Shown piece by piece: positions 1 through 37,301 of a stretch of DNA of 37,301 nucleotides (its first letter is position 1; each line of letters starts with the position of its first letter). A program made the translations under genes and the position numbers. This DNA is from a virus, in the IMG/VR virus record IMGVR_UViG_3300049255_000584, positions 1 to 37,301 of that record. One strand, written 5' to 3'. The notes below the pieces were generated by a model. The model did not search any database and was not told the DNA's origin. It was given only the letters and a program-made list of their open reading frames with translations.

Positions 1-327
1 TCAGCTTGGCTCCGTAATGGGCGGCGAAACCGCCAGCATGAACGTGTCGGAAAAGAAGGTGCCGCTCGGCAGCAGGATCAGCACGTCGCTGAAAATCTCG
101 CCGGGGGTGAATTCGGCCGTGCCAGAGGGCGGCACGCTCATCAGAAACGCGCCTGTGCCGCTGGCCAGCGTGATGGTTCCATTTGGAAACGTGTTGCCAA
201 CCCCGTCGCGAAAGCCGCACGAAATCGTCGCCGCGCTCACGTCGATCGGCGTGCCGTCATCGGCCTGAAGCACCATGCCGAGCTGTAGGCTGGCACCGGC
301 TTTCAGCGGTAGGCTGGCTGCTGGCAT
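1..327 (-). CDS. Hypothetical protein at the end of the tail-fibre block
   Basis: This is the last gene of the late operon, 108 residues, complete, with its stop codon on the first three bases of the window. The ATG at 327 overlaps the stop of the preceding fibre-associated gene (TGATG), which fixes the start. The protein is rich in Gly, Thr and Ser, with alternating short hydrophobic stretches and no Cys or His pairs, as expected of a small beta-sandwich virion protein. Its C-terminus (FSDTFMLAVSPP) resembles the C-terminus of the orphan at 24499-24867 (ITDGFILTVTPP). The position after the fibre genes suggests a minor fibre or adhesin-associated component, but no family is recognised. Confidence 0.7.
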   Translation of the reverse strand: MPAASLPLKAGASLQLGMVLQADDGTPIDVSAATISCGFRDGVGNTFPNGTITLASGTGAFLMSVPPSGTAEFTPGEIFSDVLILLPSGTFFSDTFMLAVSPPITEPS

Positions 328-857
328 CAGGGGATCGCGGCCGTCGCCGGCGGCAGCTCGCCGGGCGCACCATCGATCAGCGCGGTCAGCACCAGCCGGT
401 AGGCGGCCAGCGCGTGATAGAAAGCCACGAAGACCGAGGGCGACGTGAAAACGTGCGGGCGCCCTTGGATATCCGGCCAGACCCAGCTGGGGGCACCCTT
501 CGGGAAAGAACCGCCGGCGGTGATCAGCGTCGCCAGATCGGCTGCGATGCTCACGCGCCGGTCCTCGATCGAATAGGTGCCATTCAACGCAGCGCCGAAT
601 GCCGTGCTGGATATCGTGAGGCCTGCGCCGAGCGCGCGCCGCGCCTGCATCGCAGCAGCTGGCGGCTTGCCTGCGACGGTGGCTGGGCCAAGCGTCACCT
701 TCCCATTGAGAAAGGTGCTGTTGAAGCGGTTCGACCATAGCTCAGCGTATTGCTCGCTGGTCACCTCCACCGCGTTGGCCGGCACCTTGCCCCCCGTGGG
801 AATGTTGAAAAACCCGGTCGGGCGGCCTTCAGCGTTTGTGCGGACGTACTGCGCCAT
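327..857 (-). CDS. Tail-fibre-associated protein, DUF4376-like (copy 2)
   Basis: The protein has 176 residues. The N-terminal 40 residues (MAQYVRT..GRPTGFFN..) have the pattern of phage tail-fibre assembly proteins, and the C-terminal half has a W-x-D-x-x-G-x-x-H-V-F-T pattern followed by FVAFYHALAAYR, resembling DUF4376. It is a diverged tandem paralogue of the gene immediately upstream (880-1404): both share the order, length and the FVAFYHALAAYRL segment. The ATG start at 857 lies 22 bases after the paralogue's stop. Likely roles are folding or capping of the short tail fibre, or being a fibre tip. The family assignment is from pattern only; its origin by duplication is clear from the sequence. 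Confidence 0.75.
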   Translation of the reverse strand: MAQYVRTNAEGRPTGFFNIPTGGKVPANAVEVTSEQYAELWSNRFNSTFLNGKVTLGPATVAGKPPAAAMQARRALGAGLTISSTAFGAALNGTYSIEDRRVSIAADLATLITAGGSFPKGAPSWVWPDIQGRPHVFTSPSVFVAFYHALAAYRLVLTALIDGAPGELPPATAAIP

Positions 858-879
858 GATCAGCGATTTCCTTTCCAGC

Positions 880-1404
880 TCAGGGGATCGTCGCCGTGGC
901 CGCCGGCAGCGAGGTGCCGGTGCCCCACATCACGGCGAAAAGCGCCAGGCGGTAGGCGGCCAGTGCGTGGTAGAAGGCCACGAAGGTGCTGGCGGCCGTG
1001 AAGACGTGCAGTGCGCCGCTCGCGTCCGGCCAGCTCCACGTGGAAGCTCCGCGGGGAAATGCCCCACCATTCGCGGCGATCAGCGCGGCCAGGTCAGCAG
1101 CGAGGCCGATCGTGGTGGTGTCCAGCGCGTAGGTGCCGTCCAGTGCGGAAGCGGAGCCGGTGCTGGTGATGGCCAGGCCGGCGGCGATGGCCAGCTTCGC
1201 CTGCTGGGCGAGCGACGGCGTGAACGCGCCGCCGCTATAAGTGCCCAGCGCGCCATCCACCAAGGTAGCGGTGGCGGGCGCCGCAATGAGTGCAGCGAAT
1301 TGCGCCTTGGTGATCGGCACTGCTCCGCTGGGTATTGCTCCGGCCCACGTATCAAAAAAACCGGTCGCCCGACCCGTGCCGTCGAATGTCGCGTATTTCG
1401 CCAT
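880..1404 (-). CDS. Tail-fibre-associated protein, DUF4376-like (copy 1)
   Basis: The protein has 174 residues and begins MAKYATFDG..ATGFFD, a start typical of phage tail-fibre assembly proteins. The middle is Ala-rich (residues about 40-100). The C-terminal part contains STWSWPD..GALHVFTA and FVAFYHALAAYRLAL, shared with the following gene at 327-857. It lies three bases downstream of the fibre-like gene 1409-1987, the usual place of a fibre chaperone. Whether the protein is a chaperone or a virion component cannot be told. The two tandem copies have diverged most in the middle, which suggests different partners. Confidence 0.75.
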   Translation of the reverse strand: MAKYATFDGTGRATGFFDTWAGAIPSGAVPITKAQFAALIAAPATATLVDGALGTYSGGAFTPSLAQQAKLAIAAGLAITSTGSASALDGTYALDTTTIGLAADLAALIAANGGAFPRGASTWSWPDASGALHVFTAASTFVAFYHALAAYRLALFAVMWGTGTSLPAATATIP

Positions 1405-1408
1405 GATT

Positions 1409-1987
1409 TTAGCTTCCGATCACGATGACGCTGCAACCGCACACCCCGCGGGCCGCGAAACTTCCGCCTATCGGCTGCGTCGTCGGGCAATAGATTGTGG
1501 CGTGCGAATTATCCGGGCCCGGCGAAACGGCGTAGGAGTAGGCGTCTTCACCACCGTCGGTCGCGAAGCCCGCTATAAAGCCGATCCCAACGATCCCCAG
1601 CGTGGTGGGCAGGGGCCAACTCACACTTTCCTGCCCGGCCTGGAGCCCAGCGTGGAAACCCTGAACGATCAGTGGCGTGCCGCCCGGCATCGGAATGGAA
1701 AACGACCAGGCGCTGTTCGACCAGGTGGTCCCGCTGACAGCGAGTCCAAATTGGGCTGCGATTAAGCCGATAATCGCCGTGGTGATCTGTGTGAAATCGG
1801 CGATATTCGGCACCGTGACGCCGCCTGCGACCTGCAGGTTCATCAGGCTTTCCTGAAGAGCGTTGAGCCACGCGGAAACGACTGTAGTGCCCTCCTGACC
1901 GGCCGCCAGGTTTTCATCCACAAAGCCCTGCTGGCCGTTGCTAAGCGCGCCGGTGGGACTGCCGCCCGCGGGTCCGATACGATCCAT
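1409..1987 (-). CDS. Tail fibre-like protein (Mu gp49 position)
   Basis: The protein has 192 residues from the ATG at 1987, which lies just after the gp48-like stop (TAG at 1992-1990). An in-frame upstream extension to 2299 exists but only shadows the gp48 gene and was rejected. The N-terminal part contains a GFVDENLAAGQEGTTVVSAW segment and a polar helix (ALQESLMNLQ), as in the shaft-attachment part of tail fibres. The C-terminal part is Gly/Ser/Thr-rich with scattered Cys and aromatic residues and ends in hydrophobic CSVIVIGS, like a trimeric fibre tip. At 192 residues it is far shorter than Mu gpS, and no DNA invertase or alternative fibre cassette follows it in the window. The role in host adsorption is inferred from position. 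Confidence 0.7.
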   Translation of the reverse strand: MDRIGPAGGSPTGALSNGQQGFVDENLAAGQEGTTVVSAWLNALQESLMNLQVAGGVTVPNIADFTQITTAIIGLIAAQFGLAVSGTTWSNSAWSFSIPMPGGTPLIVQGFHAGLQAGQESVSWPLPTTLGIVGIGFIAGFATDGGEDAYSYAVSPGPDNSHATIYCPTTQPIGGSFAARGVCGCSVIVIGS

Positions 1988-1989
1988 TT

Positions 1990-2670
1990 CTACGTGGTCT
2001 CCAAGATGATTTCGTCGCCGCCCTCGAGCGCGATCGATCCGTCGCCGTCCTCGAGGCCGATCGAGCCGCCGACGATGCTGGCGACGTAATCGAAGCCGAC
2101 GTTGGTGTGCGCGGGTGCCGCGATCGCGATCGCGCATTGCACAAGGTTCGGCGTGAATGCGCCGAGCGGGTTGCCGGCCTGCGAGGCACCAGACCGGAAC
2201 GGCACCAGGCGCGTCTGCGGCAGTGCCACCTGCCAGTTGAACTGATTTCCCGGGGCGCTCACCGGCGTGCCGGCGCGCATCATGCCGGCGCGGGACCATG
2301 TGCCCTCACGAACCGATATCGACACGCCCATTTTGGCGGCGAGCGCCGTGTAATACGCGATCGATTGGCCGCCGCGGGACGTATAACGCTGGTAGACGAG
2401 GCTCTGCTGATCACTCTGCGACAGCAGCAGCTGATCCCGCCCGCACGGGTCGGGCCCCATAAGCGCCTGCCATTCCGGAAGCAGCAGAACAGTGGTGCGA
2501 GGGTCGATTTCGGGGCCGAATTGCTCGGCCTGCGCTTCCAGCGCGCTCCATTGCGCGCACATTGGCGCCAGAAAATTGGCCCACATGCTGTCGGCAGCAT
2601 TCGGCAGTGCCCAGCCACTCGGCTGAATGGCAAAGACGCAGCTCAGCACGACGGCGGGAGTGCGGCTCAC
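1990..2670 (-). CDS. Baseplate/tail protein, Mu gp48-like (YmfQ/DUF2313-like)
   Basis: The protein has 226 residues and starts at a GTG (2670) whose overlap with the gp47 stop forms GTGA. It contains the acidic-aromatic LLPEWQALMG segment (about residues 63-72) typical of the gp48/YmfQ family, where a short region around a conserved PEWE-like motif is the hallmark. Directly upstream is the BaseplateJ-like gene and downstream the fibre gene, the standard Mu order gp47-gp48-gp49. The protein probably sits in the peripheral baseplate or wedge, linking gp47 to fibres. The C-terminus is unusually acidic and glycine-rich (IGLEDGDGSIALEGGDE). The family call rests on position and weak motif similarity. 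Confidence 0.8.
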   Translation of the reverse strand: MSRTPAVVLSCVFAIQPSGWALPNAADSMWANFLAPMCAQWSALEAQAEQFGPEIDPRTTVLLLPEWQALMGPDPCGRDQLLLSQSDQQSLVYQRYTSRGGQSIAYYTALAAKMGVSISVREGTWSRAGMMRAGTPVSAPGNQFNWQVALPQTRLVPFRSGASQAGNPLGAFTPNLVQCAIAIAAPAHTNVGFDYVASIVGGSIGLEDGDGSIALEGGDEIILETT

Positions 2671-3785
2671 GTGCCGGTCTCCCAGGTGATCGTGCCCAGC
2701 ACCGGCAATTGCGCCGTGGTGAGGTCCGTAATGTCGGCGGCCGGCGCACTCAGTTCACAGGCGAACTCACCCGTCACGCTCATGATCGCGCTATTGAGCC
2801 GGGAATAATAAACGATCGGCGCCGTGCCCAGCCGCTGCTGCTGGAGCAGCTGCGCGGTGTTCGCAAATTGCGCGAAGAAAAGCCCCAGCGCCTGCGTCAC
2901 GGCAGCCCTGTTGGCGCTGGTGTCGGGGATCAGCTGCACGTTGACGTTCACCGGCACCAGCGTGGCCGCCAGAACGATCACCCGCGCCGTCACCGGCCGC
3001 ACGCCGGCCGCCTGGCCATAGGTGCCGATGTAGCTCTGCACGGCGGCCACAAGCTGCGTGCTGGCAGCCGCGCCGCCTGGTGCCGCGATGATCACGCCCA
3101 CGCTGCCGGCGCCTACCCAGCCGGGCACCACGTTCACGTAGCCCGCGCCGGCCGCCTGCGCCCACTGCACATAATCGGTCGCAGCACCGCCCTGGCCGCC
3201 GGTCCGGATGCGGATCAGGATGCGGCTCTGCCAGGACGAAGTGCTTTCGAGGTTGGTGCCATTCGCTGCACCATTGCTGTCCAGCACGATCGTCTGCGCG
3301 GTCAGGCCCTCGATCGGCGAAACAAGCCGCAGCGTGGTGCCGGCGGGCAGGTTGCCGGCGGTGCCGCCGAGCACTGAGGAAAGCGGCACTGAAACAGTGG
3401 TGCCACCGGCCGGGATCGCGACGGTGGCCTTGGTGATGTAGAGATTGCCGGTTGGCCCGGTGGCCATAGTGCCTTGGGGGATGCTCGTGCCGGCCGCACC
3501 GGTTGCCACGCCATTGCCTGTGGCGGCCGTGGGCTGGAGCTGCGGCACACCCCAAATGCTGGCATGCCGATACAGCCAATCGGTGGCCGTATCCGGCATG
3601 ACCTGCTGCGCTATGTAGCCCTGATAGAGATACAGATCGTAGGCGGTCAGCCCGATAATTCGGGTATTCGCGGCGGCCACCGAATTGGCTGTGCGCGCAT
3701 CGATACCCTCGAGCGCCGGCACACCTTCATAAATCGCCGCCGCGTTGCTGGCGATTGTGGCCGGCGTAAGGATCGGCCAGGGCAT
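2667..3785 (-). CDS. Baseplate assembly protein J-like (Mu gp47)
   Basis: The protein has 372 residues with ATG at 3785, immediately after the gp46-like stop. It shows the BaseplateJ plan: an N-terminal helical part with a long transmembrane-like wedge segment (YDLYLYQGYIAQQVMPDTA, about 50-68), a WGVPQLQPT segment, then a beta-rich repeat region (GTSIPQGT..., IPAGGTTVSVPL..., GNLPAGTTL), and a C-terminal alpha/beta part containing NVVPGWVGAGSVGVIIA and VRPVTARVIVLAATLVPVNVNVQL. These segments are characteristic of gpJ/gp47 proteins of contractile tails, which form the wedge and trigger sheath contraction. Length is close to Mu gp47. The function is confidently assigned by motif and by position between gp46 and gp48. 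Confidence 0.92.
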   Translation of the reverse strand: MPWPILTPATIASNAAAIYEGVPALEGIDARTANSVAAANTRIIGLTAYDLYLYQGYIAQQVMPDTATDWLYRHASIWGVPQLQPTAATGNGVATGAAGTSIPQGTMATGPTGNLYITKATVAIPAGGTTVSVPLSSVLGGTAGNLPAGTTLRLVSPIEGLTAQTIVLDSNGAANGTNLESTSSWQSRILIRIRTGGQGGAATDYVQWAQAAGAGYVNVVPGWVGAGSVGVIIAAPGGAAASTQLVAAVQSYIGTYGQAAGVRPVTARVIVLAATLVPVNVNVQLIPDTSANRAAVTQALGLFFAQFANTAQLLQQQRLGTAPIVYYSRLNSAIMSVTGEFACELSAPAADITDLTTAQLPVLGTITWETGT

Positions 3786-4247
3786 TTACTGGCCCACGAC
3801 CTGCGGCAGCACAATCTTCTGGCCGCCGACGACGTAGCGGTGCGCCAACGTGTTCTTGTTCAGCCATTGCACATCGATTTCGATGGAAATGCCGTAGCGT
3901 TTGCTCAGTGGTGTGAGCGCCTCGGTATCGATCGAAATCGCGAGAGCGCGGGTGCTCTCCAGATGCTTCATGCCCTGAAGTATCCACTGGCGGCTGCCGG
4001 TCAGCTCGCCGAGCGGATCAATGAAATCGCCCGCCCAGCCGCGCTCTGGATTGAGGGGCGAAACCTGCGCGGCAAACTGCGTGCGGGCGCTGGGAAGGGC
4101 ATCGTCAGGATGCGCGCGCCGCTGGCACCCTAGCGCCATGAAAACCGGCGTCGCGAACGTGGTATCGACGGCGAAATCGGTGCCGTTGAAGACCACGTCG
4201 CAGCCGGCAATCGCCGGGTTATAGGCAAGGGCGATGTCGAGCGGCAT
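3786..4247 (-). CDS. Phage GP46 family baseplate protein
   Basis: The protein has 153 residues from the ATG at 4247 and begins MPLDIALAYNP followed by a region with DVVFNGTDFAVDTTFAT. It then shows the GP46 family hallmark (RGWAGDFIDPLGELTGSRQWIL, given here in parts: WAGDF, GSRQWIL) and a central LTPLSKRYGISIEIDVQWLN segment. GP46 of Mu lies between spike gp45 and wedge gp47 and resembles the gp25-like wedge lysozyme-fold proteins of other contractile tails, so the role is in baseplate wedge assembly. It is the first gene after the third copy of the repeated dyad (4305-4325), so it probably opens its own late transcription unit. Confidence 0.9.
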   Translation of the reverse strand: MPLDIALAYNPAIAGCDVVFNGTDFAVDTTFATPVFMALGCQRRAHPDDALPSARTQFAAQVSPLNPERGWAGDFIDPLGELTGSRQWILQGMKHLESTRALAISIDTEALTPLSKRYGISIEIDVQWLNKNTLAHRYVVGGQKIVLPQVVGQ

Positions 4248-4303
4248 CGGGTCCAGTTAGCGGTGATTGACGGTCGCCACGTTCGCGCGCGCGCGAGCGG
4301 GCC

Positions 4304-4325
4304 GTAATACCTACCGCCGTAGGTG
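4304..4325 (-). promoter_or_regulatory. Putative late promoter/activator site C (upstream of gp46)
   Basis: The 16-base dyad ACCTACCGCCGTAGGT (4309-4324) is followed on the minus strand by TATTAC (4309-4304), which could be a -10 box. It lies in the gap between the spike gene stop (4330) and the gp46 start (4247). Two other copies with the same TATTA flank are at 16727-16748 and 28427-28448, also upstream of minus-strand units. An alternating GC tract (about 4282-4296) lies between the site and the gp46 gene. The activator-site interpretation is inference; an operator for a repressor is the alternative. Confidence 0.65.
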
Positions 4326-4329
4326 GGAG

Positions 4330-4890
4330 CTAAGGCGTGTCGCCAGTATCGGTGCCGTCCGCGTTGATATTGCCGTCCACCTGCAGGTTTCCGGTGATAT
4401 GCGCGTCGCCGTTGATCGTCACGCTGCCGGTGATGGTGGTGTCGCCGGCGACGGTGAATGTGCCGTTGATCGAGCAGCCGTCGCCAGGCGCGGTGATATT
4501 CACCGCCGGCGCATTCACCAGCACCTGTGTGGCGGCCAGGATTTCGACGATGCCGCCAATCTTGATATGAACGCGGGTGCCGTCGACGCCGTAGATAGCG
4601 GTCTCGCCAGGCTGCAAGCCGCCGAGCCGCGCGAAGGCGACGGCGGCCGGCAGGGCGATCATGTCGCTCGGGTCGCCGCCGTTGGCGATCATCACCACCA
4701 CCGCGCCGTTCGCGGGAGGATTAGCGGAAAAGCCCCAGAACTGGTGCACCTCCGCACCTTGGCGCACCACGCCGTCATGCGTCTTTACGTCCATCGTCTG
4801 GACGCAGCCCTCATCGTTTACTGCGACAACCAGGCCGCGCGTGGTGTGCGTGCGCCGGTCAAACACCTCGGCCGTATGCGGGTCGCTCAC
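4330..4890 (-). CDS. Baseplate spike, gpV/gp45 family
   Basis: The protein has 186 residues from the GTG at 4890, which overlaps the preceding stop as GTGA (a TTG one codon earlier is possible). The N-terminal OB-fold part contains RGLVVAVNDEGCVQTMDVKTHDG and HQFWGFSANPPANGAVVVMIANGG, typical of phage baseplate assembly protein V. The C-terminal half (residues about 105-186) is a repetitive, alternating hydrophobic/polar beta-helix (VNITAPGDG, VAGDTTITGSVTINGDAHITGNLQVDG in short turns), the trimeric membrane-piercing needle. It ends in an Asp/Gly-rich tail without an obvious H-x-H iron motif. The call agrees with its place between gp44-like and gp46-like genes. Confidence 0.92.
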   Translation of the reverse strand: MSDPHTAEVFDRRTHTTRGLVVAVNDEGCVQTMDVKTHDGVVRQGAEVHQFWGFSANPPANGAVVVMIANGGDPSDMIALPAAVAFARLGGLQPGETAIYGVDGTRVHIKIGGIVEILAATQVLVNAPAVNITAPGDGCSINGTFTVAGDTTITGSVTINGDAHITGNLQVDGNINADGTDTGDTP

Positions 4891-5150
4891 CAAACGTCTT
4901 CCGAAAATAGCCCGTGCGAGGGCGCGGTGGCCAAGCGGATCATCTGTCGCGCCTTACGCGCAATTTCTAAAGCGGCATGGCGTGTCGCGTAGGTGCCCAG
5001 GTCGGTTAGAAAGCCCTGCTCATCAGGGCTCGGCAGCAGCCGAAAATGACGCATGACGTCGTGGTGCCTCGCTGGCGGCGCCAGAGCGAAAATTGCACCG
5101 TCGATGCGCAACGCCGCGGCAATAATTCGGGTCGGCCGGCGCACGATCAT
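4887..5150 (-). CDS. Conserved small phage protein between gp44 and spike
   Basis: The protein has 87 residues; its ATG at 5150 overlaps the gp44-like stop (ATGA) and its own stop overlaps the spike gene start (GTGA). It contains IIAAALR.DGAIFALAPPARHHDVMRHF, EQGFLTD.G.YATRHAALEIARKA and a C-terminal GLFSEDVW, a pattern I recognise as recurring in small phage proteins annotated as hypothetical. There is no signal peptide or membrane span. The position inside the baseplate operon does not by itself indicate a structural role; the conserved HH..VMRHF and LFSEDVW ends suggest a compact globular fold. The function is unknown. Confidence 0.8.
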   Translation of the reverse strand: MIVRRPTRIIAAALRIDGAIFALAPPARHHDVMRHFRLLPSPDEQGFLTDLGTYATRHAALEIARKARQMIRLATAPSHGLFSEDVW

Positions 5151-6343
5151 TTGCGGCTCTTTTGCCCGTGGCGCGACTGCTGGCGCGAGCTCTCGTTAAT
5201 CCGCTCGTAGGCAGCTGGCGGCACGATGCGCAGCATGGTTACCGCGCCCTCCTTTTCGCTGTAGAGATATTCCACCTGCTCGATCAGCATGTCGCAGTCG
5301 ATTTCGGCGAAGGGATCGTACACCGCCGTCAGTTGGTTCGGCCGCCACAGCGCGTTGGCTGTGCCGGCGCGCCAGTCGAGCACCTTGTAGGCCGTCTTCG
5401 TGGCGGTGCCGCGATCCACCCTGACATGCCATTCAGCCTGCTCCTGCACCGTTGAACTGCCGGATTGCGTCTTCACCATGCGCACGTCCGGCCGCCACCT
5501 GGTGATCTGCGTATCCTGCGCGTGCCCGGTCATGACGATGCCGGAAGCCTCTGCCTCCTCCGCTTCCTCGCCAGGGGCATCCACACCAGGCGCCGTCGCC
5601 GGCGTGATCGGCGCGGGCACGCTGGCGTGGTTGCCGTTCGCGCCAGAGGTTTGGCCTTTGACAAAAACGTCCGAAAATCTTTTCGAGTTATCCTGGTCGT
5701 AGTCGGCCTCATAGACATTCACGCCGACCTGGATTTGATCCGGCGCGCGGGTTGAGCCGGCCGTCGTCAACAGCACGTTCGCCACTCCGTCGCTGACCAC
5801 TAGAATGCTGCGCTGCCGGCAGAATTTCTCGATGCTCGGCATGGCTTTTTCGTGCGGCGTTACCGAGAGTTTCGGAAACGGCGCGCCCACGTCGGTTTGC
5901 ACCTGCACGCCGATCTTGAACGGCGCGCAAACCGTTTCAGTGAAGACGTCCACGGTGATGTTGGTGAAGTCGGCCGGCCCATTCGGCAGCGCCGCGCAGT
6001 CCACCAGGTCGCCACAGATATCCCGCCCGCTGGCGCCGGCATGTAGCAGCTCGGCGGTCTGCTTCAGTTTGATCTTATCGATCCACCCAACCAGCACTGC
6101 CTCGCCGTCGATCAGCAGCTGCACATGCGCGCCGGCTTCCAGCGGCGCGAAATCCGCAGCGTTTGTCTGGTAGGCGTTCGAGGTTTCCGCGTCTCGCCCG
6201 GCGTCGATATATTCGAGCTCGAAGCTACCGCAGATCTCATGCAGGCCACGCACGATGCGCACCCGCGTCCAGCTGCTCAGCTGCTTACCATTGATCAGCA
6301 GCGTCACGCGCCTGGTCGGGTTCGGTCCAGTGACGGCGCTCAT
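5147..6343 (-). CDS. Baseplate hub protein, Mu gp44 (gpP)-like
   Basis: The protein has 398 residues, with its ATG at 6343 overlapping the upstream gp43-like gene's end (6340). The first 100 residues contain the VTLLINGKQLSSWTRVRIVRGL start and a FELEYIDAGRD segment, matching the gpP/gp44 hub family (gp27-like fold), which forms the trimeric hub that binds the spike. Residues 180-330 contain a Lys/Asp-rich region (YEADYDQDNSKRFSDVFVKGQ) and an acidic Glu/Ala-rich loop (GEEAEEAEASG). The C-terminal part has EWHVRVDRGTATKTAYKVLDWR and a GSRQQSRHGQKSRK-like basic tail. The order hub-small protein-spike is normal for this phage group. Confidence 0.9.
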   Translation of the reverse strand: MSAVTGPNPTRRVTLLINGKQLSSWTRVRIVRGLHEICGSFELEYIDAGRDAETSNAYQTNAADFAPLEAGAHVQLLIDGEAVLVGWIDKIKLKQTAELLHAGASGRDICGDLVDCAALPNGPADFTNITVDVFTETVCAPFKIGVQVQTDVGAPFPKLSVTPHEKAMPSIEKFCRQRSILVVSDGVANVLLTTAGSTRAPDQIQVGVNVYEADYDQDNSKRFSDVFVKGQTSGANGNHASVPAPITPATAPGVDAPGEEAEEAEASGIVMTGHAQDTQITRWRPDVRMVKTQSGSSTVQEQAEWHVRVDRGTATKTAYKVLDWRAGTANALWRPNQLTAVYDPFAEIDCDMLIEQVEYLYSEKEGAVTMLRIVPPAAYERINESSRQQSRHGQKSRK

Positions 6344-7605
6344 GCCACCAGCGCCTCAATTTCGCCGGGCCCGGTCAGGCCAGGGTTCGCGATCACGTTC
6401 CGCGCCACCATGTCGTTATAGGCGGCCAGCATGTTGCCCGGCGTGCCGCCGTAGAGCCCCTGCACGATCAGCCACACCGGAATGGCGCTGTTCAGCGTCA
6501 CGTCCTGCACCACGGGCAGGCTGCCGATCACCGCGTTGATGTTGGCCGCCACCGCGCCGCGCATGGCTTGCAGATCCCGCCATACGGTGCCGGCGGCCAG
6601 CGGCTGGCTTGGCGCCACCTGCTCGGCCAGCAGCGCCGTGGCGTCGATCGCCGCGGTCAGCGTGGCCAGCCAGGTGGTGGCGTCGTCCTGGCTGCTGAAA
6701 ACGATATCCTGGCTGGCGCTCACCGCGTCACTGACGGCGATCGCGGCGGCGGCCAGCACCAACGGCAGCACGGTGGCCTGCGCCGTCGCCAGGCCCAGGA
6801 TTTGGCCTTGCGCGGCCAGGATGGCTGCGGTGGTGACGCGCGGGTCCACCGTGGTGCTGGCGGGCACCATGTCGCCGGGGCCGATCGCCGCCGGCAGCAG
6901 CGTTTCACTCGTCACCACAATGGCGGCCGAGGGCGCCGCGATCGCCGCGTAGACCGCGCCGGCATAGGTGTCATCAAGCGTGAAGGTCTCGACCGTGCCG
7001 AGCACCGCCGCGCCGATCGCCACGGCCGCGGCGATGGTGCCGTTCACCTCAGCGGCCACGGCCCAGATCGTGCCGAGCACCGCACACACGCCTTCGGTTG
7101 CACCCACCAAAGCCAGGGTGAGCGTGGCCGGCGCCAGCACCACGCCGATCAGCGTACCGCTATCATCGTTCACGTCCTCGACGGCCGCGCTGGTGGCGCC
7201 GACCGTGTCAGCCACCGGTGGCTGCGGCGGGAAATATGGCGCGAAGGTTGCAGTAAAGCGCGCGACGCGCTGTTCGGTGACCTGCCACTGCACCTTCACA
7301 GGCTCGGTCAGCACAACGTTGATTTGACCAAGCCACGGGTGCACCAGCAGGCCCGGCCCGGCCGTGCGGAACGCAACCTTGAGCTGCGCCATCTGGTCGA
7401 CGAAATCGTCTCCAATGACGAAGCCCGTGACGTTTATCGGGCCGTCGAAGGCGCCCAGATCCTGGAACGCCGTCGTGTCCTGGCCAGGGAAGAAAAAGCG
7501 TTTCGCACGGCGGCCGGTCTCATCATCCGCCTGCGGCATCCAGAAGGGAATGCCGCGGAAACTGCCGGGTGCGTAATTGTCGGTTTGGCCCTCGATTTCG
7601 ATCAT
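6340..7605 (-). CDS. Tail/DNA circularization protein, Mu gp43 (gpN)-like
   Basis: The protein has 421 residues from the ATG at 7605, overlapping the tape-measure stop by four bases. The N-terminal 125 residues carry the family signature: a SFRGIPFWMPQADDETGRR segment, KRFFFPGQD, and a PGLLVHPWLGQINVVLTEPVKVQW stretch followed by RVARFTATFAPYFP. The rest is Ala/Val-rich and mainly helical. In Mu this protein (gpN) is a tail component; related proteins in other phages are called DNA circularization proteins. It follows the tape measure and precedes the hub as in Mu, so it probably caps the tape measure at the baseplate. Confidence 0.9.
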   Translation of the reverse strand: MIEIEGQTDNYAPGSFRGIPFWMPQADDETGRRAKRFFFPGQDTTAFQDLGAFDGPINVTGFVIGDDFVDQMAQLKVAFRTAGPGLLVHPWLGQINVVLTEPVKVQWQVTEQRVARFTATFAPYFPPQPPVADTVGATSAAVEDVNDDSGTLIGVVLAPATLTLALVGATEGVCAVLGTIWAVAAEVNGTIAAAVAIGAAVLGTVETFTLDDTYAGAVYAAIAAPSAAIVVTSETLLPAAIGPGDMVPASTTVDPRVTTAAILAAQGQILGLATAQATVLPLVLAAAAIAVSDAVSASQDIVFSSQDDATTWLATLTAAIDATALLAEQVAPSQPLAAGTVWRDLQAMRGAVAANINAVIGSLPVVQDVTLNSAIPVWLIVQGLYGGTPGNMLAAYNDMVARNVIANPGLTGPGEIEALVA

Positions 7606-9896
7606 GGCAGGGCCATCGTTCCGCCGCGTGGCGGCGCGCTAATGGGGGCACGGACGCTCACATTCGGGTCGCTGCTTTCCACCCTGGAAACGCCAGTGCC
7701 CGGCTCGGTGTGCACGTGGATATCGACGCGCGACGGGCTGGCGCTCGGCGCGCCAAGTGGCGCGCCACGGCCTGGCGCTGCATCCGGGCTCGCCGCCGGC
7801 GGCGGCCCTGCCTGCGCATTGGCTTGACGCGCCACCTGGTCGTTAAGGTGTAGCAGGCGGCCGAGCATCGAATTATCGAAAGTACTGGTGAGGCTACTGA
7901 CCAGCGCAGTCAGGCCGCTGATGAGTTCGGACCAACCCGATTTGATGCCCGCGAGAATGCGGCTGGCAAGGCCGCGGCTCCACCCGTCGACCCACGCCCC
8001 GAAATCGACGAATATTTTCTTAACCACGTCCCAGGCGCCGCCAAATATATCTCCAAAGCCTGCCGCCATCATCTTGAGGCTGTGCAATACAAGCTCCGAA
8101 TTGAAGCTCACCACCCCGATAATAAAGCCGAGCGCACCTTCGAAGACGCTCTTAATGCCGTCCCAAATTCTCGGGAAAAAGCCGCTGAATTCGTTCCAGT
8201 GCTCATAGATGTCGTAGAGCACGGCGCCCAGCACCCCCACGACCACCGCGATCGCGGCGCCCACGGCAAGCACCGGCAGGCCAATCGTCGACGCCAGCGC
8301 GAAGGCAACGAAGCGCAGGGCGATCGAGAAGAGACCCGCGGCGGCGGCGCCGCTCTCGAAGACCGATGCCACCAGGCCGAAGCCGGTTGTGAAAAGCGGG
8401 AGCACCGCGCCTAGCACTGTCAGCGCCGCGCCGAGCGCCAACAGAGCTGCAACGCCGACAAGCACCGCTGACGTGGTCTTCGGGAAGTTGTCCTGGCAAT
8501 ACTTCAGGAAATTGAGCGTATCCAGCAGAGCAAAATTCACTACTTTCAATACAGGAAGGAACGCCTGGCCAAGCCTGGTGGAGATTTGCTCCACCTCGTT
8601 TCCCATGACTTGTAGCTGGATTGCCGGCGCGTTGAAGGCGCTTATGAAGTCTCGATCGACAACGCCCTGGTTGACCTGGTCGAGCTGCTTTTTCATGCCC
8701 TCGTAGGTTTCGCGCTGCTGCATCAACGTCAGCACGGCACTGCCGGCGGTCTGATTATGGAACAGCTTTCCGAGGAATTCGGCCTTGTTGACGAGGTCCA
8801 TTTTTTCGGTGCGCTTCGCCAGGAAATCGAGCAGCTCATCGAGCACGCTGCCGGTACCGGCATTCTGCTTGCGCACACCATTTTCCAGAATGGCGTGCAA
8901 ATTCACGCCCTGTTTTTCGAAGTGCTTATCCGCGAACGGCGTGCGGATATATTCGAGCACGTTGGTCAGGCCTGTGGCGGCACTGCTGGGGTTCGAGGAG
9001 CCGCGCATCACCGTCTCCAGTGCGGCGAAGGTGATATCGGCGCCCTTGCGACCTGTCATGCCCAGCAGCGCCATCTGTGCTGCCACGCCGGGCAACTCGC
9101 GGCTGAAATCCTCGATCTTGAACCGGCCTTCCTTGCTGGCCTGCGCCATGGCGGCCATGGCTTCGGCCAAGCCGGCGGCCGGTATCTTCATTGTCTGGAT
9201 CAGCGCACCAACAGCCGGGCCGAGTGCCTCAGTGGTGGTGTTGTAGGCCGTGGCCGCGCGCGAGTGCGCCTGGATGATCGTATTCAGATCGGCCTTGATG
9301 CCCATCTGCGTCAGGTCCTGGTAGCCCTGCGCGATGCTCTCGAAGGTCTGACCCGTCTTGAGGCTGTCCTCGCGGAAGAACTCGGTCAGGGATTTGATAC
9401 GCTCATCCAGCGCCGGGCCGCTGAGGCTTTCCGTAATGCCGATGTGGCGGACGATATTCTCGAGCTCGGCATATTTCTTGATCGGCTCGTAGACGGCGAA
9501 GCCTTCGACGGCGGCGCCCATGCCGCTGTTGATCAGATTTGAACCGGCCTCGCCAAAAGCATGCGCCTTGCCGCCGATAGTGCTGATGTGCCGCCGTACA
9601 CCTTCGGTCGCCTCCGAGATGCCAGCCAGTGCGCCACGCGCGATGCGCCCCATGGCCTCGAAGGCCGCACTGCCATCCCGCGTGGCTTGCTGCATGCGGT
9701 AGATCTGTTCGCTGACCTGGCCGACCTGGCGCGCGAGCTCGATGGCATCCTTCGATGCCTTATCGCCCAGGCCCGGCAGGCCGATCGTCTTTCCGAGGTT
9801 GCGGAGCTTGTCGAGCTGGTCCGTCAGCTTGGTCAGGCCGCCGCCGAGCTGGTCTTCCAGCTTCAGAACGAGCGAGGCTACCAAACTTGCGGCCAT
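7602..9896 (-). CDS. Tail tape measure protein (Mu gp42-like)
   Basis: The protein has 764 residues. The first 300 contain coiled-coil-like helices (LVLKLEDQLGGGLTKLTDQL..), a small-residue GSNLINSGMGAAVEGF segment, and the conserved middle domain with GVAAQMALLGMTGRKG and SSNPSSAATGLTNVLEYI, typical of the TP901-1/Mu tape-measure core. A strongly hydrophobic region lies around residues 475-570 (several transmembrane-like helices), as in tape measures that pass DNA into the host membrane. The C-terminus is Pro/Ala-rich. At about 1.5 angstrom per residue the length predicts a contractile tail somewhat over 100 nm long, which is inference. The ATG at 9896 follows the frameshifted chaperone stop by ten bases. 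Confidence 0.93.
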   Translation of the reverse strand: MAASLVASLVLKLEDQLGGGLTKLTDQLDKLRNLGKTIGLPGLGDKASKDAIELARQVGQVSEQIYRMQQATRDGSAAFEAMGRIARGALAGISEATEGVRRHISTIGGKAHAFGEAGSNLINSGMGAAVEGFAVYEPIKKYAELENIVRHIGITESLSGPALDERIKSLTEFFREDSLKTGQTFESIAQGYQDLTQMGIKADLNTIIQAHSRAATAYNTTTEALGPAVGALIQTMKIPAAGLAEAMAAMAQASKEGRFKIEDFSRELPGVAAQMALLGMTGRKGADITFAALETVMRGSSNPSSAATGLTNVLEYIRTPFADKHFEKQGVNLHAILENGVRKQNAGTGSVLDELLDFLAKRTEKMDLVNKAEFLGKLFHNQTAGSAVLTLMQQRETYEGMKKQLDQVNQGVVDRDFISAFNAPAIQLQVMGNEVEQISTRLGQAFLPVLKVVNFALLDTLNFLKYCQDNFPKTTSAVLVGVAALLALGAALTVLGAVLPLFTTGFGLVASVFESGAAAAGLFSIALRFVAFALASTIGLPVLAVGAAIAVVVGVLGAVLYDIYEHWNEFSGFFPRIWDGIKSVFEGALGFIIGVVSFNSELVLHSLKMMAAGFGDIFGGAWDVVKKIFVDFGAWVDGWSRGLASRILAGIKSGWSELISGLTALVSSLTSTFDNSMLGRLLHLNDQVARQANAQAGPPPAASPDAAPGRGAPLGAPSASPSRVDIHVHTEPGTGVSRVESSDPNVSVRAPISAPPRGGTMALP

Positions 9897-9906
9897 ACAG
9901 TCCCCG

Positions 9907-10463
9907 TTACTTTTTCGACGCCTCGACCTGCTCCAAATAGCGGGACGCGGCGTTCTGCCAGAAAGCGGCCTCCGGCACTGTCAGCGCCCTCAGATCAGCG
10001 TGCGGCCAGTGATAAAACCGGCCGAGCCCTGCTAGGATGACCGGCCAGTCCTCGGGCCATTCTTTAAAAAATAAATCACCACGTCGCTGGCGGCCTGCAG
10101 GTCGGCGCCGTCCATTTTTTTCGCGAGCACATTGAACAGGGGGCGGGCAATGCCCGCCGAAATGGCGATCGCGGTGTAGCCCGACTTCGAGCTGCTCACG
10201 CTCTGGATGATCTCCATATCACCACCGTTGAAGCGGCGCATGGTGAATTCGCTGAAGCTGTCTTCCTTTACCACGCCGCCGGCGCCAGCCTGATATTTGA
10301 TGCTGGTCGGCACGAAGAGCGGCAAGGTCACCGTGCCGTCGTCGTTCAGCTTGGCGTGCTTGGGCAGCGCATTTTCCGCATCGCCCTCCACCAGCGTGAC
10401 GACGTCCGATTTCTGCTCCTCGAGCAGAGACGCGTCGCCAATAACAAGAACGTCCTTGTCCAT
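9907..10463 (-). CDS. Frameshift fusion of tail assembly chaperones (gp41-gp42-like), -1 frameshift
   Basis: This entry describes the long product: the 143-residue chaperone at 10032-10463 continues in the -1 frame after slippery heptamers at 10071-10062, reading through to a TAA at 9909-9907 (185 residues in total). The extra part begins KEWPEDWPVILAGL and continues with FYHWPHADLRALTVPEAAFW and a helical tail ending VEASKK. A Trp-rich helical extension of this kind is typical of the second chaperone in tailed phages (lambda G-T, P2 E-E'). It lies just before the tape measure, the canonical place. Without the shift this 125-base stretch would be uncoded. Frameshifting is inferred from the slippery sequence and the open -1 frame. 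Confidence 0.82.
10032..10463 (-). CDS. Tail assembly chaperone, unshifted product (Mu gp41-like)
   Basis: The protein has 143 residues from the ATG at 10463. It is acidic at the N-terminus and contains PLFVPTSIKYQAGAGGVVKEDSF and FTMRRFNGGDMEIIQ, typical of the short tail-tube-binding chaperone family that follows tube genes. It is made about ten times more often than the frameshifted form in related phages, which is family knowledge and was not measured here. It lies 33 bases downstream of the tube gene and upstream of the tape measure. It acts in the cytoplasm, coating the tape measure before tube polymerisation. The gene ends with TAG at 10032-10034 in zero frame. Confidence 0.88.
   Translation of the reverse strand: MDKDVLVIGDASLLEEQKSDVVTLVEGDAENALPKHAKLNDDGTVTLPLFVPTSIKYQAGAGGVVKEDSFSEFTMRRFNGGDMEIIQSVSSSKSGYTAIAISAGIARPLFNVLAKKMDGADLQAASDVVIYFLKNGPRTGRSS
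10062..10071 (-). other. -1 ribosomal frameshift site (two overlapping slippery heptamers)
   Basis: On the minus strand the run TTTTTTAAAG holds two in-frame heptamers: T-TTT-TTA (10071-10065) and T-TTA-AAG (10068-10062), both of the X-XXY-YYZ type relative to the chaperone's reading frame. After slippage at the second, the -1 frame reads TTT AAA GAA TGG and remains open to 9907. The second half of the gene would need such a shift to be expressed, as in the gp41/gp42 pair of Mu. Confidence 0.82.
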
Positions 10464-10496
10464 TATCGAAAAATCCTTCGGGGGTTTGGGCGGTTT

Positions 10497-10856
10497 TTAG
10501 ATGAGTTCGAGCGGGATGCCGCCGCTGAATTTCAGGGGCACCTTGCCGCCGTCGCCGGCGGTGAATTCCGGGCGGTTGGCCAGGAACGCATCCGGCCACA
10601 CGTAGCTCTGACCGGTGTCGCAGGTCACCTGCAATTCGCCGTCACCAGGCGCCCAAATGCTGAGCAGGAGCGTGGTGCTGTCCATCTTCATGTTGGCCGT
10701 GACTTCGCTGGCCTCCATTTCGTTGGCGTAGTCCACCTGCTGGCCGGTGATCACGTTCTTCTGCATCAGGCCGCCGATCTTGACCTTGCCGCCCTTTTCG
10801 ATGGGCAGCGGCTGGCCGCGCCAGGCGAGCGAAATAAGGCCGAGGGTTTGTGCCAT
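10497..10856 (-). CDS. Tail tube protein (Mu gp40/gpM-like)
   Basis: The protein has 119 residues and starts at the ATG at 10856, preceded by a strong purine-rich ribosome-binding site (AAGGAGAG). It contains the tube-family features GLISLAWRGQPLPIEKGGKVKIGGL near the N-terminus, a central EASEVTANMKMDSTTLLLSI beta segment, and a C-terminal VPLKFSGGIPLELI strand. It forms hexameric rings that stack inside the sheath and conduct DNA. It lies directly downstream of the sheath gene, as always in Mu-like phages. Length matches the Mu tube protein. A strong Shine-Dalgarno sequence agrees with a need for many copies. Confidence 0.92.
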   Translation of the reverse strand: MAQTLGLISLAWRGQPLPIEKGGKVKIGGLMQKNVITGQQVDYANEMEASEVTANMKMDSTTLLLSIWAPGDGELQVTCDTGQSYVWPDAFLANRPEFTAGDGGKVPLKFSGGIPLELI

Positions 10857-10869
10857 GGAAAAACTCTCC

Positions 10870-12399
10870 TTAATCGACGGCCGTGAAGACCAGCTGCTGC
10901 GCCATCACCATCAGGTTGCCGAGCACGTTGATCGGAATGCTCGCATCGATCTGGTTGCGATTATTGGCGTCGCGAATGAAGACCGCCTGCTGCGCCAGGC
11001 TGGCCGCGTCTTCGATCCATCCCGCCTTCTCGTAGACCAGGCAGCGCGCCGCCCAGCTGTTCGCCAGGCGCTTCGGCGTCGCGATCGTCTGATCGTATTG
11101 CGACGCAACGCTGTTATCGTCGGACAGCTTATTCCGCGGATAGATCAGCTTCCGGTAGGCAGCCCAATCGTAGCGGATGCGGGACATGACCTTCACGCTC
11201 ATCACGTCCTGCCAGCTCGTGTCCGGCACGCCGAGCGGGTTTTCCGTGTAGGTCGTTACCGCGCGCTGGATCGTCACACTGTTGTCGGGCGCCACGTCGA
11301 ACGTCGCGATGCCGGCCGCGAGCAGCGCCTGCTGCTCCTCGAACTGCATCTGATCGGCCGGTGCCGGCGCGATCACCCCGGGCAGTGTCAGACTTTGCAG
11401 CTGCCGCGCCGGATCGTTCATCAGAGCAAAAGCCGCCACGGCCGCCATGCTGGCGGACCAAATCCAGGTCGGCTGCGGCGGGTTGGTGACACCCATGGCG
11501 ACCACAAACTGGCTGTTCACGCCTTCGCCTACCAGCGTAGCGAGCTGGCCCTGCGTGCCCTCCCAGGCGATCCAGGCGACGCTGTCCACCGGGTTCACCG
11601 GGTTGTTGCGCTCGATCAGCACAGGCTGCAGGTCGGCCAGCGTCTGGGCCGTGTCCGTGAAGCAGGTGAAGATATCCGTGTACCAGGTAGTGGTAATCGC
11701 GCTCAGCACGCCCTCGATGCCCGGCACGCCTTCACCGCCCGTCGGCTGCGTTACCGTGATCGTCACACCCGGCACCGTCACGTCGCCCAGCGCAGGATTG
11801 GCGCGGATATCGTATTCGTTGCCTACGGCGCCAGCCACACGCGAGGTGCAAAGCACCTCGCCGGCCGTTCCATTGGTTGTCAGCACAAGCGGCAAACTCG
11901 GCGTGTTACGCAACGCGGCGGCAGCTGCAATAAAATTCGTCGCCATGTCGGCCGGCGTGTCGGTCGGCTCGATCGTGAACGTCACACCGTAGCCAGCGAG
12001 GCCGATGGCCTGTGATCCGACAACCGTCGCGCTGCCGCCGAACAGGATATTGCCCACGGCGGCAACCGAGCCTTCTGCGGCCTGGACCATCACCGCGTCG
12101 AGCGGAATGCCGGGGTTAGCGCTGCACCAGGCGTTGCACATATCGGCCAGCGGCGAGCCCGACCCGAAAAGCACCGTGGCCTGGGCACCGGAATAAATCT
12201 GGTAGATTTGGTCCGGAACGGCGGTATGGGCGCCGTTGCCCTGGCCGATCGCGAGCCCGCGCGCCGGAAATGGCAGCAGACCGATCTGCGTTTGGTTTGT
12301 GTCGATCTCGATGTAGTCACCCGGCACGAGGATGTCGCTCGGGATGTCATTGAACGCGATCGTCGTGAGGGCGGTTGTGCCCAGCAAGCTGCCCGACAT
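10870..12399 (-). CDS. Contractile tail sheath protein (Mu gp39/gpL-like)
   Basis: The protein has 509 residues, close to Mu gpL (about 495). It begins MSGSLLGTTALTTIAFNDIPSDILVPGDYIEID, the usual start of Mu-type sheaths (I-x-F-x-x-I-P-x-x-x-x-x-P-G). It contains GQG, the central beta-rich domain (TVPGVTITVTQPTGGEGVPGI) and the conserved C-terminal sheath domain with VQRAVTTYTENPLGVPDTSW and IRYDWAAYRKLIYPRNKLSDD. The last part (RNQIDASIPINVLGNLMVMAQQL) is also typical. The protein polymerises around the tube and contracts at infection. The ATG at 12399 lies three bases after the DUF2635-like stop. Confidence 0.95.
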   Translation of the reverse strand: MSGSLLGTTALTTIAFNDIPSDILVPGDYIEIDTNQTQIGLLPFPARGLAIGQGNGAHTAVPDQIYQIYSGAQATVLFGSGSPLADMCNAWCSANPGIPLDAVMVQAAEGSVAAVGNILFGGSATVVGSQAIGLAGYGVTFTIEPTDTPADMATNFIAAAAALRNTPSLPLVLTTNGTAGEVLCTSRVAGAVGNEYDIRANPALGDVTVPGVTITVTQPTGGEGVPGIEGVLSAITTTWYTDIFTCFTDTAQTLADLQPVLIERNNPVNPVDSVAWIAWEGTQGQLATLVGEGVNSQFVVAMGVTNPPQPTWIWSASMAAVAAFALMNDPARQLQSLTLPGVIAPAPADQMQFEEQQALLAAGIATFDVAPDNSVTIQRAVTTYTENPLGVPDTSWQDVMSVKVMSRIRYDWAAYRKLIYPRNKLSDDNSVASQYDQTIATPKRLANSWAARCLVYEKAGWIEDAASLAQQAVFIRDANNRNQIDASIPINVLGNLMVMAQQLVFTAVD

Positions 12400-12402
12400 G
12401 GA

Positions 12403-12738
12403 TTAAGCCCCCTTTTCGGTGGTGGTGGCGGCGATCGGCGCCTTTGCAGCGGGCACCGCGGCGGCGGGCGGCTCGGTGGCCTGCACCTTCACCGTCGGCG
12501 CTGGCGGAGCTGCGGCGGCTTCAACCGGCTTGGCAGCGCCATGCTCTGGCGGCGCCACCGTGGCCAGCACCAGGTCGCCACATTTCAGGCGGCGCGTGAT
12601 GTAGGTGGTCTTCGTGACGCGCACCCCATGGGCGGGCGTATTCGCGGCCTTCCCTTTCACACCCTCACCAATCAGCGTGTGCACGCCGAGCTTCACGGTC
12701 CGGCCAGCGCCGGGACGCACGTAGATTTTGTCGGCCAT
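12403..12738 (-). CDS. DUF2635-like protein (Mu gp38 position)
   Basis: The protein has 111 residues from the ATG at 12738, whose overlap with the preceding gene's stop gives ATG A. An upstream in-frame extension to 12789 was rejected because it lies in the gp37 gene. The N-terminal 60 residues (MADKIYVRPGAGRTVK.., followed by THV, ITRRLKCGDLVLA) resemble the small DUF2635 proteins found in front of sheath genes in Mu-like phages. Residues about 70-111 are a low-complexity Ala/Pro/Thr/Lys tail that is longer than usual. The function is not known; its position between gp37 and the sheath suggests tail terminator or sheath-initiation accessory. Confidence 0.8.
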   Translation of the reverse strand: MADKIYVRPGAGRTVKLGVHTLIGEGVKGKAANTPAHGVRVTKTTYITRRLKCGDLVLATVAPPEHGAAKPVEAAAAPPAPTVKVQATEPPAAAVPAAKAPIAATTTEKGA

Positions 12739-13340
12739 CAGGCCCCTCCGATTGTGGCGTTCAGCACTGTTGCGTCGCCAAATTTCCATCCGCAGTCGAG
12801 CACCAGCGAGGCGGCCGGCGACTGCTCCAAGCCAGGCACCAACTGCTCTTCATAGACGCAGTGAAGATCGAGGCCGGCGATCGCCATTTCGTCGTCGCCC
12901 CAATCTCCCTCAAAGAGATTTCCGAGCGCGCTCACCACGATGCTGCGTTCGGCAGACCAATCGGTATTGGGCGGATTTGGCAGAAAGCCGTTCAGCGCGA
13001 GCGTGGCGACGCGCACCATCGCGAAAAGACCCGGCGACAGTGCGTCGCCCATATACCGCGCTTCGACGTCGGAGTTTTTCACCACCATCGCCAGCGTCCA
13101 ATGTGCACGGCCGCCGAATTTCGCGCCCTCGCCTTCGTTCGCCACACCCTGCCAGCCGAGCGCCAGAAAAGGCGTCCGGCGCGCGTATTTGCTGAACCAT
13201 TTACGGTCAGGATTTTTCGGCATCATCGAAAAATCGAAGAGATTGCTCGGGAAGACCTGCTGCACCCGGCCTTTGATTTCCGAATACATCCAGCCGAGCG
13301 GGCCGGGCTGCGCCAGCGTGCTCAGCAGCTGCGCGCTCAC
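12738..13340 (-). CDS. Head-tail/tail protein, DUF1834 (Mu gp37-like)
   Basis: The protein has 200 residues from a GTG at 13340 whose overlap with the DUF1320 gene's stop makes GTGA. Features are a VFPSNLFDFSMMPKNPDRK segment (about residues 28-47), AHWTLAMVVKNSDV and DWSAERSIVVSALGNLF, in keeping with the DUF1834/gp37 family that sits between gp36 and the sheath in Mu. The family is thought to be a tail completion or terminator protein. The protein is neutral in charge and lacks membrane segments. The call rests on order (gp36-gp37-gp38-sheath) and on partial motif similarity. Confidence 0.82.
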   Translation of the reverse strand: MSAQLLSTLAQPGPLGWMYSEIKGRVQQVFPSNLFDFSMMPKNPDRKWFSKYARRTPFLALGWQGVANEGEGAKFGGRAHWTLAMVVKNSDVEARYMGDALSPGLFAMVRVATLALNGFLPNPPNTDWSAERSIVVSALGNLFEGDWGDDEMAIAGLDLHCVYEEQLVPGLEQSPAASLVLDCGWKFGDATVLNATIGGA

Positions 13341-13855
13341 GAGCCACCCGCGTATTCGCTGTCGTAGAAGCCCGGGCCGCCATATCCGCCATTGGCCAGG
13401 CCGCCATCATCAAACGGCGCCGGCACCGGGCTTGGGCTGCCCGCGTTGGTGATGTTCTGCCCGCGCACGCTGACCATGGCGTAGCTTTCTGTGCCGGCCG
13501 GGATCAGGCCGGAAAGAACGGTCTTGCCGTCACGGATGCTTTCCAGCCACTCGATCACCTGCTTGTTGGCTAGGCGCGTCTGCTCGGGCGGCTCGGTGTT
13601 TCCGCCCATGGAAAGGTCGTAGCGCGCCATGATGCAGCAGGCCCGCACCAGCGCCGGCGGCGTCGGCGTCATCGCCACGGGCACCTGGTAGCGCTTGCGC
13701 AAATAGCTATCAATGATGTCGGAAGCATCACCGAGGCGAGCGTTCACGATCGTCTCGTCGATCGCGGTCAGTTCCTGCCCATCCGGCGTGCTCAGCCGGA
13801 TCAATTCATCAGTGCCGAACCGGCTGACCATGTCTGTGACGGCGGCGTAGGCCAC
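13337..13855 (-). CDS. DUF1320 head-tail connector protein (Mu gp36-like)
   Basis: The protein has 172 residues, beginning at a GTG (13855) within TAGTG, i.e. overlapping the upstream stop. The first 130 residues show the DUF1320 plan: DMVSRFGTDELIRLSTPDG, NARLGDASDIIDSYLRKRYQVP and LVRACCIMARYDLSM followed by QVIEWLESIRDG. These helical repeats match the gp36/gp6-like adaptor proteins that bind below the portal. The C-terminal 40 residues are a Gly/Pro/Tyr-rich, probably flexible tail (GGLANGGYGGPGFY). Its role is to join the portal to the tail; placement between gp35 and gp37 agrees. Confidence 0.9.
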   Translation of the reverse strand: MAYAAVTDMVSRFGTDELIRLSTPDGQELTAIDETIVNARLGDASDIIDSYLRKRYQVPVAMTPTPPALVRACCIMARYDLSMGGNTEPPEQTRLANKQVIEWLESIRDGKTVLSGLIPAGTESYAMVSVRGQNITNAGSPSPVPAPFDDGGLANGGYGGPGFYDSEYAGGS

Positions 13856-14208
13856 TACCGGCGGGCCTTCGGCACACGCTTGGCGGGCGTCTGGGCCGGC
13901 AGCTTTGCCGCCGTTTCCATCATTTCGCCCTGAACGTTATTCAGGAATGCGATGTTGGCGGAGACGGCCTTACCCTCAGCCGCCTCCGCGCTCGTTCCTT
14001 GGTCTTCGGCCGGGTTATTCTTGGAAAGAAATTCGTCTACCTTGTCGGCGGCCAGGCGCTGCCCGACGCACACCGTCAGAAAGCGGTTGGCGATCAATTC
14101 GCGGAGCTCGGCCGCGGTGAAGCGAGCCGCAAAATAGGTGGCGAATTCGGGATGGCGCTGGCCCGCGCAAATCAGGCCGGGCCGCTCGCAGAAGATCATT
14201 ACCTGCAT
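13855..14208 (-). CDS. Hypothetical head protein (Mu gp35 position)
   Basis: The protein has 117 residues with ATG at 14208. The N-terminal half (residues 1-60) contains GLICAGQRHP and FTAAELRELIANRFLTV, resembling the small HeH/Rho-N-like proteins found in this position in Mu-like phages, which carry a LxELR helix. The C-terminus is basic (PAKRVPKARR). It lies between the major capsid and the DUF1320 connector gene and ends at TAGTG, coupling it to the next gene. A role in head completion or capsid assembly is inferred from position only. Confidence 0.72.
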   Translation of the reverse strand: MQVMIFCERPGLICAGQRHPEFATYFAARFTAAELRELIANRFLTVCVGQRLAADKVDEFLSKNNPAEDQGTSAEAAEGKAVSANIAFLNNVQGEMMETAAKLPAQTPAKRVPKARR

Positions 14209-14235
14209 GGTTTCGCGCCGTCACCCTTCAAAGGT

Positions 14236-14259
14236 GCCGGCGGCGTCGCCGCCGCCGGC
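14236..14259. terminator. Strong GC-rich hairpin after the major capsid gene
   Basis: A perfect 10-base inverted repeat, GCCGGCGGCG at 14236-14245 and its complement at 14250-14259 with a four-base loop, lies in the 78-base gap between the capsid gene stop (14287) and the next gene (14208). On the minus strand it is followed by ACCTTTGAAG, a poor U-tract, so it may attenuate rather than stop transcription, or protect capsid mRNA from 3' decay. No other feature explains the gap. Confidence 0.5.
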
Positions 14260-14286
14260 TTTATCAAACGCCTCAGCCGACCGCGA

Positions 14287-15222
14287 TCAGTTGAGGTATG
14301 TGTATTCCACTGGCTCGAACATGCCCTGCACTTCGTTGGCCACCAGCGTCGTCGGGTTGGTGGGGTCGTTCGCGATCAGCTCGTTTTTATAGAGACTGTT
14401 CGCGCGCGACTTCAGCGCGGTGGGCACCACCAACGTCGTGCCACGCACGCCCATCGGCGTTCCGTCCGGCCGGCGGATGGAGGACATGGCCGTGTTTGCC
14501 GCCTCGAGGTTCGTCACGTTCAGTTCCTGCGTGCTGTAGTAGATCAGCTGCCACAGCCCGAAGCCGGCGGCGCAACGGCCGCGGATGCCCCACAGGAATT
14601 CGTCGCTCTCGAAGGCCGAGGGGTCCTCTGGATTGAAGCGCGCCGTCAGTTCGAACGGAATGCGATCCTGGAAGATGAACGGGCGAAGCACCTTGCTTTC
14701 GTCCATCAGATACCAGCCCGGCCCTTCGTTGCCTTCCGTGCCGGCCGCGTAATTCGAGAACGCCGCGGTCTGGCCGCCGCCGGCCGCCACGAAGTTCTGA
14801 TGCTCGGTGCTGAACAGCGGCACGCCGTCGTAGCCCAGCTGCGTTGTGCCGGCCTTGAAGGCCTGCGCCACCAGCAAATCCGGCACGTGCGCGGCATCCT
14901 CGCCCATCTGCATCGCGACGGGCGCATACATGCCGTATTTGTCGTCCTCGATGTCCTCGCGCGCGATCGTGATCGTTTCTTCCCATTTGCGGTTGGGAAT
15001 GTTGAAAACCTGCTGCGAGAGGCTGTTGGCGCGGCGAGAACCGATCCATTCGCGGACGCCCGGCAGCATGTCCAGGCGCGGATAAATCTCATCGCGCCCG
15101 GCGCTTTTCACCGTGTAGGCGAACCGCTTGTAGATCGTCTTGGTGGCCCAGAACTGGGTGTTATAGGCCATCGAAAGGTTGTTGTTGATGGAGCCCAACA
15201 GGGCCGCGGTAATCAATGCCAT
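14287..15222 (-). CDS. Major capsid protein (Mu gpT-like)
   Basis: The protein has 311 residues and starts at the ATG at 15222. It matches the Mu-type major head subunit: N-terminal ALLGSINNNLSMAYNTQF with no scaffold domain, YPRLDMLPGVREWIG, IPNRKWEETITIAREDIEDD, and AAHVPDLLVAQAFKAG followed by GVPLFSTEHQ, with a C-terminal SRANSLYKNELIAND and YTYLN end. It folds as an HK97-type capsid protein and forms the icosahedral head with the protease/scaffold upstream. Length is close to Mu T (about 305). The hairpin at 14236-14259 ends the unit. Confidence 0.95.
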   Translation of the reverse strand: MALITAALLGSINNNLSMAYNTQFWATKTIYKRFAYTVKSAGRDEIYPRLDMLPGVREWIGSRRANSLSQQVFNIPNRKWEETITIAREDIEDDKYGMYAPVAMQMGEDAAHVPDLLVAQAFKAGTTQLGYDGVPLFSTEHQNFVAAGGGQTAAFSNYAAGTEGNEGPGWYLMDESKVLRPFIFQDRIPFELTARFNPEDPSAFESDEFLWGIRGRCAAGFGLWQLIYYSTQELNVTNLEAANTAMSSIRRPDGTPMGVRGTTLVVPTALKSRANSLYKNELIANDPTNPTTLVANEVQGMFEPVEYTYLN

Positions 15223-15228
15223 AGCGGC

Positions 15229-15642
15229 TTAGCTCCCCAGAAGTTCGACGAAGGTCAGGCCGGTCACCATGTCGATGCCCGCGAGATGGCCGACCAGGAG
15301 ATTGCTACCGGCGGCCAGCGTGAGGGTGTTGTCATCGGTGGCGTAAACGGCCGCATTGAGGTTCGCCATCGTTGCGCCGGGCACGGGAATTCCCCAGGTG
15401 CCCTTCTGCGCCGTCAGGAACGTCACCACCACGGGCTGGCCGGGGGTATTGCTCGCCTGGTCAGCGATGCCCGCGAACGCCACTGAGCCGGCCGTCTGGA
15501 TCGGCTGCAGCGTTCCCGCCGCGGTGACCGCCAGCAGAGCATTGCGGTAGATCACCGCACCGGCGCTCGGCGGGTAGCCGAACTCATTCCGGGGCGCGGC
15601 CGGCCCGTTGCGCATATATTTTGCGTCGGCGGAAAGCGCCAT
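15229..15642 (-). CDS. Head decoration/stabilisation protein-like
   Basis: The protein has 137 residues with ATG at 15642, shortly after the protease/scaffold stop (15646). Beta-rich segments (AVIYRNALLAVTAAGTLQPI, VAFAGIADQASN, PVVVTFLTAQKGTWGIPV, AAVYATDDNTLTLA, LLVGHLAGIDMVTG..TFVELL) match the small cement proteins that lie between protease/scaffold and major capsid genes in many siphophages and Mu-like phages. The VxFxTAxKGTWGIP strand and the D-x-D-N-T-LT motif recur there. It would bind capsid threefold sites. A role as gpD-like decoration protein is inferred. Confidence 0.8.
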   Translation of the reverse strand: MALSADAKYMRNGPAAPRNEFGYPPSAGAVIYRNALLAVTAAGTLQPIQTAGSVAFAGIADQASNTPGQPVVVTFLTAQKGTWGIPVPGATMANLNAAVYATDDNTLTLAAGSNLLVGHLAGIDMVTGLTFVELLGS

Positions 15643-15645
15643 GGA

Positions 15646-16692
15646 TCAGACCCCCTTCTTCTTGGCGGCCATCTTGGCCTTGTGCTCTTTGTAGGCCTTG
15701 GGATCGGTGCCGAATTTCTCGCACACCGCCATCTCCTCGGCCGTCATGTCGCCGTCGTCGCTCATCTGCTCCGGCGTTTTTCCCTTGTTCGGGGGCAGGC
15801 CGCCGGAGTTGATCGACGTCAGAGCGTTCAGCTCCTTCTCGACCGCGGCCGGGTCAGCCACATGGCGCGCCACGTAATGGTCGCGCAGCGGCTTGATCGG
15901 CTTGCCAGCCTCGATCTGCCCGTCAACGAAGCGCTCGGCGCGCTCGCGGCCGGTCTGCGCCACCATCGTCTGAAGCTGCGTTTGCAGCTCCACGATCGTG
16001 CTGGCCATGCGCGCGCTGTCGCCGGCGTTGGCACGCTGCAACACCGTCACGAGGCGCTCGCCGTTGATGTCGGTCTCCGTCACGCCAGCGGCCGTCGCGA
16101 TCGCCGCGATCTGTTGTGAGTGCGCAGCCACGGCCGCATGCGCCGCGGTCGCCGCCGTCACGATGGCGGCGTCATCCGCCGTAGCGGGCAGCCCGAGGGC
16201 GGCGCGCAGCTGTTCTGCTAGGTTCAAGCCTGTCTCCTGTTGGGAAAAGAGTTTTGCGAGTTGAGAAAGGTTCGGCGCGTTGGTCAGCGCGGCGCGCTTC
16301 AGCAGCAGAACCGTTCCGGATTCGTCGTGCGTGAAAACAGGGCTGATCCCGCTATAGGCCTTGTCCGCCATCAGCTGCGTGCCGGGACCGGTCCATTCCA
16401 CGCGGCCCCAGATGCCGTCCGCGCGGGCCTCAAGCGCCACGATCCAGGCCTTCGCCGGGCTCGGCTCACCGTTCGGTCCCGCCAGGTCAGTGGCGTGGTT
16501 CTCGTCGATCGGCATCCGGCCGCCCGCCGCCTGCATGCTGGCAGCAATGACCGCGGCCGGATTTTTAAGTGTGTAGGGGCCGCGCCCGTCGACACCGGTA
16601 AAGGTGCCGGCCGGGATCAATTGAACCCATTCCGGGGCCGTGCCCATGACGGTGCCGGGAAAGGGCTGGTGATGAATAGCGCGGAGGTTCAT
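15646..16692 (-). CDS. Head maturation protease/scaffold (Mu gpI/gpZ-like)
   Basis: The protein has 348 residues from the ATG at 16692; a longer in-frame start at 16752 would overlap the dyad site and was rejected. The N-terminal protease part (residues about 10-140) contains PIDENHATDL (likely catalytic His, residue 66) and YSGISPVF (likely nucleophile Ser, residue 117), matching Mu-like I proteins. The rest is a long helical, charged scaffold region (AAIVTAATAAHAAVAAHSQQ; GKPIKPLRDHYVARH), with a Lys-rich C-terminus (AKMAAKKKGV). In Mu the same gene also yields scaffold Z from an internal start; internal ATG candidates exist here but none is proven. It opens the operon after promoter-like site B. 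Confidence 0.93.
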   Translation of the reverse strand: MNLRAIHHQPFPGTVMGTAPEWVQLIPAGTFTGVDGRGPYTLKNPAAVIAASMQAAGGRMPIDENHATDLAGPNGEPSPAKAWIVALEARADGIWGRVEWTGPGTQLMADKAYSGISPVFTHDESGTVLLLKRAALTNAPNLSQLAKLFSQQETGLNLAEQLRAALGLPATADDAAIVTAATAAHAAVAAHSQQIAAIATAAGVTETDINGERLVTVLQRANAGDSARMASTIVELQTQLQTMVAQTGRERAERFVDGQIEAGKPIKPLRDHYVARHVADPAAVEKELNALTSINSGGLPPNKGKTPEQMSDDGDMTAEEMAVCEKFGTDPKAYKEHKAKMAAKKKGV

Positions 16693-16726
16693 GCAGGCCG
16701 CAGAGTGCTGGCCGCGCGGTGCGCCG

Positions 16727-16748
16727 TTAATACCTACGGCAGTAGGTG
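16727..16748 (-). promoter_or_regulatory. Putative late promoter/activator site B (upstream of protease gene)
   Basis: The dyad ACCTACGGCAGTAGGT (16732-16747) is followed on the minus strand by TATTAA (16732-16727), 35 bases before the protease start at 16692. The two other copies have the same plan. If TATTAA is a -10 box the transcript would start near 16720 and carry a short leader. In Mu the corresponding position is occupied by the late promoter PI. Inference: binding site of the Mor/C-like activator at 28466-28852. Confidence 0.68.
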
Positions 16749-16773
16749 GCACCCCCCACTAAATCTGGGGTGC
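16749..16773. terminator. Inverted repeat directly behind site B, possible terminator
   Basis: GCACCCC (16749-16755) and GGGGTGC (16767-16773) form a seven-base stem with an 11-base loop, adjoining the dyad of site B on its upstream side. It lacks a U-tract on the minus strand. It could end the preceding transcription unit just before the late promoter, or simply be a structural element of the site. Confidence 0.4.
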
Positions 16774-16945
16774 GGATCGCAGCCTAGCGCCGCTTCCGGT
16801 CGGTTGGAAATAGGGGCCGCGCACGGCCGCACCAGGTCGGGTGCGCCACACGGGCGCCGAAGATCGCTTGAGCCGCCAAACCCTGCTCTTACGGGCCTTA
16901 TTCGTAACTTAAAAACCTTCCTCGACCTTGCGCGCGTAAGCTGGC
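16774..16945. other. Noncoding gap between orphan gene and late promoter B
   Basis: About 170 bases separate the signal-anchored orphan (stop at 16946) from the inverted repeat beside site B. No convincing ORF is seen: a minus-strand frame from 17009 crosses it but begins inside the orphan gene and ends in the dyad, so it is taken as chance. This is one of the longest uncoded stretches in the window. I see no promoter that I can define. Confidence 0.5.
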
Positions 16946-17440
16946 TCAGTGGGCTGCGATGGCAGACCGCAGATCGGTTAGGTCGGAGCGCCTCATGACA
17001 CCGCGGCAACCCTTGCTCGGCCCAGAGGCAATCCTTACTTCGTGCGCGTCATCACTGGCCACAAAATCTGGCACTTCAACCAATGTCAGCGATGTGGCGG
17101 AACAAGCGACCAAAGGGATGCCTTCTTCCGGGTGCGCGCTCAGCTCGCCGCTGTCGGCCAGCGCTTTACCCAGCGCCATTGCTTCGGCGCTGTCCCAGAT
17201 CAGTGCGCTGTCTCCCGGACCGCCGTTCACGATCATATATTCCGTTTGCGCCGGCTCTGGGTTAGCTGCAGTCACCGGGGTTGGCATTGTTGCTTGAGCT
17301 CGGTCCACGAGTTGCTCCGGCGACTTCGGCGGCGGATCGGGTAGAAAACCCTCCAATCCCAGAAAGACAGTGATCGTTAGCAACGCGACAAAGCTGCCAG
17401 CGATCCATTTTATCGCCTTCATGGCCGTCAGCACCCGCAT
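16946..17440 (-). CDS. Signal-anchored hypothetical protein (possible moron)
   Basis: The protein has 164 residues from the ATG at 17440, which has a good ribosome-binding site (GGAGGG, 7 bases upstream); an ATG at 17422 is the alternative. A basic N-terminus (MKAIKW) and a hydrophobic stretch (residues about 11-27, IAGSFVALLTITVFLGL) form a signal anchor. The mature part is acidic and contains two Cys in VACSATSL and KGCRGVM, which may form a disulphide in the periplasm. No family is recognised. It lies between virion morphogenesis and protease genes, where Mu has none, and its base composition is lower in GC than its neighbours by eye. This suggests an accessory gene such as a superinfection-exclusion or host-modifying protein. 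Confidence 0.75.
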   Translation of the reverse strand: MRVLTAMKAIKWIAGSFVALLTITVFLGLEGFLPDPPPKSPEQLVDRAQATMPTPVTAANPEPAQTEYMIVNGGPGDSALIWDSAEAMALGKALADSGELSAHPEEGIPLVACSATSLTLVEVPDFVASDDAHEVRIASGPSKGCRGVMRRSDLTDLRSAIAAH

Positions 17441-17497
17441 GCTTGCACCCTCCGTTACACTCGCGACTCAGCGCCGATCTCGGGCCAGGTCAAGCGC

Positions 17498-18022
17498 CTA
17501 TCGAAGCGAAGCCACAGCCAATGCGCGAGAGTAGAAGAAGTCCACGGCCTCCAGCGCCACCACCTGGTCTTCCTTGCCGAAACCCAGGTAAGGTCGCGCC
17601 GGGATCTTCACGCTGCCGGCGCGCACCAGCTTGCCGCCCATGCGGAACACCAGCGCCTTGGCGGTCACCGGCCTGATCACGCCGCCGAATTGATGGATAG
17701 CGGCGTATTTCTTGTTGCTGCCCACGCGCAGCACCGTTCCCTCTACCTTGAAGGTGATGCTGCCCATCAGGCCGCCGCTCATGGCGCGGTTGCGCAGAAT
17801 GCCGGGGCCTTTCTTAGTTTCCGCATAGACCGGGTTCAGCGCGTGCCAGGCGCGGCCCTCGGGGTCTTTCGCTTCGAGAAATCGGTGCTGCGTGCTCTTC
17901 ACCATTCCGACGCCGATCGTCTTCAGCAGCGGGCTGAAATCGCGGGTCAGCATCTGCAGCTTCTCGATGCCCTCGCGGAAGCGCCCATCCTCGAAGGCGG
18001 CGGTCAGGGTCGCGCCGGTCAT
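17498..18022 (-). CDS. Virion morphogenesis protein (Mu gpG-like)
   Basis: The protein has 174 residues from the ATG at 18022, overlapping the MuF stop. It matches the phage virion morphogenesis family (Mu G/gp31, P2-like S): helical N-terminus with FSPLLKTIGVGMVKSTQHRF, then the RAWHALNPVYAETKK motif, ILRNRAMSGGLMGSITF, and the conserved NKKYAAIHQFGG motif, followed by IPARPYLGF. These are the family's strongest marks. It is needed for tail completion and joining of heads to tails. The order MuF-G-protease is as in Mu, with the orphan at 16946-17440 inserted before the protease gene. Confidence 0.93.
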   Translation of the reverse strand: MTGATLTAAFEDGRFREGIEKLQMLTRDFSPLLKTIGVGMVKSTQHRFLEAKDPEGRAWHALNPVYAETKKGPGILRNRAMSGGLMGSITFKVEGTVLRVGSNKKYAAIHQFGGVIRPVTAKALVFRMGGKLVRAGSVKIPARPYLGFGKEDQVVALEAVDFFYSRALAVASLR

Positions 18023-18735
18023 TTGAGCTCTTTTTCCGGGTCGGCCTTCACCGGCGATTTCCAGGCCATGCCCGGATTATAGTCGAAGCCAGGGTCGATC
18101 CCGTCCGGAACGCGGTGCACCTGGCCGGTCTTATCCACCCAATCGTGGTAGGTGATTTCCGGGGCCTTGTCCGGTCCGGTCTTGCCCATGCGCGCCAGGT
18201 CGCCTTCGCTCACCGGCTCGACCCAGCAGCTGCATTTCCAGCCATTCGGCGCGTAGTGCGTGGCCCAAAACCCGTCGTCGCAGCGCAGCGTAGTGCCGTC
18301 CCAGGCCAGGTGCATCGGCCGGGGGTGCACGCTGTCGCCGTGCCGGTAGCGCCAGTAGGGGAAGAAGGCCGTCACATCCGGGTCGCACATTTGCGTGTAG
18401 CGGCCGGCGGAATAGGCCATGCTCAGATTGGTTTCATAGATTATGGAGCTGCGCCTGGCCGCGCTGCCGGTGTGTTCCCAGCCATGGTCCGCGACGATCT
18501 TGTCGAAGTCGCGGCGGAACTCCTCGAGCGTGGTGCCCTCGCTAATCGCCTTGTCGACCGATTTCCGGAAATCCTCCACCAAGTCGTCACTGGCGGCGCC
18601 GGCGACCATGAAGGACCGCGTGTGGGCTTCCTTCCACACATCCGTCCAGCGCTCGGTTTTGACGTTGGCCTTCCCGCGGAAAAACTCGATCGCCTCGGCG
18701 AAGGGCAAATTGATGGCCTGCAGAAGGTCGCTCAT
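18019..18735 (-). CDS. Phage head morphogenesis protein (MuF/gp30-like)
   Basis: The protein has 238 residues from the ATG at 18735, whose overlap with the preceding stop is ATGA. It shows the MuF domain: INLPFAEAIEFFRGK near the N-terminus, FMVAGAASDDLVEDFRKSVDKAISEGTTLEEF, a GWEHTGSAARRSSIIYETNL segment, the conserved YTQMCDPDVTAFFPYWRYRHGDSVHPRPMHLAWDG region, and NGWKCSCWVEPVS. It is a minor head protein bound next to the portal, involved in DNA packaging or injection. It is about 100 residues shorter than Mu gp30 because the usual C-terminal extension is missing. It is separated from the portal by three orphans. Confidence 0.93.
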   Translation of the reverse strand: MSDLLQAINLPFAEAIEFFRGKANVKTERWTDVWKEAHTRSFMVAGAASDDLVEDFRKSVDKAISEGTTLEEFRRDFDKIVADHGWEHTGSAARRSSIIYETNLSMAYSAGRYTQMCDPDVTAFFPYWRYRHGDSVHPRPMHLAWDGTTLRCDDGFWATHYAPNGWKCSCWVEPVSEGDLARMGKTGPDKAPEITYHDWVDKTGQVHRVPDGIDPGFDYNPGMAWKSPVKADPEKELK

Positions 18736-18968
18736 CCTACAGCATAAACCTTCGCCTCGATGCAACGCAGCGCCGCAATCTGCTTTTCGGAGAGCGTGTA
18801 TTTGCCTTTATTCAGCAGCATCCGCCCGCGCAGATCGTCCACGAAATCCTGCTCCCACCAGGTCAGGCGGGCACAGAATTCGCAATCCTTCAGCAGCTCG
18901 GCCAGGTCGATCGGCTTCGGCGCCGCTCGGTTGGCAAGCGCGATCGCGCGCGCCTCTGGCGAAATCAT
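18732..18968 (-). CDS. Small hypothetical protein before MuF
   Basis: The protein has 78 residues, starting at the ATG at 18968, which overlaps the preceding gene's stop by four bases. The sequence is rich in helices, with LAELLKDCEFCARLTWWEQDFVDDLRGRM and YTLSEKQIAALRCIEAKV; the second is similar to a C-terminal helix-turn-helix-like segment in primase or regulatory proteins, but I do not claim this. A C-x-x-C pair (CEFC) is present. The gene is translationally coupled to MuF. No family is recognised. Confidence 0.72.
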   Translation of the reverse strand: MISPEARAIALANRAAPKPIDLAELLKDCEFCARLTWWEQDFVDDLRGRMLLNKGKYTLSEKQIAALRCIEAKVYAVG

Positions 18969-19270
18969 TTGCGGCCCCGCGCCCGCGCTTTTGATATGCG
19001 ATGCTCCGCTTCCTCCACCGCGGCCACGCAGCCTTCGATCTGAAGACTAAGCCGACGATAATTCTCCATTTGCTCTGCGGACATCGTGTCTCCCATGGCT
19101 CGAACGCGGGTTTCTAAGTCCGCGAGGGTCATCCTCAGCATCGGGTTTAGGCAGCCGGCATTCCATCGTGAAACCCGGATTGATATTTTCTGCCGAGCGA
19201 ACTTTGTGAACGCGGGATCCAGCACGTCGCCATCGACGCCAGACTTCGCGGCGTCACCCCTATCGGCCAT
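18965..19270 (-). CDS. Small hypothetical protein, helical C-terminus
   Basis: The protein has 101 residues from the ATG at 19270; the longer frame back to 19456 overlaps another gene and was rejected. The N-terminal half has ALDPAFTKFARQKISIRV-like content and the C-terminal half (MTLADLETRVRAMGDTMSAEQMENYRRL..AVEEAEHRISKARARG) is a strongly charged coiled-coil helix. It lies in a three-gene block inserted between portal and MuF. No family is recognised; a DNA- or head-associated accessory function is a guess. The base composition is lower in GC than the flanking genes. Confidence 0.7.
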   Translation of the reverse strand: MADRGDAAKSGVDGDVLDPAFTKFARQKISIRVSRWNAGCLNPMLRMTLADLETRVRAMGDTMSAEQMENYRRLSLQIEGCVAAVEEAEHRISKARARGRK

Positions 19271-19475
19271 CCGAGCACCCCGGATTTCTGAAGGAGCACC
19301 AAAGCGCTTCGTTGCTGTCATTGCGGAGGCCGCAGAACCGACAAAACTCCGGTGTCTTTGGCGGCACGAATAGGACCGCTGCCTTGCGTGCTGCCGGCCT
19401 CCGTCCCGCCAGCCAAAGCAGGAGAATGATGAAAGCCCCAGGCGCAAGGACCACAATCACTGCCGTCGCTATCAC
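19260..19475 (-). CDS. Small membrane protein with a four-cysteine cluster
   Basis: The protein has 71 residues from a GTG at 19475, forming GTGA with the portal stop. A hydrophobic N-terminal segment (about residues 2-22, IATAVIVVLAPGAFIILLLWL) is a single membrane span. The C-terminal half has C-x-x-C and two further Cys (FCRFC ... WC ... GC), a likely zinc or disulphide site. It follows the portal gene and starts the orphan block before MuF. The combination of membrane span and C4 cluster is unusual for a head-gene region and suggests an accessory host-targeted function. No family is recognised. Confidence 0.72.
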   Translation of the reverse strand: MIATAVIVVLAPGAFIILLLWLAGRRPAARKAAVLFVPPKTPEFCRFCGLRNDSNEALWCSFRNPGCSDGR

Positions 19476-21106
19476 GGCCGCCGCCGCCCGATCTGCGCCA
19501 TCACGCTGGCCTGGCCCACAACCTCGGCCAGCGCCATGCCTTGCGCCATCGCCACGGCGAATTCGTCGCTCTCCAGCTTCAGTCCTTCCAGCCGGCGCCG
19601 CAGGTCCTTCAGGTCCCTGGCGGCCTCCACCTGCGCCCGCACCTGGTCAGTCATGGCGCCCAATCCATTGGCCGCCTGGCGCGCCAGGCGCACCGTCAGG
19701 GCCTCCACAAGCCGGTCTGGGTCATTGCCCGCCGGCGGATCAGGCTCGGCCGTGTGGCGCGCCACCAGCGCGCGCAGCGGGCCGAGCAGGCTGCTCTGCG
19801 GGTCGCTCTCGGAAAGCCCTGGCGAAACCGGCGGCTTCCCACCAGGTGGCACGCCGCCGACCGTCTCATCACCGTCCTCGGGATCGTCCAGATCGAGCTT
19901 ATCCCGCAGCTGCGACGCCTTAACGCGTAGGCCGGTGTCGGCGATCGCCGCGATCACATCCTTGATCGGCGGGCTCTCTTCCTGGCCCACAAGCACGCGC
20001 GGATAGGTCGGCTGCTCGCCGTAGGTGTAGATGATCATCTGCCGCACGATCTGGCGCGTGATCGTCACGCCAAGCAGCCGCGCGTCGAAGCGCTCCACGT
20101 CCTGCTCGGCGCTGCGGTGCTCCTTGCCCACGGCATGGCCGCCCGAAATGGCATCGGTGCCGGCGGTCCCGCCAAGCACCAGCTTGCTCACTGAGCGGTC
20201 CAGCCAGTCTGCCCGCTTTTCGTAGAGCGTGGCGCCGGCCGCGCGATCCGTATCCTTGATGAATTCGATTTCCATCGATTTCGGGATAATGGCGGCGATA
20301 TCACCCGCAATCTGCGAAACGGCCCGCCACAGCGTATTTTTATCGGTCCCGCTCGCCTCGGGTCCGTACCGGCCGACGCGGATTGGCAACCCATAAGCCT
20401 GGATGAAAACCTGCCAGTCACGCGCCGTGAAGGCCGCATACATCCACAGGAACGCCACCATGCGCGTAAGACCGGCGCGCACGATATTGCCCGATTTTGA
20501 CTTGTGCAGGTGCTGCACGAATTTGTTGCCCGGCAGATCGCTGTAGGCGCCGGCATTGCGCAGCCAGATCGTGTTTCCATCGGCCCAGCTCACTTCAAAA
20601 AAGCGCTGCGGCCGGTAGATAAGCTCGATCGGGCGGAAGCGCAGCGGCGTCGTTTCCCAAAGGATTTCCATCACCGAAAAGCCCTTGCCGATCGCGTCTG
20701 TCATGTCGAACAGCGCGTCCTGCAGCACGTCTGTATCGAGCCAATCCTCAACGAGCTTTGCGTCACGCTGCTGCTCTGGGCTGTCGCCGGCGGCCTCCAC
20801 GCGGATCGGCAGTTGGCAGACCTGCCGGCGGCGCTTGGACAGCACGGAGGCGTAATGCGGGTAATTCTCCTCGATCTCTTCCGCCAGCGTGAACCAATCC
20901 ATCGTGTTGCCTTCGTCGGCGGCACGGAGGATTGCGCCCAACCGCTGCGGCGTCATGCCGAAGGCAAGGTGCCCCTGGAATGGCGGCCGAGCCTGCGCAG
21001 CATCCACGTAGGAAACCTGCTTGCGCATGGCGGCAGCCGAGCTCGGCGTATTGAAAACGCCGATCACCCTGTCGCGAAATTTTCCGAAAAGAGTGGGGTC
21101 CGCCAT
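19472..21106 (-). CDS. Portal protein, DUF935 (Mu gp29-like)
   Basis: The protein has 544 residues (Mu gp29 is about 512), starting at the ATG at 21106. It carries the DUF935 hallmarks: GMTPQRLGAILRAADEGNT, EENYPHYASVLSKRRRQVCQLP, the FDMTDAIGKGFSVMEILWE segment, KFVQHLHKSKSGN, LTRMVAFLWMYAAFTARDWQVFIQAYG, and RVGRYGPEASGTDKNTLWRAV. It forms the dodecameric DNA channel at one capsid vertex. A C-terminal acidic/Pro-rich part (ESPPIKDV; PPGGKPPVSPGLSESDP) precedes a helical tail. It follows the inserted glycosyltransferase-like gene rather than TerL directly. Confidence 0.95.
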   Translation of the reverse strand: MADPTLFGKFRDRVIGVFNTPSSAAAMRKQVSYVDAAQARPPFQGHLAFGMTPQRLGAILRAADEGNTMDWFTLAEEIEENYPHYASVLSKRRRQVCQLPIRVEAAGDSPEQQRDAKLVEDWLDTDVLQDALFDMTDAIGKGFSVMEILWETTPLRFRPIELIYRPQRFFEVSWADGNTIWLRNAGAYSDLPGNKFVQHLHKSKSGNIVRAGLTRMVAFLWMYAAFTARDWQVFIQAYGLPIRVGRYGPEASGTDKNTLWRAVSQIAGDIAAIIPKSMEIEFIKDTDRAAGATLYEKRADWLDRSVSKLVLGGTAGTDAISGGHAVGKEHRSAEQDVERFDARLLGVTITRQIVRQMIIYTYGEQPTYPRVLVGQEESPPIKDVIAAIADTGLRVKASQLRDKLDLDDPEDGDETVGGVPPGGKPPVSPGLSESDPQSSLLGPLRALVARHTAEPDPPAGNDPDRLVEALTVRLARQAANGLGAMTDQVRAQVEAARDLKDLRRRLEGLKLESDEFAVAMAQGMALAEVVGQASVMAQIGRRRP

Positions 21107-21124
21107 TTAATCGCGCCTTCAGGT

Positions 21125-22063
21125 TTACAAGCAATTCTCGTCTTCGGCGCGTGAGCGCAGATACAAATCCCACTCGCGCTCGAGCTCGGGCTTATTACCT
21201 GCCCACTCCAGAATGCCCCAGCTATTGCGCTTCAGATCCGTGTCAGGATCAAAGCCGTGGCGCACGAACATATCCCAGCGGGAAAGATAGCCGCGCTTCT
21301 GCTTTTTGCCGTGGAAGCGGTGCTCGATCATGCCCGGCACCGCGGCAAACCGGCCATTCACAAAGCGCCGTGTGCGATCTTGCCAGCGCAGCAGGTGTGC
21401 CTTGTATGATGCGGACGTGCCGCCCGGCCAGCTGCTCTCCACCAGGCCGGCAATCGCCAGTGCCATGTGGTGATCCGCCGAACCCATGCCGCCGAGCTCG
21501 AATAGGCCGCCGACGTAATCCAGGAAGGCGCGCGTGCACCCCCAGGAAAATCCGCTATGCGGGTAATCGTAGGGGCCGCCATCCGCCTTCCAGAAACTTG
21601 GGCCGCCAGGCGCCAATTTGCTGCCGTGCAGGAAACAATCGGCGAAGGAACGGTGCAGGGCGATCAGTTCATCATTCGGCCCCAGGTCCATCGCATTTTC
21701 CCAGGTTTGCAACACCCGGTAGTGCTCCAGATAAGCCGACGTCTCCGACACCCAGTTTGGATTTCGGTGGAAAACGTCGGCGTCTTCCCACACGATTTTC
21801 TGCGCCTGCGGCGTGCGCCGGATCGCCTCCATGATCGCGTTTTCCTTGCTCCACGCCCAGCTATCAGCGCGCAAGCCGATATGCTGCACGTGCGGGATGT
21901 CCGCGCACAGGAAAGGTGCGCCGCCATACTGCACCTCAGCCACCACCACCCGGGCGCCATGGTCGAGCGTTGCCTTTGCCCAATCCTCAAAATGCTTGTG
22001 CGGCGTCTTCCACCGCAGCGGATTGAAGCGAGCCGTGAAAACGTAAACCGGGTCGGCACTCAT
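21125..22063 (-). CDS. Glycosyltransferase-like protein (GT-A fold, galactosyltransferase-like)
   Basis: The protein has 312 residues from the ATG at 22063, overlapping the previous stop (ATGA). It begins YVFTARFNPLRWKTPHKHFEDW and shows a DxD-like motif (WEDADVF, Asp94 and Asp96), a FWKADGGPYDYPHSGFSWGCTRAFLD segment, and GGMGSADHHMALAIAG (about 191-206), comparable to the W-G-x-D/E-D acceptor motif of beta-1,4-galactosyltransferases. It ends in ELEREWDLYLRSRAEDE. It lies between terminase and portal, an unusual place. Possible substrates are virion proteins, modified DNA bases or host envelope glycans; nothing in the sequence decides. The enzyme class is inferred from fold motifs. Confidence 0.78.
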   Translation of the reverse strand: MSADPVYVFTARFNPLRWKTPHKHFEDWAKATLDHGARVVVAEVQYGGAPFLCADIPHVQHIGLRADSWAWSKENAIMEAIRRTPQAQKIVWEDADVFHRNPNWVSETSAYLEHYRVLQTWENAMDLGPNDELIALHRSFADCFLHGSKLAPGGPSFWKADGGPYDYPHSGFSWGCTRAFLDYVGGLFELGGMGSADHHMALAIAGLVESSWPGGTSASYKAHLLRWQDRTRRFVNGRFAAVPGMIEHRFHGKKQKRGYLSRWDMFVRHGFDPDTDLKRNSWGILEWAGNKPELEREWDLYLRSRAEDENCL

Positions 22064-22413
22064 TTCGTCACCTTGGGATAGGGTTTGTCGGGATCAGCCG
22101 CCGGCCGCAGCGCGGCCGGCAGCTGAAAGCGGTAGCGCCAGGCCACGCGCATAACCTGCGCACGCTGGGCATCGGTCATTGCGGCCACGCGTTTGCCGCG
22201 CATGTCCCGCAGGAATTGGCGGTCGCCGGGGAAATCGGTCACCACGCGCTGCAGCCGTGCCAGCAGGTTGCTCAGCAGCAGCTCGGTCGCCAGATCCACG
22301 GTCGAGCAATCCGGCGCCGCCAGGCCCGGCATCAGGCTGCGCTCCGCCGCATCCACCGCCACGGGCTCCGCCCCTGGATCGATGCGCTCGAAGGGCTCGG
22401 CCACGGTCGGCAT
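22060..22413 (-). CDS. Small hypothetical protein after TerL
   Basis: The protein has 117 residues from the ATG at 22413, within TGATG at the terminase stop (a GTG one codon upstream is possible). The central part (about residues 40-95) is helical: TVDLATELLLSNLLARLQRVVTDF, RQFLRDMRGKRVAAM, QRAQVMRVAWRYRFQLP, with Arg-rich faces. It is coupled to the following glycosyltransferase-like gene by ATGA. It does not look like a terminase small subunit. No family is recognised. Confidence 0.72.
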   Translation of the reverse strand: MPTVAEPFERIDPGAEPVAVDAAERSLMPGLAAPDCSTVDLATELLLSNLLARLQRVVTDFPGDRQFLRDMRGKRVAAMTDAQRAQVMRVAWRYRFQLPAALRPAADPDKPYPKVTK

Positions 22414-23984
22414 CACAGAGACCGTCCGGAAAGATTGAAGGCGCTGCCGCGCAGCCCGCCGAAGAGGCTGCTGTGCTCACCGCGCCGATCGTCGTCATCC
22501 TCGCCGTCCCACTCCCGTTGCGCTTTCGTCTTCTGCGCAACCGGGCCCTGGTATTCGTAGAATTCGACGTCGGCGTGGCTGGCGGCGATCATCATGGCGG
22601 CGGCGATCGCGGCGTCGCCATGGCGGCCGTCGCCCTCGGAATTGAACGTGCGCTCCGGCACCCGCACCACGCCGCGCACCAACGCCAGGTGCGCGAAATC
22701 CTCCAACACCTCGGCGTCGATCGGCAGCTCGATCGTGCCGTCCGTGAACGCCGCCACCAGCTTCGGCATGTTCTCGCGGTACCAAGGGTCGCTCAGCATT
22801 ACGCATTCGATGCGCGTCTCGCCGTACCGCTCGAGCGCCTTTTCGGCCAAATAACTGCCATTGCCGCCGGCATCGAGCTTGCCCGCCCGGAAGCGCGGCA
22901 GCCGGTCCACCATGTAGAACAGGATTTCTCGCTGTTGATCGAAGGGCACGTTGCGCAGCTCGACGATGAAGGGCACGCGGCGCACCAGGTTGCGCTGGAT
23001 TTGCGCCGGCACGAAGACCGTCAAATCCTTTTTCCGCCCGAAATCCTCGCCGAAAACGGAAGCCAATTCGGGATCGAGCTTCAGCAGCTCCGGCAGCAAA
23101 TTCTTCTCGCACCAGGCCAACGCCTCGGCAGTCTTGATATGCGGCGGATAGATCAGGAATTCCGCGCTGCATTTCCAGCGCAGCACCGGCGCCTTCACCA
23201 CCATGCGCTTTTCGATCAGCACGCGCGGCAGGGCAGCACCGCCGCCTTCGGATGGGATGCAGAACAGCTCCTCGTCCGCCTTGTCGCCGTATTGTGCGAT
23301 CAGCTTAGCCCGCCATGCCGCTTGCGCCGCCGGCGACGGGTCAAGCCCTAGCTTCGCTGCAATGCGCTGATAAAGCCCTTGTTCCAGCGCGTCGTCGAGC
23401 GTGCAGCGCAGCAGATGGTAGGGTTTTTTGCCGGCGCGAATTTCGTGAATGATTTTGTTAAAATAGTTTTCTTCGCCGTTATGCGTGCTGATGACCAGTA
23501 TTCGGCCGCCCCACATCAGTAGTGCGATCGCCGCCTTCAGCACCCCTTCCAGGTCATCAATGAAGGCGGCCTCATCAATGATAACCAGGCCCTGCTTGCC
23601 GCGCAGTGCCCGCGCCACCGATGGCAGCGCCACAATTTCAAAGCCGCTATCCAGCTCGCATCGGAAAGCCATAAGCTGCTTTTCCGGGTGATCCGGGTCA
23701 CTGAAAAACTGTTCCTGGAAGGCCGAGGCCGCCACTTGCAGGGTGCCCGCCCATTCACCGCAATAGTTGATGAACTCGCGTGTCATCTCCTTTTCGTAGC
23801 CCATGTAGTAAACATTCATGCCGCCAGCCGCGCGGCTGGCCGCGGCCGTCATCACGGCAATAGCCCCGGCGCCCCACGAATAGCCGGTGCGCCGGCTCTT
23901 CTCGACGAAGGTGATCGGGTAGTGCGCCGCACTCGACATCAGCTCTTGCTGATACGTGCAGAAAACAGCCGGCAGCGCGCTCAT
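22413..23984 (-). CDS. Terminase large subunit (Mu gp28-like)
   Basis: The protein has 523 residues from the ATG at 23984, which overlaps the stop of a 37-codon gene (ATGA); a longer frame back to 24047 was rejected. It has a deviant Walker A (FVEKSRRTGYSW, about residues 26-37) and a clear Walker B (QGLVIIDEAAF, with Asp137-Glu138), then RILVISTHNGEENYF as a coupling motif. The C-terminal RNase-H-like nuclease part contains GEDFGRKKDLTVFVPAQ and a DGRHGDAAIAAAMM segment that probably supplies a late acidic residue. It cuts and packages DNA by a headful mechanism, starting in the phage's left end in Mu. Confidence 0.95.
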   Translation of the reverse strand: MSALPAVFCTYQQELMSSAAHYPITFVEKSRRTGYSWGAGAIAVMTAAASRAAGGMNVYYMGYEKEMTREFINYCGEWAGTLQVAASAFQEQFFSDPDHPEKQLMAFRCELDSGFEIVALPSVARALRGKQGLVIIDEAAFIDDLEGVLKAAIALLMWGGRILVISTHNGEENYFNKIIHEIRAGKKPYHLLRCTLDDALEQGLYQRIAAKLGLDPSPAAQAAWRAKLIAQYGDKADEELFCIPSEGGGAALPRVLIEKRMVVKAPVLRWKCSAEFLIYPPHIKTAEALAWCEKNLLPELLKLDPELASVFGEDFGRKKDLTVFVPAQIQRNLVRRVPFIVELRNVPFDQQREILFYMVDRLPRFRAGKLDAGGNGSYLAEKALERYGETRIECVMLSDPWYRENMPKLVAAFTDGTIELPIDAEVLEDFAHLALVRGVVRVPERTFNSEGDGRHGDAAIAAAMMIAASHADVEFYEYQGPVAQKTKAQREWDGEDDDDRRGEHSSLFGGLRGSAFNLSGRSL

Positions 23985-24094
23985 GGCTTGGGCAGTCCTG
24001 GCAGACTGGCGGCCAGCAGCAGTTGCGCCGCAATGAACGCGCCGCACAGCCAGGCTGCCGCGCGCGTGGTGATCAGGGGGCGCCGCTCACGCAT
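23981..24094 (-). CDS. 37-residue membrane peptide coupled to terminase
   Basis: This short ORF runs from an ATG at 24094 (overlapping the preceding gene's TGA) to a TGA whose overlap with the terminase ATG is ATGA. The peptide has a basic N-terminus (MRERRPLITTR) and a hydrophobic stretch (about residues 12-30, AAAWLCGAFIAAQLLLAAS), a single membrane span. It fills the gap exactly and is coupled at both ends, which favours real expression. No family is recognised; it may be a small accessory protein, or mainly a translation-coupling leader for terL. Confidence 0.6.
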   Translation of the reverse strand: MRERRPLITTRAAAWLCGAFIAAQLLLAASLPGLPKP

Positions 24095-24392
24095 CGTCGG
24101 GCTTTTGCTGGGCGGAACCCGCGTTTATTTGGCCGTTTTTGTCTTCATTCAGCAGGAAGGTGGTGTCCAAGAGCAGCTCGAATATCTGTCTTTGGAGCCC
24201 CATGCCAAACCAGCACGCATCGTGGGCATCTTTTACGCCGCGCAGGAAGGCTTGCAGGATCGCGATCCTGCGGTCCTGCACCTTCGACAAGGTGGCCGAT
24301 TTTTCGAGCTGCGCCGCCACATCCCGCAGCACAGCCGCATCGCCGTGCAGGTTCGCCGAAATCTCTCCGACACGGGGCAATCGACTGTGCAT
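24087..24392 (-). CDS. Hypothetical helical protein upstream of terminase
   Basis: The protein has 101 residues from the ATG at 24392 to 24087. It is mostly helical: SANLHGDAAVLRDVAAQLEKSATLSKVQDRRIAILQAFLRGVKDAHDACWFGMGLQRQIFELLLDTTFLLNED. The pattern of helix, Trp and charged heptads is like small head or regulatory proteins, but no family is recognised. It is the first gene after the terminator-like repeats at 24418-24491 and couples to the 37-residue ORF, then to terL. A strong start signal is not apparent, only GGAAAAAGGG about 10 bases upstream. Confidence 0.7.
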   Translation of the reverse strand: MHSRLPRVGEISANLHGDAAVLRDVAAQLEKSATLSKVQDRRIAILQAFLRGVKDAHDACWFGMGLQRQIFELLLDTTFLLNEDKNGQINAGSAQQKPDDA

Positions 24393-24417
24393 TGTAGGCC
24401 CTTTTTCCGTTAGGCGA

Positions 24418-24491
24418 CGCGGCCCCGCGCCGTAGCGGAGCCGCGCACTTCTTTTTTGAAAAAAAGAAGCAAAAAACTTTTTGCTTCTTTT
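24418..24491 (-). terminator. Cluster of terminator-like inverted repeats inside the late block
   Basis: On the minus strand after the gene ending at 24499, arms at 24490-24478 and 24475-24463 (AAAGAAGCAAAAA and its complement) form a 13-base hairpin followed by TTTTTTT; this is a classic U-tract though the stem is AT-rich. The arms overlap an alternative hairpin (24448-24457 with 24460-24469), so the two structures exclude each other. A third GC-rich imperfect repeat (about 24418-24445) follows. The cluster could terminate most transcripts from site A before terL. Confidence 0.65.
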
Positions 24492-24498
24492 GCTTACT

Positions 24499-24867
24499 TC
24501 ACCCGGTGAACGGCACTTGTGCCGGTAGCCCGGAGAGGCTGCCGATCACGTCGGTTTCGCTCGCCGGCGGCGTCACCGTGAGAATAAAGCCGTCCGTGAT
24601 CGTGCCGCCCTGGTCCACGCCCACCACGTAGTTGCCCGGCGTCGCGGTGCCGCCGACTGAAACCGAGAACGTGGTGTTGCCGGGGCTCGCATCGGGCGTC
24701 TGCACCGTGCCGGAAATATCCGCCGAAACCGCGGCACCGCTGCTGTCGCACACAATGATCGTGGGCGCCCCCGAGCCTTCATTTTGCCGCAGCAGTGGAA
24801 TGCCCGTCTGCGTAAAGCCGGCCACGATGGTGAGCGACTTCGTGATGTTGGGAAGAACGTAATTCAC
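24499..24867 (-). CDS. Hypothetical beta-rich protein
   Basis: The protein has 122 residues from a GTG at 24867 (N-terminus MNYVLPNITKSLTIVAGF). The composition is Gly, Thr, Ser and Val-rich with beta strands (TIIVCDSSGAAVSADISGTV; TTFSVSVGGTATPGNYVVGV; DGFILTVTPP), suggesting a small Ig-like or jelly-roll domain. Its C-terminus resembles that of the last gene of the window (1-327). The gene ends 8 bases before the terminator-like cluster. It may be a virion surface or decoration protein; that is inference. Confidence 0.7.
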   Translation of the reverse strand: MNYVLPNITKSLTIVAGFTQTGIPLLRQNEGSGAPTIIVCDSSGAAVSADISGTVQTPDASPGNTTFSVSVGGTATPGNYVVGVDQGGTITDGFILTVTPPASETDVIGSLSGLPAQVPFTG

Positions 24868-24921
24868 GCTGATCTCCTACTCTTGCGCGGCGCCCCCGCG
24901 CGGGCTCACCAGGCCGCGGTG

Positions 24922-25107
24922 CTATGCCGCCGGCATGGAATTCAGCTCAACCCGAAGGAATTGCGGGTTGTGGAAAGCGAAGCGCCACAGCTCGTTGACA
25001 TCGAGGCGCACCAGGTGCCGCAGCACGCGATCATCCGGCGCCTCGGCACTGATAAGGCCGCGCAGGAAGTCCCCGAAGGCAACAAGGCCGTCCGCGTCAC
25101 AGTCCAT
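24922..25107 (-). CDS. Small hypothetical protein
   Basis: The protein has 61 residues from the ATG at 25107, which lies inside the end of the preceding gene (11-base overlap). It contains DGLVAFGDFLRGLISAEAPDDRVLRHLVRLDVNELWRFAFHNPQFLRVELN, an amphipathic helical sequence. No motif is recognised. It is followed by a 54-base gap and a hypothetical beta-rich gene. It belongs to a row of three coupled tiny genes (25553-24922) after the small terminase. Confidence 0.65.
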   Translation of the reverse strand: MDCDADGLVAFGDFLRGLISAEAPDDRVLRHLVRLDVNELWRFAFHNPQFLRVELNSMPAA

Positions 25108-25309
25108 TTTCCAGTTGCGCCTTCAGCGCCTTCAGTGTCGCCGCGGCGGCGCCCATGTCGCGCATGCGCTGGTCCGCCATTTTCTGTGTCATGCGGCCGG
25201 CGGAAACCTGTTTCGCGTAGAAATGGCGGCGCTGCGCCAGCTCGCGCTCCACCTCCCGGATTTGCGCATCAAGCGAAATGCCGTCCTCGCCGCCGAACAG
25301 ATCAGCCAC
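25097..25309 (-). CDS. Small coiled-coil protein
   Basis: The protein has 70 residues from a GTG at 25309 (N-terminus MADLFGGEDG). Nearly the whole protein is a charged helix (AQIREVERELAQRRHFYAKQVSAGRM; MADQRMRDMGAAAATLKALKAQLENGL), so a coiled coil or helical hairpin is likely. Its start overlaps the preceding gene and its end overlaps the next. No family is recognised. Confidence 0.7.
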   Translation of the reverse strand: MADLFGGEDGISLDAQIREVERELAQRRHFYAKQVSAGRMTQKMADQRMRDMGAAAATLKALKAQLENGL

Positions 25310-25553
25310 GGCTCAATTCCTCAAGCCGCGCCTCCAAGTGCTCGCGATATTCGCGAAGCATTTTCCGCCAAAAAAACGGTGTGATAACGACGGTCGGCCA
25401 ACCGGTAAGCAGAGACAGGAACGCCTCGGAAGTGCCCGAGAGCATCGCGTCATTAATGTCGCGCAGCTGAAAACGAAGCTGCTCGATTTCTGGCAGCGGT
25501 GTCGCTTCCGGCATCGGCGTGGCTACAGGCTTCTCAAGGTAAGCTTCACTCAT
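25302..25553 (-). CDS. Small hypothetical protein after DUF3486
   Basis: The protein has 83 residues from the ATG at 25553, overlapping the small terminase stop (ATGA). It is Pro/Glu-rich at the N-terminus and contains a long helix (IEQLRFQLRDINDAML; FWRKMLREYREHLEARLEELSRG) around a hydrophobic middle (FLSLLTGWPTVVITPFFW) that might touch a membrane. No family is recognised. Coupling to the small terminase suggests a packaging-associated accessory. Confidence 0.7.
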   Translation of the reverse strand: MSEAYLEKPVATPMPEATPLPEIEQLRFQLRDINDAMLSGTSEAFLSLLTGWPTVVITPFFWRKMLREYREHLEARLEELSRG

Positions 25554-26131
25554 GCTGCCACTCCGAAAATTGCCGCCTTGATGCTGTCGACCAGCTCGCC
25601 GGAAAGGCCTTTTCCGGCGACGACCTTGCTGACCGCCTCGGCCGCTTCCGTGCGGGCTTTCCGTGCCGCGCGCTCCTCGGCCAGCTTGATGAATTCCTGG
25701 TTGGCCTTGCTCGCTGAAACGAGGCTCTGCACGGCCTTGGCCATCATCATCAGGCCCTCGGGATTGCCCTTCAGAGCGCTGGCGCCGACCGGGTCGATAT
25801 TGTCGTCGTCGCCCTCGGCGGCATTCAGGAACAGCTCCATTACCGCGCCATGCAGAAGCTCGATATTCAGCCGCGCGGTCTGGCTTTCCGGCGCATCGCC
25901 GAGCTGGCTGGCAAGCGCCACCGCCATATCCCGGCTGCGGCGCATTTTCTCGCCGAGCATATCCAGCTTCAGCATGTGCCGGCCGAGCGCGCTCCGACTG
26001 GGCGCGTTCGGTGTCATGGCGCGCAGCGTTGTCAGGATCTGATCGATCGTGCAGCCGCTCATGCGCAGATGCCCGATTTCCTCACGGATTTCCTGCGGCA
26101 GCTGATCCACGGTCGAAGGCCGATGTGCCAC
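25550..26131 (-). CDS. Small terminase subunit-like, DUF3486 (Mu gp27)
   Basis: The protein has 193 residues from the ATG at 26131, directly after the stop of the winged-helix gene. It shows the DUF3486 plan: VDQLPQEIREEIGHLRMSGCTIDQILTTL, an HTH-like first 60 residues with PSRSALGRHMLKLDML, a middle with AVMELFLNAAEGDDDN, then a helical C-terminus with LVSASKANQEFIKLAEERAARKARTE. DUF3486 proteins lie just upstream of terL in Mu-like phages and act as the small terminase or DNA recognition subunit. Here four orphan genes and the terminator-like cluster lie between it and terL, which is unusual. Confidence 0.92.
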   Translation of the reverse strand: MAHRPSTVDQLPQEIREEIGHLRMSGCTIDQILTTLRAMTPNAPSRSALGRHMLKLDMLGEKMRRSRDMAVALASQLGDAPESQTARLNIELLHGAVMELFLNAAEGDDDNIDPVGASALKGNPEGLMMMAKAVQSLVSASKANQEFIKLAEERAARKARTEAAEAVSKVVAGKGLSGELVDSIKAAIFGVAA

Positions 26132-26437
26132 TTAGGCCGGCCGCCGCGCCACGCCCGGCCAGGTGCGGCCGAGTGCCACGTCCTCGCCATCCTCGGTCAT
26201 GTGTGCAACCCAGAATTCGCCGTCCTGCACGGCCATCTTTTCCAGGCGCACGAGCCGCTGCTCTTCCAGCCACGCCATGTCACCGCGCACGAGATCGCGG
26301 CCTACAGGGTGGCCGAAATTCTTCACGGCTATCTTCAGCATGGTTTCGTTCAGCGTCATGCCGCTCATTTCGCGCAGGGCACGCAGCATGATCAGGCGGC
26401 GGTCTTCCGCCATCTTCTCGGCGAAGTCGGCGCTCAT
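26132..26437 (-). CDS. Winged-helix protein (Mu gp26-like, VpaChn25_0724 family)
   Basis: The protein has 101 residues from the ATG at 26437, with overlap to the upstream DUF2730 stop. The pattern RRLIMLRALREMSGMTLNETMLKIAVKNFGHPVGRDLVRGDMAWLEEQRLVRLEKM is the typical helix-helix-wing arrangement of this phage family, and the DVALGRTWPGVARRPA end is also conserved. It lies in the Mu gp26 position. Its role is not established; the fold suggests DNA or nucleoprotein binding. Family call with good confidence. Confidence 0.85.
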   Translation of the reverse strand: MSADFAEKMAEDRRLIMLRALREMSGMTLNETMLKIAVKNFGHPVGRDLVRGDMAWLEEQRLVRLEKMAVQDGEFWVAHMTEDGEDVALGRTWPGVARRPA

Positions 26438-26781
26438 TCCTTGGTCTTCCCCATCTGATGATCAACCAGCATTGCCACCATGTGCTCGGTGCGCTGCACG
26501 CTCGCCGTCACGCCCTTCAATTCCGCGTTGGCCACGGCAACGCCGGTTTCCACGGGTCGCAGCCGTGCCTCCAGCGCGTGCATGTCGTCCCTGCTGGCGG
26601 TCTTCAGCAGGCTGCTTTCAACACCGCGCAGGCGCGTATCCATTTGCTTGTGGTCCTCGTGGCTCACGAAGCTGCGCATCAGCGTCATGCGCATCATTGC
26701 GACGATCGAGGAGACCACCAGAACCACAACGGTCCCGAAGGCGGCCATCGTCTGCCAGTCCCAGTCGAGAATAGACTTCAT
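26434..26781 (-). CDS. DUF2730 membrane-anchored protein (Mu gp25-like)
   Basis: The protein has 115 residues from the ATG at 26781 (a longer frame back to 26829 was rejected; the start overlaps the TraR-like stop). An N-terminal membrane span (about 7-27, WQTMAAFGTVVVLVVSSIVAMM) is followed by a coiled coil: EDHKQMDTRLRGVESSLLKTASRDDMHALEARLRPVETGVAVANAELKGVTASVQRTEHM. This is typical of DUF2730, found beside the gp26/gp27 genes in Mu-like phages. The function is unknown. Confidence 0.87.
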   Translation of the reverse strand: MKSILDWDWQTMAAFGTVVVLVVSSIVAMMRMTLMRSFVSHEDHKQMDTRLRGVESSLLKTASRDDMHALEARLRPVETGVAVANAELKGVTASVQRTEHMVAMLVDHQMGKTKE

Positions 26782-26981
26782 ACGGCGCGGCCCTCGATAT
26801 CGGTCTGGCAGTCCACGCAGTACCGGCATCCCTCGACCGCCTGGCGGCGCGCCTCCGGGATTTCCTCACCGCAGCACTTGCAAAAATGGAAGGATGGCCG
26901 GCGCGGCGGCCTGGCGCGCGCCACCTGCTGCGCCACCGACAATTCGGTGAATTGCGTATCCCAGGCCTGGGCTTGATCCAT
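26778..26981 (-). CDS. TraR/DksA-type C4 zinc-finger protein
   Basis: The protein has 67 residues from the ATG at 26981 (MDQAQAW). It contains the zinc finger C34-x2-C37-x17-C55-x2-C58 (FHFCKCCGEEIPEARRQAV, then CRYCVDC). This is the C4 finger of short phage TraR/DksA proteins, which bind the RNA polymerase secondary channel to adjust transcription. The frame is open to an ATG at 27044 that overlaps the upstream stop as TAATG; that longer start adds a signal-like hydrophobic stretch and would be odd for a cytoplasmic protein, but cannot be excluded. The gene is coupled to DUF2730. Confidence 0.85.
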   Translation of the reverse strand: MDQAQAWDTQFTELSVAQQVARARPPRRPSFHFCKCCGEEIPEARRQAVEGCRYCVDCQTDIEGRAV

Positions 26982-27043
26982 AAAATCCAACGGCGCGGTC
27001 CCCAACAACAGCGCGGCCATCACGCATCCGGCCGCGCGCGGCA

Positions 27044-27403
27044 TTACTGTTTCGATCCGGAAGGAGGTGCCGCGCCGTGAAAACCGGCGAGCGCTGTGTC
27101 CACGGCACCGGTGACCACGCCGGCCACCGCCTGGAATTCCGCCGGCGGCGCTGCCCCGAGGTCAGACGGCGCCTTTACATCCAGCACGCTGGCCGTGGCG
27201 TCGTTAATCACCAGGTGCACGATCGCGTAATAGACGGCGCCGACCACCGCGGCCTGCGTCATGTTGCCGTTGGCCAGGTTCACCAGCCCCGCCGCCGCCA
27301 CACCCACCAGAACGGCAATGCCGTGGATGGTGGTTGGCTGCCGCACCCAAGCCAGAAACGCCGCCCGGAAGCCGCCGGACAGCTTCACGGTGCCAATTCC
27401 CAC
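27044..27403 (-). CDS. Two-span membrane protein (holin candidate)
   Basis: The protein has 119 residues from the ATG at 27403, overlapping the lipoprotein gene by 19 bases. Residues about 27-44 (HGIAVLVGVAAAGLVNLA) and 49-67 (TQAAVVGAVYYAIVHLVIN) form two membrane spans, and the rest is a soluble Ala/Pro-rich tail. Its neighbours are an endolysin-like protein and a lipoprotein, so a holin or spanin-like role is possible. This is inference from context; no holin motif is diagnostic. Confidence 0.72.
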   Translation of the reverse strand: MGIGTVKLSGGFRAAFLAWVRQPTTIHGIAVLVGVAAAGLVNLANGNMTQAAVVGAVYYAIVHLVINDATASVLDVKAPSDLGAAPPAEFQAVAGVVTGAVDTALAGFHGAAPPSGSKQ

Positions 27404-27882
27404 TTGGCGACGATCTGCGGCTGCAGCGCGGCCAATGCCGCCCAGTGGGCCGGCGCGGCGCTGAACCCGAGGAACCCGCTACCGAGCTGCAGCCCTGTAG
27501 AAATCAGGTTCAGCAGCAGCTGCGTGTGCGGCGAAACAACGCCCGATGGCAGGGCGTTCACCGCGTTGGTGATATCGGCCACCGCCGTGGCAATCGTGGT
27601 GGGCGTTGGGTCATTGCTCAGCGCGGCGATTTCCGGGTTGAGGTCGGAAACCGTCTTGTCGATCACCGCCTTGTCGGCGGGGTGCAGCACTTCGTAGGCC
27701 CCCGCATCGGCCTTTAGAAAACCCCACAGCGCCTGAACGCGGGGCGCCCAGCTGGGTGCAGTGCCCGCCGCAGCCGCGCCTCCGGAGGCGGTCGATAGCG
27801 GCACGAGCGGCCCGACAGCCCCGGCGCACGCGGTCAAAGCAACGAAGGCGGCCACAAGCACCGCCACGGAACTAAACTTCAT
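27385..27882 (-). CDS. Predicted lipoprotein in lysis-like cassette
   Basis: The protein has 165 residues from the ATG at 27882. A signal peptide ends in a lipobox (LTAC, Cys19), so it is probably lipidated and exported. After a low-complexity Ala/Gly/Ser spacer (about 20-45) comes a helical domain (WAPRVQALWGFLKADAGAYEVLHPADKAVIDKTVSDLNPEIAAL) and a C-terminal amphipathic segment. The gene overlaps the endolysin-like gene and the two-span membrane gene, the position of an outer-membrane spanin lipoprotein, but it is longer than usual o-spanins. A virion or superinfection role is the alternative. Confidence 0.8.
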   Translation of the reverse strand: MKFSSVAVLVAAFVALTACAGAVGPLVPLSTASGGAAAAGTAPSWAPRVQALWGFLKADAGAYEVLHPADKAVIDKTVSDLNPEIAALSNDPTPTTIATAVADITNAVNALPSGVVSPHTQLLLNLISTGLQLGSGFLGFSAAPAHWAALAALQPQIVAKWELAP

Positions 27883-28346
27883 ACAGCTTCTCCTCTGATC
27901 CACTCACTGGCGATGGCCAGCGTCCCGCACAGGCGGTCCGCGCAATGGATGGGCGCGGCTTTCCACAATTCAGTCTTCACCAGGCGCACCAGAGCCAACG
28001 CCTGGAAACGGCGGCACACCGCCGGCAGCGCGCCCTGCGCCACGTGGCTCACCAGAAGGGTGAAAGGGTTTTGTTTGTCGTCGATCCCGAGCGCGTCGTG
28101 CAGCACCTCGCGCGCCGAAATAAAGCCATCGAGCACCGCATAATCGAACACCAGCAGCGCCAACGGCGCCGGCAGCGCCGGGCCATCCACCGCGAACCAC
28201 ATCGTGGTGCGGAGGATTTTAATCTGCTCCTCGCGGGTCAATCCCGCGATGATGGTTACATGCTCGCTGGGCTGGCCTCGGAGCGGCGCCAGGTTGCGCT
28301 CATACTCCAGCGTAATCGCTGCAATGGCCTCAAAATCTGCGGGCAC
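27879..28346 (-). CDS. Divergent GH108-like lysis protein lacking the EGGY motif
   Basis: The protein has 155 residues from the ATG at 28346, the first gene after promoter-like site A. Residues about 36-88 (LTREEQIKILRTTMW.., LPAPLALLVFDYAVLDGF..AREVLHDALGI) match the middle of GH108 endolysins (N-acetylmuramidases), which have a D-A-L-P..L-D-L-x-V-F-D-x-A-V pattern. The N-terminal catalytic part (expected E-G-G-Y-x-x-x-P-x-D-x-G-G) is reduced to LEYERN. Only Glu14 or Glu16 could stand in for the catalytic Glu. It may be a degenerate or newly adapted lysis protein, or have another role. The longer C-terminus has three Cys. Confidence 0.68.
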   Translation of the reverse strand: MPADFEAIAAITLEYERNLAPLRGQPSEHVTIIAGLTREEQIKILRTTMWFAVDGPALPAPLALLVFDYAVLDGFISAREVLHDALGIDDKQNPFTLLVSHVAQGALPAVCRRFQALALVRLVKTELWKAAPIHCADRLCGTLAIASEWIRGEAV

Positions 28347-28426
28347 GCGGTAAGCTCCCGTGAACCTGGGAACGGCGAGAAAATTCCGCCGCGGTGCAAG
28401 GAAATTACGGGTGCGTGAGAGGTGGC

Positions 28427-28448
28427 ATAATACCTACGGCCGTAGGTG
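28427..28448 (-). promoter_or_regulatory. Putative late promoter/activator site A (upstream of lysis-like cassette)
   Basis: The perfect dyad ACCTACGGCCGTAGGT (28432-28447) is followed on the minus strand by TATTAT (28432-28427), a good -10 candidate. It lies in the 119-base gap between the Mor/C-like activator gene (stop at 28466) and the endolysin-like gene (start at 28346). Identical layout at two other sites makes this a regulon signal. In Mu the same place, between C and lys, holds Plys. The activator-dependent reading is inference. Confidence 0.72.
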
Positions 28449-28465
28449 TCAGCGCTTCCTGGAGA

Positions 28466-28852
28466 TTAGAGCGGCAGGCTCATCTGCGGCGTCGTCATGT
28501 TCGCGTCGCGCAGCAGCCGAAATACAGCGCGATCGGTAATGCCTAGTTTCCGGGCGATCTCGTTGTAGGAAAAGCCCTGCCACCTGTAAAGCTGGGCCCG
28601 CCAGTCGCGGCAGAGCGGCACCCGGTAGCGATCGCGCACGTGCCGCCAGGTCGCCAATTTCTTGCATTGCGCGGCCGTCAGCTTCAGCTCGGCCGCCAGC
28701 GATCGCGTCGGCGTCATATCGCCTGGAATATAAATCACCGTCCCGCCGCGCGTCTCGAGCAGGCGCAGCACGGCCTCTTCGCCGATCAGCTCAACGAGCT
28801 CGGCCAGCGTGCCGGGCGGCGTCGGCCGCGAGGAGATATTCCCCTCCGTCAT
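28466..28852 (-). CDS. Mor/C-family transcription activator
   Basis: The protein has 128 residues from the ATG at 28852. The N-terminal half has LAELVELIGEEAVLRLLETRGGTVIYIP (residues 16-43), the dimerisation pattern of Mor/C proteins (L..IG..A...L...GG..IYIP). The C-terminal half has RDWRAQLYRWQGFSYNEIARKLGITDRAVFRLLRD (about 82-116), the helix-turn-helix. In Mu, Mor activates the middle promoter and C the late promoters by binding a dyad upstream of -35. Only one member is visible here, so it may do both jobs. The site A dyad lies 18 bases after its stop, and B and C are likely targets. Confidence 0.9.
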   Translation of the reverse strand: MTEGNISSRPTPPGTLAELVELIGEEAVLRLLETRGGTVIYIPGDMTPTRSLAAELKLTAAQCKKLATWRHVRDRYRVPLCRDWRAQLYRWQGFSYNEIARKLGITDRAVFRLLRDANMTTPQMSLPL

Positions 28853-28854
28853 TG

Positions 28855-29178
28855 TCAGGCCGCGGCCGGCGGCGCGGGCGTGCGTGACGGCGTAATCCTG
28901 AACCCACGCGGCAGCGCATCGAGCAGCGCGTCCGCCAGGGCGTCATTGACCGGCCCGGCGAGGGTGAAGCTCACCACGTGCGAAATGTCGTTCTCGCGGC
29001 TGCGAAAGACCTGTCGGATATTCAGCGCACCGCTTTTCGTCAGATAGGGCCTCGTTTTCTCGGCCAGGCGCATGCCCTCGTCGATGAAAATGGCGCAGGG
29101 CTTTGGAATGCTCGCCAGGAAGAGCGCGGACGGCATCGAGGCGAGATACCGCCCGAACCGTGGGTGGCGCCGGCTCAC
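28855..29178 (-). CDS. Hypothetical early/middle protein
   Basis: The protein has 107 residues from a GTG at 29178 (GTGA with the preceding stop); a frame open to 29349 was rejected as it overlaps the upstream gene. It contains YLASMPSALFLASIPKPCAIFIDEG, RPYLTKSGALNIRQVFRSRENDISHVVSFTLAGPVNDALADALLDALPRGF, and a Pro/Ala-rich C-terminus. No family is recognised. It is followed after 2 bases by the Mor/C-like gene, so it belongs to the same early or middle operon. Confidence 0.7.
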   Translation of the reverse strand: MSRRHPRFGRYLASMPSALFLASIPKPCAIFIDEGMRLAEKTRPYLTKSGALNIRQVFRSRENDISHVVSFTLAGPVNDALADALLDALPRGFRITPSRTPAPPAAA

Positions 29179-29399
29179 GCCGCCACCACCGGTGCCAGGC
29201 TGGCGCGGCCGTCCTCGTATCCTTCCTCGCGCGCCTGCTCGATCGCCGCCGTCACCGTCGGCATCACGAGCTGCTCGGCGTATTCCAGCACCTCCGCACG
29301 CTGACGATCTATATCGCGCGGATTTTTCGTTACCGCGCCCACCCGCCACGCCTCGCGCACCGCGGCCTTGAGCACGTTGCGCACCGCTTCCTCGTTCAT
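29175..29399 (-). CDS. Small helical early protein
   Basis: The protein has 74 residues from the ATG at 29399, with a good ribosome-binding site (AAGGAA, spacing 5). Its sequence is an amphipathic helix pair (NEEAVRNVLKAAVREAWRVGAV; RQRAEVLEYAEQLVMPTVTAAIEQAREEGYEDG). No family is recognised. A longer frame back to 29459 would overlap the tiny membrane ORF and was rejected. Its GTGA overlap with the following gene suggests coupling. Confidence 0.75.
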   Translation of the reverse strand: MNEEAVRNVLKAAVREAWRVGAVTKNPRDIDRQRAEVLEYAEQLVMPTVTAAIEQAREEGYEDGRASLAPVVAA

Positions 29400-29409
29400 C
29401 GGATTTCCT

Positions 29410-29532
29410 TCAGTGCCAAGTAATCGAAACGTGGTTGCCCAAGTATTTACAGCCAACAACCAGGACCGTGCAGAGCAGGACGATGAAACAGACGTCCGAC
29501 ACTACGGCCTTCACCTTTTCGGCTTTGGTCAA
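29410..29532 (-). CDS. 40-residue single-span membrane peptide, TTG start
   Basis: This ORF starts at a TTG (29532) immediately after the GemA-like stop, preceded by a perfect AGGAGG five bases upstream, and ends at 29410. The peptide has a charged N-terminus (MTKAEKVKAVVSD) and a hydrophobic segment (about residues 15-27, CFIVLLCTVLVVG), then a short polar tail. Without it the 130-base stretch is empty. The strong Shine-Dalgarno sequence is the best evidence for translation. Function unknown; possible small membrane regulator. Confidence 0.62.
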   Translation of the reverse strand: MTKAEKVKAVVSDVCFIVLLCTVLVVGCKYLGNHVSITWH

Positions 29533-29997
29533 TCAAACCTCCTGTTTTTGAGTGTTTTTCGGATTTGCGCGCAGCCGCGCGCGCCAGCCCTTCAGGCCCT
29601 CGATCACCAGCCTGATTTCTTCGGGCGCCAGGAATTCCGGCGCATCCACGCCGTCCGGATGCAGCGGCCCCTTGGTCTGCCGCCGCACGAAGGCGCGCAG
29701 CTCGGCGTTGCCAGTCACGCCGTCCAGCAGCGGCCGGATATCTTTCCAGATGGCGTAGATCATGCGCACCTGCGGGTTCGCGCTGATCGGCCTGGCGCCC
29801 TTCGGCTTCCAGCCCAGCCGCTTGAATTCTTCCAGCAGCTGCACGAGCTGCGGCTCGCTGCATTTCGCGCTGCTATTCTGGCCCGTAACCCGCAGCAGGA
29901 TCGCGCGGTAATCCGCGTCGACCAGGCGCATTTCCTTCTTGGCGATATGCACCTTCGCCAGCACCGCACGCCGCGGGTCGGCCGCCGTCGCGCTCAT
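29533..29997 (-). CDS. GemA/gp16-like regulatory protein (DUF1018)
   Basis: The protein has 154 residues from the ATG at 29997, chosen because it overlaps the stop of a small ORF (ATGA); an ATG at 30009 is the alternative. It shows the phage GemA/gp16 pattern: VHIAKKEMRLVDADYRAILLRVTGQNSSAKCSEPQLVQLLEEFKRLGWKPK (the DYR-x-x-L motif and K-x-L-G-W), and a C-terminal helix region with IYAIWKDIRPLLDGV and AEFLAPEEIRLVIEGLKGWRARL. In Mu, GemA (gp16) modulates host gene expression and supercoiling. It follows the methyltransferase, in the Mu-like semi-essential early region. Confidence 0.9.
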   Translation of the reverse strand: MSATAADPRRAVLAKVHIAKKEMRLVDADYRAILLRVTGQNSSAKCSEPQLVQLLEEFKRLGWKPKGARPISANPQVRMIYAIWKDIRPLLDGVTGNAELRAFVRRQTKGPLHPDGVDAPEFLAPEEIRLVIEGLKGWRARLRANPKNTQKQEV

Positions 29998-30101
29998 AGC
30001 GGGTCGCATCCGATTTGCATCGCGAGATCTATCCAGTCCTCGATTGGGGATTTATATACTTGACTCCCTTTAAGCCAATCATGGCCGAAAAGTCGCGGCA
30101 A
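29994..30101 (-). CDS. Candidate 35-residue ORF or gene remnant overlapping the methyltransferase end
   Basis: In the +1 frame across the methyltransferase stop, a frame continues to a TGA at 29996-29994, where it overlaps the GemA-like ATG as ATGA, as at most junctions here. A TTG at 30101 is the only start. The residues look coding: PRLFGHDWLKGSQVY, then SPIEDWIDLAMQIGCDPL. No ribosome-binding site is visible for the TTG. Either it is a real short gene, or the 3' remnant of a longer gene whose 5' part was replaced when the methyltransferase entered. Low confidence as a separate product. Confidence 0.4.
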   Translation of the reverse strand: MPRLFGHDWLKGSQVYKSPIEDWIDLAMQIGCDPL

Positions 30102-30798
30102 TATGCCGGCTAAGCGGAAGCGGAATCTTGGCGATCAGGGCACTTGCCTCCTTGCGTCGCAGCGACGCCGAAGGCAATTGGCAAAGATTGCGGTCGAACC
30201 ATTCCGCGCCTGCGCCTGCGCCCTTGCGTCCTTCGGCTGGGTTCGCCCGCTTGATTTCATTCAACGCCTGCTTGCCAGCCACACGAGTGAAATCCTGCCC
30301 CTTCTTGGTTCGGTCACTCCAATTCATACCGGATGACTTGAACCCATTGGACGTGATTGGCATGAGCGCCGGCACGTCGCCCCAAAGATAGAACGAACCA
30401 AAATTCCAGCGGGCACGTCCCACCCAAGGTTGCGCGCCACGCACATTCTCAACAATCAGCGGGATGTGGCGACCGGCTGCCTCGCAAGCCTCCCGTTGAA
30501 TACGGAAGCACGCCTCAAAAAGCGCATTGTCTGGTGGGCCGAGCGCCTTTGCCTTCTTCCAAGGCATTGCTCTGTAACTGTAGGCTTGGCATGGTGGCGA
30601 CGCGACGATCAGGGCTGCATTCTGGAACTGCGAGCCGTGCAGCGTTCGCACGTCCTGAATAGCCAAGAGGCCGGGATAGCGACTTTTACCGTATTCGTGC
30701 CGTTCGATATCGAAGCCGATCACGTCGAAACCTTCGGCGATCAAGCCGTCAGTCCAGCCGCCCGAGCCGCAGAACAGATCAATTGCCAGAGGTCGCAT
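30079..30798 (-). CDS. C5-cytosine DNA methyltransferase
   Basis: The protein has 239 residues from the ATG at 30798, near the start of motif I; a start at 30813 is possible. Motifs in order: DLFCGSGGWTDGL (residues 7-19, S-adenosylmethionine binding), ASPPCQAYS (66-74, catalytic Cys70), and IVENVRG (115-121, the ENV motif). Target recognition and late motifs are short; the protein is smaller than host or restriction-linked enzymes (usually 300-400), and no restriction gene is near. Phage methyltransferases of this type protect DNA from host restriction. By eye its GC is about 50-55%, well below neighbouring genes (60-70%), suggesting recent acquisition. Confidence 0.9.
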   Translation of the reverse strand: MRPLAIDLFCGSGGWTDGLIAEGFDVIGFDIERHEYGKSRYPGLLAIQDVRTLHGSQFQNAALIVASPPCQAYSYRAMPWKKAKALGPPDNALFEACFRIQREACEAAGRHIPLIVENVRGAQPWVGRARWNFGSFYLWGDVPALMPITSNGFKSSGMNWSDRTKKGQDFTRVAGKQALNEIKRANPAEGRKGAGAGAEWFDRNLCQLPSASLRRKEASALIAKIPLPLSRHIAATFRP

Positions 30799-31036
30799 TG
30801 CGCACCTTCGCAACCTTCGCCGCCAGCCGTTTCCGCTTCTTCGCGGGCTTGCTTTTGGGCTTGGGTGCCAGCACCAGATCGGCGACGGCGTCGAGCGCCT
30901 TGGGCGGCTGGGGCGCTTTCACTGCACCAGCGCCTTGTAAGGCAGCCGGTTGCCAGCAGCCCCAAGGAATTCCGCGAGCCTCACCCAGCAGACAAGCGGC
31001 AAGGCTCTCGACCGCACTTTTCGCTGTTATGCTCAT
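30779..31036 (-). CDS. Small basic hypothetical protein before methyltransferase
   Basis: The protein has 85 residues from the ATG at 31036, forming ATGA with the preceding stop; the frame back to 31069 is not needed. Its N-terminal half has AVESLAACLLGEARGIPWGCWQPAAL and its C-terminus is Lys/Arg/Ala-rich (KPKSKPAKKRKRLAAKVAKV), suggesting nucleic acid binding. Its end overlaps the methyltransferase start by about 20 bases. No family is recognised. Confidence 0.68.
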   Translation of the reverse strand: MSITAKSAVESLAACLLGEARGIPWGCWQPAALQGAGAVKAPQPPKALDAVADLVLAPKPKSKPAKKRKRLAAKVAKVRNATSGN

Positions 31037-31302
31037 CGCGGCTTCTCCACCGGATATTGCGCGGCGCAATCGGCCAGAAAATCAGATGCCGAAATCAGCA
31101 TCTCTGCCTCTCTGCCGGGCACGGACCACGTCTTCAGCAAGTGCGATACCGCCAGCATCAGACCGCCTGGCCAGGGCAGTATCTCGGTTCCTTGACCGAT
31201 CGCGGTCACCACGCCGATCAGGCGCGTTCCGATCTCCCGTTGTCGAACCACCAGCAGTTCGTCGTCGCTCAGGCCGGTGCCCGGCTTCTGAGCGCCGCTC
31301 AT
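31033..31302 (-). CDS. Small hypothetical early protein
   Basis: The protein has 89 residues from the ATG at 31302 (ATGA with the GcrA-like gene's stop). It contains LSDDELLVVRQREIGTRLIGVVTAIGQGTEILPWPGGLMLAVSHLLKTW and an acidic C-terminal SASDFLADCAAQY. No motif is recognised; the central hydrophobic segment is too broken for a membrane span. It is one of five coupled tiny genes between MuB and the methyltransferase. Confidence 0.7.
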   Translation of the reverse strand: MSGAQKPGTGLSDDELLVVRQREIGTRLIGVVTAIGQGTEILPWPGGLMLAVSHLLKTWSVPGREAEMLISASDFLADCAAQYPVEKPR

Positions 31303-31502
31303 GACCGCACTACCTTTCCGGGCGAGCCGACCCGCCGGCCGCGCGTGCGTTTCGGGAAATGATGCACCCTGGCGATCGCGCAGACGGCACTCTTCGTCGT
31401 GCCCATGCGGGCCGCGATTTCCTCGTAAATCAGCCCTTCCTGGGCCAACTCGCGGGCGCGCATCACGCGCTGGTCGCGGTCGGGCGCTGGGCGGCGGCTC
31501 AT
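31299..31502 (-). CDS. Small HTH protein, GcrA-like
   Basis: The protein has 67 residues from the ATG at 31502, overlapping the DUF3164 stop (ATGA). Residues about 12-50 (RVMRARELAQEGLIYEEIAARMGTTKSAVCAIARVHHF) form a helix-turn-helix of the GcrA/resolvase type (G-x-x-Y-x-E-I-A-x-x-M-G-x-T-x-x-A-V). The C-terminus is basic. GcrA is an alphaproteobacterial cell-cycle regulator; this small phage protein may act on early promoters instead. Family by fold motif only. Confidence 0.78.
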   Translation of the reverse strand: MSRRPAPDRDQRVMRARELAQEGLIYEEIAARMGTTKSAVCAIARVHHFPKRTRGRRVGSPGKVVRS

Positions 31503-32128
31503 CCTACGCGCGCCAGGTCAAGCGTGATTTGCTGCCATTTCGCGTCCAAATTCGGCCGCGCGTGGAAGCGGATATACCGCTTGCTGCGGGTCACCTTCAC
31601 GGCATCGGAAATCGCCTCCATGGCGCGCTTCCAGGTGGCGTCCTCGATCGACACCCGGCGCAACGCCAGGATGCGGTCCACCCGCACCGAGCCTTCTGTG
31701 CCCACGTCGAAAGCGTCATTGACCAGGGCTCGAACGTTATCGTTACCGCCTTCCGTCCAGGCGATCAGGCACTCATCGATAAGCGACTTTGCCGCCTGCA
31801 GCTCCGGCCCTAGTGTCAGAAAGTGGCCCGTCGAAACTTCCACCCGCAAAAGCCCGTCGATGCTCTCCAGCGTCGTGTTCGAAGTGCGCCGCGCCTTCGC
31901 GCCGTACTTCTCGGTGAGCACGGCCAGGAATTCGTCAACGTCGCTGAAAGAAGCGTCGCGAAAATCGCTCAGCACTTTCTGAACGGCGAGCGCTTTCTCG
32001 CAAAGCAGGTGGACCACCTGGTCCTGCAGCAGCACATCCGGCCGCAACGTCTTCCGAGAAACATACGTCCCGTAGCTGGTCGCAATCAGATCGTCGGGCA
32101 CGGCCGCAGCCGCGGTATCACCGTCCAT
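31499..32128 (-). CDS. DUF3164 family protein
   Basis: The protein has 209 residues from the ATG at 32128, which lies inside the end of the zinc-ribbon gene (11-base overlap); the frame back to 32260 was rejected. It matches DUF3164, found in Mu-like early regions: FSDVDEFLAVLTEKYGAK, TLESIDGLLRVEVS, GPELQAAKSLIDECLIAWTEGGNDNVRALVNDAFDV, and RILALRRVSIEDATWKRAMEAISDAVKVTRSKRYIRFHARPN. The function is not established. It lies after MuB, as usual, where related phages often place nuclease-inhibitor genes. Confidence 0.93.
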   Translation of the reverse strand: MDGDTAAAAVPDDLIATSYGTYVSRKTLRPDVLLQDQVVHLLCEKALAVQKVLSDFRDASFSDVDEFLAVLTEKYGAKARRTSNTTLESIDGLLRVEVSTGHFLTLGPELQAAKSLIDECLIAWTEGGNDNVRALVNDAFDVGTEGSVRVDRILALRRVSIEDATWKRAMEAISDAVKVTRSKRYIRFHARPNLDAKWQQITLDLARVG

Positions 32129-32327
32129 TGGTAGCCTCGCGTTGTTGTGGCAGGGCACCGCCGCCCGTCCGGTTGATTTGCAGCCCCAGCAAGCGGGTTT
32201 GCCGGGCCTCCCACGCCTGGCGCGCCTTCCGGGCGCACAGCGGGCAGATATCGGGCACAAAGCCCGTCTCCGTGGTCCTGATCAGGCCGGCGCCGTTGCA
32301 GGTCCGGCATTCCCCGCGCCTATGCAC
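32118..32327 (-). CDS. Small zinc-ribbon protein
   Basis: The protein has 69 residues from a GTG at 32327 (no ATG is available; the start overlaps the preceding stop by 8 bases). It contains C7-x2-C10-x17-C28-x2-C31 (CRTCNGAG, then CPLC), a zinc ribbon similar to the DnaJ type. The C-terminal half is basic. It is coupled to DUF3164. A role in early regulation or DNA binding is inferred. Confidence 0.75.
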   Translation of the reverse strand: MHRRGECRTCNGAGLIRTTETGFVPDICPLCARKARQAWEARQTRLLGLQINRTGGGALPQQREATNGR

Positions 32328-32595
32328 GGCCGCCCTCGATCACCCGAAGGCGGCGGCGAACCGGCGCGCGCACTGGCGCCGCCAGCCGGGCCTGCTGCGC
32401 CGCGTCGTCGACAATTTCGTCGAGCTGCCGCTGCGCCCACGCGGCATCGAAGGTGAGCTGCCGCGCCGCCGCCGCGCACCCGCGCAGCGCGGCGGTGATC
32501 ATTTCGACTTCCTGCGCGGTCATACTGCCGCCGGTTTTAGACAAAGGCTCCAGAGCGCCAGCGATCAGCAGCAGCCGATCGGAAAGATCGAACAT
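32320..32595 (-). CDS. Small hypothetical protein after MuB
   Basis: The protein has 91 residues from the ATG at 32595, 12 bases after the MuB stop. It is almost all helical (LSDRLLLIAGALEPLSKTGGSMTAQEVEMITAALRGCAAAARQL; AAWAQRQLDEIVDDAAQQARLA) with a basic C-terminus (RAPVRRRLRVIEGGRA). No motif is recognised. Its position directly after MuB fits a small accessory of transposition, but no data support this. Confidence 0.75.
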   Translation of the reverse strand: MFDLSDRLLLIAGALEPLSKTGGSMTAQEVEMITAALRGCAAAARQLTFDAAWAQRQLDEIVDDAAQQARLAAPVRAPVRRRLRVIEGGRA

Positions 32596-32607
32596 GACAC
32601 GTCCCTC

Positions 32608-33582
32608 CTATGCGGATTCGAGAAGCAGCGGCGTGTTGCTGATCTGCTGGTAGGCGCTGCGCACCGTGTCCGGTGTCACGGCCCCCTCGCCGAGCAGAAA
32701 AGCCAGCCGCAACGTCTTCACCATCAGGCGCACGGCGCCCGGCTTTCTGCCAATCGCGGTCAGCGATTTGCGCACTTCGGCGCCCTCGATGCCCCACCCA
32801 TCGAGCACCTTGGAGAGATCGTCGATCGTCGATTTCTTGACCGTCATGCGCATGCCAAGGCGGCTGAAAAGCTGCGCGAATTGCGGCTGCCGGCCGAGGC
32901 CTTCCAGCTTCTCGGTCACCGCCTCATTGCCCAGGAAAGCCACGCCAACGCCGGTCACATCGTACAGCGTGCGCAGCTGGTCCAGGCTGGCAACAGGCAA
33001 GTGCTGCACTTCGTCAATGGCCAGTAGGCCCTCGCTGCCCCGCATATGCCGCTGCACGGTGCGTGATACGGTGCCCGCGCTCCATTTTTCGGTAATGCCC
33101 ATGGCGGAGGCCACGGCATCCATCATCATGTGGATGCTCTTGAACATCGGCTCAGCCGTGACGTGCCAAACGTTGCTGTGGGTGGCGCGATACCGCTCCA
33201 TCGCACTCGTTTTGCCCACGCCGGCCGCGGCGCAGATCAGCACGAAATCCGGTGCAAACTGGGCATGGTCCAGAACCGCCATGAATTTGTCGGCTGTCGG
33301 CGTGTGAATGAAACCCGGCGACTTCAGGCGCGAGGAAAGCACCCGCTCGCGCACGCCCTGCGCCAGCACCCATTTGCGCACTTCGGCGGCCACGCGGGCA
33401 TTGTTGCCCTCGTATTTGCCACCCATCCATGCGGTGAATGTGCCGTATTTAAGCCCGGCTTCGTCGCAAACCTTTGTCAGCGTGATCGCGCGCTTCTCGG
33501 CCAGGCGCCTCACATCCGCGCGGAGCTGGTCCTGCTCCTGCACCGGCATCTCGATTTCGCTTTCCGCGTTTGTGTCACTCAT
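32608..33582 (-). CDS. MuB-like transposition ATPase
   Basis: The protein has 324 residues from the ATG at 33582, after AAGGGCAC as ribosome-binding site; a longer frame to 33789 overlaps MuA and was rejected. The N-terminal part has a helix-turn-helix (LAEKRAITLTKVCDEAGLKYGTFTAWMGG, residues 28-55), as in MuB. The AAA+ core has Walker A AAAGVGKTS (118-126) and Walker B LLAIDE (186-191). It binds target DNA and activates and protects MuA during transposition. The C-terminal region is the known interaction part with MuA. Its target-choice role is family knowledge. Confidence 0.95.
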   Translation of the reverse strand: MSDTNAESEIEMPVQEQDQLRADVRRLAEKRAITLTKVCDEAGLKYGTFTAWMGGKYEGNNARVAAEVRKWVLAQGVRERVLSSRLKSPGFIHTPTADKFMAVLDHAQFAPDFVLICAAAGVGKTSAMERYRATHSNVWHVTAEPMFKSIHMMMDAVASAMGITEKWSAGTVSRTVQRHMRGSEGLLAIDEVQHLPVASLDQLRTLYDVTGVGVAFLGNEAVTEKLEGLGRQPQFAQLFSRLGMRMTVKKSTIDDLSKVLDGWGIEGAEVRKSLTAIGRKPGAVRLMVKTLRLAFLLGEGAVTPDTVRSAYQQISNTPLLLESA

Positions 33583-33646
33583 GATACGTGCCCTTGTCTT
33601 TGTTACTGCGAAGACGACTTGCGAAACTCCAACCGGCGGCGACCCC

Positions 33647-35593
33647 TCAGTCGTCGCCGGCCTCTTCCACCAGCTGAAGATGCTGGTCCCTCTGCGCGCT
33701 GCGGGCCGCGATCCGCCGCACAAACAGATCCTCAGTCTCGGCGCGATGCTCGGCGGATACTTCCACCGCCTGCTGCAGCGCCGTAGCACCCCGGAACAAC
33801 CGCACCACTTTCGTTTCGGGCGGGTCGGCCACTTCTATGGTCCGGGTGAGCGCCGCGGCCTCGGCCTGCGTCATGCGCACCAGCGCCGCGGCCTGTTCCT
33901 TCACCGCCTTCTTGAAGGCGTTGCGCGCCCGCGCATGGTCCTGCGCCGCCGTAGCGTCATCGAACCGAGCCGCGCCCTGCAGCTCGGCCGCGCAGATGAA
34001 TTTCCCGTCGATCGAGTAGACCTGCACCTCCTCCAGAAGCGCCTGCGGATCAAACCGCGCCACGATCGGCTGCCCGCGATGCGCGAGCAGTTTTTCCGAC
34101 CAGTAGCGATTGTCCTGCAGCTTGAACGAGCCGTCTTTCGGGCTGATTTTCACGCCCTCGGCCGCCAGGAGCAGCAGCTGCATGTGGTCTTCGGTCGCCT
34201 TGGCGATCGTGGAGGTGGCGTAGGAGGCGTTGAACGCCTGCTGAAACGACAGTTTTCCGCCGCAAACCTTGGTCCGGCGGCCCTCTCGGGCATTGTGTTC
34301 AGCGATGCAGGTGGCCGCCACTTCCAGGAAAACGTCGAGATCGATGGCCTTTTCGCCGTAATTATCCGGCTTGTTCACCGGGCTGTTGCCCACGCCGGCG
34401 CCGGCGAAGCGCGGATGCTTGGCGTAATTCCCTGCAAACTCGCCAAACGCGCGCTCGATCGGCTTGCTCTGGCCGGAGTAAGGCAGCGTCCAGTGCACTT
34501 CCACGCCGATCAGCGGCAGAATGCCGTGCGGCTCCTCTTCCCTGATCTTGAACCGGAAGCGGTTCTGAATGCCGCCGGTTAGCCACTTGCTGGCAAAGCT
34601 GCGGCCGTTATCCAGCCAGCAATGCTTGGGAATGCCATAGGTCTTCACCAGGTCGGCGAAGGCCAGGCGCACCATTTCCTTGTTTTCGCTCTTATCGACG
34701 CGCCAGCTCAGGATCAGGTTCGAGTAAAGGTCCTGAAAAGCGACCATCATCGGGCGGCCAATACTGCCGTCCGGCCACTTTATATTCATGTCCCATTTGT
34801 GGCCGTCCGCGTTTACCGCTTCCAGCGCGTGGAACATGCTGCGATCGCGTTCCTGGTAGGGATACAGCCGCTTCATGGCGTCCACGCCATCGCGCATCAG
34901 CACCCGCACGGGTACCGGCACATCGGTTTGAATGCGCCGCTCCAGGCAGCTCGCCGAAGGGATCGTCCAGCCTTCCGCGTGCGCCTTGTGGCGAACCTCG
35001 CTGAAGCAGGCGCGAAAGTTTGGCCGGTTCTGCCGCAGATACAGCGCCAGCAGAAACTGCCAGGCCTCATCGCTGCACGGCGCCCGCGCCGAGCGGCCCT
35101 GGTGCTGCGGCACCAGCGCAGCTGCCACGTCGTGCCGTGCCGTTCCGGCCGTGGAACCGCGCCAATTATAGATCGTCGCCACGCCGCATTGATACGTCGC
35201 CGCCACCTGCTTGATCGCGGCCGTCATGCCCAGCTGCGGCGCAAGCAACTCCACGTCGCGCAGCGCGTTAAGCCGCCTGGTGGCTTCGGCCTTTTTCCGG
35301 TCCGATGCTGTGACGAAGGCGCGCACGCCGGTATCGGCCACCGGCGCCGGAACCGTGTCTGCCACGGCATATTTCCGCACGATGACCGCCAGCGCCTTGG
35401 CCGGCAGGCTGCTGAAATGGTATTCCGCGCCGCCGCCCCGCCCCGCGCGTTTCCGCCAGGCGCGGCCCTCGGCATCGGGCGAATTCCAGCCCATCGCTTT
35501 CGCTATGCGCGCCACACCGCTTTCGGTCACAGGAAGGTCCGGGAGGCGCTCCGCGGCCAAATCGGCCGCCGTGAACCATTCCTGTGTCATCAT
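33647..35593 (-). CDS. MuA-like DDE transposase
   Basis: The protein has 648 residues (MuA 663), starting at the ATG at 35593, which overlaps the HTH gene's stop (ATGA). It shows the N-terminal Mu-type DNA-binding part (TAADLAAERLPDLPVTESGVARIAKAMGW, residues 8-36), helix bundles that bind end sites, then the catalytic core with Asp263 (VNADGHKW), Asp328 (CWLDNGRS) and Glu380 (KPIERAF), and the C-terminal Mu domain with KLSFQQAF, PIVARFDPQALLEEVQVYSIDGKFICAAE. The C-terminus (residues about 570-648) is helical and charged, for MuB and ClpX contacts. It catalyses replicative transposition and integration. Confidence 0.97.
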   Translation of the reverse strand: MMTQEWFTAADLAAERLPDLPVTESGVARIAKAMGWNSPDAEGRAWRKRAGRGGGAEYHFSSLPAKALAVIVRKYAVADTVPAPVADTGVRAFVTASDRKKAEATRRLNALRDVELLAPQLGMTAAIKQVAATYQCGVATIYNWRGSTAGTARHDVAAALVPQHQGRSARAPCSDEAWQFLLALYLRQNRPNFRACFSEVRHKAHAEGWTIPSASCLERRIQTDVPVPVRVLMRDGVDAMKRLYPYQERDRSMFHALEAVNADGHKWDMNIKWPDGSIGRPMMVAFQDLYSNLILSWRVDKSENKEMVRLAFADLVKTYGIPKHCWLDNGRSFASKWLTGGIQNRFRFKIREEEPHGILPLIGVEVHWTLPYSGQSKPIERAFGEFAGNYAKHPRFAGAGVGNSPVNKPDNYGEKAIDLDVFLEVAATCIAEHNAREGRRTKVCGGKLSFQQAFNASYATSTIAKATEDHMQLLLLAAEGVKISPKDGSFKLQDNRYWSEKLLAHRGQPIVARFDPQALLEEVQVYSIDGKFICAAELQGAARFDDATAAQDHARARNAFKKAVKEQAAALVRMTQAEAAALTRTIEVADPPETKVVRLFRGATALQQAVEVSAEHRAETEDLFVRRIAARSAQRDQHLQLVEEAGDD

Positions 35594-36051
35594 GGGGCGC
35601 AGCCCCCCGATGATCTTTCCTCATCCGCCTCGATGTCGAGCAGCCACGCTGTGGCCATGTCAGCAACGGCCATGAGCGTTAGAAACTCGGCAGGGCAGTC
35701 CGCGGGGATTGGCCGGCCGATGCGCTCAACCACCGGGGCGGCGGCCTGCACCAGCGCCTTGACCATTTCGTAGCCCGCCGGCCTGGCGCGCGGGCTCCGA
35801 TCGGTCGGCGCCGCTTCAACCACGGGAGGCGCAACAACCTCTGTTCCGTTGATTAGCCACTCAAGCGTGACGTCGCAGGCGGCTGCGAGCTTAGCGGCAT
35901 TTTTCGATGTCGGCCCGGTGACTTGGCGGAGGTAGTTATTGACTGTGCTCAGGCAGATACCAGCCTTGGCAGAGACGCGCTTTCGTCCACCCGCGCGCTT
36001 GACCGCGAGACGCAGGCGCTCCGCGATTGCAATATCGATTTCGCGCGTCAT
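35590..36051 (-). CDS. XRE-type HTH regulator
   Basis: The protein has 153 residues from the ATG at 36051, overlapping the preceding gene (ATGA). Residues about 9-68 form an XRE helix-turn-helix (IAERLRLAVKRAGGRKRVSAKAGICLSTVNNYLRQVTGPTSKNAAKLAAACDVTLEWLING). The C-terminal half is a Pro/Ala-rich linker and a helical segment (about 93-145). It is probably an early transcription or transposition regulator; the immunity repressor proper would lie upstream of the window. Lying between an early protein and MuA, it is the only repressor-like gene that I see. Confidence 0.85.
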   Translation of the reverse strand: MTREIDIAIAERLRLAVKRAGGRKRVSAKAGICLSTVNNYLRQVTGPTSKNAAKLAAACDVTLEWLINGTEVVAPPVVEAAPTDRSPRARPAGYEMVKALVQAAAPVVERIGRPIPADCPAEFLTLMAVADMATAWLLDIEADEERSSGGCAP

Positions 36052-36500
36052 AGAAGCCCCTCGCTCTTGGCTTGGCGGCGGGTCGCATCCGCGCGGCGGC
36101 GCAACTCGTCTTGTTGCTCTTGCAGCGACGCGAGATCGATCAGCCGAAGGTAACGGCGCTCGATCACCGTCCAGCCGAACATTTCGGCCACGATTTCCAG
36201 CAGCCGGCGGTCCTGCGTGGCGTGCATCAGCGCAATAAAGCGCACCACGTTGATCACGTGCTCTTCGCGCGCCTCGCTGGCGTAGGCGTCGAGCATGTTT
36301 TTCGAGACTTCCTCACCGAGAAAATCGCTCATGCGCCGGGCCACGCTGGCCCGGTCCTCGCCGCTGTCTTTCAGTGACTGCGAAACCGCGCGGCACATGC
36401 GGCCGGCCACACTGACCGCCCGCACCTTGTCGTCATCGAACCGGGCCACCGGCTGTGGTGGGGCCCAGTTCAGCAGGTCGAGTTGCTCCCGACGGGCCAT
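36048..36500 (-). CDS. Conserved early protein of alphaproteobacterial Mu-like phages
   Basis: The protein has 150 residues from the ATG at 36500, with a strong ribosome-binding site (GGAGGG). It has a conserved start (LDLLNWAPPQPVARFDDDKVRAVSVAGRMCRAVSQSLKDSG), then ASVARRMSDFLGEEVSKNMLDAYASEAREEHVINVVRFIALMHATQDRRLLEIVAEMFGW and a C-terminal helix with Arg/Glu heptads. Similar proteins upstream of MuA are often labelled DNA transposition protein, by position. The middle looks like a small DNA-binding or initiator domain. The function is not known to me. Confidence 0.85.
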   Translation of the reverse strand: MARREQLDLLNWAPPQPVARFDDDKVRAVSVAGRMCRAVSQSLKDSGEDRASVARRMSDFLGEEVSKNMLDAYASEAREEHVINVVRFIALMHATQDRRLLEIVAEMFGWTVIERRYLRLIDLASLQEQQDELRRRADATRRQAKSEGLL

Positions 36501-36503
36501 GGA

Positions 36504-37301
36504 TCAGCCCTCCGCGTTTGCGCGCGTCGGCTTCACCCGGATATGTCGGCGGAAAAGGGCCTGTCCCTCTTCCGATGTCTCGCTCCACAGCTTGACCAGC
36601 GCGGCCACCTCTTGCTGCGGCGTCTTCGGTGATCCAGGGGGCCGCGCGCCGTGCACACGGGCATACGCCTCGGTGAATTTCACCCCTGGCTCCGCCACAG
36701 CGGCCAGCAGGGCCGCCTGCTTCTCCGCTGGCAGCCCTAGAAACATGTCCAGGTGCACGCCCGTCTCGGCGATGCTTGTGCCGCGTAGCGCCTCCCACAT
36801 GGCCGGGTTGCGAGCACCTAATTTCAGCCGGCGCCGAGCCCGCTCTATCAGATCTTCGCTGATGCCGAATTTGTCGGCCGTCTCCTTTGTGAACCCCGAA
36901 CCCGCAATTGCGGGTTTGCCCCCTCCGCGTCGGATTTTGCCGTGCAACTGCTCCCAAAGCTCAGCGCGTTTGCTGATGAATACGGCGTAATCGTAGGGAG
37001 AAAGTTCAGAGCGATATAGGTTTTCGTCGATCTCCCGCATCATGCGGGCGATCTCATCCATCTCGCCGTCCACGATCACCGCAAGTACGGTTGCCACGTC
37101 GGCCTTGATGCAAGCCGCGAGGCGGTGCGCGCCGACAATCAGCTCGTATTGGCCGGCCGCATTCGGGCCGACAACTTCGATCGGCGAGATCTGGCCTCTA
37201 TCGGCGATCGACTTAGCCAGCTCGGCAACCTTGGCTTTGTTGACCGGACGCAGGCGTTCCCCAACCTCGACCTTGGCGGTCGGGATGTATTTGATTTCCA
37301 T
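36504..37301 (-). CDS. ParB/Srx-fold protein, first early gene in window
   Basis: The protein has 265 residues; its ATG is the last codon of the window, so a start further upstream cannot be excluded. Residues about 1-75 show the ParB N-terminal domain (IPTAKVEVGERLRPVNKAKVAELAKSIADRGQISPIEVV; motif GAHRLAA, residues 57-63), followed by a helical HTH-like part (ELSPYDYAVFISKRAELWEQLH; GFTKETADKFGISEDLIERARR). Phage ParB-like proteins bind DNA or nucleotides, with nuclease activity in some. Here it opens the early operon ahead of MuA; I infer a role in early regulation or transposition. Confidence 0.87.
   Translation of the reverse strand: MEIKYIPTAKVEVGERLRPVNKAKVAELAKSIADRGQISPIEVVGPNAAGQYELIVGAHRLAACIKADVATVLAVIVDGEMDEIARMMREIDENLYRSELSPYDYAVFISKRAELWEQLHGKIRRGGGKPAIAGSGFTKETADKFGISEDLIERARRRLKLGARNPAMWEALRGTSIAETGVHLDMFLGLPAEKQAALLAAVAEPGVKFTEAYARVHGARPPGSPKTPQQEVAALVKLWSETSEEGQALFRRHIRVKPTRANAEG

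Follow-up and report, generated by a model that had tools for sequence, protein, structure and literature searches.

A glycosyltransferase (GT) gene from a widespread family without a database name lies between the packaging genes and the portal gene of a Mu-like phage. It is an accessory gene there: a near-identical phage carries a divergent allele in its place, and the same interval in another relative holds what appears to be an unrelated glycosyltransferase. We consider there to be about an even chance that the product is a metal-dependent, exchangeable GT that is made with the late proteins, takes a nucleotide-sugar from the host, and modifies most likely a virion protein.

The window, by which we mean the whole stretch of DNA analyzed, is a viral contig 37,301 bases long. 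The phage is Mu-like by its MuA (PF02914, PF09039), MuB, F protein, Mu portal, Phage_tail_S-type morphogenesis protein, and GemA. The GT is encoded at 22063-21125 on the minus strand by a real ORF of 312 aa with an ATG start, placed, as the initial annotation had it, between the genes for the terminase large subunit (22413-24047, minus strand; phrog_2, E = 2.7e-29) and a Mu-type portal protein (19472-21106, minus strand; Portal_Mu PF06074, E = 1.3e-74). The coupling to packaging genes claimed in the same annotation was also seen: the ATG of the GT gene overlaps the TGA of a small gene, orf118 (22060-22416, minus strand, 118 aa), as ATGA, and orf118 in turn begins within the last bases of the terminase ORF (24047-22413). 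The small gene had been taken for an orphan; it is a conserved gene, with homologues in the same place in L102, L041, L056, L100, and L103 and in the Acetobacteraceae stretches L241, L244, and L245. We refer to the interval bordered by orf118 on the left and the portal gene on the right as the slot. Between positions 19000 and 25000 we found one promoter-like site (1.2 expected), and none immediately 5' of the GT gene. Elsewhere, the window carries a C5-cytosine DNA methylase-like ORF of 244 aa (30079-30813, minus strand), whose Pfam match spans residues 11-110 and model positions 4-102 of 324, so that the ORF may be partial or fused.

Relatives of the GT are encoded at 49 loci in IMG/VR (protein scan; up to 71% identity over the full length) and at 44 loci in genome assemblies (profile scan), which shows that the ORF is not a chance reading frame. 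The phage collection contributed one record, Xanthomonas phage XaC1 (28% identity), and the plasmid collection four (Cupriavidus and Burkholderia, 31-33% identity). The window protein matched no Pfam or PADLOC model and, by phmmer, no PDB sequence; its best PHROGs hit reached only E = 0.18 and named no family, and an NCBIfam scan of eight family members returned nothing. When 29 aligned members were scanned against Pfam at E ≤ 0.5, seven families were matched in all; 18 members touched GT2 (PF00535, best E = 3.6e-4) and two touched GT21. A profile of the 29 members gave a similarly weak link to ceramide glucosyltransferase (E = 3.7e-4), in which ED-YFMA of that enzyme aligns with GS-D-hhMA of the family. 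A literature search on the gene arrangement, which covered titles and the beginnings of abstracts, yielded no description of the family. The family is widespread and without a database name, and it is found beside virion genes in two or more unrelated lineages of phage.

The AlphaFold2 model of the window protein (33 sequences; pLDDT 89.8, pTM 0.90) matched 253 PDB chains in Foldseek at E ≤ 0.001, with E down to 9.7e-8. Among the 50 matches displayed, most were glycosyl- and nucleotidyl-transferases, including the WrtF fucosyltransferase, chondroitin polymerase, and GalNAc-T2. VIA-align placed glycosyltransferase 6p61 first (Z 15.2, rmsd 2.9, 179 residues), followed by TarP and WrtF (both 14.2), GalNAc-T2 of GT27 (13.7), and beta4GalT7 of GT7 (13.0). 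In the predicted structure, the protein is a clear GT-A glycosyltransferase by fold, and the structural ranking picks no family. The initial description as galactosyltransferase-like therefore holds for the glycosyltransferase fold and the DxD motif; nothing singles out galactose. A special tie to GT7 or GT27, the families named for its check, gained no support from the structure search, in which beta4GalT7 and GalNAc-T2 scored level with many other GT-A enzymes. Moreover, no GT7 model was among the seven Pfam families matched by the 29 members, and all 75 homologues compared carry DxD, whereas GT27 is marked by DxH in its stead (PMC7185993). Two viral proteins without a named function matched the model over its whole length, A0A6G6XPM6 in BFVD (398 aa, TM 0.89, 29% identity) and A0A5K0U7Q5 of Yasminevirus (530 aa, TM 0.86, 27% identity); judging by the modeled structures, both probably belong to the same family. 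Yasminevirus is a giant virus.

The window protein has all the GT-A core motifs defined by Taujale et al. (PMC7185993). We compared 75 full-length homologues, leaving out the broken L039 copy, truncated and intein-bearing copies, and some near-duplicate loci; identity to the window protein went down to about 28%. D94, D96, G186, G194, D197, H248, and H251 were invariant in 75 of 75, as were R257, Y259, R262, Y301, R305, E307, and D308 in a family-specific C-terminal region. The motifs WEDADVF (residues 92-98) and GGMGSADHH (residues 191-199), noticed earlier, are indeed there. The former contains the DxD motif D94-A95-D96 (21776-21784, minus strand), which directly follows modeled strand 89-93 and would bind nucleotide-sugar and metal. 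The nucleotide-sugar type of fold and the DxD motif bear out this part of the initial proposal. The latter motif lies across a glycine-rich loop with an xED-like motif (residues 185-197; 21473-21511, minus strand). D197 stands at the start of modeled helix 196-204, aligns with the ED of ceramide glucosyltransferase, and is likely the catalytic base; the residue before it is Ala or Gly rather than Glu or another acidic residue. Modeled strand 245-248 ends at H248, and one of H248 and H251 (21311-21322, minus strand) is probably a metal ligand. From these motifs, the enzyme is probably metal dependent and inverting. It shares with GT2/GT21-type enzymes (PF00535; ceramide glucosyltransferase) the GT-A fold, the DxD motif, the Asp that opens the xED helix, and the weak profile links; unlike them, it lacks a Pfam match, has Ala or Gly before D197, and possesses its own C-terminal region.

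We then compared the window with the near-identical phage L039, in which a stretch corresponding to positions 21068-22080 (approximate borders) is replaced. Identity drops from 97-99% to ∼61% there and recovers shortly after the portal gene begins. The two phages are 99.87% identical over the 6.0 kb upstream of the terminase gene, 95.2% in the terminase gene, 99.4% in orf118 (22090-22412), and 96.5% in the portal gene past its first codons, as opposed to 61.2% DNA identity in the GT gene. The borders are sharp: one falls in the final codons of orf118, the other among roughly the first twelve codons of the portal gene. Over 234 residues, the allele of L039 shares 79% identity with that of L041; with the window allele it shares 53%. 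The GT tree pairs L039 and L041 (100/99) and places the window elsewhere. A deletion and a change of frame disrupt the copy in L039, whereas the window copy is intact. Recombination that exchanged only the GT gene is the simplest account. A chimeric assembly of L039 is conceivable, although the 79%-identical allele in L041 speaks for recombination, as do further dips in identity to 85-97% in parts of the terminase and portal genes (window 22547-24046 and 20147-20446). These dips, which flank the swapped gene, suggest that exchange in this region happened more than once.

Next, we followed the slot through other Mu-like phages. Contigs were collected by a portal scan (3 loci), a terminase scan (20 loci), and tblastn of window genes, and the count covers 19 distinct viral contigs that show both terminase and portal (L103, L104, and L116 stop short of the portal). 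The slot held a member of the GT family in two contigs (L039 and L041), a different enzyme in one (L102), and neither in 16, where an empty slot means one without a homologue of the window GT. In genomes from the family of Acetobacter musti, a related portal was found in 16 of 299, at 19 places. Eighteen Acetobacteraceae prophage stretches, in which homologues of the L102 enzyme were also sought, had the GT in the slot once (L257, the same place as L056) and lacked it 17 times. The GT gene is therefore, as initially described, inserted between terminase/orf118 and portal, and it is accessory in Mu-like phages. Random variation of its position among relatives, which would have refuted the initial proposal, is on the whole not what we saw: four Mu-like phages (the window, L039, L041, and L056) have it in this slot, and a second lineage, described below, has one fixed slot of its own, but in the Mu-like L106 and L077 it lies upstream of the terminase gene (its end ∼3.5 kb away in L106, ∼2.5 kb in L077), immediately after a small ORF judged by eye to be of the lysis type.

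The different enzyme in L102 (L102:6925-8349) is 474 aa long, and here too the ATG overlaps the 3' end of the orf118 homologue. It matched Pfam Glyco_trans_1_4 weakly (E = 0.0016, under the curated cut-off) and the predicted glycosyltransferases 3c48/3c4q, presumably MshA, at E of about 9e-5. Folded alone it reached a pLDDT of 35.8, so its putative GT4-like, GT-B type is read from sequence. Two genome relatives (L259 and L260) are 42% identical to it, one of them encoded ∼750 bases upstream of what by eye is a P27-type small terminase subunit-like protein. The L102 enzyme also has a Y/G/P-rich tract of YGPD/AYGPES-type repeats near its N terminus, absent from both relatives. That the slot is empty, or filled by a divergent version or an unrelated enzyme, among relatives suggests that the phage can swap a late sugar mark. 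A bolder reading, which we regard as doubtful, is that phages of this kind reserve the orf118-portal interval for glycosylation genes. Structurally unrelated GTs (the GT-A family described here, its divergent alleles, and a GT4-like enzyme) would be exchanged there by recombination, giving virions different sugar coats; if so, near-identical Mu-like phages would switch coats through gene replacement.

Most IMG/VR relatives of the GT belong to an unrelated myophage lineage with a phrog_38 terminase, a phrog_145 portal, a phrog_1357 major head protein, and a phrog_23 sheath. Terminase, portal, and major head protein genes lie upstream of the GT gene and the sheath gene downstream. Using the best 80 of 498 stretches matched by the major head protein of this lineage, we found 61 loci with both flanking genes (c5 and c2). 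The GT lies between them in 22 (gap of 967-1151 bases), and the remaining 39 show a clean absence, with no GT-family gene in a gap of 8-316 bases. A tree of head proteins from 66 loci (27 with GT, including five scored by the left flank only, and 39 without) requires seven changes in GT presence, at least four of which are forced by well-supported branches; the GT was thus gained or lost repeatedly. Its place was the same throughout, the exception being L175, where a short GT piece (L175:135-260) lies ∼0.9 kb upstream of the portal gene and no terminase was found. To look for a substrate, we compared nine structural proteins column by column between GT-bearing and GT-lacking loci (27 and 20 of 47 loci, fewer where a gene was cut). 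No clear difference emerged, which counts against a virion protein; one column in one protein (c2) reached p < 1e-5, uncorrected for kinship. Other phage loci also have the GT near virion genes: in L037 it comes after genes for the head scaffold and the major head protein, a terminase gene follows it in L008, and a head-closure gene lies nearby on the opposite strand in L046. In the jumbo phage XaC1, the GT lies amid hypothetical genes, and the nearest annotated structural gene in the 21-kb stretch viewed is ∼9.4 kb away.

Taken with the coupling, the position of the gene points to late expression. We reasoned that a soluble, metal-dependent, probably inverting GT-A enzyme, carried in the late (head) operon as an accessory gene open to exchange, would be co-translated with the terminase, orf118, and the portal protein through overlapping or abutting frames and hence be active while virions are made. 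It would draw sugar from the host nucleotide-sugar pool and transfer it most likely onto a virion protein, so that the surface of the particle is altered; replacement of the gene by a divergent allele or an unrelated glycosyltransferase through recombination would then change or remove the sugar mark. We give a virion protein the larger share because the GT accompanies virion genes in otherwise differing lineages.

The main competitor, to which we assign about one chance in three, is that the GT alters the host cell surface (LPS, capsule, or another glycan), late or in the lysogen, and so keeps phages from re-adsorbing or superinfecting, much as with serotype-converting phages or the TarP of prophages. 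In its favor, the closest structural matches include cell-surface-glycan enzymes, namely WrtF, whose PDB titles name a fucosyltransferase with oligosaccharide acceptors, and TarP. These matches count against a virion protein, as do the GT of L106 and L077, which stands beside a lysis-type gene instead of head genes, the bacterial homologues that lie outside phage regions, and the XaC1 gene, which lies far from annotated structural genes. Allele swapping and replacement by an unrelated GT would also be compatible with competition over surface glycans. However, the GT accompanies virion genes in several lineages, and through its coupling to head genes it is probably silent in the lysogen. Late genes are normally silent in a lysogen, which makes lysogenic conversion less likely than modification of a virion protein or of the dying host's surface. 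Nor was there a sign of a gtr serotype-conversion cluster: no GtrA-type flippase (PF04138) was matched in the record at E ≤ 1, while the same model was found in 13 of 14 control genomes.

That the gene is a selfish or decaying passenger without present function, its presence and absence reflecting random gain and loss, seems improbable. The GT family is missing from the slot in 16 of the 19 Mu-like viral contigs, one more holding the other enzyme, and in 17 of the 18 Acetobacteraceae stretches, and the L039 copy is frameshifted; yet the catalytic residues are invariant in all 75 homologues, the window copy is intact, and in five contigs an intein sits exactly at the conserved H169-S170. Inteins favor conserved sites of functional proteins. 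The intein, in L045, L046, L047, L048, and L049 (e.g., L046:6369-8438), begins with CLPGDSLV and ends with THN followed by Ser (Pfam Intein_splicing, E = 2e-6), and these contigs are 99.9-100% identical there; the matching, intein-free site in the window is 21556-21557 (minus strand). Slightly less probable still is glycosylation of phage DNA bases against restriction. In its favor, DNA-hypermodifying phage glycosyltransferases exist (Pyle 2024, as cited in PMC12619734) and the window has the methylase-like ORF. However, the search gave no sign of a hydroxylated base that could carry a sugar: neither PF00303 (thymidylate-synthase/hydroxymethylase-type) nor PF12851 (TET/JBP; a weak test, found in only 2 of 14 controls and never over the cut-off) was matched at E ≤ 1 in a record that may be incomplete. 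The lack of matches to GtrA and to base-hydroxylating enzymes makes both serotype conversion and DNA modification less likely.

To our knowledge, phage virion glycosylation is known from few cases, mainly mycobacteriophages, and phage GTs that are accessory or that modify virions have been described before. Within the searches made, the new elements are the unnamed GT-A family, which was repeatedly gained and lost at fixed places among late genes, the precise allele replacement, and the unrelated glycosyltransferase in the same slot. The natural near-isogenic pairs (the window and L039; second-lineage phages with and without the GT) would allow a direct test of the role of a late GT, and the invariant motifs supply a sequence signature for naming the family. 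TarP, a wall teichoic acid GlcNAc transferase carried by prophages (PMC9837562), likewise has the GT-A fold and aligns with the window protein at Z 14.2 (189 residues); it differs in having 7% identity to the window protein and in acting on a Gram-positive polymer. A precedent for virion glycosylation comes from mycobacteriophages Che8 (gp110), Corndog (gp38), and Myrna, whose phage-encoded GTs are reported to glycosylate virion proteins (PMC12363180, PMC11256854). In the related Maravista, the GT genes lie near the 3' end of the genome, whereas the window gene lies between terminase and portal.

Bacterial and plasmid homologues (Burkholderiales, Pseudomonas, and plasmids) form a separate clade at about 30% identity, and some lie outside phage regions, e.g., in L062, where the next gene after the GT encodes a periplasmic (transporter) binding protein. 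In L059, a MAG contig from Proteobacteria (L059:1447-4551), a lysis-type ORF and the GT are directly upstream of a flagellin gene (Flagellin_N, E = 5e-16), with a TPR-methyltransferase gene further past it. We did not take the flagellin as more than a single lead to protein glycosylation: tblastn with it against the other GT loci searched found none, and the o164-GT pair of L059 resembles that of phage L106, where the first gene is of the lysis type (phmmer E = 1.3e-26). Among the beta/gammaproteobacterial and plasmid homologues (L053:11986-13838 and L080-L097), the GT is followed by a second gene, coiled-coil-like by eye and without a Pfam match in L053, whose cluster was present in 12 of 20 loci; together the two look like a mobile two-gene cassette.
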